Position numbers and translations under genes: made by a program. The notes under the pieces are model-generated. The model did no database searches, was not told the origin of the DNA, and saw only the letters and a list, made by a program, of their open reading frames with translations. From a virus, in IMG/VR virus record IMGVR_UViG_3300017530_000084, positions 1-43,391 of that record: 43,391 bases of DNA; one strand, given 5' to 3'. Below are positions 1 to 43,391 of this stretch, piece after piece (the stretch's first letter is position 1; the number at the start of each line of letters is the position of its first letter).

Positions 1-85
1 TGGTCGCAGTGGCGGTCGGGGTCGCGGTCGGGGTCGCGGTCGTGGTCGGGGTCGGGGTCGCAGTCGCGGTCGCGGTCAACGGAGG
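1..85. repeat. GGTCGC/GGTCGG hexanucleotide tandem repeat, left part
   Basis: A run of degenerate hexamers (GGTCGC, GGTCGG, GGTCGT variants) that ends just before the ribosome-binding site of the methyltransferase gene. Its first 54 bases are identical to 43323-43376, so this is the other half of the array at the right end and the contig closes through it. Because the unit is a multiple of three, it stays open in frame with the methyltransferase and would read as an alternating Val-Ala/Val-Gly stretch if translated. Copy number is probably collapsed or uncertain in the assembly. Confidence 0.9.
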
Positions 86-92
86 CAGGAGC

Positions 93-920
93 ATGATGAT
101 ACTGAAGCACACGGATAGTCTGAACATCGACTGGGCCCTGAGCCACGGGGGCCTCGTCATTCCGAAGAAGCACAAGCGGCCGACCGGGCTCGACGTGTTC
201 GCCGGCTGCGGCGGGTTCTCGCTGGGCGTCATCGAGGCGGGGTTCGAGGTCCTGGCCGGTATCGACAACGAGCCGGTCGCGGCCGCCACCTACGCCCACA
301 ATCTGTGCAGCCACCCGATGCGGTTCCACTTCGTCGGGGAGGAGGACAAGGAGGCCATGGAGACCGAGCTGCAGCATTTGATCAAACACACGGCGCGGAA
401 GAACAACGGGATCGCGGTTCTGCACACCTCCGGCTGCGGCTGGATCAGCCACCACCCCGAACACCCGCCGGTCCGCCGTTTCATCCTCGGCGATGTCCGT
501 AAACTATCGGGCAGGCAGATCATGGACTGGCTGGAGGTAGACTCGATCGACTTCGTCTTCGGCTCCCCGCCGTGCCAGGGGTTCTCATTCATGGGCAAGC
601 GGAACGTCGCGGACCCGCGGAACAACCTGACGTTCGAGTTCGCCCGGCTGATCGTCGAGATCCAGCCGAAGACCATCTGCATGGAGAACGTCCCAGGAAT
701 AATGTCGATGGTCACCCCCGAGGGGCTCCCGGTCCTCGACACTTTCTGCCGGATACTTGAGGAGGGCGACTTCGGCACCTACGAGACCATCAAGAAGTCG
801 ATCTTGATCGGTGCCGGCGTGGGCGGTGCCCTGAGGGGTCATCCCAGGTCTAAAGCGTCGGGTTGGAAACGCTCGAGGAGGGGTAAGCCATCAACCAGAC
901 AACAGGAGATCAAATTATGA
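93..920 (+). CDS. DNA (cytosine-5) methyltransferase, short phage form
   Basis: Transfers a methyl group from S-adenosylmethionine to C5 of cytosine in DNA, presumably protecting phage DNA from host restriction. Seen: motif I DVFAGCGGFSLG at residues 34-45, the catalytic PPCQGFS loop at 159-165 (Cys161), and motif VI ENVPG at 198-202. An insertion of about 50 residues (79-128) lies between the cofactor-binding and catalytic motifs. The protein stops about 75 residues after ENVPG with a basic tail and has no recognisable target-recognition domain or motifs IX-X. No other frame supplies them, because recT starts at once. The ATG at 93 follows GGAGG; a GTG at 9 would add the Val-Gly repeat to the N terminus and is less likely. 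The 275-residue length fits a short phage family, but activity is not assured. Confidence 0.85.
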   Translation: MMILKHTDSLNIDWALSHGGLVIPKKHKRPTGLDVFAGCGGFSLGVIEAGFEVLAGIDNEPVAAATYAHNLCSHPMRFHFVGEEDKEAMETELQHLIKHTARKNNGIAVLHTSGCGWISHHPEHPPVRRFILGDVRKLSGRQIMDWLEVDSIDFVFGSPPCQGFSFMGKRNVADPRNNLTFEFARLIVEIQPKTICMENVPGIMSMVTPEGLPVLDTFCRILEEGDFGTYETIKKSILIGAGVGGALRGHPRSKASGWKRSRRGKPSTRQQEIKL

Positions 921-1900
921 GTACGACGCAACAGATGACAACGGTCGACCAGGCCATCGTCAAGGTCGGCCGCCGGTTCTCGCGGATCCGGGCGGTCGCC
1001 GACTTGACCTTCGCCCAGGAAAAGCTGCACGTCCTGGCGCTGATCAAGCGGGACCGTTCCCTGCGGGAGGCCCGCCCGGATACGATCCATGATGCCATGC
1101 TGCAGGCGGCCTCGATGGGCCTCAGCTATAACCCGACCCTCGGTCACTGTTACATGATCGGGCGCCGCGCGCGCAAGCGCCAGCAGGGAGAACCGGATCA
1201 GGAGTACAAGAAAAGCGTCGCGATCATCGCCTATGCCTCGCCGTCATACCGCGGCCTGATTCACATCCCGGTGATGGCCGGCGCGATCCGGTTCGCCCGC
1301 GCCGAGGTCGTCTACGACACCGACCACCTCGTCTACCGAGGGCCCCACCACGATGTCGAGTACGAGTTAAAGACCACGCACACCCGGATGGTCGAGCGGA
1401 ACGCCGTCGGCGTGTTCGCCATCGCCCGCATCCCCCAGGGAGACTACCTGTCCGAGTACATGCCCCGCGAGACGGTCCTGCGGATCCGTGGGATGTCGGA
1501 GCTCCCGAACTCGGCGATGTGGCACCCGGATAAACTCTGGACCGAGGGCTGGAAGAAGGCCGTCCTACGCCGGTTGTACAAGACCCTGCCGAACGCCCCG
1601 GTGACGCTGACCACCGCCATGGATGTGCTCAACGAACACGAGGGCCTCGATCCCGTCAACCTGCGGCGCCAGGAAGCGACCGGCGAACCGGCGCCCGAGG
1701 CCGTGGTCCTGGTCAACGAGGAACAGATAACCGCGCTACACGCTGTGATCACAGACGCCGGCGGAAGTGGTGACTACGCGGATAAGCAGCTGATACGTCT
1801 GGCTGCGACCTACGAGGTGAATGCGATCACCGATCTGCCAGTCAGCAAATTTACAGAAGCTCTGGAGAAAGTTCGCCGCGGCCTGGAGGGCAGGAAATGA
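917..1900 (+). CDS. recT: RecT-family single-strand annealing protein
   Basis: Binds single-stranded DNA and anneals complementary strands in phage recombination, working with the exonuclease two genes downstream. The N-terminal half carries the RecT pattern: a helical segment around residues 30-65, then DAMLQAASMGLSYNPTLGHCYMI, which corresponds to the conserved 'QAAxLGLxPN...GHxYLIP' block, followed by 'YRGLI'. The C-terminal ~70 residues are variable, as in the family. The start overlaps the methyltransferase stop as ATGA and is preceded by AGGAG. Length (327 aa) is slightly above the usual 270-310. Confidence 0.9.
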   Translation: MSTTQQMTTVDQAIVKVGRRFSRIRAVADLTFAQEKLHVLALIKRDRSLREARPDTIHDAMLQAASMGLSYNPTLGHCYMIGRRARKRQQGEPDQEYKKSVAIIAYASPSYRGLIHIPVMAGAIRFARAEVVYDTDHLVYRGPHHDVEYELKTTHTRMVERNAVGVFAIARIPQGDYLSEYMPRETVLRIRGMSELPNSAMWHPDKLWTEGWKKAVLRRLYKTLPNAPVTLTTAMDVLNEHEGLDPVNLRRQEATGEPAPEAVVLVNEEQITALHAVITDAGGSGDYADKQLIRLAATYEVNAITDLPVSKFTEALEKVRRGLEGRK

Positions 1901-2097
1901 ATGAGGATACGGGTCTGCCGGATGTAGATTGGCTGTTTCTGGTCGAGGCGATCGACGAGTCCCTGGCCGCCCAGGCCGACAGGATCCTGGCCGCGTATGA
2001 CGCCAACGACGATTGTGAGCTGGGTCGGGTCGTGCGGGCTCAAATCGAGATACACCGTCGGCACGTCGCGACCATCAACAACGAGGAGCCGTCCTGA
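1897..2097 (+). CDS. Small acidic hypothetical protein
   Basis: A 66-residue acidic protein of unknown function. It is coupled at both ends: its ATG overlaps the recT stop and its stop overlaps the start of the exonuclease gene. Tight translational coupling inside the recombination module suggests an accessory role there, but no motif is recognisable. It is predicted mostly helical and has no signal peptide or membrane segment. Confidence 0.65.
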   Translation: MNEDTGLPDVDWLFLVEAIDESLAAQADRILAAYDANDDCELGRVVRAQIEIHRRHVATINNEEPS

Positions 2098-2795
2098 TGG
2101 GTGGATCATTGTCGGAACCTCCCAGGCAGGGAACGGAGGCGTGGAGGCGTCAGCGGTTGGGCCGTATTACTGGCTCCGAGATGCACCGCGTGATGGGCGG
2201 CCCGCGCGCCTGGGCGTCCTACGCCCGGCAGCTCCGCGAGGAGGCCGAGCTTCTGGCCCGCATCGAGGCCGGCGAGGAGGTCGAGCTCGGTCAGGACTTC
2301 GACGTGGCCGCCACCGCCTGGGGTCGCAGGTGGGAATCGGTCGCGCTGGCCGAGTACGCCTTCCAGGAGAACGTCGACGTGAAGCCGGCCGGGTTCACCA
2401 TCCACGGCGACTACCCGTTTATCGGGTGCTCGGTGGACGGGGAGGTCTACCGGGACGCCGCCATCATCGAGGGCGTCGTCGAGGTCAAGTGCCCTTACTC
2501 CGAATCGGTACACCTCAGGATCCTGGCGTGCGGGGTGGTCCCTGATGAGCACGTCGCCCAGGTCCAGGCTGAGATCTGGGTCGTCGGCGTCGAGTGGGGT
2601 GCATTCGTCTCGTTCGACCCGCGTAGAGACCTTGATCGACGGTACTTCTGCCGCCTGCCGGACCGTGATGATGAATACATTGCCCGGATGGAGGGGCGCT
2701 GCCTTGAGTTCTGGGAGTTCGTTCAGTCCGGCCTGGACGAGCCGGGCCGTATCAAATCTGATCTTACCTCGGGAGCGATCCCGAGGCTATTTTAA
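2097..2795 (+). CDS. YqaJ-type viral exonuclease
   Basis: Predicted 5'-3' double-strand DNA exonuclease of the PD-(D/E)xK superfamily (lambda Exo/YqaJ type), which makes the single-stranded ends used by RecT. Seen: N-terminal 'RRQRLGRITGSEMHRVMG' (residues 17-34), matching the R-xxxITGSexxxi motif, then 'GCSVDGEV' with Asp114, then 'GVVEVKCP' with Glu129 and Lys131 as the D...ExK active site, and finally 'HVAQVQAEIWV', the conserved QxQ helix. The neighbour RecT makes the assignment firm. The start overlaps the previous stop (TGATG). Confidence 0.88.
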   Translation: MGGSLSEPPRQGTEAWRRQRLGRITGSEMHRVMGGPRAWASYARQLREEAELLARIEAGEEVELGQDFDVAATAWGRRWESVALAEYAFQENVDVKPAGFTIHGDYPFIGCSVDGEVYRDAAIIEGVVEVKCPYSESVHLRILACGVVPDEHVAQVQAEIWVVGVEWGAFVSFDPRRDLDRRYFCRLPDRDDEYIARMEGRCLEFWEFVQSGLDEPGRIKSDLTSGAIPRLF

Positions 2796-2813
2796 CCAAC
2801 AGGAGGAAGCATT

Positions 2814-3674
2814 ATGCCGGACGAACTACAACACATCATCGAGCAGGACATGGTCGCCCTGGAGGCCGGCGAGCTGTCGAATCGCCGTGCCCGCATGGAC
2901 GACCTGCTCGGGCAGGCCGGCCGCGTGCAGTTGTCTGACCAGGCCAGCTACGCCAAAAGCGCCGACCTCGTGAAGATCATGACGAGTGATATCAGCATGC
3001 TCAACGAGTCCAGGCTCACGGAGACGAAGAAGCCGCGCATGTACGTCGACTGGATCAACGCCGAGTTCAAGAAGATCACCGATCCACTGGAGGCCGCCAT
3101 CAAGGCCGTCAAGCGGAAACGGGTCGCCTGGGCCGACAAAGTCGAGCAAGAGCGCCTGGCGGCCGAGCGCAAGGCCAGGAAGAAGGCCGAGGACGAGGCG
3201 CTTGCTTGTGCCAAGAAGGCCGAGGACGCGCGCGTGGCTGCTGTTAAGATCGCGCAGGAGGCCCGTGACGCGGAGGAGAAGGCAAAGGCGCTGGGTAATA
3301 CCTCCGTCGCGGAAATCGCCTCACAGACGGCGGCTGACGCTGAACAGGAGGCATCCGAACATGGTGCCGAGGCTGAGCGGATCCTGAACGCCGCGGCGAA
3401 CGTCCCGGAGGTTGACGTCGCCGTCCGCAAGGTCCGGAGCTGCCTCGGCACCGTCTCCGGGACCAGGAAAGTCTGGAAGGTCGAGGTCCTCAACCTCCAC
3501 GCGTTCATGAGGAAGGCAGAATCGTACATGTCCGAGCTCGTGTCGAACGACCCGAAGGTCAAGGAGGCCGTCAGGAAGGCGGTCCAGAAATCCGCGATCT
3601 CGAAGTTCGAAGGAAACGGCATACCCATCCCGGGCCTCAGGGTCCACCAAGTCAGCGAGGACAGCGTCCGATGA
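2814..3674 (+). CDS. Coiled-coil protein of the RecT module
   Basis: A 286-residue protein with a globular N terminus, a long Ala/Lys/Glu-rich coiled coil (about residues 85-190, with a heptad-like EERLAAERKARKKAEDEA pattern) and a compact C-terminal domain ending 'GNGIPIPGLRVHQ'. Phage proteins of this layout, with a C-terminal 'G-x-RKVWKVEV ... IPGxxV' domain, are commonly found next to RecT and its exonuclease and are of unknown biochemical role. A strong ribosome-binding site (AGGAGG) precedes the ATG. It may act as a structural or end-protection partner in recombination; that is inference from position. Confidence 0.75.
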   Translation: MPDELQHIIEQDMVALEAGELSNRRARMDDLLGQAGRVQLSDQASYAKSADLVKIMTSDISMLNESRLTETKKPRMYVDWINAEFKKITDPLEAAIKAVKRKRVAWADKVEQERLAAERKARKKAEDEALACAKKAEDARVAAVKIAQEARDAEEKAKALGNTSVAEIASQTAADAEQEASEHGAEAERILNAAANVPEVDVAVRKVRSCLGTVSGTRKVWKVEVLNLHAFMRKAESYMSELVSNDPKVKEAVRKAVQKSAISKFEGNGIPIPGLRVHQVSEDSVR

Positions 3675-4249
3675 GACAGATCATATTCTTCGATTTAGAA
3701 ACGACCGGGATCCCCGTGTGGGGTAAACCCTCCGAGAGCGATGGTCAGCCGCACATCGTGGAGCTCGCCGCCCTCGTGGTCGATGAGGATACCCGTACCG
3801 TTATTCAGGGCTTCAACGTCATCGTGAAGCCGGAGACTTGGGTGATCCCCCAGGAGACCACCGACATTCACGGGATCACGAACGCGCACGCCATGGACGT
3901 CGGCATCCCTGAACACCTCGTGCTCGACGTGTTCCTGGCGATGTGGAACGGTCGCCTCCGGGTCGCGCACAACACGACGTTCGACAACCGGATCATCCGT
4001 ATCGCGATAAAGCGGTATTGCAGCAGGGCTACGGCCGACGCATGGAAAGAAAGCCAGTACATGTGCACCGGGCTCCTCGCTAAACCGATCATGAAGATGC
4101 CGCTCGCGGGTAAGCGTGGGGACAAGATGCCGAAACTGTCGGAAGCCTACCTGCACTTCACGGGCAAGGAGCTTGAGGGTCAGCACACAGCGATGGCAGA
4201 TGTCAGGGCGTGCATGGCCATCTACTTCGCCGTCAAAGACAGAGGATGA
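3671..4249 (+). CDS. DEDDh 3'-5' exonuclease (DnaQ-like)
   Basis: Predicted 3'-5' exonuclease of the DNA polymerase III epsilon/RNase T fold, acting on DNA or RNA ends. Seen: ExoI 'FFDLETTG' with Asp8 and Glu10 near the N terminus, 'HGITNAHA', ExoII 'AHNTTFDNRII', and ExoIII 'GQHTAMADVRA' supplying the catalytic His and last Asp. The 192-residue length fits a stand-alone exonuclease domain. The ATG overlaps the preceding stop, so it is coupled to the recombination module. No phage polymerase is present, so it is unlikely to be a proofreading subunit of a phage enzyme. Confidence 0.88.
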   Translation: MRQIIFFDLETTGIPVWGKPSESDGQPHIVELAALVVDEDTRTVIQGFNVIVKPETWVIPQETTDIHGITNAHAMDVGIPEHLVLDVFLAMWNGRLRVAHNTTFDNRIIRIAIKRYCSRATADAWKESQYMCTGLLAKPIMKMPLAGKRGDKMPKLSEAYLHFTGKELEGQHTAMADVRACMAIYFAVKDRG

Positions 4250-4425
4250 AGCCCTGCCAACAGCTCAGGATCGGACCGAGGTGCGTGCGGTCCGCCACGC
4301 ACCAGATCAAGCGTGGTCGTGGTCCCTGGCGGAATGTCTGCGAGAACTGTCTGGCGATGGTCATGAAGTGTAAGGCGCCGCAGGACCGGTTCACCACGAG
4401 GGTCCTCAGAGAGGAGGGAAAATGA
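4246..4425 (+). CDS. Small Cys-containing protein, possible zinc ribbon
   Basis: A 59-residue basic protein with Cys4, Cys13, a CENC pair at 32-35 and Cys42, which could bind one zinc ion. The ATG at 4246 follows AGAGG and overlaps the exonuclease stop; the longer upstream start would run into that gene. It is one of several tiny CxxC proteins in this operon. No function can be assigned. Confidence 0.6.
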   Translation: MKPCQQLRIGPRCVRSATHQIKRGRGPWRNVCENCLAMVMKCKAPQDRFTTRVLREEGK

Positions 4426-4589
4426 AACTGACACATAGAATCAAACGCTGGTACTTGAATAATAATCTCAGATGGTGGGAGAAGTACATCCGCGGCCGGC
4501 AAAGGGAGAAGGCCGTCGCGAATCAGGCCATCGATCACGGCAGGAAGATGATCGCCGCGATGCACATACGGATCGCGCAGATCAGATAG
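4422..4589 (+). CDS. Small basic protein
   Basis: A 55-residue, strongly basic, helical protein (Arg/Lys-rich, two WY/WW aromatic patches near residues 15-23). Its ATG overlaps the previous TGA and is preceded by GAGGAGGG. The charge suggests nucleic-acid or membrane-surface contact, but nothing more can be read. It ends just before the ribosome-binding site of the next gene. Confidence 0.55.
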   Translation: MKLTHRIKRWYLNNNLRWWEKYIRGRQREKAVANQAIDHGRKMIAAMHIRIAQIR

Positions 4590-4598
4590 GGGGCTGAC

Positions 4599-4814
4599 AT
4601 GTATATCAAAGCGAGAAGCAAGGTCATGGGCGGCCACACCCACATCGAGATATTCATCGGCATCGGCCGCGAGTTCACGAAGGTGAAGGCCGGCGTGATC
4701 GTGGTCAGAAATGAGGAATTCGACGAGTTTCAGTTGAAGATGTCGTTCGATGAGTGGGTGTGGGTCGAATCGGATGCTCCCTGGCATCCTGGCAACCCGA
4801 AGGCGAAACTATGA
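4599..4814 (+). CDS. Hypothetical protein, 71 residues
   Basis: A small soluble protein with alternating beta-like segments ('HIEIFIGIG', 'AGVIVVRNEEF') and a Trp-rich C terminus ('DEWVWVESDAPWHPG'). It is preceded by AGGGGG. Its stop overlaps the next start (ATGA), so it belongs to the same cotranslated string. No family recognised. Confidence 0.6.
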   Translation: MYIKARSKVMGGHTHIEIFIGIGREFTKVKAGVIVVRNEEFDEFQLKMSFDEWVWVESDAPWHPGNPKAKL

Positions 4815-5044
4815 ATAACTTTCAGCATTTTATGACTCCAGAGCAGGCCTATGTGTTTGATCAGAAGCACGGCGGTAACGGGTCCCTTGAGAGCTTTAAA
4901 AGAGCCGCGAACAGATCTGGATTATGTGATGTCTGCGAGACGGAACAGATCTGGCGTTATGGTGAAACAGGCATGTGCTTCTCCTGCACGACCGGCGAGG
5001 CTGATGCCTCTGATGATTATGAACTATTGCCCGGAGGTGATTGA
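4811..5044 (+). CDS. Small zinc-finger-like protein
   Basis: A 77-residue acidic protein with two CxxC pairs, 'LCDVCETEQIW' and 'MCFSCTTGE', spaced as in a zinc ribbon. The ATG at 4811 overlaps the preceding stop. An upstream in-frame ATG exists but lies deep in the previous gene. It is more AT-rich than its neighbours, a possible sign of separate origin. Function unknown. Confidence 0.6.
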   Translation: MNNFQHFMTPEQAYVFDQKHGGNGSLESFKRAANRSGLCDVCETEQIWRYGETGMCFSCTTGEADASDDYELLPGGD

Positions 5045-5060
5045 TGCGGGAGGTGGAACG

Positions 5061-5696
5061 ATGAAGATCACGCCGATCCTGGTCAAAGCTGAGATGATCC
5101 TGGCCATTTTGGATAGGCAAAAAACTCAGACACGGCGGATCATCAACTCGCAGCCCATTGCGCTGACGAACGATGAAACGGCTGGGCCGCGCTTCACTAT
5201 CACCCTGCGATGCCCCTACGGTCGTTCTGGCGATCTCCTCTGGGTACGCGAGTCCTGGGCTATCCATCATTGCGGGAATCGCGTCTCGCTCTCACCCGAG
5301 GCGTGGCCTGATGGGTGGCCCGTGAAACGGTTGCGGTACGTCGCGACGGACGCCGCACCGAGTCTCGACGAGGAGAACCCGACGTACTGGTGGAACAAAC
5401 GCCAATCCATCCACATGCCCCGATGGGCCTCCCGCCTAACCCTTCGCATCACGAACGTATATGTGAAGCGGGTGCAGAATATATCAGGGGAAGATGCTGT
5501 AGCAGAGGGCTGGCCTGGCACAAGTAGTTTAGAGACACCACTACCCCCTCTTGTTTGGTTTCGTAGTCTTTGGGACTCCATCAACGCAAAGCGTGGCTTC
5601 GGGTGGGACACGAATCCCTGGGTCTGGGTCATCGAATTCGAGGTCATCAAACAGAACATAGACACCTACCTCGCCATGACGGGGAGAGGAGATTGA
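5061..5696 (+). CDS. ASCH/PUA-like phage protein
   Basis: A 211-residue protein of a widespread phage family often labelled 'morphogenetic' without evidence. Seen: N-terminal 'ILVKAEMILAILDRQKTQTRR', 'CPYGRSGDLLWVRESW', then 'SIHMPRWASRLTLRITNVYVKRVQNISGEDA' and a C-terminal 'LWDSINAKRGFGWDTNPWVWVIEFEVI'. These features are diagnostic of the ASCH-like domain, a beta-barrel related to PUA RNA-binding domains and proposed to bind RNA or modified bases. The ATG at 5061 follows GGAGGTGGAACG. Placement next to csrA may hint at RNA-level control; this is inference. Confidence 0.8.
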   Translation: MKITPILVKAEMILAILDRQKTQTRRIINSQPIALTNDETAGPRFTITLRCPYGRSGDLLWVRESWAIHHCGNRVSLSPEAWPDGWPVKRLRYVATDAAPSLDEENPTYWWNKRQSIHMPRWASRLTLRITNVYVKRVQNISGEDAVAEGWPGTSSLETPLPPLVWFRSLWDSINAKRGFGWDTNPWVWVIEFEVIKQNIDTYLAMTGRGD

Positions 5697-5698
5697 TT

Positions 5699-5857
5699 AT
5701 GACGTTCGACGAATGGTGGGAAAAAGAGAGCAGCGGGTTCACCGCGAAAGCCGGGGAAGATCCCGAGAAGCACGTGAAGCGCGTCGCTATCATGGCCTGG
5801 AACGCCGCGCTGTCTGTGGCGGAGCACATCATCAAAGATACACCCGCGGAGGGCTGA
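5699..5857 (+). CDS. Small protein with MTFDEWW N terminus
   Basis: A 52-residue protein opening with 'MTFDEWWEKES', a start seen in many small phage proteins of unknown function, followed by a single amphipathic helix ('VAIMAWNAALSVAEHII'). The ATG lies just after GGGGAGAGGAG. It ends immediately before the csrA ribosome-binding site. No role known. Confidence 0.65.
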   Translation: MTFDEWWEKESSGFTAKAGEDPEKHVKRVAIMAWNAALSVAEHIIKDTPAEG

Positions 5858-5858
5858 T

Positions 5859-6065
5859 ATGGGTATGCTGGTACTTACGAGGAGTCTGGATAAGAGCATA
5901 GAGATCACCGTCCCCGGGCTGAGGCCGATCCTGATCAAGGTGTTGCAGATCAAGGGTCATCAGGTGTCGATCAGGGTGGATGCCCCGGCGGAGGTAGTCG
6001 TGCATCGGCAGGAGGTCGCCGACAGGATCCGCGAGGAGAATAGGGGGAATCAGCCCGGCAGATGA
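5859..6065 (+). CDS. csrA: CsrA/RsmA-family RNA-binding regulator
   Basis: A 68-residue homologue of the carbon storage regulator, which dimerises and binds GGA motifs in mRNA leaders to alter translation or stability. Seen: 'MLVLTRSLDKSIEI' (strand 1, with the conserved Leu and Thr-Arg), 'ILIKVLQIKGHQVSIRVDAPAEVVVHRQEV' (strands 2-5, keeping the D/NAP-x-E-V-x-V-H-R block and the RNA-contacting Arg), then a C-terminal helix 'ADRIREEN'. The full length matches host CsrA (about 60-65 aa). GGAGGG precedes the ATG. It probably reprogrammes host or phage mRNA use; targets cannot be read here. Confidence 0.88.
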   Translation: MGMLVLTRSLDKSIEITVPGLRPILIKVLQIKGHQVSIRVDAPAEVVVHRQEVADRIREENRGNQPGR

Positions 6066-6110
6066 CGCGGGTCAGAGGGAATGAACATCGACTGAGTCGA
6101 GGAGAAGATC

Positions 6111-6320
6111 ATGGAGAATCCATCGGTAATCAAGAAGTTCGTGTCGGTCGTGTCGGTGGCGACTCTGTTGCTCGCGTTGGCGATGTTCCTGCTGCTCGTA
6201 TTGGATCCCGTAGTCGCCGACGGCGAGGAATATATTGAGATCGTGGAGGCGAACAAGGGATGCGGTGATCTCTCTGGGTTCCTGCTGCACGTGAGGCTCT
6301 ACGAGGCGGTGTATCCTTGA
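6111..6320 (+). CDS. Single-pass membrane protein
   Basis: A 69-residue protein with one clear transmembrane segment (about residues 9-33, 'FVSVVSVATLLLALAMFLLLV') and a short acidic external or cytoplasmic tail containing one Cys. GAGGAG precedes the ATG. Just upstream at 6090-6102 is a perfect short palindrome (TCGACT-G-AGTCGA) that could form a small hairpin near the start. Function unknown. Confidence 0.6.
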   Translation: MENPSVIKKFVSVVSVATLLLALAMFLLLVLDPVVADGEEYIEIVEANKGCGDLSGFLLHVRLYEAVYP

Positions 6321-6577
6321 CGGAGCGGAGGCGATGGGTGTTGGTGGCCATCGGAGTGGCGATGGCGGTCCTGGGGGCGCTCTCGGGCGTCGACGCCTCT
6401 CCTCTGGGGGGACCGATCGACTGGTATCAGTACATCGTCGCGGTCCTGGTCATATGTGCCGGGGTCGCCGTCGTCCTGGTTGTCGTCTCGGGCCGATCAC
6501 GGCAGATTAAAGCATTGAAGGCCAAAAGGGGTGGACCAGGTTACGACCTTGTCTTCACTAAGAAGCAGGCTGACTGA
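6317..6577 (+). CDS. Two-helix membrane protein, TTG start
   Basis: An 86-residue protein with two hydrophobic segments (about residues 7-25 and 38-57) separated by a Gly/Pro loop and followed by a basic tail ('SGRSRQIKALKAKRGG'). The likely start is TTG overlapping the previous TGA (TTGA), with GAGGCGG upstream. The same TTGA coupling is used at 36307. It may be a small holin-like or superinfection protein; no family match is seen. Confidence 0.6.
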   Translation: MTERRRWVLVAIGVAMAVLGALSGVDASPLGGPIDWYQYIVAVLVICAGVAVVLVVVSGRSRQIKALKAKRGGPGYDLVFTKKQAD

Positions 6578-6792
6578 TGACTGACCATTGCCGACACGGG
6601 ATCACGGGGAGGTGCTCGCTCTGCAGGGCGGAGGGCGTGATCGAGAGGCTTCGGGCTGAAATTCAGGCCCTCAAGACAACGGGTAAAGATCACCGAATAC
6701 GTAACTTCCTAACCAACAGGATATATTGGGGTCGGGTGATACGCATCATCAGCGCGATATTGATGTTGGCTATTGTGTGGTGGTTGATATGA
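6577..6792 (+). CDS. CxxC plus membrane-anchor small protein
   Basis: A 71-residue protein with an N-terminal Cys/His cluster ('HCRHGITGRCSLCRAEG'), which could hold a zinc ion, then a short coiled helix and a C-terminal transmembrane segment ('VIRIISAILMLAIVWWLI'). The layout suggests a zinc-binding head anchored to the inner membrane. The ATG overlaps the previous gene's TGA. Function unknown. Confidence 0.6.
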   Translation: MTDHCRHGITGRCSLCRAEGVIERLRAEIQALKTTGKDHRIRNFLTNRIYWGRVIRIISAILMLAIVWWLI

Positions 6793-6896
6793 CCGAGCCC
6801 TGCGTATTCTGTGGATCAGGGGTTGAGCTTTGTTATGCTTGCATAAAATCACACAGAGACTTTTGTGCAGAAGCAACACGGGAGGATAAGGAATGA
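6789..6896 (+). CDS. Tiny zinc-finger-like protein, 35 residues
   Basis: A very short gene reading MTEPCVFCGSGVELCYACIK and on to 'CAEATREDKE'. Two CxxC pairs (Cys5/Cys8 and Cys15/Cys18) form a likely zinc knuckle. The start overlaps the previous stop and the stop overlaps the next start, the same ATGA coupling as the neighbours, which supports translation. Confidence 0.5.
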   Translation: MTEPCVFCGSGVELCYACIKSHRDFCAEATREDKE

Positions 6897-7132
6897 AGGC
6901 ATATGATGATGACGGAACAGAATTAGTACAGTGCCGAAATTGTATAGGAGGCACATGGGAAGCTGAATGTTGTAATGGTTCAGGAGGATGTAGTTGCAGA
7001 GGTCAACCTGTAGATATGGGAACATGCAGAGTTTGTGATGGAACTGGATGGCATAGACCTGATGCGGACACCAGAGCCAATTTAAAAATGATTCAGACTC
7101 CGTATTTGGGTTCTGGACCCAGATACTATTAG
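6893..7132 (+). CDS. DnaJ-type cysteine-rich zinc-finger protein
   Basis: A 79-residue protein with CxxCxG-type repeats ('CRNCIGG', 'CCNGSGGCSC', 'CRVCDGTGWH'), resembling half of the DnaJ/Hsp40 cysteine-rich domain but without a J domain. Such stand-alone modules may bind unfolded protein or act as adaptors. It is the last gene of the rightward unit and is clearly more AT-rich than its neighbours, suggesting recent acquisition. Only 33 bases separate it from the convergent leftward unit; no strong terminator is visible there. Confidence 0.7.
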   Translation: MKAYDDDGTELVQCRNCIGGTWEAECCNGSGGCSCRGQPVDMGTCRVCDGTGWHRPDADTRANLKMIQTPYLGSGPRYY

Positions 7133-7165
7133 ATTATCTGCTCCTGGCGGAGTACAACTGCGCGT

Positions 7166-7510
7166 CTAACCGAGCGCGCGCCTGTTCTTTTCGCGTAGCG
7201 ATTTCTCCACCGCATATTCAACGGCTCTGGCTTCTATCTCGTATGGGTTGTTCCGGTAACCGACACGCGACAGATGCCAGAAATACTTAATCCAGAACGA
7301 GAAGATTTCTCGTCTGAATTGCCTAACGTGGTGAATCTCGTGACATAGTATAGGTAGGTTCTTCTCGTCCTTGACAAATATCAGCACCGCGAACGTGAAC
7401 CCACTGAAGTCCCGATACCACCATGGCCAGCGTTGTACGACGCACCACGGAGGTGGCGCGCCGGCTGCCTTCGTATAGACGTGTCTCTCTCTTGGGAGTA
7501 GTCGCCTCAT
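7166..7510 (-). CDS. Small HExxH putative metallopeptidase
   Basis: A 114-residue protein with a zinc-protease motif 'CHEIHHVRQ' at residues 56-64 (His57, Glu58, His61) and a downstream 'NPYEIEARAVEYA' whose glutamates (91/93) could be the third ligand, as in gluzincin-type minimal peptidases. There is no signal peptide; a Trp-rich N-terminal segment is present. It is the last gene of the leftward unit, directly after the spanin pair (its ATG follows the spanin stop within two bases), so a role in lysis or envelope processing is possible but unproven. Confidence 0.65.
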   Translation of the reverse strand: MRRLLPRERHVYTKAAGAPPPWCVVQRWPWWYRDFSGFTFAVLIFVKDEKNLPILCHEIHHVRQFRREIFSFWIKYFWHLSRVGYRNNPYEIEARAVEYAVEKSLREKNRRALG

Positions 7511-7511
7511 C

Positions 7512-7808
7512 TCACTGACACTCCTCGGTTGGCGGGTCTTCCCTGAGCACCTCGCCCCGACAGTTCCACTGCCTTATCACCTCGGCCATCTCTACGGCCA
7601 GCACCGATATGTCGCCCCAGGTCGGACCGCTCAACGTGGGGACTGGGATGTGTGATGTGAGCTGCTCGTCCGGCGTCTTAGCGACGAACTGCGTCGTCCC
7701 GCACCCAACCATGCTGCCTGAGAGTGTCAACAGGAGCACGAGTACTCGTGCAGTTCGCGGGATCAATCGCCTGCCTGACGGTCCTGATCGACTTTTTGAC
7801 TTTCGCAT
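7512..7808 (-). CDS. Outer-membrane lipoprotein spanin (Rz1-like)
   Basis: Predicted o-spanin that pairs with the inner-membrane spanin to fuse the membranes in the last step of lysis. Seen: a basic N-region, hydrophobic 'VLVLLLTLSGSMVGC' with a lipobox-like end and lipidation Cys36, then a mature 63-residue periplasmic part. It begins inside the i-spanin gene in another frame (overlap 131 bases), the classic Rz/Rz1 arrangement. The mature domain is less proline-rich than the lambda protein but ends near the same place in the cassette. Confidence 0.75.
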   Translation of the reverse strand: MRKSKSRSGPSGRRLIPRTARVLVLLLTLSGSMVGCGTTQFVAKTPDEQLTSHIPVPTLSGPTWGDISVLAVEMAEVIRQWNCRGEVLREDPPTEECQ

Positions 7809-8010
7809 CGTGTCTCACCTTCGCTGTCTCCAGACGGCCGACGCCCCGTGCCTCGGCTATCGTCTTCTTCTGCACGGCGGTCTCCGCCTTCGCCTCGCAT
7901 GAGGCGAAACCGTCATACCGCCCCTTCAGGTATAACCCACCGCCGGCGACCACGGCGCCGAGGCCTAGTATGGCGTACATCTTGAACCCGCCTACCAGTT
8001 TACCAATCAT
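7678..8010 (-). CDS. Inner-membrane spanin (Rz-like)
   Basis: A 110-residue type II membrane protein with one N-terminal transmembrane helix (about residues 8-24, 'GFKMYAILGLGAVVAGGGLYL') and a periplasmic helical region rich in Ala, Lys, Glu and Gln, as in i-spanins. The Rz1-like gene is nested in its 3' end, and the amidase and a holin-like gene precede it. The ATG at 8010 overlaps the previous stop (ATGA); longer upstream starts lie inside that gene. Confidence 0.75.
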   Translation of the reverse strand: MIGKLVGGFKMYAILGLGAVVAGGGLYLKGRYDGFASCEAKAETAVQKKTIAEARGVGRLETAKVRHDAKVKKSIRTVRQAIDPANCTSTRAPVDTLRQHGWVRDDAVRR

Positions 8011-8207
8011 GGCTTGTCCCGGTACGCCTCGGATGCCTTGGCGGTCGCCTCTTTTATTACGTAGGTGACTATCAGCCCGAGGACCCCGGTCACCCACTCC
8101 GCGCCGGATAGCTTGTCTATCATTAACAGTCCGGTCCCGGTCAGAAACCCGAGCAGCACCAGCCTGAACGTGAGCGACTTCGCGCCGCGGTAATCAAGAT
8201 TTTTCAT
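8007..8207 (-). CDS. Small holin-like membrane protein
   Basis: A 66-residue protein with two hydrophobic segments ('FRLVLLGFLTGTGLLMI' and 'WVTGVLGLIVTYVI') and charged ends, lying between endolysin and spanin genes. That is the usual place for a holin, which would make the inner-membrane holes. The ATG at 8207 follows GGAG and overlaps the amidase stop (ATGA). Assignment rests on topology and position only. Confidence 0.65.
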   Translation of the reverse strand: MKNLDYRGAKSLTFRLVLLGFLTGTGLLMIDKLSGAEWVTGVLGLIVTYVIKEATAKASEAYRDKP

Positions 8208-8848
8208 AGTTGTGGGCTCCTTTGTTCGATCAGATCTACCAACCGCTCTCTGAATAGCTGCCACGGGAACGTCCCCGGGTCGCCACGGCGGGACTGCGCC
8301 TTCTCGTTCGGGTGCGCCTCGTTCCATCTGGTCCGGACGTGTTCGTGGCTCGTTATCCGTTCCGCCGGGAAGTCGTGGCGTCCCATCAACCAGGTGGTGA
8401 TGTCTGCGAGCTTGTCGATCTGCACCGGTTCGAACGCCCTGCTCTGCTGGTCCGAGTATCCCTTGGATACCAGGCATATGCCGATCATGAAGCGGTTGCA
8501 GTACTCCTCGCCGTCGTAGCGGGAAAAGCCGGCGTGGAACGACTGGTAAGGTTCCGGGACCCGGCGCACCGCCGTGCCGTCTCGGTAGATCATGATCGTG
8601 TAGGAGAGGCGGTTGGGGATCAGTATCTGCTCGTCGATGAGCTGCGGGTCGAAAGGCTTGTCTGGGAAGACGTACCGTCCCGATATCTTGTGGAGCACGA
8701 TGCCGGTGACCTGGTACATCTCCATCGGTTCCCCGGTCTTCCGGCGGGTCCAGCACGTCCGCGGGAGGTGGTAGAGATGCCGGGTCTCACCGTGTACCGC
8801 CGGTGGTCCCTCTTGGTCCAGGAACGGCTTGTCGGGTACCTCGGTCAT
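8204..8848 (-). CDS. N-acetylmuramoyl-L-alanine amidase endolysin
   Basis: Cuts the amide bond between N-acetylmuramic acid and the peptide stem of peptidoglycan. Amidase_2 (AmpD/T7 lysozyme) features: 'GIVLHKIS' with zinc ligand His53, 'LSYTIMIYRDGTAVRRVPEPYQSFHAG' (the 'YHxxIxxDG-x-I-x-xxxxxxxxHxG' core), 'ITSHEHVR' with His168, and 'RRGDPGTFPW' with Asp190 replacing the usual 'KxDPG'. There is no signal peptide, so export depends on a holin. The 214-residue single-domain length is normal for a Gram-negative phage endolysin. Confidence 0.85.
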   Translation of the reverse strand: MTEVPDKPFLDQEGPPAVHGETRHLYHLPRTCWTRRKTGEPMEMYQVTGIVLHKISGRYVFPDKPFDPQLIDEQILIPNRLSYTIMIYRDGTAVRRVPEPYQSFHAGFSRYDGEEYCNRFMIGICLVSKGYSDQQSRAFEPVQIDKLADITTWLMGRHDFPAERITSHEHVRTRWNEAHPNEKAQSRRGDPGTFPWQLFRERLVDLIEQRSPQL

Positions 8849-8852
8849 GGGG

Positions 8853-9176
8853 TCAGCGGATGTTGACGATGGCCTGCTTGATCTCGTTCATCCCGACGCT
8901 GAGACGCTTCTCCATACGTTCAATCCGGGCGTTCGTCCTCTGCTCGGATTCTGATATCTCGGTCGTGATGCGCTGCTCCATTTGCTTGATGTCCTGGGTG
9001 GTGGTCTTCTCCAGCTTCTCTATTTTTTTGACGTTCTCCGTCGTCCTGGTCGTATCCACCCCCCAGGCCACGGCGCCGGCCATGGTGATCGCCAGCAGCG
9101 TGATGATGTTGGCGGGGCTCAGCCCCGCTATCCAGTGTCTGCGGTGCTCGTTGGTGTTAGACACCCAGAGCCTCAT
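8853..9176 (-). CDS. Membrane protein with C-terminal coiled coil
   Basis: A 107-residue protein with one transmembrane segment (about residues 22-40, 'ANIITLLAITMAGAVAWGV') and a long coiled coil of Glu/Lys/Ile heptads ('ENVKKIEKLEKTTTQDIK', 'IERMEKRLSVGMNEIKQAI'). Immediately upstream of the endolysin, it resembles accessory holin/haemolysin-XhlA-like or spanin-like proteins. Its start overlaps the preceding gene by 20 bases. Exact role unknown. Confidence 0.65.
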   Translation of the reverse strand: MRLWVSNTNEHRRHWIAGLSPANIITLLAITMAGAVAWGVDTTRTTENVKKIEKLEKTTTQDIKQMEQRITTEISESEQRTNARIERMEKRLSVGMNEIKQAIVNIR

Positions 9177-9729
9177 GGTTCACGAACACTTTCAGTGTGT
9201 CGTTGGCGGTCTTGCCGAACGAGGCGGCGAAGGCGTACCCGGTCAGGAGGACCTCGCCGGCGGCCGGGGCTGGGTTCGTCACCCAACCGTGGGTGATGGC
9301 CGGGTCGTTGAAGTCGGCCTTAGCGTAGCTGGCCAGGGTCGTGCGGATATCGGTACCGGCGCCGGTGTTGTCGGCGTCGGCATCGTTGGTCTTCGGGTAG
9401 GTCGCTGCCTGGACCTTCTGGGTGCTGGCGATCGCCGTGAATCCCGATCGTATAGCCGTCTTGCCGGGGGTACCTGCGGAACCGAGCTCATGCGTCGTGA
9501 AGGTGTTGGTCGTCGCCTCGCCGGCCATCAACTGGGCATAGAACAGGTCGCCGTCGTTCGTGACGATGTTCGATCCGGGGATGAGTATCTTACCGTCCGG
9601 GCGGCACAGCACGGCCAGGATGTTTCGGTGTTTTGGTACGATGAAGTCGAGGTCTGGGAAGATCAGCGCATTCGCAGATTCGTATACCCGGTTCATGAAC
9701 CCCGGAACGGAGCGTCGGTGCAGTATCAT
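9157..9729 (-). CDS. Probable structural protein
   Basis: A 190-residue soluble protein, beta-rich, with conserved-looking stretches 'SNIVTNDGDLFYAQ', 'TTHELGSAGTP', 'ATYPKTNDADADNTGAGTD' and 'ITHGWVTNPAPAAGEVLLTGYA'. These resemble phage virion proteins of unknown position seen in fibre/lysis regions. There is no signal peptide or membrane segment. The gene follows the large repeat-fibre locus and precedes the lysis cassette, so a fibre-tip or receptor-binding accessory role is a reasonable guess. Confidence 0.65.
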   Translation of the reverse strand: MILHRRSVPGFMNRVYESANALIFPDLDFIVPKHRNILAVLCRPDGKILIPGSNIVTNDGDLFYAQLMAGEATTNTFTTHELGSAGTPGKTAIRSGFTAIASTQKVQAATYPKTNDADADNTGAGTDIRTTLASYAKADFNDPAITHGWVTNPAPAAGEVLLTGYAFAASFGKTANDTLKVFVNHEALGV

Positions 9730-9742
9730 GTCAGTCTCCTGT

Positions 9743-9976
9743 TCATCTTAACACCTTGCGCCACCATGGATCCCTGATGACGCGCTTGTTTCTGGTCCCG
9801 GAGTTCAGGACCGCCACGACGGTCTCTCCGACCGACTCTCGCGAGGTCTCGCCTCCGGTCCCTGGGGACTTCTGTGAGAACCTCGCGCGTCTGTGACGGC
9901 GCCTCGCGAGGGTGGCGACGATAAGCATCGCCACGCATGTCAAGAATCCTAGCAGAAATCCGGTGAGTATGCTCAT
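9743..9976 (-). CDS. Small single-pass membrane protein
   Basis: A 77-residue protein starting at the ATG that overlaps the previous stop (ATGA). It has an N-terminal transmembrane segment (residues 2-23, 'SILTGFLLGFLTCVAMLIVA') followed by a very basic 'RRRHRRAR' stretch and a soluble tail, giving N-out/C-in or signal-anchor topology. It sits between two virion-type genes upstream of lysis. Function unknown. Confidence 0.6.
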   Translation of the reverse strand: MSILTGFLLGFLTCVAMLIVATLARRRHRRARFSQKSPGTGGETSRESVGETVVAVLNSGTRNKRVIRDPWWRKVLR

Positions 9977-10296
9977 GCCTTCCTCGTATCTCCGCCGACC
10001 AATATTTCCCACTCGGCATCTCCACCGGTGGGCGTCGTCAGGACCAGGAACAGTGTGTAGCCGACACCGTTGACCACGGCCGCGGCTTTATCAATCGTCT
10101 TGCGGTACAGCCCGCTCGATACGAAGTCGAGCACCTGTGGCCAGGTGATCCCGCCTACATCGACGCCAGCCTCGTCTTTCAGCGTGGCGTTGATGGTGGC
10201 GTCGTCGATCGGCAGGCCGGTGATCTTGTCGGTTACCTTGTCGACCTCGATCACCATGTCGTTGTTGCCGGAGAACCAGATTTGTACGTCACTCAT
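9973..10296 (-). CDS. Hypothetical beta-domain protein
   Basis: A 107-residue, beta-rich protein ('MSDVQIWFSGNNDMVIEVDK', 'ATINATLKDEAGVDV', 'YTLFLVLTTPTGGDAEWEIL'), compatible with an immunoglobulin-like or BppU-like structural domain. Its start overlaps the end of the repeat fibre gene and its stop overlaps the next start. It is probably a small virion or fibre-associated protein; no specific family is recognised. Confidence 0.6.
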   Translation of the reverse strand: MSDVQIWFSGNNDMVIEVDKVTDKITGLPIDDATINATLKDEAGVDVGGITWPQVLDFVSSGLYRKTIDKAAAVVNGVGYTLFLVLTTPTGGDAEWEILVGGDTRKA

Positions 10297-12334
10297 CGAC
10301 CGGCCTCACTTTTGGCTTCGCGCCCACCTTCGGCGATAGGGTGATGGTGGTGCCCACCCTGGAGAACAATCTAACCACAGCAGTGATGGCCTGTACAACC
10401 TGAGCGCCGATCTGATTAACGATCGACTCTACTATGTCCAGCGTCTCGTTTGCTATCCTCACCAGCGCGCGCACCGGCTGGACGTCTTCCTGTAGGTTCA
10501 GCGTCTCTAGGAGGATACGTACACGCGCCACGGCCCCCGCGGTGGTCTCGCTCGTGTTCACGACCTCGGCGATCGCCCGCGCCAGCGCCCGCGTGTCGAC
10601 GGTGGTCTCCGTTAGGTTGAGCGCCTCGTTGATGACTTCCACGATGGTGGCGGCCAGGACGTCGACCACGTTCTCGTTGAAGTTCACCGTCTCGTTGATC
10701 ACCTCGACGATCAGGGCGGCGAGTACGTCGACCGTGGTCTCGGGGATGTCGAGCGTCTCGCTCAGGACCTGGGTGATCAGCTTGGTGTCCACCGTGATCT
10801 CGTTCAGGTCCACCACCTCGCTCAGCACCCGGATCAGGACGCCGGCCCTCACCGTGGCCTCGTTGATGCCCTCGGTCTCATCAGTGACCCTCAGGAGCGC
10901 CTGGGCGGCGACTATCGCCTCGTTGGTGTTTAGGGTCTCGCTGGTTATCCGGGTGAGCTGCTCCGTCCGGACGGTCGTCTCGGGGATGTTCTGGACCTCG
11001 TCGATGATCTTTATGATCAACGCTGAGACCAACTCCACTATCCCTTCTGGAATATTCAGCGTCTCGTCGTTGACCTGCGTGATGAGTTTGGTCTCTACCA
11101 GGGTCTCGCTTACGTCGACGATCTCGTCTCGGATGCGCACCAGGATCCTGGAGGCGATCCTGTTCTCGCTGAAGTTCACGGCCTCATCCATGATCCTGGC
11201 CAGCACCTGGGCGGTCACTCTGCTCTCGTTCGAATTGATGGTCTCGTTTATCACTTCTATCAGCGCTGCACCCACCGCTGCCGCCTTGATCGACAAGGCC
11301 AAAATGGACCAACTAATATTACCTGACCATGTCCAGGACATAGTGACACTGGCCGCCCCGGCTTCCGTTGATCCGGCGGAATCTATATTAGCTAGATCAA
11401 CGTTCCATCGTTCTGTTTGGCCTGCACCGACACTTAGGGTTTCGTTATATCCTTGCACAATATCAACTACCAGTTCACCAACCGCCGAAGGAACTGCCAC
11501 ACTGGCAGTCGTACCCGTACTAGCCACAGAAACCTGGGGACGGGCCAAATCTGTTTGGTCTGCTCCTGTAACTGAAACTGCCCCAGCTATAGCATCACAG
11601 CTCGCGCCAAACGTAACCACTACTGTGTTTAAACCTGTTGCCGGTGCGATCAGAGTAAACTGTTCTGCCTCTCCTGGATCACCGGAGGTGTCTGCCAGCG
11701 CCCCCTCAGAAGCCATTGAGACGGAATTGTATGTGACCGTGACAGTCTGTGGTTGCCAGTTCGCAACTCCGACAACCAGGCCACGATTGGTCCCCGTGCA
11801 GGTATGCGCCCACGACAGAGAGGTAACGCCTGCCCCGCTTGCACTGCTCGCCGCATCGAAGGCGACGCTGCGGTGTAATTTTTCTCGGAGCAGTACTTGC
11901 CCCGGACCTTCCTCCAAATTCAATTTCATGGAGAAGTCTAGATTTCGTACTAACGATTTTACCCTTACCCTTACCCTCGTCCCGACCGGTAAAGCGCGAG
12001 ATCGTACTTCGTAATCATTCCCGATGATCTCGGTTTCGGTTAATAGAATTTCCGCAAATGTATCGCGTACTATGCCGTCACGACCCGCCCGGTTTGACCC
12101 GCCCGCTGTAGTTGCACCAATGATCAAATCCCAATTGATGCCGTCCTGAGAGGATTCCAGAAGAAAACGTAATACATCTTTTTTTGTGGCCGGGAATGAA
12201 TTTCTCGACAGGGCAAATCCGAATCCACGGGCCTCAGTCGGCAATATAAATTCCGCGGCTTGCTCGCCTTTCTTGTGGACTTTGCGAGGGATAACCTCAA
12301 CCGTTCTGCTGACCTGGATTTTTTTGTGTAGCAT
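10289..12334 (-). CDS. Large putative tail-fibre protein with 14 tandem repeats
   Basis: A 681-residue protein in three parts. Residues 1-150 are a beta-rich N-terminal domain containing 'LLESSQDGINWDLIIG'. Residues about 155-350 form a beta-sandwich of a kind frequent in phage and metagenome surface proteins ('LSWAHTCTGTNRGLVVGVANW', 'FTLIAPATGLNTVVVTF', 'AGAVSVTGADQTD'). Residues about 355-642 are 14 repeats of roughly 20 residues. A short basic tail follows. No enzyme motif or signal peptide is seen. The first half is more AT-rich than the repeat half, suggesting a chimera. Position after the baseplate and before lysis supports a fibre or virion-surface role. Confidence 0.7.
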   Translation of the reverse strand: MLHKKIQVSRTVEVIPRKVHKKGEQAAEFILPTEARGFGFALSRNSFPATKKDVLRFLLESSQDGINWDLIIGATTAGGSNRAGRDGIVRDTFAEILLTETEIIGNDYEVRSRALPVGTRVRVRVKSLVRNLDFSMKLNLEEGPGQVLLREKLHRSVAFDAASSASGAGVTSLSWAHTCTGTNRGLVVGVANWQPQTVTVTYNSVSMASEGALADTSGDPGEAEQFTLIAPATGLNTVVVTFGASCDAIAGAVSVTGADQTDLARPQVSVASTGTTASVAVPSAVGELVVDIVQGYNETLSVGAGQTERWNVDLANIDSAGSTEAGAASVTMSWTWSGNISWSILALSIKAAAVGAALIEVINETINSNESRVTAQVLARIMDEAVNFSENRIASRILVRIRDEIVDVSETLVETKLITQVNDETLNIPEGIVELVSALIIKIIDEVQNIPETTVRTEQLTRITSETLNTNEAIVAAQALLRVTDETEGINEATVRAGVLIRVLSEVVDLNEITVDTKLITQVLSETLDIPETTVDVLAALIVEVINETVNFNENVVDVLAATIVEVINEALNLTETTVDTRALARAIAEVVNTSETTAGAVARVRILLETLNLQEDVQPVRALVRIANETLDIVESIVNQIGAQVVQAITAVVRLFSRVGTTITLSPKVGAKPKVRPVDE
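10410..11275 (-). repeat. Fourteen ~20-residue protein repeats in the fibre gene
   Basis: Encodes units of the form [LIV][LIVA]x[RVK][VI]xxE-[TVA]-[LVI]-[ND]-[IFL]-x-E-xx-V-xxx, for example 'ALLRVTDETEGINEATVRAG' and 'VLIRVLSEVVDLNEITVDTK'. Most units are 20 residues; three or four are 22 through an extra 'LA/SA' step. The regular hydrophobic spacing suggests a solenoid or an elongated trimeric rod. DNA-level identity between units is moderate, so the repeat is not brand new. Confidence 0.85.
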
Positions 12335-12336
12335 CG

Positions 12337-12546
12337 CTATTTCTTTAAATGGATACGGGCCACTAAATGCTCTTTTTCCTCATGCCATCCGTCATTGGTA
12401 CGAAGGCCGAACCCTGATAATGTAGTTGATATGTGTGCTTGCGTGTACACATGGGCCGTGAGTGTCCACGTCGGGGCTTTTATGAGAAGCAGCTGACGGT
12501 CCGGATAATACCGTCCTGTAATGGGGTTGTGGTTTGCCCCATTCAT
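12337..12546 (-). CDS. Hypothetical protein, 69 residues
   Basis: A soluble, fairly basic protein ('SGFGLRTNDGWHEEKEHLVARIHLKK' region at the C terminus, split by few charges). Its ATG overlaps the previous stop, so it is coupled to the membrane protein before it. It ends two bases before the large fibre gene. It is AT-richer than the surrounding structural genes and belongs to an inserted-looking cassette. No family recognised. Confidence 0.5.
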   Translation of the reverse strand: MNGANHNPITGRYYPDRQLLLIKAPTWTLTAHVYTQAHISTTLSGFGLRTNDGWHEEKEHLVARIHLKK

Positions 12547-12734
12547 TCAGGCAGAAGCTCGCTCCAAAACTTGTCATCCCGTTTGAAGCCAATGTAATTC
12601 CATAGCCGCAGGCAGGTGGTATAAAGAAAATGCGCGACTGCCCATACAAAGATGACGGCAAGCAAGAGAATGTTGAACAGTTCCACACGGCTGCCAATGG
12701 TCCACATCAAAATCTCATATTCTGTCTGAGTCAT
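12543..12734 (-). CDS. Small aromatic-rich membrane protein
   Basis: A 63-residue protein with one transmembrane segment (about residues 18-42, 'LFNILLLAVIFVWAVAHFLY') and a charged C terminus 'FKRDDKFWSELLPE'. A strong ribosome-binding site (AGGAGGGGCC) precedes the ATG. Located in the cassette of exported and membrane proteins between two fibre genes, it is a candidate envelope-modifying or superinfection-exclusion protein. That is inferred from context only. Confidence 0.6.
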   Translation of the reverse strand: MTQTEYEILMWTIGSRVELFNILLLAVIFVWAVAHFLYTTCLRLWNYIGFKRDDKFWSELLPE

Positions 12735-12743
12735 GGCCCCTCC

Positions 12744-12974
12744 TTAGATGCTGATCTCTATACTGAAGGCGGGGGGCATGCCGGGGGTATTGTCTAAACC
12801 GACCGCCTCAAGCGCCCCCATGGTCGCGGGGCTCGCGCGGCAGGCCCCGCTCAGGTCCTCCGCCGCTAACCCCTGGCCGCAGTTCGTCGCTTGCGCCAGA
12901 AGTACCACGCCGCCGAGAACGCCAAGAGCAGCAAGACGACCAAGGCGGCGGTGGAGATTTTTCCGGCTTGCCAT
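12744..12974 (-). CDS. Putative exported small protein overlapping a membrane ORF
   Basis: A 76-residue ORF with a possible signal peptide: basic N-region 'MASRKNLHRRLGR', hydrophobic 'LAALGVLGGVVLLAQA', then a small Cys-containing mature part. Its first third overlaps, in another frame, a two-helix membrane reading frame whose third-position GC is higher. Its last ~50 codons do look coding by base composition. The true start may therefore be internal: the GTG of 'VVLLAQA', or the ATG at 12821 giving 25 residues. Existence likely, extent uncertain. Confidence 0.4.
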   Translation of the reverse strand: MASRKNLHRRLGRLAALGVLGGVVLLAQATNCGQGLAAEDLSGACRASPATMGALEAVGLDNTPGMPPAFSIEISI

Positions 12975-13171
12975 AGGGCGACGAGTCCAGCGACGATCGC
13001 TATCAGTATTACGGCGAGGGCGCGGGCGTAATCGTTATCGTCATCTCCGGAGCCGCCCCCGGCGCCAGGAAAGGGAAGGGTTTGGCGACCTCGGCACCCT
13101 GTGGTCCGAAGAAATCCTGCCCGCCCACGGTCCGCACGAGCTGGTTGAAGCAGTTCAGCGGATCGCCCTGG
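12866..13171 (-). other. Open two-helix membrane reading frame without a start codon
   Basis: An open frame of 101 codons, closed upstream by TAA (13172-13174) and containing no ATG, GTG or TTG before its conserved-looking part. It reads a Gly-rich linker and acid patch ('GAGGGSGDDDNDYARA'), then two strong transmembrane helices ('LAVILIAIVAGLVALW' and 'ALVVLLLLAFSAAWYFW') and a basic end 'RKRRTAARG'. Third-position GC is high, as in real genes here. It overlaps the 3' end of the signal-peptide gene, so it may be reached by frameshift from that gene, or an indel may be present in the assembly. Confidence 0.45.
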
Positions 13172-13380
13172 TTAGCCTGGATGGAGAACGTGAGGGACGT
13201 GCTCCCCGGCGGGGCCTGTCCCCGCAGGGTCGTCGCCGGCGCGTTCGCGTTGCAGTGAAAGTTGATGGCCGCGTCCGCGTCCGCCCCAGTGGGGGCCGGA
13301 AATTTTATGTCGACGGTCCAGTTGGCTGCGTGTATCGGTAATGAGTATACGAGTATCAATATAAATAGTAACTTACGCAT
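13009..13380 (-). CDS. Exported protein with cleavable signal peptide
   Basis: A 123-residue protein with a classic signal peptide ('MRKLLFILILVYSLPIHA' followed by 'ANW', cleavage expected at A-A). The ~105-residue mature part is beta-rich with two Cys (a possible disulphide) and ends 'PEMTITITPAPSP'. A very strong ribosome-binding site (AAAGGAGGAAAT) and a TATAAT box precede it, unlike neighbouring coupled genes. Secretion by a phage outside lysis suggests a lysogenic-conversion or exclusion function. A frameshift near its end would append two membrane helices. Confidence 0.7.
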   Translation of the reverse strand: MRKLLFILILVYSLPIHAANWTVDIKFPAPTGADADAAINFHCNANAPATTLRGQAPPGSTSLTFSIQANQGDPLNCFNQLVRTVGGQDFFGPQGAEVAKPFPFLAPGAAPEMTITITPAPSP

Positions 13381-13410
13381 ATTTCCTCCTTTGATGTATC
13401 ACATTATATA
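13381..13410 (-). promoter_or_regulatory. Possible promoter and strong RBS of the envelope cassette
   Basis: On the minus strand a perfect TATAAT (13408-13403) lies about 22 bases before the ATG, with AAAGGAGG between them. No good -35 hexamer is found at the right distance, so strength is uncertain. The 71-base gap here is long for this operon, where most genes overlap. Confidence 0.35.
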
Positions 13411-13451
13411 GCGCGTCTACCGTTGATGCTTCCACCAATCGGGCGTAAGGG

Positions 13452-14516
13452 TTATACCAGCTCGACGGCGAAGTAATCACCTCCCATGGAGAGATTTGGA
13501 TCAGCGATGGCCATCTGGATCCTTATATCAAGGTTCTGATCCACCATACTGTCTACAGCTGCAGTTCGGCTGCCCTGGGCCCCTTCCGCGATGATCGAGC
13601 CGGATCCTAGGACCTGGTCGTATACAGTGGCCCTTATGTGGCCCCCCTGTGCGTTCGTGGCCCCGCGTGGGACGATATCCCCATTTAAATACAGGACCCT
13701 CTCCGCCGGATTCGATGGGAGTGGGAAGCCTGCCCGCGCTATTGTAGCGCCAGCGTATACCAGGGACACGTCATAATTCCTAGTGACGCCGGTGTTGTTT
13801 AGCACCTTTCCCATAAACCGGAAGCGGATGCCATTGGTAGCCTTGATCGTGCCGCCTGGGATTGTGGTCGCGTACAGGATCTTCATAAAGTTATCGTTTA
13901 CGAATGAGACAGGGGTGGCGTCGCGATGAATCACGTATCCGTATGGCGCTACGCCGCCGCGGAGACCGTTGGTCCTGGCCGAGGCCCCTCCGGATATCAG
14001 AACGGAGGTGATATCCACGTCGGTCCCCTCGAAGTGACTCCCAGCCCCTGATAGTTGTATGTCTTCCACACCTGCGTTGATGACCCTCAGGGCCACCATC
14101 TGCCTGGCGCCGGTCAGGAGCATCTGGAAGGTCGCTACGTCCACGATCGCCAGCGGGCTCTCGCCCACGATCATGAGATCGGTATTCGTCAGGGCCATGT
14201 TCGCCGCCAGCACGTGGGTTCCGTCGAGGATCAGCACCCTCGATCCGACCGGGACGTTGGCGTCGATCAAATCTGCGATGACGTTGGTGGCCTCGTTGGC
14301 CGTCACCTGCGCGCTGGAGCCGACCACGATGTCGAAGTAGGCGCCCTGGAGCCCCAGCATCCACTGAGAAAAATTAAAGAGCGACCAGTTGAAATACTGG
14401 AACGGAGGCTTCTCCTTGTAGATGAAGCCCATGGCGCGCTTCGGCTCACCGGGGTCGGTTATCCTTGCGGGCTCCGCCCCTGGTATCCACTTCGGATAGG
14501 TTGGTTTTACTGCCAT
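13452..14516 (-). CDS. Putative tail-fibre / receptor-binding protein
   Basis: A 354-residue protein directly after the baseplate gpI-like gene. The N terminus 'KPTYPKWIPGAEPARITDPGEPKRAMGFIYKEKPPFQYFNW' is like the particle-attachment segment of many phage fibre proteins. The middle (about residues 60-180) has short regular beta turns ('VPVGSRVLILDGTHVLAANMALTNTDLMIVG'), suggesting a right-handed beta-helix, and the C-terminal third is a beta domain with 'RVLYLNGDIVPRG'. No enzyme motif is obvious. Probably the host-contact fibre; the receptor is unknown. Confidence 0.7.
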   Translation of the reverse strand: MAVKPTYPKWIPGAEPARITDPGEPKRAMGFIYKEKPPFQYFNWSLFNFSQWMLGLQGAYFDIVVGSSAQVTANEATNVIADLIDANVPVGSRVLILDGTHVLAANMALTNTDLMIVGESPLAIVDVATFQMLLTGARQMVALRVINAGVEDIQLSGAGSHFEGTDVDITSVLISGGASARTNGLRGGVAPYGYVIHRDATPVSFVNDNFMKILYATTIPGGTIKATNGIRFRFMGKVLNNTGVTRNYDVSLVYAGATIARAGFPLPSNPAERVLYLNGDIVPRGATNAQGGHIRATVYDQVLGSGSIIAEGAQGSRTAAVDSMVDQNLDIRIQMAIADPNLSMGGDYFAVELV

Positions 14517-15784
14517 CAGATTATCCTCCCAAGTTGTCCGCCCTCTATAAGGGCCTCATCTCCGAATCCTGCCTCAGCATCAATCGGTCCATTTCCGCCG
14601 ACTATTTCTGACTCATCGGACATCTCGAAACAGTTGGTAACGCCACAACGAATCAGCTCCAATCTTACACCAGCGGCGCGTACGGCGTTCATGCCTGAGA
14701 CCAGCTCCGCGTCTTTGTTCGAGACTATTTCCCAGGTCGGGCCGTTGATAAGTGTGCCATTGTTTCCACTTCCGCTGTGATCATTGGCGATGATACCGGA
14801 GCCTTCAATTAGGGGGAGGTAAAGTACCAGGCCGGTTTCGTCGTTGTAGATTCCGGCGTAGTGTTCTGCGACTTCGGCGGGGGTCAGGGCGCGGCTGTAT
14901 TCGCGCACATAATAAATATCACCGTCGTAATCACCGGCGTAACCATCACCTATCTTTAGGTCATTGCTGGATGAAACCGCAGCGCCGAACAAAGGCGCGA
15001 CCGATGAAATTTCAGCTCCATTTTTATACCACTTTATTGTGCCGCCCGTGATATCCCGAACGAGGACCAAGTGGACAAGTTCTCCTGACGTGATTATTCC
15101 CATAGGAGAGGGAATACCCTGAAATGGAGCCGCATCTGCGCCAGACGTCCCCCAGTAATAGTGAACGCTACCGCTTATTTCCTGCGTGATCGTCCCCTCG
15201 CCGCCGTATGCCTTGTTGTATGGATTGCGCCGAGAGCTGGCGACATCATTTGCCCTTAATAATATCTCAATTGTTTGGTCGCCTATAACTTTTAAAGAGG
15301 GATCATCAGGAATAAAGATGCGCTGATTGCTGCCAGTGACAAACTTCACCGCCATATTAGAATCCCGCGTATCCACATCGTCCGTCAACCATGTCATGAT
15401 GGCCGCGGCTGGGTATACCTCCTGGAACTGAAGTTCATCCGGCGGGGTGAGCCCCGTCAGTTGGATGAAGATCGCAATCAGCGTCTCTATTTCACCGCCC
15501 CTGGACAGCTCTCCGGTTCTGGAGGTCAATCTGGTCCTGTAGTTGCTATCTGTTTCACCGACGATGCGAACCAGGTCTAGGATATCCCCGATTCCATCGA
15601 GCTGGGCACCGACGGCCACCGTCAGGTGACGCTCGTCGAGCAGCTGGAACAACATCGTCTCCAGGTTCTGGGACTCGGCTACGGCGGCATCCAGGAACGC
15701 CTCCAGGTTGGTCGCTCCCTGCATGAAGCCTGGTAAGCGAGCTTTAGCTTTCTCTTTGTGATCTAGTATTTCTTTGATCGTCAT
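14516..15784 (-). CDS. Baseplate gpI/DUF2612-like protein with inserted LamG domain
   Basis: A 422-residue baseplate-periphery protein that would connect the gpJ-like wedge to the fibre. Residues 1-140 ('FLDAAVAESQNLETMLFQLLDERHLTVAVGAQLDGIG', 'YRTRLTSRTGELSRGGEIETL') and 355-380 ('NKDAELVSGMNAVRAAGVRLEL') are the two halves of a DUF2612/gpI-like domain. Between them, residues about 145-355 form a LamG/concanavalin-like carbohydrate-binding module: 'IFIPDDPSLKVIGDQTIEILL', 'IKWYKNGAEIS', 'YYVREYSRALTPAEVAEHYAG', then the opening of a second LamG, 'LVLYLPLIEGSG'. The insert is more AT-rich than its flanks. Confidence 0.75.
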   Translation of the reverse strand: MTIKEILDHKEKAKARLPGFMQGATNLEAFLDAAVAESQNLETMLFQLLDERHLTVAVGAQLDGIGDILDLVRIVGETDSNYRTRLTSRTGELSRGGEIETLIAIFIQLTGLTPPDELQFQEVYPAAAIMTWLTDDVDTRDSNMAVKFVTGSNQRIFIPDDPSLKVIGDQTIEILLRANDVASSRRNPYNKAYGGEGTITQEISGSVHYYWGTSGADAAPFQGIPSPMGIITSGELVHLVLVRDITGGTIKWYKNGAEISSVAPLFGAAVSSSNDLKIGDGYAGDYDGDIYYVREYSRALTPAEVAEHYAGIYNDETGLVLYLPLIEGSGIIANDHSGSGNNGTLINGPTWEIVSNKDAELVSGMNAVRAAGVRLELIRCGVTNCFEMSDESEIVGGNGPIDAEAGFGDEALIEGGQLGRII

Positions 15785-15788
15785 CGGC

Positions 15789-17162
15789 TTAGCTCGCTAT
15801 GATTATCCTGGAACTGTCGAAGTCTGCGATCTGGGTCTGCCCGATGATGATGTTGTTGTCCAGGGCCGGGCTCGCGGCCGTGCCGATCCGCACCACCACG
15901 TCCGTGATGCCTGGGACATCGGCGAACGATCCCACCAGGGCCGGAAACACGACCACGTCCTCGCCGATCGCGAGCGCGTCACCGAACGCCAGCACGCGGG
16001 TCTCGACCTGCGTGTCTCCGTCGGCTGGGTAGTTCGCATCCACCGTCAAGTCCAACTCCAACCAGATGTTCACTGACGTCGGCCGTGAGAATCGGATCGT
16101 ATGATTGTTCCCCTCGCTGTCGACGACGGTCCCCGATGTGCTGCCGTAGGTCTCGATGCCGGCGGACTTCTTATCGAAGAGGTTGTCGAGGATCTCCTGA
16201 TCGACGCCACCGCTGACCAGCGCCTCGAACGAGTGTGGCGGCCTACCTCCGGAGTCAACGACGTCCGACACGTTCTCGAACACGCTCACGGCGGTCACAC
16301 CCGTCAATGTGAAGAGGGATCCACGGATGGCGTTCAACGTGGCGCTGCCTGACCCGAGCAGGGCCACTATCCTCCTGGCACGGAAGGCGGTGTCGGTCTC
16401 GGCGTTGGCCCCCTTGGTGGCGTCGAGGTCGTTCTCGACCCGCGTCCAGCCAGAGACCGGCGTCACGATCTGGTTCAGGGTGCCGGCCAGCGCCTGCACC
16501 GGTCCGGTGTTTACCGCCTCGACGCTGCCGGCGGTCGCGGGATCGGCGTTCATCGTTCCGGTGGCCGGCGTGGTCGGTGTGGTGGATATCTGGTACTCGA
16601 AGTTGTCGACGTCGACGACGACGGTGATCTGATGCAGTCCGTTGTATTCCGTCTGGTCGGCACCGTTGACGAAGATCCAGTCGCCGACGCTGCGCCCGTG
16701 GGCCACGGCGTTGGCGGACACCGTCGAGCCGGACCGGGTGATCCCGGCTACGGTGAAGTTGGATCCTGACAGGGTGACGTCGGCCAGGGTCTGGAACTGA
16801 TCGCCGGCGTCCTGGGTCGCCACCAGGGACCCCTGGGGGATCAGGGTCGTGTCCGTACCCGCCAGGTAGGCGACCACGGTAGACTTGGTGGCGGCGTTCG
16901 GGATTATACCGGTGATCTCGCCGATGCGCGCGAGCGATATCCCGGAGGCGGAGTTCGGGTACTGGGCGTTGTAGACGGCCTCGGCCAGGGCCCATACCTC
17001 GTCGTAGCGGTCTGAGATGATGCCGATCAGCTTGCCGAACTGGGTGTCCGGAGTGGTCTTGATCCCGGCGCCGAAGGCGGTGCGGAACGCCTGCTCGAGC
17101 TCCGTCTTAAGATCGGTGATCTGCTTCTTGTTGAACCCCAGGGAGCTCAGCCCGAACGCCAT
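15789..17162 (-). CDS. Baseplate wedge protein J
   Basis: A 457-residue baseplate wedge component of the gpJ/T4 gp6 type, which forms the ring around the hub. Seen: 'TPDTQFGKLIGIISDRYDEVWALAEAVYNAQYPNSASGISLARIGEITGI' at residues 37-86, the standard gpJ opening; 'TDTAFRARRI' mid-protein; 'FENVSDVVDSGGRPPHSFEALVSGG', matching the conserved 'PPhs-xEvvV-GG'. An FCCH-like beta module (about residues 145-195) is inserted. Preceded by the gp25-like gene and followed by the gpI-like gene, the normal order. Confidence 0.88.
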   Translation of the reverse strand: MAFGLSSLGFNKKQITDLKTELEQAFRTAFGAGIKTTPDTQFGKLIGIISDRYDEVWALAEAVYNAQYPNSASGISLARIGEITGIIPNAATKSTVVAYLAGTDTTLIPQGSLVATQDAGDQFQTLADVTLSGSNFTVAGITRSGSTVSANAVAHGRSVGDWIFVNGADQTEYNGLHQITVVVDVDNFEYQISTTPTTPATGTMNADPATAGSVEAVNTGPVQALAGTLNQIVTPVSGWTRVENDLDATKGANAETDTAFRARRIVALLGSGSATLNAIRGSLFTLTGVTAVSVFENVSDVVDSGGRPPHSFEALVSGGVDQEILDNLFDKKSAGIETYGSTSGTVVDSEGNNHTIRFSRPTSVNIWLELDLTVDANYPADGDTQVETRVLAFGDALAIGEDVVVFPALVGSFADVPGITDVVVRIGTAASPALDNNIIIGQTQIADFDSSRIIIAS

Positions 17163-17177
17163 GTCGACACCTCGTTC

Positions 17178-17525
17178 TCAAATGGTGATCGTATCACTCA
17201 GCACCTTCCCAGTCGTGTTGATCGTATAAGAGATCGTGAGTTTTCGGGCGGCATCTAGCGACACATCGAAAGCCGTGAAGACTCCGTCTGTAGATTTTAA
17301 TATCTCATCCTTGAGGATCGCCGAGACCACACCAAGCTGCGGGTTCTTGACCAGGATGTCCTCCCTGTAGTCGGGACCGAACAGGAGGTCCAGGAACCAC
17401 TCCCCCCGGAAGGTCGCCAGGCGGTCCCTGATCGCCTGGCCGGTGGCGGCGTCGTGCTGGACCAGGGTGAGGTCTCCCTTGTCGATGACGAGGTCGTTCG
17501 TGAACTTGAGATCTAGGTGCGACAT
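17178..17525 (-). CDS. Baseplate wedge gp25/gpW-like protein
   Basis: A 115-residue protein of the T4 gp25-like wedge family, which nucleates sheath assembly at the baseplate. Seen: 'DLTLVQHDAATGQAIRDRLATFRGEWFLDLLFGPDYREDILVK', the family pattern of a short leader then 'LxTxxGEWFLDxxxGxpy-x-xil', and a beta C terminus. It is coupled to the spike gene before it and followed by gpJ. The small size is normal. Confidence 0.85.
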   Translation of the reverse strand: MSHLDLKFTNDLVIDKGDLTLVQHDAATGQAIRDRLATFRGEWFLDLLFGPDYREDILVKNPQLGVVSAILKDEILKSTDGVFTAFDVSLDAARKLTISYTINTTGKVLSDTITI

Positions 17526-18226
17526 CAGATCTTGATGTTTCCCAGTTTGGCCTGCGCGGTGTCGACGCTCGTGCCTATTGCGTCGACGGCTGTCTTGATG
17601 GTAGCAAATGCTGAGGCGTTGAGGGGCGGTCCGGTGCCCCCCCCCTGGCTGTCGATGTGCGTGATGGCCTGGATGTCGGTCATCGTCTGCGAGACCTGGT
17701 TTATCAGGTTGCGGAGCTCGGTGAAGGCGTCGTCCGCCAGCTGTAGAAGCTCGTCGGTGCCGTTGCCGATGGTGATCTTCGTCCCTTGTTCCACGTGGAA
17801 CTCGAGGGCGTCCGGGTTGTCCGCGGTCCGCTTCTTTTTCTCCGGGTACCCCCCGAGGATGGCGTAGGCGTCGCTCAGGTGGTGCTGGCGGGTGTCCAGG
17901 GCCTCGGATTCGGTGCCGTCGCCCTGGAGCCAGGTCTCCAGCGAACGGTCCGCGAACACCAACGTAACCAGGTCACCAGTCGACACAGGAAGCCGTATGA
18001 GCGCCTTCGCCGTCCTGGGGTGTACCACAGGTACCCTGTTGACGATCGGCAGCAGTGTGGCCGTCCTACGGGCGTAGAACCTGCGTTTGATCAGGGGTTG
18101 GATCGAGGCCAGGTGCGTGTCCGGGTCGTATTTCTCGATCCGGCCGGGCAGGCATACCCTCAGTTCGCCGGCGAACTCCGTGAACGCCGCGCGGATGAGC
18201 CCATCGAGGGTCGTGGCGTGCGTCAT
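17525..18226 (-). CDS. Baseplate spike, Gp138/gpV-like
   Basis: A 233-residue membrane-piercing spike. The N-terminal OB-like domain has 'VCLPGRIEKYDPDTHLASIQPLIKRR' and 'LIRLPVSTGDLVTLVFADRSLETWLQGDG', the Gp138 N-terminal family signature. A 'DTRQHHLSDAYAILGGYP' block follows, then a C-terminal helical tail instead of a long beta-prism. Lies between hub and gp25-like genes as expected. Confidence 0.83.
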   Translation of the reverse strand: MTHATTLDGLIRAAFTEFAGELRVCLPGRIEKYDPDTHLASIQPLIKRRFYARRTATLLPIVNRVPVVHPRTAKALIRLPVSTGDLVTLVFADRSLETWLQGDGTESEALDTRQHHLSDAYAILGGYPEKKKRTADNPDALEFHVEQGTKITIGNGTDELLQLADDAFTELRNLINQVSQTMTDIQAITHIDSQGGGTGPPLNASAFATIKTAVDAIGTSVDTAQAKLGNIKI

Positions 18227-19134
18227 TTGAGCTTCCCGTACTCCCCTTCAACCAGGTTTGAGTAGGCCCCCTCTACCTCGGTGAACCAGTCCTCGCCGCG
18301 GGTGTCGCCGGTGTGCGACACCTTGGTCACGTGATACTCGCCCGTCGGCCGACCGCCGCCACGCAGGGTGCCCCTGATCGTGTCTGATTCAACGAAGAAC
18401 CTCTGCATAATACGGATATTGGGGCGCAGTAATGATCGAATCTCTATACCATATCTTGTCACACGTGGAGTCCCGATCAGGCCGTTGTCCGGTGAGAACG
18501 TGTTCTCCTGGCTCTTGCTGGCGTCCGGATCCCGCGGCCGGTCATCGACGTAGACCAGGCCCTGGCCGTCCTCCTCAATGGTGAAGGCTAATCCGTAGCG
18601 GTCAAGGAACTCGTAGGCGGCCCGGAATGATAGTGCTGATTCTGAGTAGCTCGGTACCTTCGTCTGTTTCTTAAGATGTGCGGCAGCGGCGGAGGTGTAA
18701 CGCACATCGATCTTGAGCGGGGCGAGCAACCGGTCAGCTATTGACCTGGGAGGTGTGGGTTTGTCGATACTCACATCGACATCTGCCTTGGTAATGACGT
18801 TGAACCCGGAGAACATCTGGATGACGGTGCGCCAGTCTGGGCCGACGCGCTCGTTAGTCGCTGACATCAGGTCTCCCGCGAACATCTGCACGTCTTGGCC
18901 TCGGTACCCCGCCTTCAAGAACACGGTGATGACTGGGTCTATCATCGGGAAATCGAGTGGGTACGGTCTAGCTATGGTGTTCCGGGCGTTCTCCGACAGG
19001 TTGAAGATGGTTATCGTTCCCTGGTTGAGCTGCAGACCGTCGTGCTTATCGGCGGTGAACTGGATCCGCAGGTCGGTCACCGGGTCGAGCTGCACGCCGG
19101 CGAACGATACCCGAGCGACGCGGTCGAAGATCAC
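18223..19134 (-). CDS. Baseplate hub protein (gp27/gpD-like)
   Basis: A 303-residue hub subunit that adapts the tube to the spike. Seen: 'LRIQFTADKHDGLQLNQGTITIFNLSENARNTIA' near the N terminus, the usual start of phage hub proteins; 'VFLKAGYRGQDVQMFAGDLMSA'; and a central 'SFRAAYEFLDRYGLAFTIEEDGQGLVYV' domain. The C terminus 'GGRPTGEYHVTKVSHTGDTRGEDWFTEVEG' is typical of the Mu gpP/gpD-like fold. Start and stop overlap the neighbours. Confidence 0.83.
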   Translation of the reverse strand: MIFDRVARVSFAGVQLDPVTDLRIQFTADKHDGLQLNQGTITIFNLSENARNTIARPYPLDFPMIDPVITVFLKAGYRGQDVQMFAGDLMSATNERVGPDWRTVIQMFSGFNVITKADVDVSIDKPTPPRSIADRLLAPLKIDVRYTSAAAAHLKKQTKVPSYSESALSFRAAYEFLDRYGLAFTIEEDGQGLVYVDDRPRDPDASKSQENTFSPDNGLIGTPRVTRYGIEIRSLLRPNIRIMQRFFVESDTIRGTLRGGGRPTGEYHVTKVSHTGDTRGEDWFTEVEGAYSNLVEGEYGKLK

Positions 19135-19451
19135 ACCGCCTCCGTATATTTCAACACGACCCTGTCGCCGAAATTGACGTCATTGGGATCGGTATCCAGA
19201 CCGTCCAGGTCCTCCATGAACAGCACGCCGTCGGGGAGACCCCCGATGCGCTGGTACTGGCTCAGGAGGTCGTCGATCACCACGAGCTTTACGCCGTACA
19301 CCAGGATGTCGCCATCGCGGGCTATGTCCATGCTCCAGTGGATGCCTCTGGGGTTCCAGCGGAACGCCAGGTCGTAGACGCGACCGTCGAGCTCGACCTG
19401 CTCGTCGAACGGGTCCGTGGTGTCGCTGACCGGGATGATGAACGTGCTCAC
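19131..19451 (-). CDS. Baseplate plug-like protein (Pam3 gp18 type)
   Basis: A 106-residue protein matching the small 'plug' found in simple contractile baseplates: 'QVELDGRVYDLAFRWNPRGIHWSMDI', 'GDILVYGVKLVVIDDLLSQYQ', 'GGLPDGVLFMEDLDG'. In such phages it sits inside the hub. It is located between the Dit-like and hub genes as in that group. Confidence 0.8.
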   Translation of the reverse strand: MSTFIIPVSDTTDPFDEQVELDGRVYDLAFRWNPRGIHWSMDIARDGDILVYGVKLVVIDDLLSQYQRIGGLPDGVLFMEDLDGLDTDPNDVNFGDRVVLKYTEAV

Positions 19452-19960
19452 GCCGGCAGCTTCGGCACGTTGCCCTTACTGCTCGTCGGCAGAGCGGTGT
19501 GCCTGACGTCGGCGGCTATGCGGGCTCTGTTGGTCTCAGACCCAGAACCGACAACCAGGATCTCCTGCAGCACCGCCGTGAACCTGATCGAGCGACCGTC
19601 GCGGGCCACGCGCGGGACCGACAGCTCCTCGAACATCATGTTTTGGTAGACGTTGAGCCCGGTAATAACGCTGAAGGTCTGGCGGCTCGTCTGCAGGGCC
19701 ACCAGGGCCTTGAAGGCGTCGGCCACCGTTCCGGGTCCGCGGAAGGCTAATAACGACTGAGTGGCGTCAGAGATCCTACCCTCCATCTCCAAGACCACCG
19801 GGAGCAGCACCACGTGGTCGGTGAACACGGTCCCGTCCTCGACCGGGTTCTCGGTGAGCTCGGCACGGTATAGGTGGTCCTCTGAGAGCGAGGCATCTAT
19901 CTCCACCGTGCCGATACGCGCGCGGATGATGGTCGGGAACCCCAGGATGGATAGGGCCAT
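19448..19960 (-). CDS. Dit-like baseplate/tail hub protein
   Basis: A 170-residue protein that likely forms the ring joining the end of the tube to the hub. Seen: 'RARIGTVEIDASLSEDHLYRAELTENPVEDGTVFTDHVVLLPVVLEMEGRISD', the N-terminal domain typical of Dit-like proteins in small myoviruses, and 'VITGLNVYQNMMFEELSVPRVARDGRSIRFTAVLQEI', a conserved strand pair. It follows the tape measure with no gap. Confidence 0.8.
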   Translation of the reverse strand: MALSILGFPTIIRARIGTVEIDASLSEDHLYRAELTENPVEDGTVFTDHVVLLPVVLEMEGRISDATQSLLAFRGPGTVADAFKALVALQTSRQTFSVITGLNVYQNMMFEELSVPRVARDGRSIRFTAVLQEILVVGSGSETNRARIAADVRHTALPTSSKGNVPKLPA

Positions 19961-21211
19961 TTATCTGTCCTCGGTCGGGATGATGGCGCTGGCCGCGTCC
20001 TTGATGCTGTTGTCGAACTTGCGCTTTACCTCACTGGCCACCTCCCGGGGATCGCTCGATTTTATGTTGAAGGTGTTCTGGACCTCTCCGATGGTGACCT
20101 CGACCCCACGCTGCGCGGTGCGTTCTGGGGGTTGCCCGTGGGAGAAGATATCGATCATCTTGTTGATCATCCCGTTGGACTGTGAGGTGCGTTCTGGGGG
20201 TTGCCCGCCATCGGACTGTGAGGTGTCTGGGGGGGGTTGTGCGACGGCTTGTTCCCTCTTGCGCTTCAGATCCCGCTGCCCTTGCCTGAGGTACTCTATA
20301 AATGCGTTGATGGCCGGCATCGTGCGTTTCGTCATTATCGGTGCGACGGCCTTTTGGGCTGGGTCCACCACCAAGGCCCCGAAGAGCCCCTTCTTTTCTA
20401 TCTCCCTGCTCTTATCGACGAATATCCCCAGGAGCTCGTTCAGCTTCTCCAGCACTGGGACGAGCAGGCTGTTAATGGCCTTCGCGAAATTGTCCATCGT
20501 CTCTTTGAGCTGAGACGCAATGAGGTCGGCCTTGACCAGCGGTTTTAACTTAACATTACCTAGGGTCCTCTTCTGCTCTTCGGCGCTCTCCCGGATGATG
20601 CGCAACAGAGCCCGCCTATAGATCTTCAGGGCGGCACCCCCGCCGGGCTCTTGCGGATCGATCTGCTGTATCTGCCAGTCTCGAATCTGTTTCTTGAGAC
20701 GATCGAACTTAGGGAGGTTTATGAGTTCACCGAAGTCGCCGCTGATTAAGCCGCGCTGCAGACCGGCGAATATCTCGACCACGTTGCGGCCGGTGTTTGC
20801 GTACTCGATGGCCGCGAAGCGGAAGATCTCGCGGAAGGTCTCAAGCTGCTGTTTCCCCCGCCCGAACTCCTTGAAGAACCCGGCGGCGGCGATGTCGAAG
20901 TCTTTGGCGCGGATGAGGTCTCCGCTGCGCTCCTGGATCCCGTTCATCTCCTCCTGGATCTGACGCAGGGTCTGTCTCAGTGGCTCAAAATCAGTACCCA
21001 CGAGCCGCCGCAGGTTGAATTGGGCCCGCAACGCAGTCTGGCCCATCTTGAACATCGCGCTGACTCCGATGGTACCCACTACTACGCCCAGTAACCGCCC
21101 TAGACCCTTCAGGCCGCCCCGCATGCGGCTCATCGTCTCGTTGAAGCGTTTGACGCCGCGCCGGTCGGTGTCGAACTTAAACCGGGTTATTACATCACGG
21201 AGCACGGGCAT
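19961..21211 (-). CDS. Tail tape-measure protein
   Basis: A 416-residue, largely helical protein starting right at the end of the tail-chaperone frameshift product, the fixed position of tape measures. It has an amphipathic/hydrophobic patch 'LGRLLGVVVGTIGVSAMF' (residues 38-55), long charged helices, and a Pro/Gln linker around residues 320-360. The linker contains a short tandem repeat: the bases encoding 'GQPPERTSQ/AQ' recur near 20115 and 20186. At about 1.5 A per residue it predicts a short tail of roughly 60 nm. Confidence 0.8.
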   Translation of the reverse strand: MPVLRDVITRFKFDTDRRGVKRFNETMSRMRGGLKGLGRLLGVVVGTIGVSAMFKMGQTALRAQFNLRRLVGTDFEPLRQTLRQIQEEMNGIQERSGDLIRAKDFDIAAAGFFKEFGRGKQQLETFREIFRFAAIEYANTGRNVVEIFAGLQRGLISGDFGELINLPKFDRLKKQIRDWQIQQIDPQEPGGGAALKIYRRALLRIIRESAEEQKRTLGNVKLKPLVKADLIASQLKETMDNFAKAINSLLVPVLEKLNELLGIFVDKSREIEKKGLFGALVVDPAQKAVAPIMTKRTMPAINAFIEYLRQGQRDLKRKREQAVAQPPPDTSQSDGGQPPERTSQSNGMINKMIDIFSHGQPPERTAQRGVEVTIGEVQNTFNIKSSDPREVASEVKRKFDNSIKDAASAIIPTEDR

Positions 21212-21788
21212 CAGGATTTCTCCCTATCTTTGAGCAGGTCCTCGATCGTCAGGTTGAAGTCTATCATGTCCCAGATGGTGTAGATCGTCTGGGCTTCGTG
21301 GAGGGTACAGAGGCCGGCTAGGATCGGTCCTCGGATGAAGGGGTGGATCCCGCCGCTGGTCCATCGTCCGAGGAGAATATCCCCATAACTTCCCCCAGCT
21401 TTTTTTTTACCAGGTCAGCATAGCCGTTGTGATCGATGATCGCGGCCATCAGCTCGTAGAGCTCATTGTAGTTGGCTGAGAAGTGGGTCTCGTACCAGTC
21501 GTTGAACCGGTCTCCGGGGTCGGGTCTCACCAAGCTCTCTTTGATCAGCGTCTTGATGAACGCCGGAGTGTCGCGCTCGTCGATCCGTCCCATCACACCG
21601 GCTGCCATCTTGGCGGGGTTGTACTCGGCGTCGAGGAAGTCGTCGCCCTCGCGGATATTCCCGATGCCGTCGGCGGCCCCGAGGACGATGTTCATGAGGT
21701 GGATGCCGACCTCCATACCGCGGGTGGCCGGCAGCTGTTGGATGACGTACTCGGTCGTACCGATCTTAGCCGTGGTCTGGTCGAGCAT
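21211..21788 (-). CDS. Tail assembly chaperone, long -1 frameshift product
   Basis: The long chaperone form: 130 residues of the upstream frame, then a -1 shift at 21405-21399 and 62 more residues reading 'GGIHPFIRGPILAGL', 'TLHEAQTIYTIWDMIDFNL', 'EDLLKDREKS'. The added part has the 'p-xE-x-xxxYTxxDxxxxn' character of the second domain in phage tail chaperones (G/GT type). Its stop overlaps the tape-measure ATG, exactly as expected. These proteins bind the tape measure during tail assembly and are not in the virion. The two halves each fit the family. Confidence 0.8.
21318..21788 (-). CDS. Tail assembly chaperone, short form
   Basis: The 156-residue unshifted product. Seen: 'IGTTEYVIQQLPATRGMEVGIHLMNIVLGAAD' and 'GVMGRIDERDTPAFIKTLIKESL', typical of DUF-type tail chaperones of Bcep-like myoviruses. 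The ATG at 21788 (MLDQTTAKIG) is chosen because the longer frame overlaps the tube gene by 50 bases. The end ('SDDGPAAGSTPSSEDRS') is low in structure, consistent with a read-past default stop. Confidence 0.82.
   Translation of the reverse strand: MLDQTTAKIGTTEYVIQQLPATRGMEVGIHLMNIVLGAADGIGNIREGDDFLDAEYNPAKMAAGVMGRIDERDTPAFIKTLIKESLVRPDPGDRFNDWYETHFSANYNELYELMAAIIDHNGYADLVKKKLGEVMGIFSSDDGPAAGSTPSSEDRS
21399..21405 (-). promoter_or_regulatory. Programmed -1 ribosomal frameshift site A AAA AAG
   Basis: On the minus strand nine A residues are followed by G (21408-21399), placing the most efficient bacterial slippery heptamer A AAA AAG in correct phase (Val-Lys-Lys-Lys in the zero frame). A run of G residues follows at once. 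Slippage gives a 62-codon extension ending on the tape-measure start. Confidence 0.8.
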
Positions 21789-21799
21789 GATTGCCTTGG

Positions 21800-22231
21800 T
21801 TAGGTGGCGCCTCCGACGACCATCTGCAGGTTGCTGGTCCGGATCACCCACTCGCGACCCTCGATGCCGGCCCGGTAGACGGTCCGCGGCATCTTCCGGA
21901 TCCAGGAGTTAGGCGCCAGGTGCAGGTCGTTGCCGCGATTGTCTTTGATCAGGGTCGGGAATATTCCGTCTCCGCTCAGCTCGTCTACCCTAGCCAATCC
22001 TGATAGCACCAGGTTTGATCGGCTGGTCTGCAGGAGCGTGACGGTGATGCTGCCCCGTCGGTCGTTGGTGATGCGGCGGGCGACGTCCCCCTCGGCACCG
22101 ACTTCGTCCTCCACCTGATTCGACTCCCTGTCCACCTCGATGAAACTGTCCTGGGCGTAGCCGGTGATGATCTTGCCGGCGATGGTGAGGATGACGTCCT
22201 TCGGGTCGTAGGTGTCGACTTGATTTGCCAT
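21800..22231 (-). CDS. Tail tube protein (DUF3277-like)
   Basis: A 143-residue inner tube subunit. Seen: 'DTYDPKDVILTIAGKIITGYAQDSFIEVDRESNQVEDEVGAEGDVARRITNDRRGSITVTLLQTSRSN', the standard pattern of the DUF3277 tube family. The gene lies between sheath and chaperone, the conserved order. No anomalies. Confidence 0.88.
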   Translation of the reverse strand: MANQVDTYDPKDVILTIAGKIITGYAQDSFIEVDRESNQVEDEVGAEGDVARRITNDRRGSITVTLLQTSRSNLVLSGLARVDELSGDGIFPTLIKDNRGNDLHLAPNSWIRKMPRTVYRAGIEGREWVIRTSNLQMVVGGAT

Positions 22232-22234
22232 GGC

Positions 22235-23518
22235 TTATACCTGTGCATTCACTGTGATATTGAGGGAGTGGACGGCACCGGCGAGCTGCGCGGTGACCAC
22301 TATCCCCGGGAAGAACCGGGCGGTCCGGTCGGCCGGCAGTTGGTCGGCCACCTTCGGGACGGTCACCCGGTAGAAATCACCAGAGTCGTCGAGGAGTGGT
22401 CCGAGCACGTTGCGGCGGACGGCGAGGTCCATGACCTGCACGATCTCGCCCTCGACGATGGCCGCGCCGGCGTCGGTGTAGGGAATCTTCGGCTCGTTCA
22501 GGAGACGGGTAGCGATAGTCTCGGCCATGGTCGTCTCGAGCCAGTCTATCCCCCGCTGGATGTCGATGAAGCGGCCGAAGGCCATGACCCCCTCCAGGGT
22601 GTGGCCCACACCGGCCAGCGGCGTATATAGGTTGGCGTTCTTGCCCAGGGCGCTGGCCTCCTCGCTCGGCAGTATGTCGAGTTTGTCGGACGGCATGATG
22701 CCGGTGAGCTGCTTGAACTTCCAGGTCTCGCTCCCCGGGTCCGAGGGCAGCATAAAACCGATCCAAGCGCACTCCGCGAACACGTAGCGGGCGAAGTAGT
22801 TGACCGTGGGGGAGGTGGCGTCGTCAGCGGCGGTCGTCTTGCAGGTGAAGTTGTTCGCGTCCGTCACCATGTCGACGGTGTTGTTGCCGTCGATCGATAC
22901 GCCGCTTGAGCTTGCGAAGGTGACCGGGTCTCCGACTTCTAGGCCGTGCATGGCCTGGACCACACCTATCACACCGGAGGCGATGTTGTAGACTGCGCCG
23001 GTGACGTCGGCCCCTCCTTGATGGTGCCATAGGTAGCTGGTCCGGTTGTAGGAGGAGGCCTTCAGGAGGCTGGCTATGTCGCTGGTTACCACCGTCAGGA
23101 CGTCGGCGTCCTGGCTGTTGGCGATGTATATTTTGGTCCTGGTCGACACCCAGAGAGCAATTTCTTGAATGTTCGCCACCACCCTGTGCGGGCTGACTAT
23201 GCAGTACCAGTTTGAGTCCTCAGCTTCGATGGCGTTCAGGGCGGCGGTGATGTCGGCGTCGCCAGTCTCCTGTCTCCCTACCTTGATGGACTTCGGCGCC
23301 CGCTCCTGGGCGAATATGGCGGCTGCTGCCTTGTAGGTCTTGGTCGTGGTGGCGAAGTCGGCGGCCACCCCGGTGATGCTGGCGTAGGCCTTGGTCCGTG
23401 GGGTGAACACCGTCGACTCGACGAGGTCGAATATGAGCGGCACGCCGAACCCGGTACGGGTGATCCGGGTATCCGCTACGTTGACGGTTACGTTTACGAC
23501 GTCGGTTGTCTCGGTCAT
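22235..23518 (-). CDS. Contractile tail sheath protein (DUF3383-like)
   Basis: A 427-residue sheath subunit; contraction drives the tube through the host envelope. Seen: 'VNVTVNVADTRITRTGFGVPLIF' at the N terminus, 'YASITGVAADFATTTKTYKAAAAIFAQ' and, near the end, 'GVMAFGRFIDIQRGIDWLETTMAE' and 'PYTDAGAAIVEGEIVQVMD', all DUF3383 features. Residues about 181-232 are an extra beta module ('QAMHGLEVGDPVTF', 'DANNFTC') not needed for the core fold and similar to one in gpJ of this phage. Confidence 0.88.
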   Translation of the reverse strand: MTETTDVVNVTVNVADTRITRTGFGVPLIFDLVESTVFTPRTKAYASITGVAADFATTTKTYKAAAAIFAQERAPKSIKVGRQETGDADITAALNAIEAEDSNWYCIVSPHRVVANIQEIALWVSTRTKIYIANSQDADVLTVVTSDIASLLKASSYNRTSYLWHHQGGADVTGAVYNIASGVIGVVQAMHGLEVGDPVTFASSSGVSIDGNNTVDMVTDANNFTCKTTAADDATSPTVNYFARYVFAECAWIGFMLPSDPGSETWKFKQLTGIMPSDKLDILPSEEASALGKNANLYTPLAGVGHTLEGVMAFGRFIDIQRGIDWLETTMAETIATRLLNEPKIPYTDAGAAIVEGEIVQVMDLAVRRNVLGPLLDDSGDFYRVTVPKVADQLPADRTARFFPGIVVTAQLAGAVHSLNITVNAQV

Positions 23519-23525
23519 GGCTCGG

Positions 23526-24101
23526 TCACTCGCTGATGTTCAGGTTGCCGTTGTCCTCGGTCGGGATCTCTACCGTCTCGATCGGGTCGCCGGAACCGGC
23601 ACCTCCGTCGTCGAAGGTCTCGCCACTGTAGGTGAACATAACATCTACCTGGGCCCGCCGCTCCCACCGGTCCCCGAACTGTTCGTCCAGTCGGTTTATC
23701 TGACCGTGAGACAACACCCCGATCTTAGCAGCCCGGAAGGCGTCGCGCACTACCTCGGTGTCCAGGGCCACCAGAGCGTCCTCCAGCCTCTGAGCGGCGT
23801 CGGCGTCAGCCAGGGTCGCCGGCGGGTCGGTGTAGACCTCGCACTGGGCCATCAATTGTCTAGGACCTGAGGTCTGCCGCTGTATCGCCTGGCTCGGATC
23901 GTCGAACGTCTCGTCGACGTAGTCAAAGCCGAATCTCATACCGCTGTTCATGATCAGGATGCCTGCGTAGGGCTTGGTCGGCCGCGGAACCTCCTGGTTC
24001 AACCATACCACCTTGCCGGCGCCTACGCCGCTGTAGGTCTCCAGCCAGTTTAGAATGGTCCTGAGGTTCGCCTCGTGGTCTGTGGTGAACGTGATGGTCA
24101 T
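23526..24101 (-). CDS. Neck/tail terminator protein (gp12-like)
   Basis: A 191-residue neck protein that likely closes the head-proximal end of the tail. Seen: 'LRTILNWLETYSGVGAGKVVWLNQEVPRPTKPYAGILI' and 'QLMAQCEVYTDPP', matching the phage neck-terminator family found before DUF3383 sheaths. The acidic C-terminal tail ('GAGSGDPIETVEIPTEDNG') is low complexity. Confidence 0.78.
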   Translation of the reverse strand: MTITFTTDHEANLRTILNWLETYSGVGAGKVVWLNQEVPRPTKPYAGILIMNSGMRFGFDYVDETFDDPSQAIQRQTSGPRQLMAQCEVYTDPPATLADADAAQRLEDALVALDTEVVRDAFRAAKIGVLSHGQINRLDEQFGDRWERRAQVDVMFTYSGETFDDGGAGSGDPIETVEIPTEDNGNLNISE

Positions 24102-24104
24102 CTC

Positions 24105-24533
24105 TCATCCCTGGTTAGGGTCGTACCTGATGAGCTCCCTGTCCTCGATGAGCAGCGATACGGTCATGTCGTCGGCGGCCGCGTCGATCGCGGCGGTGTC
24201 GTAGATCCTCAGCGTCCATCCTGGCAACAGGATCAGCGTCGGTGGGATCGGCACCATGATCTGGCCGTTGATGAACGCGGCCTCGCGCACCGGGTTCGGG
24301 GCAAAGTGGTACTCGCGCGTCAGGCTGACCGCCTGGGTGGCGCCGGCTAGGGATCGGAAGACGATGTTCGCCAAGTCGTCCTGCACTTCGAGCGCCACTT
24401 GTCGGGCGCCGGCGGTGATGGTAGTGACCAGGGTCACCTGCCCGTAGTGGATGAGGTAACGCCGGCCCGCGGGAACGACGAACGACTTGTCGCTGTCGTT
24501 GGCCGCGTCGTCGAATATCTGCCTGCTGCTCAT
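24105..24533 (-). CDS. Hypothetical neck-region structural protein
   Basis: A 142-residue beta-rich protein ('DKSFVVPAGRRYLIHYGQVTLVTT', 'LALEV'-like strands, 'LILLPGWTLRIYDTAAID') suggestive of a jelly-roll or head-fibre-type domain. The ATG at 24533 follows AGGAGGACCG; an upstream ATG in frame lies in front of that site. Situated between connector and terminator genes, so probably a minor virion protein. Confidence 0.6.
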   Translation of the reverse strand: MSSRQIFDDAANDSDKSFVVPAGRRYLIHYGQVTLVTTITAGARQVALEVQDDLANIVFRSLAGATQAVSLTREYHFAPNPVREAAFINGQIMVPIPPTLILLPGWTLRIYDTAAIDAAADDMTVSLLIEDRELIRYDPNQG

Positions 24534-24596
24534 CGGTCCTCCTCTGGGACGCACATCGTCGTTGTACTGCGCTTAGTGTAGTGGCCAGATCTTCCC

Positions 24597-24737
24597 CTAT
24601 CCACCTCGGTTCCTGCACCGCGACCGCCTGGCGATCTCGTTCCGTCGGCGCTGCCGCGCGACGTTTGCGACGAACCACGGCTGATTTATGCCCCAGCCTT
24701 TGATCAACATCGCCTTGTTCCTCCGGTGTATGGGCAT
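24597..24737 (-). CDS. Small very basic protein, 46 residues
   Basis: Reads MPIHRRNKAMLIKGWGINQP and on to 'RQRRRNEIARRSRCRNRGG', with about a third Arg/Lys. Its ATG overlaps the upstream gene's TAA (TAATG), the coupling used throughout the operon. A similarly placed tiny basic protein is common between head-tail connector genes. Possibly a DNA- or virion-associated peptide; function unknown. Confidence 0.5.
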   Translation of the reverse strand: MPIHRRNKAMLIKGWGINQPWFVANVARQRRRNEIARRSRCRNRGG

Positions 24738-25072
24738 TACGTCAGCACGTCCTCGGTGCGGTTGGCGTTGGCAATGAAGAACGGACCGTCCTCCCAGAGG
24801 GTGACACGCTGCACGGTGAATGGCAGGTTGTTGATGGTGATCATGTCTGCCAGCTTCATCTCGTACTCACTCCAGATGTTGCGCCATTCGCCAGCGTTCT
24901 GGCCTGGGGGCAGGTTGCGGAGCTCCTTGGCCGTCATTGGCTGTTGTACCGCCTCGATGTCGATGTTGGTCGCGGCCGGCGGCGTGGCGATCCCATCGAC
25001 GATGGTCGCCGTCCCCGGCCTGGTCAGGGTGTATGACTTGGCCCGGCGCCTGATGAGTTCAATGGCCGGCAT
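24737..25072 (-). CDS. Head-tail connector / head completion protein
   Basis: A 111-residue protein, beta-rich after the first helix ('SYTLTRPGTATIVDGIATPPAATNIDIEAVQQPMTAKELRNLPPGQNAGEWRNIW', 'LADMITINNLPFTVQRVTLWED'). The 'PxxxxEGxR...' type pattern and gene position match small stopper or completion proteins of myoviruses. No enzyme motif. Confidence 0.7.
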   Translation of the reverse strand: MPAIELIRRRAKSYTLTRPGTATIVDGIATPPAATNIDIEAVQQPMTAKELRNLPPGQNAGEWRNIWSEYEMKLADMITINNLPFTVQRVTLWEDGPFFIANANRTEDVLT

Positions 25073-25107
25073 CAGTAGTTCTCCCGGTCTTTGTTAATTG
25101 TATTTCT

Positions 25108-25566
25108 CTACTCATCCTCACCCTCTGATTTTACTACGAACCGGATCGACCCGCCCAGCAGACCGGTGTCCACCAGGGGATTATCCGACCCCTTCGCGCG
25201 TATCGTACTCGGCGCATTCGGTGGGCTCCGCAGGGAGATGATCTTGCGCTTGATGTCGCCCTCGATCATCTGCCCCATGATAGCCAGGGCCTCAGTCTTG
25301 GTCATATCTCCGCTGACTATCTTGCCCATCAGCTTCTTGCTGACCCCGAGGTACTTGTCGTTGTTCTCGTCGACGGTCGATCTTATGTATGACCGGGCCG
25401 GGATGGTGATGGTGCCGAATTCGTTGGCGGCCGCGATGATAATTAACTGTTCGTCCTCGTCGGCTTGGATCCCGATGTCGACGTGACTGGCGTCGGACCG
25501 CAGACGCCGAAGGAGATCCTTCATCCCCAGGTCCTTCTCCTTGGTGGTGACGCTGGCGCTGATCAC
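25108..25566 (-). CDS. HK97 gp10 / virion-morphogenesis-like protein
   Basis: A 152-residue protein with 'HVDIGIQADEDEQLIIIAAANEFGTITIPARSYIRSTVDEN', the conserved 'v-GI......va..nEFGt..iPaRpfiR' signature of tail-completion/head-tail connector proteins, and 'RAKGSDNPLVDTGLLGGSIRF', the matching C-terminal 'PLidTG-l--Si' block. Probably joins head and tail. Start overlaps the preceding gene. Confidence 0.8.
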   Translation of the reverse strand: MISASVTTKEKDLGMKDLLRRLRSDASHVDIGIQADEDEQLIIIAAANEFGTITIPARSYIRSTVDENNDKYLGVSKKLMGKIVSGDMTKTEALAIMGQMIEGDIKRKIISLRSPPNAPSTIRAKGSDNPLVDTGLLGGSIRFVVKSEGEDE

Positions 25567-25937
25567 GTCGGGGGGACGCTGATGGCCGACACGATCACGT
25601 GGTCCCGGAGCTCCAGGTACATAACGCCGTACTGAGTCGAGGCGATGACGGTGCGTTGGTTCAGATAGGGAAGGGTGAAACTCTGGCTGACGCCGCCGAT
25701 GGTCTCCGAGGAGAGGGGTCCGCGGCCGCCGGCCTCGGTAGTCGCCAGGGCCAGGATATGGGCGGCGAAGTAGGTCTGGGCCTGCTTGGTTAAGTTGCCG
25801 AAGCGGGTGTCTTTGACGATCTGATCGACGAGGGACATGGCATTTACGACGGCCGTGTCTGCCTCATGCATGGCCTGGATATTCTCGTCGGCCTGAGCCA
25901 CGGCCTTGACGTCGTCCAGCGTCGCCAGAGCCGCCAT
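25563..25937 (-). CDS. Head-tail adaptor (DUF4054-like)
   Basis: A 124-residue helical adaptor. Seen: 'LATLDDVKAVAQADENIQAM', 'MSLVDQIVKDTRFGNLTKQAQTYFAAHILALAT', 'SSETIGGVSQSFTLP', and 'STQYGVMYLELRD', the DUF4054/gp6-like pattern. Located right after capsid genes, as usual. Confidence 0.82.
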   Translation of the reverse strand: MAALATLDDVKAVAQADENIQAMHEADTAVVNAMSLVDQIVKDTRFGNLTKQAQTYFAAHILALATTEAGGRGPLSSETIGGVSQSFTLPYLNQRTVIASTQYGVMYLELRDHVIVSAISVPPT

Positions 25938-25943
25938 TTTGGC

Positions 25944-26348
25944 TTACTCCTCTGGATTCGTCTCTTTGGGTTTCAGGATGGATTCCAGCTTCGCCGCCAG
26001 GGCCTCTACGACCGTCTTCCGAGGTTTTACAGAGGCGTTCTCTTGGTCGATCAGGTCGTTTAGTCCGACCTCGGTGGTCTCGAGCTCGACGAGATTGAGC
26101 GCCTCGGAGACCTTCATCTTGCTTATGTCTACGGTCTCTCCGGCGACCTTGATGGTGCCGTCGTCGATCATGTTCTGTAATCTTGAGATGCCCCTCTTAC
26201 CGTTCGCGTCCTTGCCGACATCGTTGAGCACGGCGTTGAAGACGCCGTCGTCGACGACGTTGCGGCCCGGCACAAGCCTCATGAGGTGCTCTGAACCTGC
26301 AGATAGGGTGTGCTGTCTCGCTTCGTCGAGGTATAAGATCTTGCTCAT
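25944..26348 (-). CDS. Hypothetical protein between capsid and adaptor
   Basis: A 134-residue acidic protein; the second half is rich in Lys/Glu/Ala. Its N terminus ('SKILYLDEARQHTLSAGSEHLMRLVPGRNVVDDGVF') resembles small head proteins of unknown role placed after DUF2184 capsids. CCGGAGGAGAC precedes the ATG, a strong site, suggesting high expression. An 86-base gap with a weak hairpin (AGCGA...TCGCT) separates it from the capsid gene. Confidence 0.6.
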   Translation of the reverse strand: MSKILYLDEARQHTLSAGSEHLMRLVPGRNVVDDGVFNAVLNDVGKDANGKRGISRLQNMIDDGTIKVAGETVDISKMKVSEALNLVELETTEVGLNDLIDQENASVKPRKTVVEALAAKLESILKPKETNPEE

Positions 26349-26435
26349 GTCTCCTCCGGTTGTTGGGGTTCCCTCCAGGCGGATTATGCCCGGAGTGGGC
26401 CTACTCTAAGCGACTTTCTCTCGCTCTGAATTGGG

Positions 26436-27407
26436 TCAGATATCGTACAGGAACCGGCACGCCAGCGGGTAGCGTACGACGGTCCCGCCGTTCTCCGCCT
26501 CGACCGGTATTACAAACTCGAGGTTCCTCAGCTGGGGCGGATGCGTCCGCATCTCCATCGGGATCCGCAACTCCAGTATCTCGGAATCGCGTTGGTAAGC
26601 GAAACACATGTCGGAACCGCCTATGCCCTGCCCCTTGATGTCTGTCAGCCAGGTGACCATGTCAAGGCCGAAGCTGTTTCCCGGGTTGCTGATGAACTGC
26701 AGGATCGTTGTATCCGACAGCGTCGAACGCGGGGTGTTGGCGATGATGTCGTACTGCGTGATCGGCATTACCAGGGTATTCGCCTCGTGGACGCCCTGTG
26801 TTGCGTCACGGATGCCTGAGGTCACCAATCTGATGTCGGCGATGATCTCGTCCTGGGTCTTCGCTGACCACAATCTTGAGCCACCGCCGGCGTTCAGCGG
26901 GGCCTGTATGGTCGGGATGTTCGGGTTTGCGAACAGACCGACGATGCCATAATTCGCATCACCGAGCCAGGTGATGCCGTTCTCCTTCTCACGTATCGAT
27001 CTCCTCGAGGCATCGACCTTGAACAGCTCCAGAGCCACGCCGGCGAATCGGGCGGACCTAAGCTCCTGAGTCGAGTAACCGAAGGAGGTACCTATGACGT
27101 GGACCTTCTGCGTGAACCGACTCGCGAACACGTCGGAACGCGGCAGGTCGTCGGAGGGGTTGGCGATGATCTTGGCCATGCCAACTTTCGTGTAGAGGTA
27201 GTACGTGATGGTCTCGGCGCCTTCACCGTCCCGGTTCGAGACCGGGATCAGCGAACGATACTTCAGCTCGCGGAACTTCTTCTCGTAGAGCCTGGCCTCG
27301 ACAGACTCGAGCTGCCGCTCGAAGAATATCGACTCGCCCTGATCGAGGCGCTTACCGAGTTTCTCCTCGATGGCATGGAGAGTGTCGCGTACGAATTGAG
27401 TTGTCAT
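26436..27407 (-). CDS. Major capsid protein (DUF2184-like)
   Basis: A 323-residue HK97-fold capsid subunit of the DUF2184 family. Seen: 'EARLYEKKFRELKYRSLIPVSNRDGEGAETITYYLYTKVGMAKIIANPSDDLPRSDV', 'FGYSTQELRSARFAG', 'EKENGITWLGDANYGIVGLFANPNIP', and C-terminal 'MEMRTHPPQLRNLEFVIPVEAENGGTVVRYPLACRFLYDI', all typical. Followed by head-tail genes in normal order. Confidence 0.9.
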   Translation of the reverse strand: MTTQFVRDTLHAIEEKLGKRLDQGESIFFERQLESVEARLYEKKFRELKYRSLIPVSNRDGEGAETITYYLYTKVGMAKIIANPSDDLPRSDVFASRFTQKVHVIGTSFGYSTQELRSARFAGVALELFKVDASRRSIREKENGITWLGDANYGIVGLFANPNIPTIQAPLNAGGGSRLWSAKTQDEIIADIRLVTSGIRDATQGVHEANTLVMPITQYDIIANTPRSTLSDTTILQFISNPGNSFGLDMVTWLTDIKGQGIGGSDMCFAYQRDSEILELRIPMEMRTHPPQLRNLEFVIPVEAENGGTVVRYPLACRFLYDI

Positions 27408-27453
27408 ATCGTGCCCCTATGTCGGTTGCTCGTTGTCGTTCAGTTCACCCGGC

Positions 27454-27924
27454 TTACGGGAAGTTGATTTCCAGCTGGGCTAGACCAGCGACGGTGTTCA
27501 CGCTTACCCACTTGGCGAAGGCGGAGATGTCGTCCGCGTTCGCGACGTCGAGATCGACGCGGAAGTCACCCGGGATCAGCCCGGCGTTTGCGGTGTGTCG
27601 CAGGAACACGGCGAGCGTCGGGTTGACGGCCTGCTCGGCGTTCACCCAGATACGGCCCTTTCTCATGATGGAGACGGCCTGGCCGATCTCGTACTGCGAC
27701 TTCGCGGCGTCGTTCTCCTGGGCCTTATGTTTCTGGACCGATATGCCGTTGAAGATAAAGCCAGTGGCGGCCGGCACGAGAACTAACCCGGCGGCGTCGA
27801 TTGAGAGGCCTACGCCGAACTGGATGATCGCGGCGGAGACCCCCGTGATGATGTCCGTCTCGCCGGCGTCACCTAATCCGCCCTGGAGGGCTGCGACTAG
27901 ATCGTTGTAGTCGAGTTGGCTCAT
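27454..27924 (-). CDS. Head structural cement / decoration protein
   Basis: A 156-residue protein directly upstream of the capsid gene, the usual place for the cement protein of Bcep781-type phages. Seen: 'AALQGGLGDAGETDIITG', 'GLSIDAAGLVLVPAATGFIFNGISV', 'YEIGQAVSIMRKGRIWVNAEQ', typical of small beta-barrel decoration proteins. It probably stabilises the capsid surface. Confidence 0.72.
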   Translation of the reverse strand: MSQLDYNDLVAALQGGLGDAGETDIITGVSAAIIQFGVGLSIDAAGLVLVPAATGFIFNGISVQKHKAQENDAAKSQYEIGQAVSIMRKGRIWVNAEQAVNPTLAVFLRHTANAGLIPGDFRVDLDVANADDISAFAKWVSVNTVAGLAQLEINFP

Positions 27925-27974
27925 TGTCTATGTCTCCTCTCGTGGGTTCGGTCGTTGCGTTCGTTGATCAGGGA

Positions 27975-29699
27975 TCAGGAATTCAGCTCGCGCTGTTCCT
28001 TTGTCATGTGCATATCCTTCGTGTCTTTAAGGAACTTTTCTCGCGGCTCGAGATCGTCGTTGTGGGTCGGGAAACGGGGGTTGTTGCTCTCTGGGGTCTT
28101 GAGCCCCAGGGTGGACTTGAGGTTCGTCCCCTCCACTTTGATCCCCTCGATGACGGTGTCGTATCGTCCCTCGATGTGGTCCTTCGTGAGTTCGTCGATC
28201 TTTACCTGGGGATAGGCTTTCACGACCACGGACTTTTTCAAGTCGTCGGTCTCCAAATCCATGAAGTCCTTGAGGCCCAGGTAGTGGGCGGCGTTGACCG
28301 CGTCGGTGCGTTCCTTGACGAGATCGTTGAGCTTGGCGAGGCCGACCTTGCCCTGATCCTTCATGGCGTCGATCTTGCCCTGCATGTGGTCCTTCTCCCC
28401 CTCGAGGGTCCGGATGTGCGCGATGGCGCTGTCCAATCTGGCTATGACCATCTCGACGGCCTTCTCGCCGCTGTCGACGTTGTCTTCGATCTGGACCTCG
28501 AAGGCGTCCATGATGAAGGCCCTGATGTTCACGGCGTCGCGTTTGATCTTGATCATATCGCTGTCCCCTCTGATGGGTTTGTGCTCGTCTCTATTGGTAG
28601 TTTGGTTGATATCCTTTACTTTTACAAGATTGTTATGCGCATCACCGCGATTGGCGATGAACGCCTTGGCCTCGGAGACCGAGAACTTGTCCTTGTCGAA
28701 CGAGTAGCTCTGCGGGGTATCCGACCCCTGCTTACCACTATGGGGCTTCTTCAGCAGGCCGACGCGGATCGTCACGCCGTCGACGCCTTTGATCTTGACG
28801 TTTCGGAACGACTTCGGGACGAACATGTTGAAGCCCTTAACAGGGATCTCAATCGTCTTGTCGGTCTCCTCGAAGTCGACCGTCAGCTCGCCGATGGCGT
28901 CGCCGCGATTCTTTGAGACGAACGTCTTCGCCTGCTCCTCAGTGAATTGCTTCTTGTTGAAGATGAACTTCTGCGCCACCATCGAGCCCTCTTTGCCCTT
29001 CGGTGGATTCTTAAGTTTGGCGGTTACAAGGCTCACACCTTCCACGCCTTTGAGCGCCGTCGTACGGAACGACCCCTCCTCGAACTGCTCGTTCCCGCGC
29101 ACCGGGACGTGGATCCGCTCCTCGGTGACCTCGATGTCTGTCTTGATGAATTCCTCGAGCCCGTCGCCGACGGCCGAGTCCAGCTGCAGGCGCACTTGAG
29201 ATCCTGCCCGGCCGCGTCTTACGAGAGCGAGGTGGTTGTACTTGATGTTTTTCTGGCGGTGATCGTACTCATCGCCCTGGAACGTACCGGTCTCCGCGGA
29301 GATGTCTGCCTCGTAGCCGCAGGATATCTCCCGAAGCGGGTTGTCGTTAGCCAGGATCCGGTTGATGGTGTCCTCGTCGGTTACCTGCAGTTTGGTGTTG
29401 ATGAAGCGGCCGTCTTGTTTTGGGTCATCGACAGCCATACCGATCGCGAGGCGCCGGGTGTTCTCTGAATCAACTTTTCCCTCTACGGGATGCCCGTCTG
29501 TCAGTGGCCTATTTTTCAAGGTGGAGATCGAGTCGGGCCTAAAGACATCGTCTGGATGTCTCAGCTCGCGAGTGGTCGAACCATCGGGGTGGTGATAGAT
29601 GAATACGCCGGTCCGCGTCGCGTGGGCGTCGGCGACAAGGTAGCCGTTATGGTCGCGCCTGGGGTCGTCGAGCTTGGTGATGTCGAATCGCAGCGCCAT
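27975..29699 (-). CDS. Prohead protease/scaffold (DUF2213) with duplicated module
   Basis: A 574-residue protein. Residues 1-175 are a DUF2213 maturation-protease domain ('VFRPDSISTLKNRPLTDGHP' with His70, 'PLREISCGYEADI' with Ser126, 'YNHLALVRRGRAG'). Residues about 195-267 and 282-353 are two copies of a 72-residue module ('ITV/EIPVKGF...SFRNVKIKGVDG', 'FDKDKFSVSEAKAFI...RGD') like the C-terminal piece of XkdF-type phage proteases. The rest is a helical scaffold. The ATG at 29699 gives the conserved 'MALRFDITKLD' start; longer starts overlap the Mu-F gene. Confidence 0.78.
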   Translation of the reverse strand: MALRFDITKLDDPRRDHNGYLVADAHATRTGVFIYHHPDGSTTRELRHPDDVFRPDSISTLKNRPLTDGHPVEGKVDSENTRRLAIGMAVDDPKQDGRFINTKLQVTDEDTINRILANDNPLREISCGYEADISAETGTFQGDEYDHRQKNIKYNHLALVRRGRAGSQVRLQLDSAVGDGLEEFIKTDIEVTEERIHVPVRGNEQFEEGSFRTTALKGVEGVSLVTAKLKNPPKGKEGSMVAQKFIFNKKQFTEEQAKTFVSKNRGDAIGELTVDFEETDKTIEIPVKGFNMFVPKSFRNVKIKGVDGVTIRVGLLKKPHSGKQGSDTPQSYSFDKDKFSVSEAKAFIANRGDAHNNLVKVKDINQTTNRDEHKPIRGDSDMIKIKRDAVNIRAFIMDAFEVQIEDNVDSGEKAVEMVIARLDSAIAHIRTLEGEKDHMQGKIDAMKDQGKVGLAKLNDLVKERTDAVNAAHYLGLKDFMDLETDDLKKSVVVKAYPQVKIDELTKDHIEGRYDTVIEGIKVEGTNLKSTLGLKTPESNNPRFPTHNDDLEPREKFLKDTKDMHMTKEQRELNS

Positions 29700-29728
29700 G
29701 AGCGGATGGTAGTCCACCTGCGCGACTG

Positions 29729-30610
29729 CTACAAGATGTCCCCGATGACGGGAAGGGCCTGGCACCGGCACTGGATGTCCTGGCCGGGGTGGTTGCGCTC
29801 GCCGGCGCGCTTGCCGGACCGCACGGTGATCGGCGGTTCGTCCCAGTTGAACACCTCGTTGTTGAGCCGCGCGTGGTCCGGTCGCACTCGTCCGTCCTCG
29901 GACGTCTGCCAGGTGTAGCGCGTGATGCCGGTCTGTCTCTGTCGCAATTCGCTCAGCCGACCGTTGAACTTGGCGATCTGGTCGCGGGCGATCAACTGGG
30001 CACGGGCCTTGGTGGTCTTGAACTTCTCCAGGATGTTGGCTCGGATCTGCTGCGATGACAGACCACGCCGGGCGTCGCGGAATATCATCTGCTCGATGTC
30101 GGCCAGGGCCTCCTCGGGCAGCGTCTTGATCAGCGAGACGTTCTCGGCGACGAAGGTATTAACCTCCTGCTCAAGCCACGGCTCGGCGGCCACGGGGTCG
30201 GCGTTGAACACCGTCCGAAATTGCCGCCGGAACAGGTCTCGGCTGCCGCGGTCGATCGTCTGGGCGGTCTGCTCGGTCACGCGCTCGATGGCTTTGATTG
30301 TAAACACGGTTGCGAAACGGACGCGGATGCCGTTGAAGATCCGCTCGATGATGTCGGTCGGGTCGTCCACCCGGACTTTTGATTCGCTGACGATGATGTC
30401 CAGGAGCGGCAACAGCTCGCGTCGGACCAACTCCTTGTAGGGGACGATCAGCGCCATGATGTGCGCGACATGCGCCCGTTCCTGCCGTCGCAGGTTGATC
30501 GCCGGCGGCATGCGGGCGGGCCGTCTCCGGCGCTCGACGAACCGCAGACGGCGGATGTCCTTGGCGGCGTCCCTACGTGATCTGATGCTCCTCGCGGGTC
30601 CCCGCATCAC
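29729..30610 (-). CDS. Minor head morphogenesis protein (Mu F / SPP1 gp7-like)
   Basis: A 293-residue minor head protein involved in capsid assembly or DNA ejection. The very basic N terminus is followed by a helical region and the C-terminal domain with 'RAQLIARDQIAKFNGRLSELRQRQTGITRYTWQTSEDGRVRPDHARLN' and 'HPGQDIQCRCQALPVI', which is the Mu-F signature with its Asp, His and Cys residues. Coupled to the portal gene. Confidence 0.87.
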   Translation of the reverse strand: MMRGPARSIRSRRDAAKDIRRLRFVERRRRPARMPPAINLRRQERAHVAHIMALIVPYKELVRRELLPLLDIIVSESKVRVDDPTDIIERIFNGIRVRFATVFTIKAIERVTEQTAQTIDRGSRDLFRRQFRTVFNADPVAAEPWLEQEVNTFVAENVSLIKTLPEEALADIEQMIFRDARRGLSSQQIRANILEKFKTTKARAQLIARDQIAKFNGRLSELRQRQTGITRYTWQTSEDGRVRPDHARLNNEVFNWDEPPITVRSGKRAGERNHPGQDIQCRCQALPVIGDIL

Positions 30611-32190
30611 TCATCCGTCTCGTCCGGGTGCGCCTTCTTGTACTCCTCCCACTTGGCGGCCATCTCGCGGATGGCGGCGACGTGGGCGGCTGAGTGAGGT
30701 TTCCCACTCGCCATGTGCTTCTTCATTAACGGTCCCATCTTACCCTTCATGAACTGCGGCCAAGTCATCCTTTTTCCATCGGCGTCCATGGACATGCCTC
30801 CACCTTCGATCTCCTCGAGTCCCTCCACGCCCTCGATCTCTTCTGGCGGCGTCCCGCCCTCACCTGCTTTCAGTTGTTCGATGAACTGCTCGCGCGGTTC
30901 GACCACGATCGTCATGTCGTCGAGGTTGATACCTTCCTTGCTGAACCGGCTTATGGCGACCTCCTCCGGCTCAACCACACCGTTCTGGATGTAGATCTGG
31001 TCCGTCTGAGCCACCTGCAGCCTGGTCTGGGCCTGCTCTGATTCTGATAATTGCCACAGCGGCGCGAATTCGAAGCCCATCTCGCCGGGCTCGAATCCCA
31101 AAGGGGCCAGCACTATGTTCAGGAACTGCTGGACCTTGGCCCGGAGGCGGTTCTTCTGAAAGGCGCTGATATTATCGTAGTGGATCCGCAAATCGTTGGC
31201 CCCGGCGTCGCCACCCAGGCGGCCGGTCTGGTTTTGGAAGAACCGCGACTTCGGGATCTCTACGGCGGCCGACACGATGTCGATGAAGATGTTGATCATG
31301 TCCGGCAGACCTGCGATCGGCGTGCCCATCTTGTCCAGCTCCTCGTCCGCGCCGTAGAGGGCGATGTTGTTCGTGGCCATCTCGGCGGCCATGATGCCGA
31401 TGCGCTTGAGAAGCATCGACTCGCCGTCGTCGTTTGAGAGTAACTGCGAGAGATTGGCGATCTTGAGCTTCTTGGTGATGAAGTCCTCGAGGATCGATGC
31501 ACCGGACTGGTTCGCCACCCCGAACTGACGCACGGCCTCGAAGATATTCTCGATCACCGACGCCCCGTAGGTGAAGTTGCGGATGCGCTCAAGCGGTGGC
31601 AGGTAGTTGCCGTCGAACCGGATCACCCGGGTCTCGTGGACGAGTTTGACGTCGGAGCCGTGAACAAACGGGCGATTGACCAGGTAGGTCTCGATCTCGC
31701 CGAAGTTCGGGTCCAGGGGATCAACGTAGAACGTCTGCGGGTAGGCCAGGAAGCGGTCGACGTTGGCGATGAACATGATCGGCTTCTTGATTACGGTCAG
31801 TGGTTCCTCAGGCGCTCCTCCGTCGAACACACCCAGGATCATCACATTGCCGCCGTACAGCCGACCCAGCATGATCGCCTCTTCAAACTTGCCCCGAGCA
31901 TCTATGCGCTCGAGCTCGTCCTCGGCCACCTGGATCCGCTTCGGGTCGTCGTGGCGGAGGATGATCCACTCGCGGGTGGCGTCCTTTGCCGGGATCTCGA
32001 CCGCGCGCCGGGTCACCCACTCGTAACGGTACATGGCCTCGAGAACGAAGCGATCAATCGTGAAGTCCCGAAAGAACGTCGTCCTGGCGATCGGATCTGT
32101 GATAGATCCGAACTTATTGGTCTGGTTGATCCACCTGTCGAGGCGGGCCTTCTTAGCATCTGCTGCAGGTACAATCTTGAGTTTTGTCAT
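30607..32190 (-). CDS. Portal protein (DUF1073-like)
   Basis: A 527-residue portal ring subunit, the DNA entry channel. Seen: 'WVTRRAVEIPAKDATREWI', 'EAIMLGRLYGGNVMILGVFDG', 'FYVDPLDPNFGEIETYLV', 'FFQNQTGRLGGDAGANDLRIHYDNISAFQKNRLRAKVQQFLNIVLAPLG', all conserved in DUF1073 portals. The extra C-terminal segment (about 470-527, 'MTWPQFMKGKMGPLMKKHMAS') is charged and may be a scaffold-binding tail. Start overlaps the large terminase stop. Confidence 0.88.
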   Translation of the reverse strand: MTKLKIVPAADAKKARLDRWINQTNKFGSITDPIARTTFFRDFTIDRFVLEAMYRYEWVTRRAVEIPAKDATREWIILRHDDPKRIQVAEDELERIDARGKFEEAIMLGRLYGGNVMILGVFDGGAPEEPLTVIKKPIMFIANVDRFLAYPQTFYVDPLDPNFGEIETYLVNRPFVHGSDVKLVHETRVIRFDGNYLPPLERIRNFTYGASVIENIFEAVRQFGVANQSGASILEDFITKKLKIANLSQLLSNDDGESMLLKRIGIMAAEMATNNIALYGADEELDKMGTPIAGLPDMINIFIDIVSAAVEIPKSRFFQNQTGRLGGDAGANDLRIHYDNISAFQKNRLRAKVQQFLNIVLAPLGFEPGEMGFEFAPLWQLSESEQAQTRLQVAQTDQIYIQNGVVEPEEVAISRFSKEGINLDDMTIVVEPREQFIEQLKAGEGGTPPEEIEGVEGLEEIEGGGMSMDADGKRMTWPQFMKGKMGPLMKKHMASGKPHSAAHVAAIREMAAKWEEYKKAHPDETDE

Positions 32191-33641
32191 CGTCTCATCG
32201 GTCCTCTCGCGGCCATCACCTCGGTCGTACTCGGCGGTTTCTCGGTCAGGGCCTTGAATGCCCCGGAACCTACGTCGATGGTGTCGTCGTGGACGCCCTC
32301 GGTCACGAAGGCGTCGTGTTCGTCGAAGAACGCCGCGTTCCAGCGGCCTCGTACGATCTTGATGTTACCTGCTTCGGCGTACGCCTGGTAGGGCTCCGCT
32401 CTCGTAAGTTTAGACCCTGTGACCTTGTCCGCCTTTACCATGTATCCGAGCAGCACGTTCTTGCGGTAGTGGTGGATGACGAACTTGCCCGATGACCCCG
32501 GCTCCTGCTCCAACCACACGATCACCCGCTTACCGTCGTCCTTGGCCTTCTCGGCGACCAGCCTCTCCACATGCCCGGACGACACGCGCACGCGCTGCAT
32601 GTCGACGAAGTATATCGTCTTGTGGAGGTCCATCACGGCTAACAGCCCGCAGGTCCAGTCCGGATCGTTCATCAGGTGCTCGGCCATCTTGGTCTTGGAG
32701 CGGGTCCGCTTGGCCTCGGTGCCGGCGAAGTCCCAGTAGCGTACGGCCTTGATCCAGTTCCTGGGGTAGTCATCCACGACCTCGAAGTCCGTGCGCTGGA
32801 ACAAGTTCCCGCCGGTGGCCCGGATCTTCCAGTTGCCGTGCAGCAGACGCTCCCGTGTCACCCGGTCCTGCGCGTAGAGGTTCGACTTGTAGGCGGGATC
32901 CTTCCGGATGAGTGCTGGGTTGTCGTCGAGCTTCCCCTCAATGAACGTGACGGACTTCGGTTCGATGTCGCCTGGGTACTTGTTGGCCCTCATCCAATCC
33001 ATGGCCTGAGACCGGGAGTCGAACCAGTGAATCTCCTCATCGATCTTGATCATCCACCGGATGACTCCGGATCGCTCCGGGATCGCGTAGCCGGTCTCCG
33101 GATCCCACCACCAGGATATGAACTCGGCCACCCAGGAGTCTGCGTCCGGGTTGCAGGTGGCCCGGACGTAGGGACGCACGCCGCAGGTGGAGCGGTTGCG
33201 CGTCAGCATGTAGAAGAACTGCTTCCGCGAGAACTGGGTCAGCTCGTCGTAGCCCAGCATGCAGATCTGGGCGCTATGCCAGTCGAAGACGGTGTCTTCT
33301 AACAGCAGGTGAGCAAACCCGATGCTTGAGCCGGCTGGGAAAGTGAAGTCGAGGTGCGGCTCACCACGGTGATGGGAGCCTAGCAGGGGGTACATACCTA
33401 TCGCCTCGTCCCAGATGCCGCCCTCGTTGGTGATCTGAGTCATCTTGCGTCGGAAGATGACGGCGCCGAACCCCTTCACGTTGATGTGGCGCAGGGGTTC
33501 AAGCAGGAGGCCTACGCTCTTTCCCGAGCCCGCGTGCCCGCCGTAGATGACGATGTCAGCCGGGCACGCCAGGAACGCCTCCTGTGGCCCCGGCTGCGGC
33601 CTCAACTCGATGGTCTCGATGATTTCGGCCGGCGCTGCCAT
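32187..33641 (-). CDS. terL: Terminase large subunit
   Basis: A 484-residue DNA-packaging motor with ATPase and nuclease. Walker A 'GGHAGSGKS' at residues 34-42, Walker B region 'QICMLGYDEL', C-motif-like 'RATCNPDADSWVAEFI', nuclease segments 'YWDFAGTEAKRT', 'VIVWLEQEPGSSGK' and 'FDEHDAFVTEGVHDDTIDVGSGAF', giving the acidic metal-binding residues. Follows the small subunit after 44 bases. Confidence 0.92.
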   Translation of the reverse strand: MAAPAEIIETIELRPQPGPQEAFLACPADIVIYGGHAGSGKSVGLLLEPLRHINVKGFGAVIFRRKMTQITNEGGIWDEAIGMYPLLGSHHRGEPHLDFTFPAGSSIGFAHLLLEDTVFDWHSAQICMLGYDELTQFSRKQFFYMLTRNRSTCGVRPYVRATCNPDADSWVAEFISWWWDPETGYAIPERSGVIRWMIKIDEEIHWFDSRSQAMDWMRANKYPGDIEPKSVTFIEGKLDDNPALIRKDPAYKSNLYAQDRVTRERLLHGNWKIRATGGNLFQRTDFEVVDDYPRNWIKAVRYWDFAGTEAKRTRSKTKMAEHLMNDPDWTCGLLAVMDLHKTIYFVDMQRVRVSSGHVERLVAEKAKDDGKRVIVWLEQEPGSSGKFVIHHYRKNVLLGYMVKADKVTGSKLTRAEPYQAYAEAGNIKIVRGRWNAAFFDEHDAFVTEGVHDDTIDVGSGAFKALTEKPPSTTEVMAARGPMRR

Positions 33642-33684
33642 AGGGTGATTATACGCTGTCAGCAGAGGTCGCTGTATTCCTCCG

Positions 33685-34248
33685 CTAGTCTCGTTTGTTG
33701 TCGGGCAGGTAGATCATGACCTGCACCGGTTTCCCGTCCGCGCCCGTGATCTCGTGGCGCTCCCTCCGTCGCCATCGGTCCGAGCAGCGGCGCTCGAGGA
33801 ACGTCATCGCAGCCTGCCAGTTTTTGCCGAAGGCACTCTTAACCGTCAATACCGCGGCGATCTCGGCCCCCGCCTCCGCCTTTTTAATGGCCTCTAGGAA
33901 CTCTAAATAGATGAGTTCGGTCTTCTTGGGCTTCTCGGTTTTACCGGTCTCGGTCTCGATCTTTACGAGCCGCAGGAGCTCCTCCTCCCCGCGCTTGAGC
34001 CATGAGTAGAACGTGCTCTCGGGCAGTCCGACGTAGGCACACGCGGTGGTGTAGTAGTTCCCGACCGCGATAACGGTCACGAGGTCCTGCTGGAGCTCGG
34101 GGGTAAGGGTGGTCAGCCGGCCGGTGCGTTGTCTGGGGGGTTCCAGATTCTTTTCTGCGATCTTCAACCAGCCCGGTGCCCTCCTCCTGATCTTGCGTCC
34201 GGTCTTCTTGCTGATCTTTGGTTTTGTCCTTCGTCTCTTGATGGTCAT
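33685..34248 (-). CDS. terS: Terminase small subunit
   Basis: A 187-residue DNA-recognition subunit. After a very basic N terminus there is an HTH-like region ('VIAVGNYYTTACAYVGLPESTFYSWLKRGEEE') and a C-terminal oligomerisation part ending 'HEITGADGKPVQVMIYLPDN', a frequent tail in terminase small subunits. The ATG at 34248 follows AAGGAGACC, two bases after the previous TAA; an upstream ATG is inside the ATPase gene. Confidence 0.82.
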   Translation of the reverse strand: MTIKRRRTKPKISKKTGRKIRRRAPGWLKIAEKNLEPPRQRTGRLTTLTPELQQDLVTVIAVGNYYTTACAYVGLPESTFYSWLKRGEEELLRLVKIETETGKTEKPKKTELIYLEFLEAIKKAEAGAEIAAVLTVKSAFGKNWQAAMTFLERRCSDRWRRRERHEITGADGKPVQVMIYLPDNKRD

Positions 34249-34249
34249 G

Positions 34250-35386
34250 TTAGGTCTCCTTCGAAGGCAGAATACCAAACTTCATGGCTTTTTCACGCTC
34301 CAGCGACGGCCCTACGTACAGGAACCCCATCGTGAGTCGATTGCTCGAAGCATTGTTTTTAGTGAATGAAGGTATTGTTGAGGACTTACTTGGAGAAAGT
34401 ACGCGCGATGATTTGCGTATGATTTTCCACAGATGCGATCTAGCTCGATGACTGATCATCGCTGGGTGAGACGTGGTGGATATAAATCGTCGTCCTGTCG
34501 CCGCATAGAGCGCCGCGACGTACTCACTCAACGCATTACCGACTCCGACTCCCTGAAAATCAGGCAATGTGACGGTGCGGTGTTCCCGCCATGCTGGTTT
34601 TTTATTCGGGAATGACATGACAGCTGAAAAAGCGGCAGGTTCGCCGTCGATCGTAACCAGAAAACACCGGGCAGATATTGCAAGACTGGTATTCAGATAG
34701 TGATGTCGTCGAAAAACTCTCCATATGGCTTTATCAACTCGTTGAATGTGAAGCCTAATTTTTGGCCTTCCTCGAAGACGCCTCCATTTTAATGCGTGAA
34801 CTCCGGTGTCATAGACCCAATCCGGATCAAGCCATCGAGTGACATCGTGGTGACAAGTGACCGCGATTAGCTTCTTTTTCCCACGACGAATCGCCTTCGC
34901 CACTGCCGCGCTGCTTATCTTCGCCACGGTACGATCCACGACGCTTGTAAACTCATCTATGACGATGAGATCACCCGACTCACACATGGCGCGGGCGATA
35001 GTCGCGCGGAATTTTTCGCCGTTGCTTAATACCGAAAATGGTCGCAACCAGTTCGGAGGACTACCAAAGCCGACGCTTGACAACGCCATCACTATTTCCT
35101 TGATGCCGAGATTTGGCTGAAAAGCATCGATTATCGATTTGTTTGGCGGCCAATCAAACTCACTGATTAAATCATCGCCAAATAGTTCACGCGCGATCGA
35201 TGATTTCCCGCTGCCTGATGGCCCGACAATAAGACCTATGTTCCAGGGTTTTTCGTCCAGCGGAAGATCAACATCATAATTTTCCTCACTTGTTTTTTCC
35301 TTTTTCAAATCGAAAATACCGCGCAGTTGCGCGACTCGTGAGCTCTCTATGATCTTGATTTTATTTACGATATGAGCGCGTGGCAT
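34250..35386 (-). CDS. ABC-type ATPase fused to a GNAT acyltransferase domain
   Basis: A 378-residue fusion. Residues 1-205 are an ABC-type ATPase without membrane parts: Walker A 'GPSGSGKS' (55-62), signature 'LSNGEKFRA' (119-127), Walker B 'LIVIDE' (140-145), H-loop His179/180. Residues about 215-378 are GNAT-like, with acyl-CoA loop 'FQGVGVGNAL' (277-286) after 'HRTVTLPD', then 'STTSHPAMISHR'. This matches the family annotated as ABC ATPase fused to a predicted acetyltransferase (COG2401). It is AT-richer than the terminase genes. With the ParB-fold gene upstream it may modify DNA bases or load on DNA; activity is unknown. Confidence 0.78.
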   Translation of the reverse strand: MPRAHIVNKIKIIESSRVAQLRGIFDLKKEKTSEENYDVDLPLDEKPWNIGLIVGPSGSGKSSIARELFGDDLISEFDWPPNKSIIDAFQPNLGIKEIVMALSSVGFGSPPNWLRPFSVLSNGEKFRATIARAMCESGDLIVIDEFTSVVDRTVAKISSAAVAKAIRRGKKKLIAVTCHHDVTRWLDPDWVYDTGVHALKWRRLRGRPKIRLHIQRVDKAIWRVFRRHHYLNTSLAISARCFLVTIDGEPAAFSAVMSFPNKKPAWREHRTVTLPDFQGVGVGNALSEYVAALYAATGRRFISTTSHPAMISHRARSHLWKIIRKSSRVLSPSKSSTIPSFTKNNASSNRLTMGFLYVGPSLEREKAMKFGILPSKET

Positions 35387-35407
35387 TCGATCCCTTCCTT
35401 GTTTAGC

Positions 35408-35728
35408 TTATCCAAGCGTTGCCAACATCTGGTTCTCTTCCCCAACACTTAGATCCACGTATATGACTGGGATCTTGTCCTCGCCGCGCTCGATCGCGAG
35501 GGCCACGCGGAGGTGGCCGTCGATGATCAGGCCGGTGGTGCGGTTGACGATGATCTGCTGGACCCAGCCAACCTTGTCGAGCACAGTCGTCAGAGCCTCG
35601 CGCTGGTACTTTGGATGAACCCGCCAGTTTCGAGGATTAGCAACCAGCTTCTCGGGGTCCACCTGGCGGGTGCTGACGATCCGGTTCCGCCAGCCTTTTT
35701 TGCTCTTCTTCGGTCTCTTAGCCACCAT
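35408..35728 (-). CDS. ParB/Srx-fold nuclease-like protein, short
   Basis: A 106-residue ParB N-terminal-domain protein. Seen: 'DPEKLVANPRNWRVHPKYQREALTTVLDKVGWVQQIIVNRTTGLIIDGHLRVALAIERGEDKIPVIYVDLS', including the 'IDGHLR' box. In many relatives the protein goes on past 'LATLDP' into another domain; here it stops at 'MLATLG'. The ATG at 35728 overlaps the previous gene by 11 bases. The partner ATPase-GNAT gene begins 22 bases later. It could bind CTP/ATP or nick DNA, but no catalytic claim can be made. Confidence 0.78.
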   Translation of the reverse strand: MVAKRPKKSKKGWRNRIVSTRQVDPEKLVANPRNWRVHPKYQREALTTVLDKVGWVQQIIVNRTTGLIIDGHLRVALAIERGEDKIPVIYVDLSVGEENQMLATLG

Positions 35729-35909
35729 CACCCACCCCAGCGGCCCGCTTCTCGCGCTGAGTCGGCACGTACCCCAGCGGCAGGCCGCAGGTTGGGCAGA
35801 AATTGAACGTCTGCGTCGGTCGCAGTACGCTGCTCTGGAGGACGATGATGACGGGTCCGGAGCCACCGGACACGTGAGCGTAGCCGACGATGTGGTTGCA
35901 CATGATCAT
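35718..35909 (-). CDS. Small zinc-finger-like protein
   Basis: A 63-residue protein with a 'FCPTCGLPLGY' zinc-ribbon half at residues 37-47 and an N-terminal beta segment ('PVIIVLQSSVLRPTQTFN') that carries Cys4. The start overlaps the previous stop (ATGA) and the end overlaps the ParB-fold start, so it is cotranslated with the possible modification module. A similar CPxCG pattern occurs in many small phage proteins. No specific role. Confidence 0.6.
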   Translation of the reverse strand: MIMCNHIVGYAHVSGGSGPVIIVLQSSVLRPTQTFNFCPTCGLPLGYVPTQREKRAAGVGDGG

Positions 35910-36079
35910 GTTTTGGTCTCCTGGTCCTGATCGTTGTCCGAGAACTTGGCCAGCACTTCGACCGGCATGTTCGCTGACAGGTCGACGTAGGTGGCCAGCA
36001 CCTTCTCCTCGCCGTGATTCTCGGTCTTCGGGTTGACGTTGGTCATGTACATCATTGTTCTGCTGATCTCTAGATTCAT
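35906..36079 (-). CDS. Small acidic protein
   Basis: A 57-residue acidic protein ('TENHGEEKVLATYVDLSANMPVEVL', 'FSDNDQDQETKT'). The ATG at 36079 follows CGAGGAG; the longer upstream frame covers a repeat-like TGATGGTT stretch and is less likely. Nothing recognisable. Confidence 0.5.
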   Translation of the reverse strand: MNLEISRTMMYMTNVNPKTENHGEEKVLATYVDLSANMPVEVLAKFSDNDQDQETKT

Positions 36080-36148
36080 GGTTTGTTCTCCTCGGTCGTT
36101 GGTTGATGGTTGATGGTTCAGGTACATCGTACCGGTATCATGTCCTTG

Positions 36149-36307
36149 TTACTGTTGGTGTCGGCTGGGACGGATTACACGTTCAAAGTTACCCGGCTGC
36201 GCTTTGACCCTTCCGCCGTGGCTGTAGAACCGGGGGACCGCGGTGGTGGGCATCAGACCCATTGCATACCTACCGACGGGGTATTCGGAGTACAGCCGCC
36301 CCCTCAA
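36149..36307 (-). CDS. Small basic protein, TTG start
   Basis: A 52-residue frame starting at a TTG that overlaps the previous TGA, with GGGG eight bases upstream. It reads a Tyr/Arg-rich sequence ('RLYSEYPVGRYAMGLMPT', 'VPRFYSHGGRVKAQPG'). Otherwise this 220-base interval would be empty, unusual in this compact operon. An ATG inside (36262) would give 37 residues. The gap after it (36080-36148) holds only a short TTGATGG repeat and an inverted repeat GGTAC-GAT-GTACC. Confidence 0.42.
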   Translation of the reverse strand: MRGRLYSEYPVGRYAMGLMPTTAVPRFYSHGGRVKAQPGNFERVIRPSRHQQ

Positions 36308-36582
36308 GATTTATTCCCCTGCTGTTTGTATGGCTTTTTAGGTCCCGTCACTCGTCGCTGTTTTAGCGCGTTTTTTGATAGGCATGTCACCTTCACCCCG
36401 TCGCTGCTCCATGTGGCGTCGATCAACGTGGATGTCGCGCAGAGCTTGGTCTTGAGGAGCATCTTTGCGATTTTTATGTCGCGGTCGATATCGCCCCTCT
36501 CCGTGGCCGCCATCCACGTCAGTGTAATTGACATGGCCCATAAGATCCCGATCAGCGCGTTGCGGATATGTCTCTCGTTCAT
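36304..36582 (-). CDS. Hypothetical protein with N-terminal membrane anchor
   Basis: A 92-residue protein with a hydrophobic segment near the N terminus (residues 8-25, 'NALIGILWAMSITLTWMAA'), which could be a signal anchor, then a soluble basic domain with two Cys that could form a disulphide outside. GGAG precedes the ATG. Function unknown; AT-richer than neighbours. Confidence 0.55.
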   Translation of the reverse strand: MNERHIRNALIGILWAMSITLTWMAATERGDIDRDIKIAKMLLKTKLCATSTLIDATWSSDGVKVTCLSKNALKQRRVTGPKKPYKQQGNKS

Positions 36583-36585
36583 TAT

Positions 36586-37026
36586 TTACTCCTGTTTGGT
36601 TAAAATCAGCATTTTCTCTGCCTTATCGAGTAGCCTGGATCCGTCTGGCAAGAGCATGTGAGGCATGAAAACAGCATCGAATGTCATCAGGCCAGCCTCA
36701 ACGGCCGTGACTTGCGCCTTGATCCAATCGCGCAGGATGGAGCAGACGGCAATTTTACCCTGCGCCAACGCCTTTTCTGACCACTCCTCCTTGTTAAATT
36801 TCCGCTGGTGGTTCCAGGGGTTTTCTTTGAGAAAGGCGGCTGCATATCCTCGCCAGGAAACCCGGAGGTCGACCATCCGATCCCTCCATTTGAAGTGCAG
36901 ACGAATCTCTCCTAACTCAATATCCTGCATGTGTCCGAATTGTGCACAGCCGAATTTCATGAGAATTTTTTCGACCTCTAACAACGCTTTATCGCCGCTG
37001 GTTGCTGACTGGTAAGGTATAGTCAC
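36586..37026 (-). CDS. Conserved-type phage protein near resolvase, GTG start
   Basis: A 146-residue soluble protein ('SATSGDKALLEVEKILMKFGCAQFG', 'LHFKWRDRMVDLRVSWRGYAAAFLKENPW', 'TFDAVFMPHMLLPDGSRLLDKA'). The GTG start is chosen because it sits two bases after the resolvase stop with GTGGGGG upstream, while the longer ATG frame overlaps the resolvase by 58 bases. This family occurs in many phages near recombination genes; function unknown. Confidence 0.62.
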   Translation of the reverse strand: MTIPYQSATSGDKALLEVEKILMKFGCAQFGHMQDIELGEIRLHFKWRDRMVDLRVSWRGYAAAFLKENPWNHQRKFNKEEWSEKALAQGKIAVCSILRDWIKAQVTAVEAGLMTFDAVFMPHMLLPDGSRLLDKAEKMLILTKQE

Positions 37027-37028
37027 TG

Positions 37029-37580
37029 TTATGCCCCCACGCTGGACCGTCTCGCGGCGGTCGCCAGGAGCTGTTCTCGCTGCCATAAGAGCCTACCGTA
37101 TTCGGCGATCAGCAGGGCCTCGGCCCGGTTGTGGTGCCTCTTGGCGTCGAGGTTTATGGTCGGCCACATCTGCCTCGCGACCGTGATCGAGTAGTCCTTG
37201 TCCTTGGTCAGGCCGAACCCGCGCTTCCATTCGCCGGGCCTGACCGTCGTCACGTCGATCCCGATCATCTCGAGCATGGCCAGCAGACCCCCGTAGGTCT
37301 GGAACAGCGAGCACGTACCCATCATGTTCCCCCCCGGCACCGAGAACGGCGCCTCGATGCAGGCACGCCACTCGTGGTTCAGGTAATTCACGAGCCGGTC
37401 CGTCAGTTGGTCGACCGTGGGCCTGACATCGAACTCCCTCTTGATGGTGGTGCTCGTGAGAGTCCTACGGCGGGTGATGACATCTATCACCGCGATCGCG
37501 CGGCTGTCCTGGTCGATGACGCCGACCGCGCCGGTCAGTCCAGGGTCCACCCCAATGAAGATGGTCAGGTCAGTGGGCAT
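37029..37580 (-). CDS. RuvC-like Holliday junction resolvase
   Basis: A 183-residue resolvase that would cut branched DNA before packaging. RNase-H-fold markers: 'IGVDPGLTGAVGVID' with Asp12, 'ACIEAPFS' with Glu76, 'GGLLAMLEMIGIDVTTVRPGEWKRGFGL', and C-terminal 'HHNRAEALLIAEYG' with Glu154 where cellular RuvC has Asp. That replacement is common in phage forms. Overlaps the upstream gene by 11 bases. Confidence 0.83.
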   Translation of the reverse strand: MPTDLTIFIGVDPGLTGAVGVIDQDSRAIAVIDVITRRRTLTSTTIKREFDVRPTVDQLTDRLVNYLNHEWRACIEAPFSVPGGNMMGTCSLFQTYGGLLAMLEMIGIDVTTVRPGEWKRGFGLTKDKDYSITVARQMWPTINLDAKRHHNRAEALLIAEYGRLLWQREQLLATAARRSSVGA

Positions 37581-38406
37581 ATCTAAGATCCTGTACGAGA
37601 GCGCGGACCCTCTGGACCCACCTCAGCCTGTAGTCGCTGTCGGGCGATATCTGCCCATTTGCGATGAGCTGCATCATCAGTTGCTGCACGGTGGTGGCCT
37701 GGCCGTCGTTGATGCCGTTGAACTGGACCCTGCTATCGATGGGGCACAGAAATCTGATGCTCTCTAATGGTTCTTGACACGAGAGGATGGGCGTCATCGG
37801 GTCCACCGCCTGGACTACGATCTCATACTCGGCGTGCGGGTAGTCCTTCTTGACCGGCTCGGCACCGTCGACGTTCCGCAGGTGGACGAGCGAGCATACC
37901 CACTGTGTCCACATCGTGTGGAACTGGTTGGAGAGGATCAGGTAGACGCGCAGCAATGCGGGCCGTATCTCACCGTGCATCTTAAGTTCGTATATATGGG
38001 CCGCGAGATCGTGGCCGGGGTCGGCCTGGAGTTCAGGCTCGCCGAACGCGCTGAGGTTGAGCGGACGCGCCGTCATGGCCTGCCTCGTGAGTTCGGAGGC
38101 AGCCCAGGCTGATAAGAAGTTCAGGGACAGGATGGCCAGCCCGTTGATCGGTGCGAAGCTTGGGTTTAACCCGAGCACATCGCGGATCTCTGTGCTGAGA
38201 TCGGTGAACCGGAGGATGTATAAGATCTCCTTGTGGGTGACGCGGCCAGTGTATTCCCCGGTCTTCGGGTTCCACTCCCTGAGTTTAAGCACGTCCCCGG
38301 TTTTGTAGCCGCGATCGTCCCTGCGTATCTCGATCGACTTTCGGCCGCTATCGATATCGTCGTAGAACTCGGGCCAGGTCTTGAGGTCGTGCACCGTGAT
38401 GGTCAT
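37570..38406 (-). CDS. DUF3850 (ASCH-like) domain protein with extra C terminus
   Basis: A 278-residue protein. The first ~75 residues are a DUF3850/ASCH-like domain ('VHDLKTWPEFYDDIDSGRKSIEIRRDDRGYKTGDVLKLREWNPKTGEYTGR'), a fold thought to bind RNA or modified nucleotides. The remaining 200 residues are helical and unlike other DUF3850 proteins known to me, which are usually about 80-100 aa. It may be a fusion. GGAGAACC precedes the ATG. Confidence 0.68.
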   Translation of the reverse strand: MTITVHDLKTWPEFYDDIDSGRKSIEIRRDDRGYKTGDVLKLREWNPKTGEYTGRVTHKEILYILRFTDLSTEIRDVLGLNPSFAPINGLAILSLNFLSAWAASELTRQAMTARPLNLSAFGEPELQADPGHDLAAHIYELKMHGEIRPALLRVYLILSNQFHTMWTQWVCSLVHLRNVDGAEPVKKDYPHAEYEIVVQAVDPMTPILSCQEPLESIRFLCPIDSRVQFNGINDGQATTVQQLMMQLIANGQISPDSDYRLRWVQRVRALVQDLRYAH

Positions 38407-38750
38407 GTGGTTCTCCTCACCCTTATCGGGCGGTTAATGCCCGCGTGTTCCCAGATGCTGTATCCGATCAGCCGGCAGACCTCGTCGAGGTGGTGTACCT
38501 GCTGTCCGAACCTCAGCTCCCAGGTCTCCACGCCCATCCCTGAGTCGATGCCCAGGTTGCCGGTGTGCATCAGGGCGTCTAGCGGAATCACGAGCCAGTC
38601 GTTGGCCTTCATGCTCATCCCATGCAGGCCGACTATGTCGGTCATCGATCCGCCTTTCGCGTGATGTAGTTGCGGTTCAGGCCGACCAGTGATCAGACAC
38701 CTCAGCTGCCCGACGCGGTTCCAATGTCTACGGATCTCAGCCGTCGGCAT
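38403..38750 (-). CDS. HNH-like / DUF968-type protein
   Basis: A 115-residue protein with 'LRCLITGRPEPQLHHAKGGSM' and 'MKANDWLVIPLDALMHTGNLGID', which is the C-x-x-x-G ... HH ... PL...H pattern of phage HNH-fold proteins (DUF968 / NinG-like neighbourhood). It could be a structure-specific nuclease helping the RuvC-type resolvase. Only part of the zinc site is evident, so catalysis is uncertain. Confidence 0.65.
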   Translation of the reverse strand: MPTAEIRRHWNRVGQLRCLITGRPEPQLHHAKGGSMTDIVGLHGMSMKANDWLVIPLDALMHTGNLGIDSGMGVETWELRFGQQVHHLDEVCRLIGYSIWEHAGINRPIRVRRTT

Positions 38751-39115
38751 CAGGCCCGCTCCCCATGGATCTTTTCCAGCGCCGAATCCTCACCCCTGGT
38801 CAGCTGCCGCGGTTTGTCGCCGAACTTCTGGGTGATGGAGTCGATGAACCGCTGCTCCCAAGGTGTCAGGCGATAATTGATCTCCAACAGCCGGCTGAAC
38901 AGATGCAGTTGCCTGGCCCGTTTGGGGTCCTTCTCCGCGTCGTAGTTCCTGAACTGGTCGGCCTTTGGGCAGGTAGCCCAGTGAGGGGTGCCGTCCGGTT
39001 CCACTAGCATGTTCTTGCCGGCTGGGGTCTTTATCCAGTACGTCATAGCCTGGCAACCCCGACAACGGCTGGGATCGGTCCCCTCTGGTATGTCGTACCT
39101 GACAGTATTACCCAT
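38750..39115 (-). CDS. Zinc-finger-like phage protein
   Basis: A 121-residue protein with an N-terminal zinc-ribbon-like region: 'CRGCQAMTYWIKTPAGKNM' and 'DGTPHWATCPKADQFR', a widespread phage pattern CxxC...H...C. The C-terminal half is helical ('LTPWEQRFIDSITQKFG'). Commonly found in replication regions of phages; role unknown. Confidence 0.65.
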   Translation of the reverse strand: MGNTVRYDIPEGTDPSRCRGCQAMTYWIKTPAGKNMLVEPDGTPHWATCPKADQFRNYDAEKDPKRARQLHLFSRLLEINYRLTPWEQRFIDSITQKFGDKPRQLTRGEDSALEKIHGERA

Positions 39116-39305
39116 TTTTTTTAGGGCCTATTTGTCTTAAGACCGGCCTAGCCATAACTATTTTTTGGGCCTTGTGGATGGCACATTGGAATTCGGAAAG
39201 ATCGCTATCGTGGATCACTTCCAGGATAACAAAAGAATTCCACGCGTCTATGAGGTTATCTATGACACACATCTCCTGGTCGGATAACACAGTCTTCCTG
39301 CTCAC
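39108..39305 (-). CDS. Small conserved-looking protein, GTG start
   Basis: A 65-residue helical protein ('LSDQEMCVIDNLIDAWNSFVILEVIHDSDLSEFQCAIHKAQKIVMARP'). It starts at a GTG overlapping the previous TGA (GTGA); the long upstream frame would be a shadow of the preceding gene. Such 'AWNxFvxL...H..D..eFr.aIh..Q' proteins are frequent in phage replication operons. Function unknown. Confidence 0.58.
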   Translation of the reverse strand: MSRKTVLSDQEMCVIDNLIDAWNSFVILEVIHDSDLSEFQCAIHKAQKIVMARPVLRQIGPKKNG

Positions 39306-39712
39306 CCCGCCCCCCTCTCGGCCTTTCTGATAGCCGCCTGGGCCTGGTCGATGATGCGGTCCATCTCGGCGAGCGCCTCGCGGTCTAGATCCTCTGAGAT
39401 GTCGCCCTCGTGGTCTGAGCAAGTGGTGCGGAATATGTCACGCTCGTCGATTATGAACGCCACGGTCTTCTTCAGCGTCTCGACTAGGTTCTCCGTGCTG
39501 TCTGTCACCCCCACCCTCCGCCAGAAGTGAGATAGCACCTGCTGGCGGATGTTGCGCTGCTGCTGTGGTGTCGGCTCGTGGACTCCCTCGACGCACGGTT
39601 CAATGCGCACCAACGCGCGGCCGCTGCCGCCGTGCCAGAACATGCCGTACAACGATCTCGTCTCCTCGCGGATATAGGTCCAGATGGTGCCGTCCGGCGT
39701 CGGGTGGGTCAC
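39302..39712 (-). CDS. Hypothetical protein, 136 residues
   Basis: A soluble protein with an N-terminal beta part ('TIWTYIREETRSLYGMFWHGGSGRALVRI') and an acidic helical C terminus ('EDLDREALAEMDRIIDQAQAAIRKAERG'). Coupled on both sides. No family recognised. Confidence 0.6.
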   Translation of the reverse strand: MTHPTPDGTIWTYIREETRSLYGMFWHGGSGRALVRIEPCVEGVHEPTPQQQRNIRQQVLSHFWRRVGVTDSTENLVETLKKTVAFIIDERDIFRTTCSDHEGDISEDLDREALAEMDRIIDQAQAAIRKAERGAG

Positions 39713-40344
39713 CTCGCGTTTCTCCCCCTCTGTGATCTATTCCGCTCCCATTCGTGGAACGGGTCCAGGATCAGGTTCTGGTAGGCGGCGGCCGTGTGGT
39801 CTTTGTGGTCGATCTCCCGCCTGGACTTGATCTTGAGCGTGTGCAGGACGTGCTCCCGGGCCATCGTCTCCTTGGTCCTCTGATCCCACTTGGCGTGCAT
39901 CTTTCCGATCGTGAAGAGGTATCGGTGATAATCGATACTCTTGCACATGATTCCGCAGTCGATCGATAGCCGGCCCCCTTTGTTGGCGTCCTGTAGCTCG
40001 TTCTCCAGCTTCTTCTTCAGGATCTGATTGATCGGTTCCTCGTCGTCGGCCAGTTCTACCAGGACAAGGTGAAACCGGGTGCCTTTTCCGAAGGTTTTAA
40101 GCGGATGTCCGCCGGCGTCGGCCTCGGTGATCTGGAGCGTCATCGTGTAGCCGCGCGTGTCCGACCACTTGGCGTCCACCAGGATCGCTTGGTCGCTCAG
40201 GGCAACCAAGTCCTCCGGGGTAGCGATATCGGCCTCAGCGTCCGCCTGCGGGGCGATCTCACCTGCGGAGCCGTTACCGGCCGTCTTCATCGTCTTCGCC
40301 GTGCCTTGGGCCGCCTGGGCGGATTCCTGTGTCTTCTCGATCAT
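39709..40344 (-). CDS. Hypothetical DNA-metabolism-region protein
   Basis: A 211-residue protein with a low-complexity Ala/Glu N terminus (residues 1-45), a beta-rich core ('YTMTLQITEADAGGHPLKTFGKGTRFHLVLVEL') and a basic C-terminal end with 'HVLHTLKIKSRREIDHKDH'. The ATG follows a strong AGGAGGGG and overlaps the helicase C terminus by 71 bases. Might be a single-stranded DNA-binding or helicase accessory protein by position; no motif shows it. Confidence 0.55.
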   Translation of the reverse strand: MIEKTQESAQAAQGTAKTMKTAGNGSAGEIAPQADAEADIATPEDLVALSDQAILVDAKWSDTRGYTMTLQITEADAGGHPLKTFGKGTRFHLVLVELADDEEPINQILKKKLENELQDANKGGRLSIDCGIMCKSIDYHRYLFTIGKMHAKWDQRTKETMAREHVLHTLKIKSRREIDHKDHTAAAYQNLILDPFHEWERNRSQRGRNAR

Positions 40345-41617
40345 GTTTCCCCTCCTGGTACTCAGGCGCCAGATTGCTGACCCGCATCCGTTCCGGTTCC
40401 CACGTGGCGCTGATGTAGCCGGTCCGGCCGTGCCGGTTCTTCTCGACGTTGATCTCGATGACGCCCCGGAACTTGGTGTGCTCGTGGTAGACCTCGTCGC
40501 GGTACAGCATCATCACGTTGTCGGCCTCCTGCTCGATCGCGCCGCTGTCGCGCAGGTCCGACATGTGCGGCCGCTTATCAGCCCGCTTCTCCACCTCCCG
40601 GTTGACCTGGGCGAGGGCCACCACGGAAATGTCGAGTTCCTTGGCGAGCTCCTTCAGGCCGCGCGCGATCTCCTCGATCTGCTCATGCCGTTTCAGTTGG
40701 TTGGGTCCGCGCATCCGCTGGATGTAGTCGAGGTAGATCCCTCGGATGCCGTGTTCACGCTTCCACCTCCTGGTCTGTCGGACGATGTCGATCAGCGTCG
40801 GGGATGATTTGTCGTTGACCCTGATCACGCTGTCTTTGAGGTGGTCGAACGTCTTGGTCACCGCCGACCAATCCTCCTGCGTCATCGCCGCCCGCCGCAT
40901 GTTCGTCGTACTCGCCCCGCCAGAGATCGCGATGATCCTCTGGCCCACCTGGACCTTCGGCTGCTCGGCCGAGAACACACCGACGGCCTTGCCGGCGTTG
41001 AGCGCCATGTTCAGCATGAGGGCGGTCTTCCCGATGGCCGGTCTGGCGCCGATGACGTAGAGGTCCGCCGGCTGGAAGCCGCCCAGGAACTCGTCCAAAT
41101 CCACCAGGCCGGTCGACAGGCCAACGAGTCCTGGGTGCTTCTCAAGCCAGTCGAGCCGGTCCGCCGCCGCGCCGATCGTGTCCTGGACGCTGCACTCGTA
41201 GTGACGAGCACCCTCCACCAGGTGCATGAGGTCGGCGATGATGTGGTCGATGCCCGCGGACCCGTCCTCCTTGATCGTCTCGATCCCATCGTGAAGGATC
41301 CCGAGGGCCCGCCGGCGCCTTGAGTCGTTTCTGACGAGCTCCGCGTAGACGTGGACGTTCGCGGCGGACGGTGTGTTCAGCGCCAGTTCGGCGACATACG
41401 CGAGGTCTGTGTGTTCCACCCCCTGGTTGCGCTCCAGCCACTCCGTCACGGTGACGACGTCGGCGACGCCTCCCGCACTGACAAGCGCCTGGATGGCCCG
41501 GTAGATGCGTTGGTGAGCGGGATGGTGGAAGTCCTCGGCGACGGTGTCCACGTCGTGGATCCGGCTATTGTCGAGCAGCAGCCCGCCCAACGTCGACTGT
41601 TCCGCCTCGTGGATCAC
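40274..41617 (-). CDS. dnaB: Replicative DnaB-type helicase
   Basis: A 447-residue hexameric 5'-3' helicase. N-terminal domain (residues 1-100, 'AEQSTLGGLLLDNSRIHDVDTV', 'HPAHQRIYRAIQAL'), linker, then RecA-like ATPase: Walker A 'GARPAIGKTAL' at 190-200, 'IRGIYLDYIQRM' (Walker B), 'ISVVALAQVNREVEKRADKRPHMSDLRDSGAIEQEADNVMMLYRDE'. The C-terminal 40 residues are charged and overlap the next gene. Probably loaded by the upstream initiator-like protein. Confidence 0.92.
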   Translation of the reverse strand: MIHEAEQSTLGGLLLDNSRIHDVDTVAEDFHHPAHQRIYRAIQALVSAGGVADVVTVTEWLERNQGVEHTDLAYVAELALNTPSAANVHVYAELVRNDSRRRRALGILHDGIETIKEDGSAGIDHIIADLMHLVEGARHYECSVQDTIGAAADRLDWLEKHPGLVGLSTGLVDLDEFLGGFQPADLYVIGARPAIGKTALMLNMALNAGKAVGVFSAEQPKVQVGQRIIAISGGASTTNMRRAAMTQEDWSAVTKTFDHLKDSVIRVNDKSSPTLIDIVRQTRRWKREHGIRGIYLDYIQRMRGPNQLKRHEQIEEIARGLKELAKELDISVVALAQVNREVEKRADKRPHMSDLRDSGAIEQEADNVMMLYRDEVYHEHTKFRGVIEINVEKNRHGRTGYISATWEPERMRVSNLAPEYQEGKHDREDTGIRPGGPRHGEDDEDGR

Positions 41618-42393
41618 GTGAGCGGCCTCCTCGGCCGAGTGTCGGTCTCCGGCGAGTAGGGCTTCTCCCTCTTCTGCGGCGGGTGGTCCGCGTAGTTCAT
41701 GAACTTCTCTATTTGCCCAGCGTCACGCAGGATCAGGGCTATATCGTCGTACCGCTGGAGCCTGTCGTTGTCGCCCATGTGGAACGGGGATAGTGAACAG
41801 CCCTGGAACGCCTTCTTGAGGTCAGCGACCGGATGGGCCTTCAGCGCCTGTTTGATCTTCGTCCTGCGCTTGCCATCTAGTACGGCCTTCGGGTGTTCCA
41901 AGATGGTCTTCCAGTTGTTAAAAACGGTATTCACTGGATCATGGTCGGGGGAACCCGACATGTCTCTTGTGTCTTGTTCAGTGTGTCTTGTTCTAGTTAG
42001 TGGGGGACTTAACGTCGTTGAGTCCGTGGCTATCTCACGTTTAGTCTGTGATGATTCAGACAATAAACCACGTTTAGTCTGTAGGTGGTCCTCGATGGTG
42101 TAGTGGTTGACCGTTTTGGTCTTGGTCTTACTGATTAATTTCTCATCGATGAGCCTGTCGATCGACTTGATGACGGTCGGCTCGGAGATCCCCGTATCAT
42201 CGCACACCACGGAGAGCTTCGGGTAGCAACGGTCCTTGTTGCCGGCTCGGTATACGAGGTAGCTGTAGACTGTCGTGGCGTAGGGTCCGATCCGGGCGGC
42301 CGTGCCGGAGTCGAATATCTTGTTCTCGATCATGAAGAACCCGAGACGACGATTATCGACAAGAGTCTGGGTTCGTGGTATTTTTACGGCCAT
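41614..42393 (-). CDS. Replication initiator/helicase-loader-like winged-helix protein
   Basis: A 259-residue protein with an N-terminal winged helix ('ARIGPYATTVYSYLVYRAGNKDRCYPKLSVVCDDTGISEPTVIKSIDRLIDEKLIS'), an unstructured Ser/Thr middle and a C-terminal helical part ('ALKAHPVADLKKAFQGCSLSPFHMGDN'), which looks like DnaD/lambda-O style phage replication proteins. It overlaps dnaB at its stop. The ATG at 42393 follows GAGGAGC. An origin may lie in the Ser/Thr-coding segment (AT-richer at 41930-42110), as in lambda O; unproven. Confidence 0.72.
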   Translation of the reverse strand: MAVKIPRTQTLVDNRRLGFFMIENKIFDSGTAARIGPYATTVYSYLVYRAGNKDRCYPKLSVVCDDTGISEPTVIKSIDRLIDEKLISKTKTKTVNHYTIEDHLQTKRGLLSESSQTKREIATDSTTLSPPLTRTRHTEQDTRDMSGSPDHDPVNTVFNNWKTILEHPKAVLDGKRRTKIKQALKAHPVADLKKAFQGCSLSPFHMGDNDRLQRYDDIALILRDAGQIEKFMNYADHPPQKREKPYSPETDTRPRRPLT

Positions 42394-42435
42394 GGTGCTC
42401 CTCATTGTGGTGGTGCATCATATCCTGTTGAAGGG

Positions 42436-42458
42436 ACCACCCATTCTCCCTGGGCGGT
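42436..42458. promoter_or_regulatory. Imperfect inverted repeat before the replication operon
   Basis: ACCACCCA and TGGGCGGT flank a seven-base loop, pairing at seven of eight positions. It lies between the terminator and the initiator-like gene, in a 108-base gap with no gene. It may be an operator or a second hairpin. No convincing promoter hexamers were found, although a TATGAT lies nearer the start. Confidence 0.35.
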
Positions 42459-42468
42459 GAAAAACCAG

Positions 42469-42503
42469 AAAGGCCGGCGGCTCCTTTGCCCCGGCCTTTT
42501 TTT
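42469..42503. terminator. Bidirectional intrinsic terminator
   Basis: A nine-base GC-rich stem (AAAGGCCGG / CCGGCCTTT), extendable by an inner GGC/GCC pair, with seven T residues on the plus side and a T-rich stretch on the minus side. It overlaps the stop codon of the HTH gene. The better T-run is for rightward reading, so it may also insulate the control region from antisense transcription. Confidence 0.8.
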
Positions 42504-42741
42504 ATGCCTGTTCAACCTCCCTGATGAGCTCAGCCGGATCAATATCCAGGCGGTAGAGCTTGCCGATCACCTGGGCCGTGATCTCTCCTTCACTGATCTG
42601 CTTGTACCAGGTAGGCCTGGAGATGCCGGTCCTGGCCTCCGCATCGGAGATAGTGCCGAATAGCCGGACGATGTTCGCCCGGATCGTCTCACCGTCGGCG
42701 ATGAGCCGGTTAGATGCTGTAACCTGTTGATTGTCGTTCAT
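42502..42741 (-). CDS. Small Cro/CI-type helix-turn-helix regulator
   Basis: A 79-residue DNA-binding protein with 'GTISDAEARTGISRPTWYKQISEGEITAQVIGKLYRLDIDPAELI', a Cro/CI-like HTH (recognition helix about residues 39-48). It is divergent from the rightward unit and is followed at once by a terminator, as expected for a switch regulator. No ribosome-binding site precedes the ATG and a likely -10 element lies only about 12 bases upstream, so its mRNA may be nearly leaderless. Probable targets are the inverted repeats at 42766-42807. Confidence 0.78.
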   Translation of the reverse strand: MNDNQQVTASNRLIADGETIRANIVRLFGTISDAEARTGISRPTWYKQISEGEITAQVIGKLYRLDIDPAELIREVEQA

Positions 42742-42751
42742 AAAAATAGCT

Positions 42752-42783
42752 GTAATATCGCTTTACATCTGAGAGGTTGTCAG
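42752..42783 (-). promoter_or_regulatory. Possible leftward promoter of the HTH regulator
   Basis: CTGACA (42783-42778) and GATATT (42759-42754) are spaced by 18 bases on the minus strand; TATTAC two bases on is an alternative -10. Transcription would begin about 5 bases before the ATG. Moderate match to sigma-70. Confidence 0.4.
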
Positions 42784-42790
42784 ATATATT
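42762..42790 (+). promoter_or_regulatory. Rightward sigma-70-type promoter
   Basis: TTTACA (42762-42767), a 17-base spacer and TATATT (42785-42790) give a good sigma-70 match on the plus strand, driving the rightward unit. The spacer contains the first operator-like element. Confidence 0.6.
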
Positions 42791-42807
42791 TACATACCTC
42801 AGAGATG
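42766..42807. promoter_or_regulatory. Inverted operator-like elements
   Basis: CATCTGAGAGGT (42766-42777) and ACCTCAGAGATG (42796-42807) are inverted copies matching at ten of twelve bases, 18 bases apart. The first lies in the rightward promoter spacer and the second near the expected start of transcription. A further ATCTGA-N7-TCAGAT palindrome is nested at 42767-42785. These are candidate binding sites for the adjacent HTH protein. Confidence 0.55.
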
Positions 42808-42832
42808 ATTGCAATCAAAAAAGGACGGAGCC

Positions 42833-42955
42833 GTGGCAAGAACCAACACCCAACACCCAACACACCATCATCATCCTAGTCCGCATGTAAGCGGACCCGC
42901 TCAGACAACCCACACCTCCGGGGTGAATTGGGGGAACCAAAGGAGAAACCAATGA
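42833..42955 (+). CDS. Possible His-rich leader peptide, GTG start
   Basis: A 40-codon ORF with a good ribosome-binding site (AAGGACGGAG) reading 'TNTQHPTHHHHPSPH' and ending with a TGA that overlaps the ATG of the next gene. Seven His codons, four in a row, recall histidine-operon leader peptides. A hairpin GTCCGC-ATGTAA-GCGGAC (42879-42896) follows the His run. It may be an upstream ORF controlling the next gene, or merely an Asn/His-rich leader that is open by chance. Confidence 0.35.
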   Translation: MARTNTQHPTHHHHPSPHVSGPAQTTHTSGVNWGNQRRNQ

Positions 42956-43281
42956 AAGTAGACGAATTAACAATTGGAGAAGCCAAAAAACTGGCGGCAC
43001 TGTTTTCCTCGTCTGAGGATACCCATCCTTTCGAGATCGGCGCGAATTATCTAATCCGTACCGTGACGATGATCGATACGGGCTGTGTCGTGGCCGTAAC
43101 GCCCCAAGAGATAGTTTTGGAAGAGGCGGCATGGATTGCGGATACAGGACGGTTTGCTGACGCAATAAAAAAAGCCAGCTTCAATGAGGTCGAGCCATTC
43201 CCTGACGGGAAAGTTATCATCGGGCGCGGCGCAATCATTGATGCGTGTAAGATTTCCACCCTTCCGAGATCGCAGAAGTGA
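42952..43281 (+). CDS. Conserved phage protein of unknown function
   Basis: A 109-residue soluble protein: 'MKVDELTIGEAKKLAALF', 'HPFEIGANYLIRTVTMIDTGCVVAV', 'EAAWIADTGRFADAIKKASFNEVEPFP'. I recognise this as a widespread small phage/prophage family without known function, often first in an early operon. AAAGGAG precedes the ATG; the upstream ATG at 42928 lacks one. It probably acts early, since it is the first full gene after the rightward promoter. Confidence 0.72.
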   Translation: MKVDELTIGEAKKLAALFSSSEDTHPFEIGANYLIRTVTMIDTGCVVAVTPQEIVLEEAAWIADTGRFADAIKKASFNEVEPFPDGKVIIGRGAIIDACKISTLPRSQK

Positions 43282-43282
43282 A

Positions 43283-43309
43283 TCAAGCCGTAGCCCGAAC
43301 CGGGCTTGA
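43283..43309 (+). other. Hairpin after the first early gene
   Basis: TCAAGCC pairs with GGCTTGA (7 bp), and an alternative inner AGCCCG-AAC-CGGGCT hairpin is possible. No T-run follows; instead the hexamer array begins. It could be an attenuating or RNA-processing hairpin, not a classic terminator. Confidence 0.45.
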
Positions 43310-43312
43310 CTG

Positions 43313-43391
43313 GTCGCGGTTGTGGTCGCAGTGGCGGTCGGGGTCGCGGTCGGGGTCGCGGTCGTGGTCGGGGTCGCGGTCGCGGTCGGGG
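43313..43391. repeat. GGTCGC/GGTCGG hexanucleotide tandem repeat, right part
   Basis: The other half of the hexamer array, with bases 43323-43376 identical to 1-54. Together with the left part the array fills the ~170 bases between the first early gene and the methyltransferase gene. Strand asymmetry is strong, with G-runs of two to four on the plus strand. Confidence 0.9.

Follow-up and report, generated by a model that had tools for sequence, protein, structure and literature searches.

Which reaction is encoded by three short minus-strand genes that a virus carries directly in front of its terminase genes, and how did they come to stand there? The window analysed here is the whole of a 43,391-nt stretch of viral DNA (IMG/VR record IMGVR_UViG_3300017530_000084). 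Its first-pass annotation took a CPxCG protein, a short ParB-fold protein and an ABC ATPase fused to a GNAT domain for a separately acquired trio that might add an acyl-type group to DNA or protein, or guide terminase. We favour, with a probability of about two in three, the reading that the 378-aa fusion protein is a phage DNA-base acyltransferase, linked to ParB, that has displaced a ParB-linked methylase. This reading builds on the observed domain architecture, intact motifs, methylase replacement, exchange with Mom and correlation of adaptor with enzyme; the substrate, the chemistry and the activity of the window copy are inferred from these.

The trio and its ABC-GNAT protein

All three ORFs are found on the minus strand, directly before the genes of the small (TerS) and large (TerL) terminase subunits. 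The CPxCG ORF (35718..35909, an ORF call) encodes 63 amino acids and overlaps by 11 nt the start of the ParB-fold gene (35408..35728, 106 amino acids from the ATG, recognized by its ORF and PHROG matches). A gap of 21 nt separates the latter from the ABC-GNAT gene (34250..35386), with the sequence GGAAGGGA upstream of the ABC-GNAT ATG. The ABC-GNAT stop in turn lies 1 nt from the ATG of TerS (33685..34248, minus strand, PHROG 4102), which is followed by TerL (32187..33641, minus strand). Because of these overlaps and short gaps, the co-translation of the three genes that had been asserted for this locus is plausible. The CPxCG protein, although present as described, has no homologue beside ParB in the collinear relative L021 discussed below and is possibly unrelated to the module.

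The ABC part of the fusion protein spans residues 1-203 (34778-35386, minus strand) and the GNAT part residues 204-378 (34250-34777, minus strand). Motif inspection and homologue alignment place, on the same strand, the Walker A motif GPSGSGKS at residues 55-62 (35201..35224), the ABC signature LSNGE at residues 120-124 (35015..35029), and Walker B with the catalytic glutamate, DLIVIDE, at residues 139-145 (34952..34972); the H-loop reads CHHD. Among 141 non-redundant homologues these four elements are near-invariant, and all are intact in the window. The same holds for H229, Y230, R270, P275, Q278, G279, and W320 of the GNAT part, and the window protein shows no departure at any position conserved in at least 90% of these homologues. 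H229 and Y230 belong to an HHYL motif (residues 228-231, 34694..34705, minus strand), whose residues are the candidate active site, and Q278 opens the acyl-CoA binding motif A, QGVGVG (residues 278-283, 34538..34555, minus strand). Motifs, Pfam (ABC_tran and Acetyltransf_1, both above cut-offs) and a full-length match to the PHROG 11143 profile (5.5e-113, residues 6-363) thus agree on the fusion of an ABC ATPase with a GNAT domain that the first-pass annotation had recognized. AlphaFold2 models the whole protein with a mean pLDDT of 92.8 and the GNAT part, modelled separately, with 90.5. PADLOC matches to mad3 and mad8 are limited to parts of the ABC domain and are not taken as membership. A programmed frameshift between the two domains was considered and rejected: in Streptococcus, Lactococcus, and Oenococcus phages the split protein is encoded by two ORFs, with an ATGA overlap where so annotated, and therefore reflects ordinary gene fission.

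A structure search aimed at the substrate of the GNAT part returns generic GNAT matches only, with no pointer to a substrate. Among solved structures, its fold comes nearest to those of RimI, Naa50, and further acetyltransferases that act on proteins or small molecules; the tRNA cytidine acetyltransferase TmcA (2zpa) appears at ranks 11 and 17, with scores no better than those of unrelated GNATs. Mom (PF25680) gives no Pfam match to the window proteins at E<=1, and hhalign profile-profile comparison of the GNAT part with Mom yields a probability of 0.1-0.4% in two tests, on which membership in the Mom family was rejected.

ParB partners and adaptor tails in related loci

The neighbourhood search that the first-pass annotation had proposed finds ParB beside ABC-GNAT in 122 of 131 non-redundant loci, those whose upstream sequence was long enough. 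Since the 80 viral and 80 genome loci were chosen on similarity to ABC-GNAT alone, the association is not a search effect. Homologues lacking a ParB neighbour, which had been named in advance as evidence against the proposed role, do occur, in nine of the 131 loci only, and several of these carry a stand-alone or displaced tail domain. The best 80 relatives on genome contigs (L103-L182) come mostly from Planctomycetota and Nonomuraea. In Tenacibaculum phage pT24, an in-frame stop lies inside the GNAT domain of the ABC-GNAT gene (L007:4001-5173); the passage on this family in a jumbo-phage review names pT24 as the example, and the accession given there belongs to an Aeromonas phage AsFcp_2 protein.

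The usual ParB partner comprises about 180 amino acids and ends in a segment of about 35 residues with the consensus FEVLVECEDEAEQVELLERLTAEGLKCRALIS, the end of which runs into the start of ABC-GNAT, usually over 22 nt. This mini-domain (PHROG 28816), which we term the adaptor, is present in 153 of 154 ParBs beside ABC-GNAT, none of which has a tail CxxC. Conversely, 73 Mom loci include upstream sequence and 69 of them have ParB nearby; all 69 of these ParBs carry a CxxC within their last 60 residues and none the mini-domain. Related sequences are included in these counts, the Mom loci form a single clade, and most of the sequences behind the mini-domain profile are these very ParB tails, so that the counts represent a clean contrast of two sets rather than 223 independent events. 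Mu-like phages (L010, L012), which are among the exceptions without a ParB neighbour, encode the adaptor as an ORF of its own immediately ahead of ABC-GNAT; it matches the profile though it lies outside the set from which the profile was built. The independent PHROG 28816 profile recovers both ORFs (1.5e-21 and 4.1e-10) as well as the tails of the L005 and L066 ParBs (2.8e-5 and 3.1e-4). The adaptor ORF and ABC-GNAT follow the tail-fibre genes in these phages, as Com-Mom follows the tail-fibre genes and gin in Mu. Homology of the small ORF to Com is rejected, as it matches the ParB tail profile PHROG 28816 and is not a zinc finger.

Among 16 phage-record and early loci examined, ParB is absent from six, jumbo phages among them, and four of the six also lack the adaptor. 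The profile detects no adaptor in the jumbo-phage members, and the adaptor may therefore be dispensable in some members. An adjacent ParB with adaptor thus appears, by these comparisons, to be a usual and not a defining feature of the PHROG 11143 family. One clade displays a further neighbour: a PurN-type formyltransferase lies close downstream of ABC-GNAT (L012:5110-5727, L010:5128-5601, L015:1826-2473) in Mu-like and Gordonia phages, the clade including Gordonia phages such as NHagos, Porphyromonas phages, Pseudomonas phage Komp_PAO1_1, and two gut phage records. This gene order suggests a two-step modification; more speculatively, if the GNAT domain adds an aminoacyl group, the PurN-like enzyme could formylate its free amine.

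Exchange of enzymes at the ParB slot

Two phages isolated on the same host, Arthrobacter globiformis B-2979, illustrate an exchange with Mom. EastWest has the order gp73, gp74 (ParB), gp75 (ABC-GNAT), (gp76, gp77), HTH, sliding clamp; Sicarius2 has gp70, gp71 (ParB), gp72 (Mom, PF25680 at 6.6e-59), (gp73), HTH, sliding clamp. The shared genes are 67%, 60% (the ParB core), 71%, and 53% identical. While the ParB cores align, the tails do not: that of EastWest is the adaptor mini-domain, that of Sicarius2 a zinc-ribbon-like tail with a CPNCG motif. ABC-GNAT and Mom have thus been exchanged in one ParB slot, which supports the notion that ABC-GNAT works like Mom, not that it belongs to the Mom family.

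The window itself points to an exchange with a methylase. The IMG/VR relative L021 is collinear with it: the ORFs at 40.3-35.9 kb, TerS (66% identical), and TerL (84% identical over 201 aa) all have homologues there in the same order. The small conserved ORF upstream of the trio (35906..36127, minus strand), 58% identical to L021 5041-5559 over 52 aa, serves as an anchor for the synteny. Between the homologue of this ORF and TerS, L021 carries a single gene for a 467-aa ParB-methylase (N6_N4_Mtase, 3e-28), the ParB half of which shares 69% identity with the window ParB across 101 aa. The window lacks the methylase half and has a low-GC ABC-GNAT gene in that position. We conclude from this synteny that a foreign ABC-GNAT replaced the methylase half of a resident ParB-methylase upstream of terminase. 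A second methylase-like gene, C5-cytosine-type by sequence motifs only, lies between TerS and TerL in L021 (L021:9227-10450) and is absent from the window. The window also encodes a DUF3850/ASCH-like protein (37570-38406, minus strand; PF12961, 3.6e-21) that is conserved in L021, where the methylase takes the place of ABC-GNAT; ASCH domains have reportedly been proposed as readers of modified bases.

The window ParB matches PHROG 620 (1.4e-13) and, more strongly, the ParB-methylase family PHROG 498 (8.5e-16), whereas Pfam returns no match of any kind, including none to ParB_N at E<=1. It keeps the GHLR box with its arginine; the nucleotide used by this ParB/Srx (ParB-CTPase) fold is not predictable from sequence (PMC12704722). 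Its nearest relatives are the ParB-methylases of L021 and of Stenotrophomonas phages, and by these similarities it is the N-terminal half of a former ParB-methylase resident in the lineage. That it stops where relatives continue had been noted correctly and is explained by loss of the methylase half. Composition agrees with two separate histories. The ABC-GNAT gene has a GC content of 0.487 and a GC3 of 0.485, in comparison with a GC3 of 0.76-0.85 in the flanks (TerS 0.803, TerL 0.849), whereas the ParB gene (GC 0.583, GC3 0.757) and the CPxCG ORF (GC 0.646) resemble the flanks. The earlier claim that the trio is low in GC and separately acquired therefore holds for the ABC-GNAT gene and fails for the other two, and acquisition of the trio as one unit is ruled out.

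The junction has left a trace. A 16-aa segment, LDKLNKEGIECHALIS, followed by a stop (35365..35415, minus strand) matches the adaptor profile in a frame other than that of ParB and overlaps the ABC-GNAT start by 22 nt, as in relatives. It is the sole significant place in the window for this profile, with an E-value of 5e-4 over all loci and a score of 20.6 bits, compared with 11.7 bits for the best of 60 shuffled windows. The window therefore contains the very end of a donor ParB gene together with ABC-GNAT, joined to the resident ParB; the remnant marks a recombination junction that fell inside the donor adaptor. The frame offset, one base at 35415-35448, depends on one position of one metagenomic contig. 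A search of IMG/VR for another copy of the junction found none. A possible precursor is provided by L165, in which a ParB-methylase, a ParB with adaptor, and ABC-GNAT form a tandem operon (L165:412-3426), so that each of the two modification enzymes has a ParB to itself; a deletion in such an operon could yield the window arrangement.

A third type of enzyme shares this slot. In Methanoculleus virus L4768, whose TerL is 51% identical to that of the window, the slot before terminase holds a fusion of ParB with a PAPS-reductase domain; such a fusion with a DndC-like PP-loop domain is found at L300:1242-2486, in an archaeal virus, directly before terminase. PAPS-reductase-like (PP-loop) enzymes such as DndC are known to modify DNA (PMC10853773). 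The nearest phage-record matches of the window TerL are the Methanoculleus viruses L4768 and Blf4 (51%), and the host of the window virus could therefore be a methanogenic archaeon.

Proposed function and known systems

The following sequence of events is proposed. ParB would bind or track DNA, and the adaptor mini-domain would bring ABC-GNAT to it. The ABC ATPase might then spend ATP to engage, distort, open, or position the DNA, upon which the GNAT domain, equipped with a CoA motif, would move an acyl group from acyl-CoA onto the amino group of a base. The ParB core would serve as a common platform that accommodates Mom via a CxxC zinc-ribbon-like tail, and methylases and PAPS-reductase-like domains via direct fusion. 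In the window lineage, a foreign ABC-GNAT replaced the methylase half, with the junction inside the donor adaptor leaving a truncated ParB and the 16-aa remnant; the lack of an intact adaptor may leave the window copy impaired or inactive. Like that of Mom, the modification presumably protects the DNA of the phage against nucleases of the host late in infection, and a late-operon position near terminase would fit modification shortly ahead of packaging. The DNA modification suggested by the first-pass annotation is thus supported by the slot swaps with methylase and Mom and by the partner-specific ParB tails, the acyl chemistry being a prediction. The fullest version, in which interchangeable, adaptor-coded enzymes share a ParB platform, ABC-GNAT makes a novel base modification that in one clade is probably aminoacyl and then formylated, and the window records a recent swap, is offered tentatively, at slightly less than even odds.

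Several observations speak against DNA acylation: the GNAT fold resembles RimI-type protein acetyltransferases as well as tRNA cytidine acetyltransferase, profile similarity to Mom is lacking, some loci have no ParB, and the window has no intact adaptor. Instead of modifying DNA, the GNAT domain might acetylate a protein target, be it host RNA polymerase, a nucleoid protein or a defence protein, and the ABC part and ParB would then act as localisation factors. The fold neighbours named above would suit such an activity, and there are phage GNATs that target RNA polymerase (Rac, as cited in the relevant passage of PMC7824862); this explanation is nonetheless unlikely, as it leaves the swaps with methylase and Mom in the same slots and the common ParB platform unexplained. 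TmcA among the structural matches might be taken to indicate acetylation of RNA, e.g., tRNA, yet unrelated GNATs score at least as well as TmcA, the ATPase in the window is of the ABC type and not the helicase-type module of TmcA, and the swaps involve DNA modifiers, which makes an RNA substrate highly improbable.

A different doubt concerns the window copy: even if the family modifies DNA, this copy could be a recent, functionless recombination product nearing loss. Its adaptor is an out-of-frame remnant where 153 of 154 relatives have it intact, and the composition of its ABC-GNAT gene has not ameliorated. The reading frame is intact, however, conserved positions are kept, the fold is predicted with high confidence, jumbo-phage members without detectable adaptor suggest that the adaptor may be dispensable, and there is no second copy of the junction to date the event; loss of function of the window copy is thus considered fairly unlikely. 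The other suggestion of the first-pass annotation, that the module guides terminase through ParB-like DNA loading, draws on about 40 of 53 viral loci in which the largest downstream ORF encodes terminase or a portal protein. In EastWest, where it stands beside the sliding clamp, and in Mu-like phages, where it follows the tail fibres, the same pairing is found away from terminase, so that proximity to terminase looks like late-gene placement; moreover, ParB-methylase and ParB-PAPS-reductase genes share the place before terminase, a position therefore typical of DNA-modification genes generally. A direct packaging role is not supported and has very little probability.

If the DNA-base acyltransferase reading is followed, the matched phage pairs, two phages of which grow on one host strain, make the effects of Mom and ABC-GNAT comparable in virion DNA, and the swaps render an old prediction directly testable. 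Partner-specific tails also suggest a role for many orphan phage ParB-domain proteins, the tail providing a rule by which the enzyme served by any one ParB can be predicted.

Acyl modification of a DNA base by a GNAT protein with an ABC ATPase was predicted by Iyer et al. in 2013, as cited in the passage of PMC7824862 that gives QAX98348.1 as example. This Aeromonas phage AsFcp_2 protein (L014) is about 36% identical over its full length to the window ABC-GNAT, and the idea of DNA acylation is therefore, as far as that passage goes, a published prediction for the PHROG 11143 family; in the portions of the literature covered, no test of it was found. What is new here are the slot swaps and the adaptor-tail evidence for the ABC-GNAT family. 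COG2401 has the same two domains, ABC ATPase and acetyltransferase, by description alone, and the literature search found no paper naming it. TmcA likewise couples an ATPase to a GNAT domain that acylates a nucleobase; its ATPase is of the RNA-helicase type, its domain order differs, and it acts on RNA. Com-Mom of Mu and the Mom family (PF25680) are alike in combining a GNAT-fold enzyme with a small partner, in a late or late-end position, and in the same ParB slot; in contrast, Mom lacks an ABC ATPase, and the ParB beside it carries the CxxC zinc-ribbon-like tail rather than the PHROG 28816 mini-domain. With phage ParB-methylase fusions (PHROG 498; PMC12704722), the window shares ParB as their N-terminal domain, a separate ABC-GNAT gene standing where they have the methylase half. 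The members of PHROG 11143 are homologous over the full length and have domain order and motifs like those of the window protein; they differ in the partner, which in the window is an adjacent ParB of methylase origin that retains the adaptor only as an out-of-frame remnant.
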